DNA of 11,520 nucleotides, taken from Verrucomicrobiota bacterium (GTDB lineage Bacteria > Verrucomicrobiota > Verrucomicrobiae > Chthoniobacterales > UBA10450). The stretch lies in NCBI GenBank assembly GCA_005887855.1, contig VBQB01000110.1, positions 1 to 11,520 on the forward strand. The letters are read 5' to 3'. The translations under genes were made by a program, and so were the position numbers. The notes under the pieces are model-generated. The model was not told the DNA's origin. It saw nothing but the letters and a program-made list of their open reading frames with translations, and did no database searches. Shown piece by piece: positions 1 to 11,520 of the stretch. How positions within the stretch are numbered: the first letter of the stretch is position 1; the number at the start of each line of letters is the position of its first letter.

Positions 1-15
1 TGTAGAATCTTGCAC

Positions 16-786
16 ATGAAAACCACGTCGCTCCTCCTCTCGTCGTTCGGCGTGCTCGCCGTAGCGTTTTTCTGTTTCGCTTCGACTGCGAGCGCGGTCG
101 ATGAACCAAAAGATAAGACTCCATGGAAAATTACCGGCCAACTCGAAGAAGCCTGTTCGTGCGACGCCGCATGTCCCTGTTGGTTCGGTTCCAAACCGAC
201 CAAGATGACCTGTGGCGGCGGTCAGGTGCTCTTCATTCAGAAAGGCAATTACGGAAAAGTGAAACTCGGCGGACTTGCCATCGCGGCTATCGGGCAGAGC
301 CCCGAGGGTCAGACGATGATGGAATCGTTCGGAAACTGGAATTTTGGCTACAACTACATCGACGAGAAAGCGACTCCGGAACAACGCAAAGCATTGGAAG
401 CGATTGCTGCGAAGGTGTTGACGCCGGGCGCATCGAAGAAAACCGAAACGCGCTACGTGCCGATCAACCGCAAGATTGAGGGCAAAGATCACGAGATCAC
501 CCTTGGGCAGTATGGCACGTTTCGTGGTCACCTAGTCGAAGGCGGCATGGGCGGCGCTCCGAAAATCGCGAATCCGCCGGGGGCCGATCCGCTTCATCAC
601 GAATATGCGCAGGGCCGCACGTCAAAGATGACGTACACCGATGCGGACCAGCATTGGGCCTGGGAAAACTCGAACTATATGTTTGGGACGTTCACGATCG
701 ATAATATCCAATACGAAAAATACGCCGCCGGACTTGCGCAAAAGATGGCGCAGATGAAGGACGAAAAAGGCCCCGAGAAAAAATAG
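16..786 (+). CDS. Secreted DUF1326-family protein
   Basis: The protein has 256 residues from the ATG at 16; an in-frame TTG two codons upstream is a less likely start. Residues 1-27 form a signal peptide: Lys2, a hydrophobic stretch LLLSSFGVLAVAFFCFAS, and an ASA-type cleavage site. The mature part carries the DUF1326 signature, a cysteine cluster CSCDAACPCWFG (Cys47, 49, 53, 55) followed by Cys66 in a CGGG turn. The family has no established reaction; the closely spaced cysteines suggest metal binding or redox chemistry, which is inference. The C-terminus is charged (EKGPEKK). Most DUF1326 proteins I know of lack an obvious signal peptide, so export is notable. prmA follows 39 bp downstream on the same strand. 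No clear ribosome binding site is visible in the 15 upstream bases. The family call is fairly secure; the function is unknown. Confidence 0.85.
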   Translation: MKTTSLLLSSFGVLAVAFFCFASTASAVDEPKDKTPWKITGQLEEACSCDAACPCWFGSKPTKMTCGGGQVLFIQKGNYGKVKLGGLAIAAIGQSPEGQTMMESFGNWNFGYNYIDEKATPEQRKALEAIAAKVLTPGASKKTETRYVPINRKIEGKDHEITLGQYGTFRGHLVEGGMGGAPKIANPPGADPLHHEYAQGRTSKMTYTDADQHWAWENSNYMFGTFTIDNIQYEKYAAGLAQKMAQMKDEKGPEKK

Positions 787-825
787 CGCTGGCTGCCGAT
801 CCTGGCAGGGACGCCGGAACGAAGG

Positions 826-1647
826 ATGTATCTCTGGCGCAAAGTCGCCGCGCCGCGCTGGGTGAACGCGAACGAGGCAAGATTACAAGGGCGCGCACTG
901 GGCCAGCTTGCTGTCATCGCGAAGCCAGGCGGCAAGCGATTGCAGATGGAGATCGCATGCGGTTCACAGCCGCAAGCCCAACATCTTCTTCGCGATTTTG
1001 GCGGACGGATCGAAAAGCTGCCGCTTAACTGGTGGAAACGACTTGAACGCGACGGTAGATCAAAGCCGCTTAAGATCGGGAAGCGACTCGTCATTACAAG
1101 GAGCGGCCGTTTCCAAACCGCCCCGGCGATTTGGAAATCGCCGCTCCTTGTTATCCCAGCCGGTGCGGCATTCGGAACAGGCGAACACGCGACTACGGCG
1201 ATGTCTCTCCTCTTGCTTGAACAGCTTACTTCCGGATGGAGAGCCGGTTGGTCTCTTGTCGATCTTGGCACTGGAAGCGGGATTCTCGCGCTGGCGGCCA
1301 AATACTTCGGCGCAAAGCGTGTCCTAGCCGTTGATCTCGATCCTACCGCGATTTCAACTGCGAAAACAAATGCGCGGCTAAACAAGATCGACAAAGTTGA
1401 TTTTCAATTAGGCGATGTACGTCGCTGGAAGCCGGCACGCAAGATCGACATCGTTACCGCGAATCTGCTCAGCGAAATATTGATTCAGATTCTGCCGAAG
1501 CTAAAACGAAGCAATTGGTTGATTCTGTCGGGCGTTTTACGCGCGCAAGAGAAAGAATTTGTTCGTACTTTGCGACGCAGCAAGATCGACATCGTGGACG
1601 TGCGACGTCGCGGGAAATGGGTGGCGGTTTTAGCCAAAACTAGTTGA
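826..1647 (+). CDS. prmA: Ribosomal protein L11 methyltransferase PrmA
   Basis: This cytoplasmic SAM-dependent enzyme trimethylates ribosomal protein L11. The 273-residue product has the PrmA hallmark FGTGEHATT (residues 116-124), the SAM-binding loop VDLGTGSGILALAA (145-158), the acidic strand end AVDLDPTA (168-175) and the motif TANLLSEIL (211-219), matching the NIL motif of PrmA. The N-terminal L11-recognition half (about 1-85) is shorter and poorly conserved; the E. coli protein has 293 residues. Residues 91-109, just before the catalytic domain, are encoded by a palindromic repeat read in frame (see the repeat at 1096-1151). In E. coli PrmA this place is a variable loop, so the enzyme may well stay active. 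The start is the ATG at 826, with a purine-rich stretch (acgaagg) directly before it. A tandem nucleoside-diphosphate kinase gene follows after 94 bp that hold nothing recognisable. Confidence 0.9.
   Translation: MYLWRKVAAPRWVNANEARLQGRALGQLAVIAKPGGKRLQMEIACGSQPQAQHLLRDFGGRIEKLPLNWWKRLERDGRSKPLKIGKRLVITRSGRFQTAPAIWKSPLLVIPAGAAFGTGEHATTAMSLLLLEQLTSGWRAGWSLVDLGTGSGILALAAKYFGAKRVLAVDLDPTAISTAKTNARLNKIDKVDFQLGDVRRWKPARKIDIVTANLLSEILIQILPKLKRSNWLILSGVLRAQEKEFVRTLRRSKIDIVDVRRRGKWVAVLAKTS
1096..1151. repeat. Paired-hairpin palindromic element inside prmA
   Basis: Two 27-nt arms (1096-1122 and 1125-1151) are inverted copies, 24 of 27 positions matching, separated by 2 nt. Each arm starts from the same outer flank (acaaggagc) and contains its own small hairpin: ggccgtttccaaaccgcc on the left and ggcgatttggaaatcgcc on the right. 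One arm-to-arm difference is compensated within the hairpin (g-c versus a-t at arm positions 14/23); another breaks a pair in the left arm. The element is exactly in frame with prmA and encodes residues 91-109 (TRSGRFQTAPAIWKSPLLV). The layout resembles REP/BIME elements, or Rickettsia palindromic elements when inside genes. Assignment to a dispersed family is inference, since only one copy is in the window. Confidence 0.8.
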
Positions 1648-1741
1648 CGCGGCGGACGAGTGACAGCTACGTTCCTCCAGCCTTGGCGGCTTCGGTTTCT
1701 CTGCATTCTACGCGGTTTAATCATAAGCCGCGGCGGCAACC

Positions 1742-2818
1742 ATGCAGATCGAAGAACTTTCCTACGCCATTGTCACTCCTTATTCGATGCGCAAATCGCG
1801 CACCGGTGGGATTGTTGGGCGGTTAATTTCGCGGACGGGACTCGATCTGGTTGGTGGACGGATGTTTGCGCCGAGTGCGGAGCTGGCAAAGCGCTACGCA
1901 GAAGGGATCGTAACTGAAACCAATGCGCGTCACCGCGCGACGCAGGAGTTGATTCGCGATTACGTCCTAAAAAATTTCACGGGCAATGTTAACGGCCAGC
2001 GGCCACGCATGTTATTTCTCATCTTTCGCGGCCCCGACGCCGTGGAAAAGATTCATCGCACGGTTGGTCACATCGTGCATGAACGCACCAGCGGGGAGAC
2101 GATTCGCGACACGTACGGCGATTACATCACCGATACTTCGGGCAACGTGACTTACTTTGAGCCTGGGGTACTCGCGGTTTTCGATTCAAAAGCCGTTGAG
2201 CGTGACTTGAAATTGTGGGCGGAATTTTCCGATCGTGACGGGGGCATCCTGGATCAAGTCATCAATTTCCCAGCCGAAGCTAAGATCGAGAAGACGCTCG
2301 TGCTGATTAAGCCGGACAATTTCAGATTTCCAAATTTGCGGCCGGGCGGGGTTATCGAAGTTTTTTCTCGATCCGGGCTCTACATCATCGGATTCAAGGT
2401 TCATCGGATGAGCGTTGCACAAGCGGAAGAATTCTACGGACCAGTGTTGCCAGTTCTTGAGCAGAAGCTGGGCCCAGCGAGCGGCCGGGATAATTGGGAA
2501 AGCATTGTCGAATTCATGGCGGGAAGGAAACCAAGCGAATGTCCGTCGGACAAACGTGATACTGCTGGGACGGAAAAATCCATCGCCATCGTTTATCAAG
2601 GCGTGGACGCCGTGCGCAAAATCCGGGATGTCCTCGGCCCCACCGATCCAGCGAAAGCGCCGCCCGGTTCAATTCGGAAAGAATTTGGCCAGACGATTAT
2701 GATCAATGCCGCCCACGCCTCTGATTCCGCAGAAAACGCGAAGCGCGAAATGGCGATCGTGCAGATCGATGAAAATAACTTCAAACCTCTGATTGAAAAC
2801 TTCTACCCCCGCCAATAG
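1742..2818 (+). CDS. Double-domain nucleoside-diphosphate kinase with a degenerate N-terminal half
   Basis: Nucleoside-diphosphate kinases pass the gamma-phosphate of ATP to other NDPs through a phosphohistidine. This 358-residue protein is about 2.5 times the usual ~140-150 and holds two NDK folds. The C-terminal copy (about 184-345) has the active-site set: TLVLIKPDNF with Lys190, GPTDPAKAPPGSIRKEFG (nucleotide-binding loop) and NAAHASDS with the catalytic His325. It also has an extra loop of roughly 15 residues after VEFM. The N-terminal copy (about 5-150) keeps the outline (SYAIVTPYSM, a GPDAVEKI helix, GETIRDTYGDYI), but the conserved Lys is Thr12 and the region of the catalytic His reads TYFEPGVLAV. 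It should therefore be inactive, perhaps structural or regulatory. aspC-like follows 44 bp downstream. No convincing ribosome binding site precedes the ATG. The NDK family call is strong; loss of activity in the first domain is inferred from the missing residues. Confidence 0.85.
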   Translation: MQIEELSYAIVTPYSMRKSRTGGIVGRLISRTGLDLVGGRMFAPSAELAKRYAEGIVTETNARHRATQELIRDYVLKNFTGNVNGQRPRMLFLIFRGPDAVEKIHRTVGHIVHERTSGETIRDTYGDYITDTSGNVTYFEPGVLAVFDSKAVERDLKLWAEFSDRDGGILDQVINFPAEAKIEKTLVLIKPDNFRFPNLRPGGVIEVFSRSGLYIIGFKVHRMSVAQAEEFYGPVLPVLEQKLGPASGRDNWESIVEFMAGRKPSECPSDKRDTAGTEKSIAIVYQGVDAVRKIRDVLGPTDPAKAPPGSIRKEFGQTIMINAAHASDSAENAKREMAIVQIDENNFKPLIENFYPRQ

Positions 2819-2862
2819 CTTGCGCTCCCATTTTGAACAATCTCACAACTAGTCCCTTTGCC

Positions 2863-4026
<1,164 letters not shown>

Positions 4027-4058
4027 CATCGTCATCCTGAGTCGCGCCTTATTAATCG

Positions 4059-4213
4059 GTCATCCCGAGTCGCGCAGACGAGGAGGGACCTCACAGTCGT
4101 AGATTGCGAGAAGTTGTACCGAAAGCGGATAGTCCGCACGATCATGCACCGCACGTCTTTTTTTGTGTGATCGAACAACCTTTTGAGAGGTTCCTCGCTC
4201 CGTTCGGAATGAC
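4059..4213. repeat. MITE-like element with terminal inverted repeats (copy A)
   Basis: This fills most of the 204-bp gap between the aminotransferase and the GH57 gene. The left end begins gtcatcccgag and runs to a gagggacctcac block near 4083-4094. The right end is its imperfect inverted copy, from gagaggttcctcgctc (4185-4200) to cggaatgac (4205-4213). The interior has no open frame of interest. A second, truncated copy of the left end (4031-4047, gtcatcctgagtcgcgc) lies just outside and matches 4059-4075 at 16 of 17 positions. The element has the same length (about 155 bp) and layout as the one at 5811-5964. Repeats beginning GTCATCCCGAGCG...GTCGAGGGA are, from memory, common in soil bacterial genomes. 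No transposase is nearby. Confidence 0.65.
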
Positions 4214-4230
4214 ACGCTAAATGTAATTAC

Positions 4231-5805
4231 ATGCCTGGTTATCTCGCGCTTATTTTGCACGCGCACCTTCCCTTCGTCCGACACCCCGAGCACGAGCATT
4301 TCCTCGAAGAAGACTGGTTCTTTGAGGCGATAACCGAGACGTACATTCCGCTGCTGCTTATGATGCAGCGATTGGTAAACGACGGAGTGGCATTCAGGCT
4401 CACAATGTCGATCACGCCGACTCTCTGCGCCATGTTCCAAGACGGGCTTTTGCGCGAGCGTTATGTGCGACATCTCGATCTTTTGATCGAACTAGTAGAG
4501 CGCGAGCAAAAACGGAATCTTAATCATCCAAAACTTAGAGAACTCGCGGATTTTTATTTCGAGATCTTTTCGGAAAGCCGGCGTTTCTTTGTCGAGCAAT
4601 GCAAATGCAATCTGCTTGCGGCTTTTCGCGAGTTGCGTGAGACGGGCGTACTTGAAATCATTGCCTGCGCCGCCACCCACGGCTTGCTTCCCCTTCTTCA
4701 GCAGCAGTCCCCCCAAGCCGCTCGCGCGCAGGTTTTGATCGGAAGAGATGTATATGTCGATGTTTTCGGGACACATCCAATGGGTCTTTGGCTGCCCGAA
4801 TGCGCTTACGCGTCGGGCGTGGAATCGCTTCTGCAAGAAGCGAACATTCGCTGGTTCGTTCTCGACGCACACGGTCTGATGTTTGGAAAACCGCGTCCGC
4901 GCCGCGCGATTTACGCGCCATGTTACACGTCAGCTGGACCGGCCGTTTTCGCGCGTGATAGCGAATCAAGTCGGCAAGTTTGGAGCGCACAGAGAGGTTA
5001 TCCGGGCGATCCGGTCTATCGTGAATTCTATCGTGACATTGGCTTCGATCTTCCGATGGAGCATTTGGGACCAATTGCGCGCGGGAACAGAAAGTTTTCC
5101 GGCGTGAAATATCATCGCATCACTGGCCACGGTGAGGAGAAAGACTTGTATGATCGTGAAGCAGCGGAAGAAGCCGCAAAGGTACACGCCGCTCATTTTC
5201 TTGAACAACAACGACGGCAAATAGCTGAAGTCGGTCGACTAGGTTTTGATCCGTTGATTGTGGTCCCCTTCGACGCCGAATTGTTCGGTCACTGGTGGTT
5301 CGAAGGGCCGGACTTTCTTGAAAATCTCATTCGGAAAGCGGCAAACGAACAGCAAAGCTTGGTCCTAACAACACCAAGCGAATATCTCTCTACTCATCCA
5401 ACCCAGCAAACCTTCAGACCAGCAACATCAACATGGGGCGAAAAAGGCCATCTCGAAGTTTGGCTTAACCAGAGCAACGCCTGGATTTATCCCCACCTGC
5501 ATGCCGCCGCGCAGCGCATGAGCCAAACCGCGCGCAGGCATATGAACAATCCGACACCGGTTGCTGATCGCGTCCTACAGCAACTGGCGCGCGAACTCTT
5601 ACTGGCACAATCGAGCGATTGGGCGTTCCTGATGAAGACAGGAACCGCAAAGGAGTACGCCACGAAACGGACGCAGGATCATCTTGCTCGTTTCAACCGA
5701 TTGCATGATCAATTCGCGGCGAACCATCTCGATGAAGCAATTCTGAGCGATTGCGAATGGCGCGATAACCTTTTCCCGAACGTAAACTGGCGGTATTACA
5801 TATAA
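4231..5805 (+). CDS. GH57 family 1,4-alpha-glucan branching enzyme
   Basis: Likely builds alpha-1,6 branches in glycogen by cutting and re-attaching alpha-1,4 glucan segments in the cytoplasm. The 524-residue length matches bacterial GH57 branching enzymes. Evidence in order: YLALILHAHLPFVRHPE (4-20), the N-terminal GH57 strand; the nucleophile Glu190 in GLWLPECAY; the acid/base Asp348 in VPFDAELFGHWWFEGP (346-360); and a helical C-terminal domain (about 430-524) with SSDWAFLMKTGTAKEYA and a WRYYI terminus, typical of the family. No signal peptide is present. The ATG at 4231 starts directly at the conserved MPGYLALILHAHLP; no ribosome binding site is seen. The gene is alone, without other glycogen genes, and is flanked on both sides by MITE-like elements. 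A different GH57 specificity (amylase, 4-alpha-glucanotransferase) is possible but fits less well. Confidence 0.88.
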   Translation: MPGYLALILHAHLPFVRHPEHEHFLEEDWFFEAITETYIPLLLMMQRLVNDGVAFRLTMSITPTLCAMFQDGLLRERYVRHLDLLIELVEREQKRNLNHPKLRELADFYFEIFSESRRFFVEQCKCNLLAAFRELRETGVLEIIACAATHGLLPLLQQQSPQAARAQVLIGRDVYVDVFGTHPMGLWLPECAYASGVESLLQEANIRWFVLDAHGLMFGKPRPRRAIYAPCYTSAGPAVFARDSESSRQVWSAQRGYPGDPVYREFYRDIGFDLPMEHLGPIARGNRKFSGVKYHRITGHGEEKDLYDREAAEEAAKVHAAHFLEQQRRQIAEVGRLGFDPLIVVPFDAELFGHWWFEGPDFLENLIRKAANEQQSLVLTTPSEYLSTHPTQQTFRPATSTWGEKGHLEVWLNQSNAWIYPHLHAAAQRMSQTARRHMNNPTPVADRVLQQLARELLLAQSSDWAFLMKTGTAKEYATKRTQDHLARFNRLHDQFAANHLDEAILSDCEWRDNLFPNVNWRYYI

Positions 5806-5810
5806 CCTAA

Positions 5811-5964
5811 TTGTCAGTCCGAGCGAAGTCGAGAGCTTGCCCTGAGCGAAGTCGAATGGGAGACTCTCACGTTTCTTCTGCTTTCTCGGGTCCAACAACA
5901 AGAGATGTCTCCCGACGTTCGCATAAAGCCACGGCGCGGGAGGCCACTCCGATCGACATGACAA
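5811..5964. repeat. MITE-like element (copy B) reaching into the next gene
   Basis: The left end ttgtcagtccgagcg pairs imperfectly with the right end cgatcgacatgacaa (5950-5964), about 14 of 19 positions. An inner pair, gggagactctc (5858-5868) and gagatgtctccc (5902-5913), forms a second stem. A 12-bp direct repeat, gagcgaagtcga, occurs at 5821-5832 and 5844-5855. Ends and inner stem resemble copy A at 4059-4213: the first 16 nt of B match A's right end, read inverted, at 13 positions. The element's right end contains the ATG (5958-5960) of the following secreted protein. Read through in frame it would give peptides such as ACPERSRMG on the plus strand and FDFAQGK on the minus strand. I remember both as recurrent over-predictions in databases, which points to a dispersed repeat. 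Confidence 0.6.
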
Positions 5965-6689
5965 AAAAGTTTAACGTGGTCATTCTAATCGCCTTGGCTT
6001 CGATTTGCGCGGCGATCGGGCAGGAGGCACCGACGCCAGCTCCAACTTCTTCGCCCACTTCGGAGGAATCTGCCGCACCCTCACCTGTACCGGAGCAAAC
6101 TCCTTCAGCGTCTTCCACCAAGAGCGTGCGCATCAGCTTTGTTCCGCCGCCGATGGAAGGAACCATCAGCCTGGGCATTTACGCCGGGAATGGCAAACTC
6201 GTCCGCGTCCTGCACCAAGAAGCTGAGTTGGATGAGTTCACAGTCGGTGCCGATGCGTTGGCGACACAATGGGACGGCAAGAATGACGATGGCGAAGACT
6301 TACCGGCTGGAAAATATCATGCTCGCGGCTACCTGGTTGGTCATTTCAAAGTGGACGATCTCGGCCAAGCGACGGCTTCGCCTGTCGAAAACAACGCGAA
6401 CGGAAACGTGAAAGTGAGACTCATGCCGAATCCATTGGCCAACGACGAACGGCCGATGATCGATCTTGGCATCGGATTTGACGATGAGAACAGCTTTCTT
6501 AAAACCGTGGATGGATTGCCTTTGTGCACAGTGAGCAAGATGCCAAACTTGGTTCGCGCTTTGATCACAAAGCACAGCGAGAAATCAGTCGATGTTTGGG
6601 AGGATGATGGCGCGGTCGTCGAGCAATTTCGGATCTCGAACGTCGACAAAATGATGGCTTTTGACTGTGGCAATTTTGAACTGAAGTAA
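5958..6689 (+). CDS. Secreted protein with a FlgD-like Ig domain
   Basis: I do not recognise a named gene. From the ATG at 5958 the product has 243 residues. MTKK plus a hydrophobic run VVILIALASICAAIG gives a clean signal peptide of about 21 residues. A Pro/Ser/Thr-rich linker (about 24-55) follows. Residues 57-127 resemble a FlgD-type Ig-like domain: a GTISLGIYAGNGKLVRVL strand pair, then WDGKNDDGEDLPAGKY, the usual W-D-G-K-x-D-x-G...L-P-A-G-x-Y turn. The rest (about 130-243) is unassigned. The open frame extends 49 codons further upstream, but that part is read from the repeat at 5811-5964 and includes no signal peptide, so the later start is chosen. A gggagg (5938-5943) lies 14 nt before it, too far for an ideal ribosome binding site. 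lpxC-fabZ starts 42 bp downstream. Confidence 0.7.
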   Translation: MTKKFNVVILIALASICAAIGQEAPTPAPTSSPTSEESAAPSPVPEQTPSASSTKSVRISFVPPPMEGTISLGIYAGNGKLVRVLHQEAELDEFTVGADALATQWDGKNDDGEDLPAGKYHARGYLVGHFKVDDLGQATASPVENNANGNVKVRLMPNPLANDERPMIDLGIGFDDENSFLKTVDGLPLCTVSKMPNLVRALITKHSEKSVDVWEDDGAVVEQFRISNVDKMMAFDCGNFELK

Positions 6690-6731
6690 GCGCGGCTGGT
6701 CACGACGAAAAATCTTTGTTAGTTAGCGCTC

Positions 6732-8054
6732 ATGCCCGCTTCTCCCGAGTTTCAACATACCGTTGGCAAAACTGCCGGATTCAGCGGCACGTCGCTGCAC
6801 ACGGGCGAAAAGGTGTCGATCAAGTTGCATCCGGCGCCGGTCGATCACGGAATCAAATTCAAGCGCAAGGATTTGCAGGACGAACCGACAATCGACGCCA
6901 AGATCGAGAATCTGAAAATGGTTGAGCGCGCCACGACCATCGGCGAAGGCTCGGTGCGTGTTCACACGGTCGAGCACGTGCTCGCGGCTCTTTCGGCGAT
7001 GGGCGTGGACAACGCCATTGTGGAGATGGACGCGAACGAACCGCCAATCGGCGATGGCAGCGCGCAACCTTATGTTGATGTCATCAAACGCACCGGCGTG
7101 GCCACGCAGGATGCGCCGAGAAGCTTTTTCGACGTGCGCGACACAATGCACGTGGAATCGAAAACGGGCGCGTTGCTTGTCTTGTTACCGGATGAAACGT
7201 TTCGCATTTCGTGCACGCAAGCCGGACCAAACAATCGTTTCACACAGTTCCTGTCGATGGAAATTACGCCGGCCGTTTTTGAGCGCGAGATAGCTCCGGC
7301 CCGAACATTTGTTTTCTACGAAGATGTTCAACCGCTCATGGAGAAAAATTTGATCAAGGGCGGCAGTCTCGAAAATGCGATTGTGGTGCGCGGGGAGGCG
7401 GTCTTGAGCAAAGAACCGCTGCGCTTCGCCGACGAATTTGTACGGCACAAAATTCTGGACATTATCGGCGATCTGGCGCTCGTCGGTCGGCCGATTCGCG
7501 GTCACGTGGTTGCGGTGAAACCCGGCCATGCGGCGAATGCAGAGTTGGCTCGCGCTCTCGCCCGCGAGCAAACGCGAAGAAGCGCGATGGCGGCACCGCG
7601 CACGATCCCCACCGGCGATGGCGGCCTCGACACTGACGAGGTAATGCAAATCTTGCCGCATCGGTATCCCTTTTTGATGGTTGATCGGATCATCGGCTTC
7701 GAGGCCGATAATAAAATTACGGGCGTAAAATCCATCACGATCAACGAGCCGTTTTTTCAAGGGCATTTCCCCGGTCATCCGGTTATGCCTGGCGTGATGC
7801 AAGTGGAAGCGATGGCGCAAGTGGCCAGCATTTTGTTGTACAAATTGGCTAAGACTTCGAGTCGTGTTGGCTATTTTATGAGCGCGGATGATGTAAAATT
7901 TCGCAAGCCAGTTTTTCCCGGGGACACGATTTTCATTCACGCCGAGCTAACAAAAGCGCGCGGCAATCGCCTGGCGAAAGCGAAGTGCTACTGCGTCGTA
8001 AACGACGCGGTCGTTTCGGAAGGCGAATTGATGTTCACGTTTCTCGATAAATGA
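6732..8054 (+). CDS. lpxC-fabZ: Bifunctional LpxC-FabZ fusion
   Basis: The N-terminal part (about 6-280) is UDP-3-O-acyl-GlcNAc deacetylase LpxC, the zinc-dependent committed step of lipid A synthesis. It shows GTSLHTGEKV (19-28), VEHVLAALSAMGVDN with zinc ligand His82 and Glu81, DEFVRHKILDIIGDLAL with zinc ligands His239 and Asp243, and catalytic His266 in KPGHAANAEL. The C-terminal part (about 298-440) is 3-hydroxyacyl-ACP dehydratase FabZ of fatty acid synthesis: ILPHRYPFLMVDRI, GHFPGHPVMPG with catalytic His345, and Glu359 in VEAMAQ. Both active sites look complete; a short Ala/Arg-rich linker joins them. The two enzymes draw on the same 3-hydroxyacyl-ACP pool, so fusion may help balance lipid A against phospholipid (inference). 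The stop overlaps the lpxA start by 4 nt, implying translational coupling. lpxD, often nearby, is absent from the window. Confidence 0.95.
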   Translation: MPASPEFQHTVGKTAGFSGTSLHTGEKVSIKLHPAPVDHGIKFKRKDLQDEPTIDAKIENLKMVERATTIGEGSVRVHTVEHVLAALSAMGVDNAIVEMDANEPPIGDGSAQPYVDVIKRTGVATQDAPRSFFDVRDTMHVESKTGALLVLLPDETFRISCTQAGPNNRFTQFLSMEITPAVFEREIAPARTFVFYEDVQPLMEKNLIKGGSLENAIVVRGEAVLSKEPLRFADEFVRHKILDIIGDLALVGRPIRGHVVAVKPGHAANAELARALAREQTRRSAMAAPRTIPTGDGGLDTDEVMQILPHRYPFLMVDRIIGFEADNKITGVKSITINEPFFQGHFPGHPVMPGVMQVEAMAQVASILLYKLAKTSSRVGYFMSADDVKFRKPVFPGDTIFIHAELTKARGNRLAKAKCYCVVNDAVVSEGELMFTFLDK

Positions 8055-8830
8055 GCGACGTGCAGATTCACCCGACCGCAATTGTCGATCCACAGGCAAA
8101 AATCGGCGCAGGGACAACGATCGGACCGTATTGCGTTATCGGAGCCGACGTCGTCCTCGGTCAAAACTGCTGGCTCCAACATCACGTCACCCTTTGTGGA
8201 CCGACGGATGCCGGAGCGAGAAACAAATTTTACGCCTACTGCTCCATCGGCCAGCAAACGCAGGACCTGAAATACCAGGGTGAACCGACTTACCTGGAAA
8301 TCGGCGATGAGAATACATTCCGCGAATTCGTCACAATCAGCCGCAGCACGACGAGCAAAGGTAAAACGCGCCTCGGAAACCGTGGAACCTTTCTCGCTTA
8401 CAGCCACATTGCACACGATTGCGTGGTCGGAGATGACGTGGTTTTTTCCAACAACGGCACGCTAGCCGGCTATGTGGAGGTGGGTAATCACGCCATCATG
8501 GGTGGGCTCACGGCGGTGCATCAATTTTGCCGGATCGGACGGTTTGCGATCACCGGTGGCTGCTCAAAAATTGTCCAGGACGTTCCGCCGTTCATGATCG
8601 CGGATGGCAACCCGGCCGAAATTCGCGGGATCAATCTGGTCGGTTTGGAACGCAAGAATTTCCCACCCGAAAGCGTGAAGCTGATCAAAGAAGCGTTCCG
8701 TTTGATTTATCGCTCGAAATACAACACGCGCCAGGCAGTCGAAGCGATGCGCAAGGAATTACCTCAAAAAGAAGAGATCACCGAGATCATCGAATTCATC
8801 GAACAAAGCGAGCGCGGAATTATTCGCTAA
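8051..8830 (+). CDS. lpxA: Acyl-ACP--UDP-N-acetylglucosamine O-acyltransferase LpxA
   Basis: First enzyme of lipid A synthesis; it moves a 3-hydroxyacyl chain from ACP to the 3-OH of UDP-GlcNAc in the cytoplasm. The 259 residues match the family (E. coli 262). A left-handed beta-helix of hexapeptide repeats begins at IHPTAIVDPQAKIGAGTTIG (6-25) and continues to about residue 185. Catalytic His122 lies in SHIAHDCVVG. The family block GGLTAVHQFCRIG and VQDVPPFMIADGNPAEIRGINLVGLERKNF are clear, followed by the helical C-terminal domain ending in ERGIIR. The ATG at 8051 overlaps the lpxC-fabZ stop in an ATGA, so the two are one operon. It converges with the minus-strand hydrolase 27 bp further on. 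Confidence 0.96.
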   Translation: MSDVQIHPTAIVDPQAKIGAGTTIGPYCVIGADVVLGQNCWLQHHVTLCGPTDAGARNKFYAYCSIGQQTQDLKYQGEPTYLEIGDENTFREFVTISRSTTSKGKTRLGNRGTFLAYSHIAHDCVVGDDVVFSNNGTLAGYVEVGNHAIMGGLTAVHQFCRIGRFAITGGCSKIVQDVPPFMIADGNPAEIRGINLVGLERKNFPPESVKLIKEAFRLIYRSKYNTRQAVEAMRKELPQKEEITEIIEFIEQSERGIIR

Positions 8831-8839
8831 GCGACAAAC

Positions 8840-8852
8840 AAGCCCGAGGCTT
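8840..8852. terminator. Small hairpin between convergent genes
   Basis: In the 27-bp gap between lpxA and the convergent hydrolase, aagcc-cga-ggctt makes a 5-bp stem with a 3-nt loop. On the minus strand it is followed by gtttg; there is no real U-tract on either strand. It may act as a weak two-way terminator, but the stem is short and could be chance. Confidence 0.25.
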
Positions 8853-8857
8853 TGGTA

Positions 8858-9679
8858 TCAAAATTCCACGCGTAGTCCATCGTAAGCGATATGTGTGCCG
8901 GCGGGGAGCCGCGATTCCGCCGCTTGCGGCAGCTCGTGGCAGATGTGGGTGAAATAAGTCGCGTCCGGCTGGACGCGCAAGGCGATTTCCAACGCCTGAT
9001 CCACACTGAGATGAGTCGGATGTGGTTTGTCGCGAAGCGCATCGATGATCAAGACTTTCACGCCCGCGATAAGATCGATAATCGAATCCGGTACGGCGCT
9101 GCAGTCGCTCAGGTAGGCGACAAGTTTTTGGTCCGCGCGCGAGAAAAGGTAGCCGTTCACAATGGAATCGCCATGCGGCACGGGCAACGGAGTGATAAAG
9201 GTCTCGCCTAGCTTAAACGGCTCATCAATAATGTGCGGCTCGGGCTTCAAATAATATGGAATCGGATTGCTGGTGTTGAACGCGAACCGAAACACGCGCT
9301 CCAGATCGCGCATCGTTTCGACCGACGCATAGACCGGCATCGAGCCCCGCGCATGGGAAAACCGCCGCAAATCGTCAAAGCCCATAATATGATCGGTGTG
9401 TGAATGGGTAAAAATCGCGGCATCGACATTGCGGATACTTTCCCGGAGTGCCTGTGTCCGGAAGTCAGTCCCTGTGTCCACCACCCACGAGCACTCTGGT
9501 GTTTCGACGTAAATTGAAGAGCGCAACCGTTGATCGCGCGGATCGGGAGATCGACATACTGCGCAATCACAGCCGATCATCGGCACACCTTGCGATGTGC
9601 CCGTGCCAAGAAAGGTAACGGCGAGTTGAAAGTTGAGGATTGAAGGTTGAATTGGCAAGCTGGCACTCTCAACTCTCAA
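8858..9679 (-). CDS. PhnP-like metallo-beta-lactamase-fold hydrolase
   Basis: A zinc-dependent phosphodiesterase-type hydrolase; PhnP of E. coli splits 5-phosphoribosyl 1,2-cyclic phosphate. The product has 273 residues from the TTG at 9679. The fold starts at LAVTFLGTGTSQGVP (19-33). CDCAVC (Cys37, 39, 42) matches the extra structural zinc site of PhnP. THSHTDHIMGFDDLR (91-105) is the active-site HxHxDH motif; His169, Asp192 and His223 (HPTHLS) complete the metal ligands. No phn genes are nearby, so the true substrate is open. The start is unsure: there is no ATG or GTG near the fold, and residues 1 to about 18 are encoded by the heptad repeat at 9625-9694, which seems to have covered the original start region. 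It is divergent from recN and convergent with lpxA. Confidence 0.85.
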   Translation of the reverse strand: MRVESASLPIQPSILNFQLAVTFLGTGTSQGVPMIGCDCAVCRSPDPRDQRLRSSIYVETPECSWVVDTGTDFRTQALRESIRNVDAAIFTHSHTDHIMGFDDLRRFSHARGSMPVYASVETMRDLERVFRFAFNTSNPIPYYLKPEPHIIDEPFKLGETFITPLPVPHGDSIVNGYLFSRADQKLVAYLSDCSAVPDSIIDLIAGVKVLIIDALRDKPHPTHLSVDQALEIALRVQPDATYFTHICHELPQAAESRLPAGTHIAYDGLRVEF

Positions 9680-9694
9680 CGAACAACCATCAAC
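9625..9694. repeat. Heptanucleotide inverted repeat over divergent gene starts
   Basis: Ten consecutive 7-mers without interruption. The left half has four GTTGANN-type units (gttgaaa, gttgagg, attgaag, gttgaat, 9625-9652). A 14-nt centre follows (tggcaag ctggcac, 9653-9666). The right half has four units of the opposite strand (tctcaac, tctcaac, gaacaac, catcaac, 9667-9694). The 7-nt step is not a multiple of three, so it is not shaped by coding. It lies between the hydrolase (minus) and recN (plus) and provides the apparent N-terminal extension of both. A promoter or regulator role is possible; I see no -35/-10 pair I would defend. Confidence 0.75.
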
Positions 9695-9702
9695 TTTCTG
9701 CG

Positions 9703-11190
9703 ATGCCCGCCGTCCTCGCTTTGTTGCGCATAAAAAATCTCGCTCTCGTGGAAGAGCTTGAATGGGAAATTGCGCCTGGTTTTATCGCCGTAACGGGAGA
9801 AACCGGTGCGGGCAAATCCATTATCATCGGCGCGTTGCAATTGTTGCTGGGGGAACGCGCCGACAAGTCGCTCATCCGCACCGGCGCGGATCTCTGCACG
9901 GTCGAAGCCGTTTTCGCGGGAGAAGATCTGAGAAAACTCAACGCGCAGCTTATCGAAGCGGGGGTCGAACCGTGCGAGAGCGATCTCATTGTCAAACGCA
10001 CCTTCTCAGCCAGCGGAGGCAATCGGCAATTCATCAATGGCTCGCCGACCACGCTTGCCGTTCTAAAGAATCTCGGAGACGAACTTGTCGATCTTCACGG
10101 CCCGCACGATCACCAGTCATTGCTCTCGCCGGAGAAGCAATTGGGCTTGCTCGATTCGTTTGCGCGCGCCGAAGAGCAACTCACCGAATATCGAAAGCAT
10201 TATCGTCAATTGCAGACGCTGCTCGCTGAGCACGCCGCGCTCAACACGGTGGAGACCACGCGCGAACAAGAGCTCGATCTGCTTCGCCACCAAATCAACG
10301 AAATCAGCTCGGCCAATCTGGTCGTGGACGAAGAAGAGGAAATTGAATCGCGTTATAAATTGGCCAGCAACAGCAAGCGGCTGATCGAGCTGGCGAGCGC
10401 GGTCGCGAGCAAACTTTCTGAGGCAGACGATTCGGTTCTGTCGCACCTTGCCGAAACGCAGCGTTTGCTGCGCGAACTGGAGAAGATCGACAATTCGATT
10501 ACACAATTTTCGTCCGCTCACGCTGCCAGTGTGGTCGAGCTTTCCGAGATCGCACGCTCCCTTTCCAACTACGCCGAAAAGCTCGATCTTGATCCGGCGC
10601 AGCTTTCCGCCCTCGAACAGCGCGTTTCGCTCTTCGAAACTTTGAAGCGGAAATATGGCGGTTCAATCGCTGAAGTCATCGCCTTCGGCGAGCGCGCAGC
10701 CGAACGCATGCGAAAGATCGAGGGTCGCGACGCCGAGCTGGAGCGTCTGGCCGGCGAAATTGAAATTACTCGAACTAGCTTAAACCGCAGCGGCGAGGCT
10801 CTGCGCAAACTTCGGACCAAGGCGGCACCGAAACTTTCGGAACACATCCGGCGCAATCTTCGCGATCTTGGTTTTCGTCAGTCGGAGTTCGACGTAAAGC
10901 TGGCCGCGCTCGACGAACCGCGCCCGACGGGATTCGATTCGGTAGAATTACTTTTCTCACCGAACCCTGGCGAACCATTGAAGCCATTGCGGGCAATCGC
11001 ATCTAGCGGCGAAATCTCGCGCCTCATGCTCGCCATCGGCGATTTCACCGCCGCGAGCGCGGGCTTTAAACATACCACTGGCTATGAAGGAATCGTCTGC
11101 GGCTTCTCCGCGATTTATGCCGGCCTCGCTCAAGTGCTCAATGAGGTGTTTGGCAAAACAATGCTGCCGCTCGGGCCGGTGAAGAAGTAA
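9703..11190 (+). CDS. recN: RecN N-terminal part fused to the C-terminal tail of a SatP-type transporter
   Basis: RecN is an SMC-like ATPase used in double-strand break repair. Residues 1-445 are RecN: MPAVLALLRIKNLALVEELE, Walker A GETGAGKS (32-39), LVDLHGPHDHQSLL (the family's LVDIHGQHEHQSLL block, Gln replaced by Pro), a long coiled coil (about 150-365) and the ABC signature ASSGEISRLMLAI (433-445). The Walker B, D-loop and switch His that must follow are missing. Residues 446-495 instead match the end of SatP/YaaH acetate transporters (GYEGIVCGFSAIYAG, LAQVLNEVFGKTMLPLG). The real RecN C-terminus lies on the other strand at 11284-11520. As written, the protein cannot be a working ATPase. 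The ATG at 9703 is preferred over the TTG at 9640, whose 21 extra residues come from the heptad repeat. The cause is either an inversion or an assembly error. Confidence 0.88.
   Translation: MPAVLALLRIKNLALVEELEWEIAPGFIAVTGETGAGKSIIIGALQLLLGERADKSLIRTGADLCTVEAVFAGEDLRKLNAQLIEAGVEPCESDLIVKRTFSASGGNRQFINGSPTTLAVLKNLGDELVDLHGPHDHQSLLSPEKQLGLLDSFARAEEQLTEYRKHYRQLQTLLAEHAALNTVETTREQELDLLRHQINEISSANLVVDEEEEIESRYKLASNSKRLIELASAVASKLSEADDSVLSHLAETQRLLRELEKIDNSITQFSSAHAASVVELSEIARSLSNYAEKLDLDPAQLSALEQRVSLFETLKRKYGGSIAEVIAFGERAAERMRKIEGRDAELERLAGEIEITRTSLNRSGEALRKLRTKAAPKLSEHIRRNLRDLGFRQSEFDVKLAALDEPRPTGFDSVELLFSPNPGEPLKPLRAIASSGEISRLMLAIGDFTAASAGFKHTTGYEGIVCGFSAIYAGLAQVLNEVFGKTMLPLGPVKK
11038..11190 (+). 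pseudogene. 3' fragment of a satP/yaaH (GPR1/FUN34) acetate transporter gene
   Basis: The last 50 residues of the recN frame are not RecN. From Gly446 on (GDFTAASAGFKHTTGYEG, then IVCGFSAIYAGLAQVLNE and VFGKTMLPLG) they line up with the C-terminus of E. coli SatP as I remember it, which reads LLAIGNIAGN, then WIGLICGASAIYLAMGEVLNE and QFGRTVLPIG. This covers the last membrane helix and tail of a protein of about 190 residues; the first ~140 are not in the window. The fragment has no start of its own and is in frame with recN. The codons just before it encode Leu-Ala-Ile, which both families have at this point, so the exact joint falls between about 11026 and 11040. Confidence 0.85.
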
Positions 11191-11204
11191 ACGCGTTTTT
11201 GATT

Positions 11205-11272
11205 CCTGTAGAGGCAGGCGTGCCGCCTGCGAAAATCATCGGAATTGCAGCCGACACGGCTGCCTCCACAGG
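11205..11272. repeat. Paired-hairpin palindromic element between convergent 3' ends
   Basis: Arms 11205-11230 and 11247-11272 are inverted copies, 22 of 26 positions matching, with a 16-nt spacer. Each arm carries its own 7-bp hairpin: gcaggcg-tgc-cgcctgc on the left and gcagccg-aca-cggctgc on the right. Two of the four mismatches between arms are a compensating pair inside that hairpin (g-c versus c-g), which suggests the small hairpins were kept by selection or by copying constraints. It lies between the satP fragment stop and the RecN C-terminal stop, so it may also serve as a two-way terminator. It has the same plan as the element in prmA but a different sequence. Confidence 0.75.
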
Positions 11273-11283
11273 TGACCGCGAGG

Positions 11284-11520
11284 CTACGTTTGCTTTAATA
11301 AACTAGCCGCCAACTCAAGCGCCGATTCACTTTTGCCGCCGAGCATGCGCGCGATCTCTTCCTGTCGAGTTTTGCCGCGGACCTCGCGCAATTGCGAATA
11401 GGTGCGACCACGCACAACTTCCTTCGTCACCACGAAGTGGGAAGAGCCAGTCGCAGCGACTTGGGGAAGGTGGGTGATGCAAATCACCTGATGATCCCGG
11501 CCTAATGTCTGCATCTTCGC
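11284..11520 (-). CDS. recN: RecN C-terminal fragment, partial at the window edge
   Basis: The frame is open to the right edge; it reads AKMQTLGRDHQVICITHLPQ, then VAATGSSHFVVTKE and so on to SLLKQT and a TAG. This is the C-terminus of RecN: the switch histidine in CITHLPQVAA, the SKE/TKE strand, and the ARMLGG...A.ELL end, as in E. coli and B. subtilis RecN. It is exactly the part missing from the plus-strand recN frame at 9703-11190. About 32 residues, including Walker B, should separate it from the signature motif and would lie about 100 bp beyond the edge. Whether a full second recN or a SatP-RecN fusion continues there cannot be seen. The ATG near 11514 is internal, not a start. Confidence 0.88.
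   Translation of the reverse strand, partial: AKMQTLGRDHQVICITHLPQVAATGSSHFVVTKEVVRGRTYSQLREVRGKTRQEEIARMLGGKSESALELAASLLKQT

Follow-up and report, generated by a model that had tools for sequence, protein, structure and literature searches.

The right end of the window (the whole stretch of 11,520 nucleotides that was analysed) raises the question of how recN, a repair gene, has come to run in frame into the tail of satP, which encodes an acetate transporter, and whether the joint between them arose in the chromosome or in the laboratory. ORF analysis of this soil-type bacterium finds the fused frame on the plus strand, with its parts and neighbours arranged as follows.

Positions 9703 to 11190, plus strand: fused ORF, RecN residues 1-445 plus the last 50 residues of SatP and a stop codon, 495 aa from the ATG at 9703.
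Positions 9703 to 11037, plus strand: RecN residues 1-445 (TIGR00634; 445/445 identity with intact RecN P0001; alignment to RecN 4ad8).
Positions 11024 to 11037, no strand: TCATGCTCGCCATC, the site of joint 1, MLAI codons common to intact RecN and SatP; the part shared with the strain's own satP is predicted to lie between about 5 and 14 bp.
Positions 11038 to 11190, plus strand: satP 3' end, 50 codons and stop, displaced and inverted (NF038013; 50/50 identity with intact SatPs P0241-P0244).
Positions 11191 to 11283, no strand: recN-satP intergenic region, now inverted, 93 bp between both stop codons, containing a dispersed palindromic repeat.
Positions 11284 to 11520, minus strand: recN 3' end, last 78 codons and stop, running off the window edge (TIGR00634; 78/78 identity with P0001).

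The program-called start of the fused ORF is a TTG at 9640. Against the TIGR00634 recN profile the fusion aligns over its residues 5-452 (profile 2-460 of 563, E 1.2e-101) and scores 341.5 bits, below the cut-off of 407.85, while 11284-11520 on the minus strand accounts for the profile's end (positions 486-563 of 563, E 3.8e-23); the fusion and the minus-strand piece are thus the two parts of a broken recN. The NF038013 (AceTr_1) match reaches 46.2 bits against a cut-off of 50 and takes in profile positions 125-176 of 176 only, and with the SatP tail alone it spans positions 138-176 (the last 39 of 176, E 1.6e-11), which is the match of a C-terminal SatP fragment. All three matches fall under the curated whole-protein cut-offs, as partial or broken proteins would be expected to do. 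Pfam gave a weaker match (PF01184, E 0.037 in the fusion) and none with the SatP tail alone or the minus-strand piece alone, and an Rfam scan of the whole window at gathering thresholds found no match. The original prediction, made from the letters alone, had read the plus strand as RecN up to LMLAI followed in frame by the SatP C-terminus, with the missing RecN C-terminus on the minus strand after the stop; the matches described above agree with it, including the end of the recN side at 11037.

RecN residues 1-445 retain what we take to be the Walker A motif and the SSGEISRLMLAI signature region. In the alignment with RecN 4ad8, presumably the Deinococcus protein, the segment matching its VFDEVD is absent from the fusion; the VFDEID segment, which has no counterpart in the fusion, we assume to be Walker B. 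The 31 codons (93 bp) linking RecN residue 445 to the minus-strand piece would lie at 11521-11613, just past the window. Neither the RecN nor the SatP pieces show decay at the protein level.

Intact alleles of both genes were found elsewhere. The intact RecN P0001, present on 4 contigs, matches the window residue for residue in both RecN pieces (445/445 and 78/78) and has the 31 missing residues between them, and further intact RecNs differ from the window pieces in a few residues. A SatP-tail-focused protein search retrieved the intact SatPs P0241-P0244 with 50/50 tail residues the same as the window, so that the naming of satP as the fusion partner can stand. With such identities on all three pieces, the recN/satP arrangement is not due to chance. 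The same longest contigs (3950, 7634, 15348, 3171 and 68340 bp) were reported for RecN and SatP matches, from which the two genes are probably intact and together on contigs of these five sizes; P0001 and P0241, whose longest contig is 3950 bp for both, are probably together on one of them.

No RecN-SatP fusion occurs among the best 120 of 7999 matches in the protein search with the fusion, where RecNs cover at most 91% of it, and 0 of the 240 proteins retrieved carry both RecN and SatP motifs. A constructed reciprocal SatP-RecN hybrid, used as a query, returned only ordinary SatPs covering 52-61% of it among the best 120 of 8000. The absence of hybrids is weak evidence, since these are best-120 listings from a database clustered at 90% identity, in which the window's own fusion is likewise not among the matches listed. 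The length limits of the SatP search would pass over a full-length RecN-SatP fusion, and this search was not counted toward the absence of fusions.

Since both genes also occur as intact copies that match closely, the joint is probably either an event that happened once or a chimera made in the laboratory or by assembly, rather than a new kind of gene. An old, selected gene fusion, or a functional RecN-SatP protein, has next to no chance of being the explanation. The in-frame joint speaks for it, but the alignment of MLAI in both genes is itself the reason for that; moreover, the fusion has no VFDEID segment, its pieces are protein-identical to intact alleles, and no fused relative appeared among the matches listed or in the genomes searched. 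We have rejected this candidate because no relative found carries it.

Gene order in relatives was obtained by using RecN as a query, which gave 80 loci, nearly all from MAGs of Verrucomicrobia, Spartobacteria, Chthoniobacterales or Candidatus Udaeobacter; the window's recN block has 76-82% DNA identity with nine of them. The RecN C-terminus follows downstream on the same strand in 76/80 loci, the other four being L013 and three loci where the contig ends (L015, L032, L066). A satP tail is present in 28/80 loci, always downstream on the opposite strand and convergent with recN; among the remaining 52, some contigs stop soon after recN and many have no satP tail within the fetched flank. The inverted arrangement of the window occurs in 0/80 loci. 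Among 83 family genomes, a set overlapping with the 80 loci, 75 have a match, and by the matches listed 35 of these carry the two parts in convergent orientation no more than 3 kb apart, 12 carry them on separate contigs, 2 have them far apart on one contig and 26 have one part only; none of the matches listed spans the joint. A 24-base pattern across the joint was found in 0/122 loci, viral contigs searched with the joint's recN side gave 0 matches, and a literature search on Udaeobacter with RecN found nothing related. In the ancestral order recN and satP converge, as had been supposed at the outset (28/28 informative loci; 35/83 genomes among the matches listed).

Two other recN 3' ends were seen in these relatives. 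In L013, at about 7335-7560, a GC-rich palindromic stretch starts after DHQVI and recN lacks the C-terminus that usually follows, with only 347 bp between recN codon 445 and the satP joint position; either the 3' end of recN is broken at this locus too, or the assembly is wrong. L020 has, at 8987-9100, a second copy of the recN 3' end, a partial one that is 84% identical to residues 40-77 of the C-terminal piece in the window; it lies past a 442-aa minus-strand ORF, some 1.3 kb downstream from an intact recN.

Aligned with L005 and L006, the window falls into two blocks, one on the plus strand up to 11037 or 11036 and one on the minus strand from 11027 or 11024. This is the single-inversion geometry of the original prediction, and it suits a chromosomal inversion that is real, recent and one-off, spans about 576 bp and arose in a single lineage through short inverted homology between recN and satP, a reading to which we assign somewhat less than an even chance. 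The segment is plausible for it: the segment concerned measures 576 bp in L005, L006 and L047, and 483 of the approximately 576 bp are visible in the window, collinear with L005 and L006. The joint also adjoins an otherwise normal stretch, the window being collinear with 16 loci from about 3035 onward (1-3034 lay outside the comparison) and having no second chimeric joint there, which speaks against a chimera.

On the other hand, the inverted form was found nowhere else in the 80 loci or among the matches listed from the 83 genomes, no reciprocal hybrid appears among the best 120 listed, the identical RecN is intact on 4 contigs, and spread is not expected when two conserved genes are lost. 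We slightly prefer a snap-back or amplification chimera over an inversion in the cell, at roughly even odds. The chimera reading draws on the convergent order in all 28 informative loci and in 35 of 83 genomes, on the intact RecN on 4 contigs and intact SatPs with the same tail, on the lack of a fusion or reciprocal hybrid among the best 120 listed of either protein search, on the absence of protein-level decay and on there being a single joint visible in the window. However, all of this evidence is also expected of a very young real inversion. An arrangement seen once only, with identical intact alleles and no decay, leaves either an artefact or a very young and probably harmful inversion.

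The joint itself lies in codons common to both genes. The recN codons up to 11037 read CGC CTC ATG CTC GCC ATC, and in intact relatives a Lys codon comes next. SatPs with the window's tail read Phe-Phe-Met-Leu-Ala-Ile-Gly-Asp (FF-MLAI-GD), and RecN reads L-MLAI-K; therefore the joint should fall within inverted homology of at least 5 and at most about 14 bp. FFMLAI is found in 20/21 of the top SatP matches inspected, and FFLLAI in 1/21. The satP codons of the window's own strain we infer: if its Leu codon is CTN, at least 5 bases would be shared (ATGCT, that is, ATG and the first two bases of CTN), and third-base matches could raise this to 14. The latter is an upper bound, because L100 and L118 have MLAI in both genes, yet only 5 and 6 in-register bases. 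The earlier placing of the joint in Leu-Ala-Ile codons common to both genes is supported by MLAI in the intact RecN and SatP. The accompanying figure of 9-12 bp of short inverted homology is possible, within the bounds of about 5 to 14.

How far relatives share this homology was checked in 22 distinct recN/satP pairs, using an orientation-handled comparison with stricter motifs (an earlier comparison of 43 rows left out 11 rows from reverse-oriented loci). The in-register bases number 14 in L006, 10 in L025 and 2-7 in the other 20. In L006, the exact 14-bp inverted pair at the joint site is the longest recN/satP inverted match there, the next being 9 bp, which favours an inversion, as does the MLAI common to both genes at the joint. 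In 8 further loci the longest such match (9-14 bp) is located elsewhere, reaching 14 bp in L024, so these matches are not unique to the joint site. Set against the satP copies of 28 relatives, the window's recN flank shares 11 bases leading up to the joint with 3 of them, 9 with 2, 6 with 4 and at most 3 with 19; in G007 and others, the two match blocks overlap by 11 bases (11027-11037). Homology-driven switching at joint 1 is likely on these sequence comparisons.

The dispersed palindromic repeat lies between recN and satP at about 11206-11271, has the core GGCAGGCGTGCCGCCTGC and is REP-like. The core occurs with at most 1 mismatch in 5 to 24 copies in each of 9 relatives' genomes, and a reversed-pattern control gave 0 in 9/9; the DNA hairpin within 11185-11290 is stronger than 200/200 shuffles (z -3.47). 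As a driver of the rearrangement this palindrome was rejected, since it is not located at the joint, and it is regarded as a bystander. A separate palindrome at 1093-1154, with 30-nt arms that are 87% complementary, sits inside the ORF 826-1647, which we take to encode a PrmA-like methyltransferase. It falls at a linker of variable length (2 residues shorter to 25 longer in four relatives) and may represent a palindromic element that the reading frame has accommodated.

What separates the two leading readings is the second joint. If the window's segment is 576 bp, it would lie 93 bp beyond the end, at 11613, in keeping with the original estimate of about 11.6 kb. Because the window stops before that point, a one-joint snap-back chimera fits as well as an inversion, for which only joint 1 falls within the window. 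The second joint is the sole point that distinguishes them, a true inversion being followed by the satP 5' half and a snap-back chimera by recN antisense.

For the preferred chimera, we infer one strand switch, in the tube, between short mirrored stretches (at least 5 and up to about 14 bp) that lie in the MLAI codons of convergent recN and satP and are separated by about 576 bp. While the library was being made or amplified, outside the cell, a single strand whose end fell at the satP copy would have primed on the recN copy, either folding back on itself or annealing to a different strand, and an assembler would have incorporated the product. It counts against this reading that a match of at most 14 bp should not by itself mislead a k-mer assembler, so that the chimera would have to pre-exist in the library. 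Past about 11613 there would be recN antisense again, or the contig end. In form, the joint resembles the published MDA chimeras of PMC1855051, of which 406/475 are inverted; they tend to join segments separated by less than 10 kb and show complementarity of as much as 21 bp. Here, too, two nearby segments meet in opposite orientation, within 10 kb and with short complementarity. Against this, the same paper argues that hairpin self-priming and simple template switching are not major routes in MDA. Inverted chimeras also arise in nanopore ligation libraries, according to PMC13141652.

The locus likewise resembles known biological systems. In microhomology-mediated chromosomal inversions, a segment is flanked by short inverted homology and its ends are exchanged, as would be the case here; unlike such inversions with their two joints, one joint is in the window and the event was seen once. 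Intragenic invertons, reportedly described by Chanin et al. in 2024 (cited in PMC11868660), are inversions inside a coding sequence that recode gene ends. The ends of recN and satP would be recoded in this manner, but the locus differs in having no recombinase family in the scanned proteins, no conserved repeat and no second inverted example.

The original prediction had also allowed for a reversible switch, and this part was not supported. That an inverton switches RecN and SatP jointly between off and on is very improbable, and it is just as doubtful that, in a verrucomicrobial lineage, an MLAI inverted repeat of at most 14 bp flips about 576 bp of coding sequence at appreciable frequency. 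Inverted homology could flank the segment, the repeats of invertons being 10-40 nt long and acted on by invertase enzymes in the excerpt of PMC11892184, and the two orientations are both represented if one counts the P0001/P0241 contigs alongside the window. However, a profile scan found no recombinase family in the 8 window proteins scanned. Nor is the repeat conserved, 20/22 distinct relative pairs having only 2-7 in-register bases. Of the flanking copies, the first (11024-11037) is within the window and the place of the second is outside. Alleles in the ordinary orientation exist, and the window is the sole inverted example found; the inverted orientation is absent from the 80 loci and from the matches listed for the 83 genomes, and the hybrid protein from the matches listed in both protein searches.

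If real, the rearrangement would have swapped the 3' ends of recN and satP, breaking both genes and leaving two hybrid ORFs. RecN would keep its signature region and lose the VFDEID segment together with its C-terminus, and SatP would lose 50 of its 196 residues, mostly inside the region 13-193 aligned to the SatP structures 5ys3 and 5zug; both proteins would be expected to be inactive. Were a switch the true explanation, it would shut off the repair of DNA breaks by RecN and the uptake of acetate by SatP at the same time. If the joint is a chimera, it serves as a warning that one strand switch can be enough to put a fusion gene, in frame, into a contig, and comparison with relatives exposes such fusions quickly. 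If the inversion is real, this locus would be a clean natural case in which a chance short inverted match between convergent genes breaks both, and it would predict which lineages are at risk, namely those that, like L006, have matching MLAI codons in both genes.
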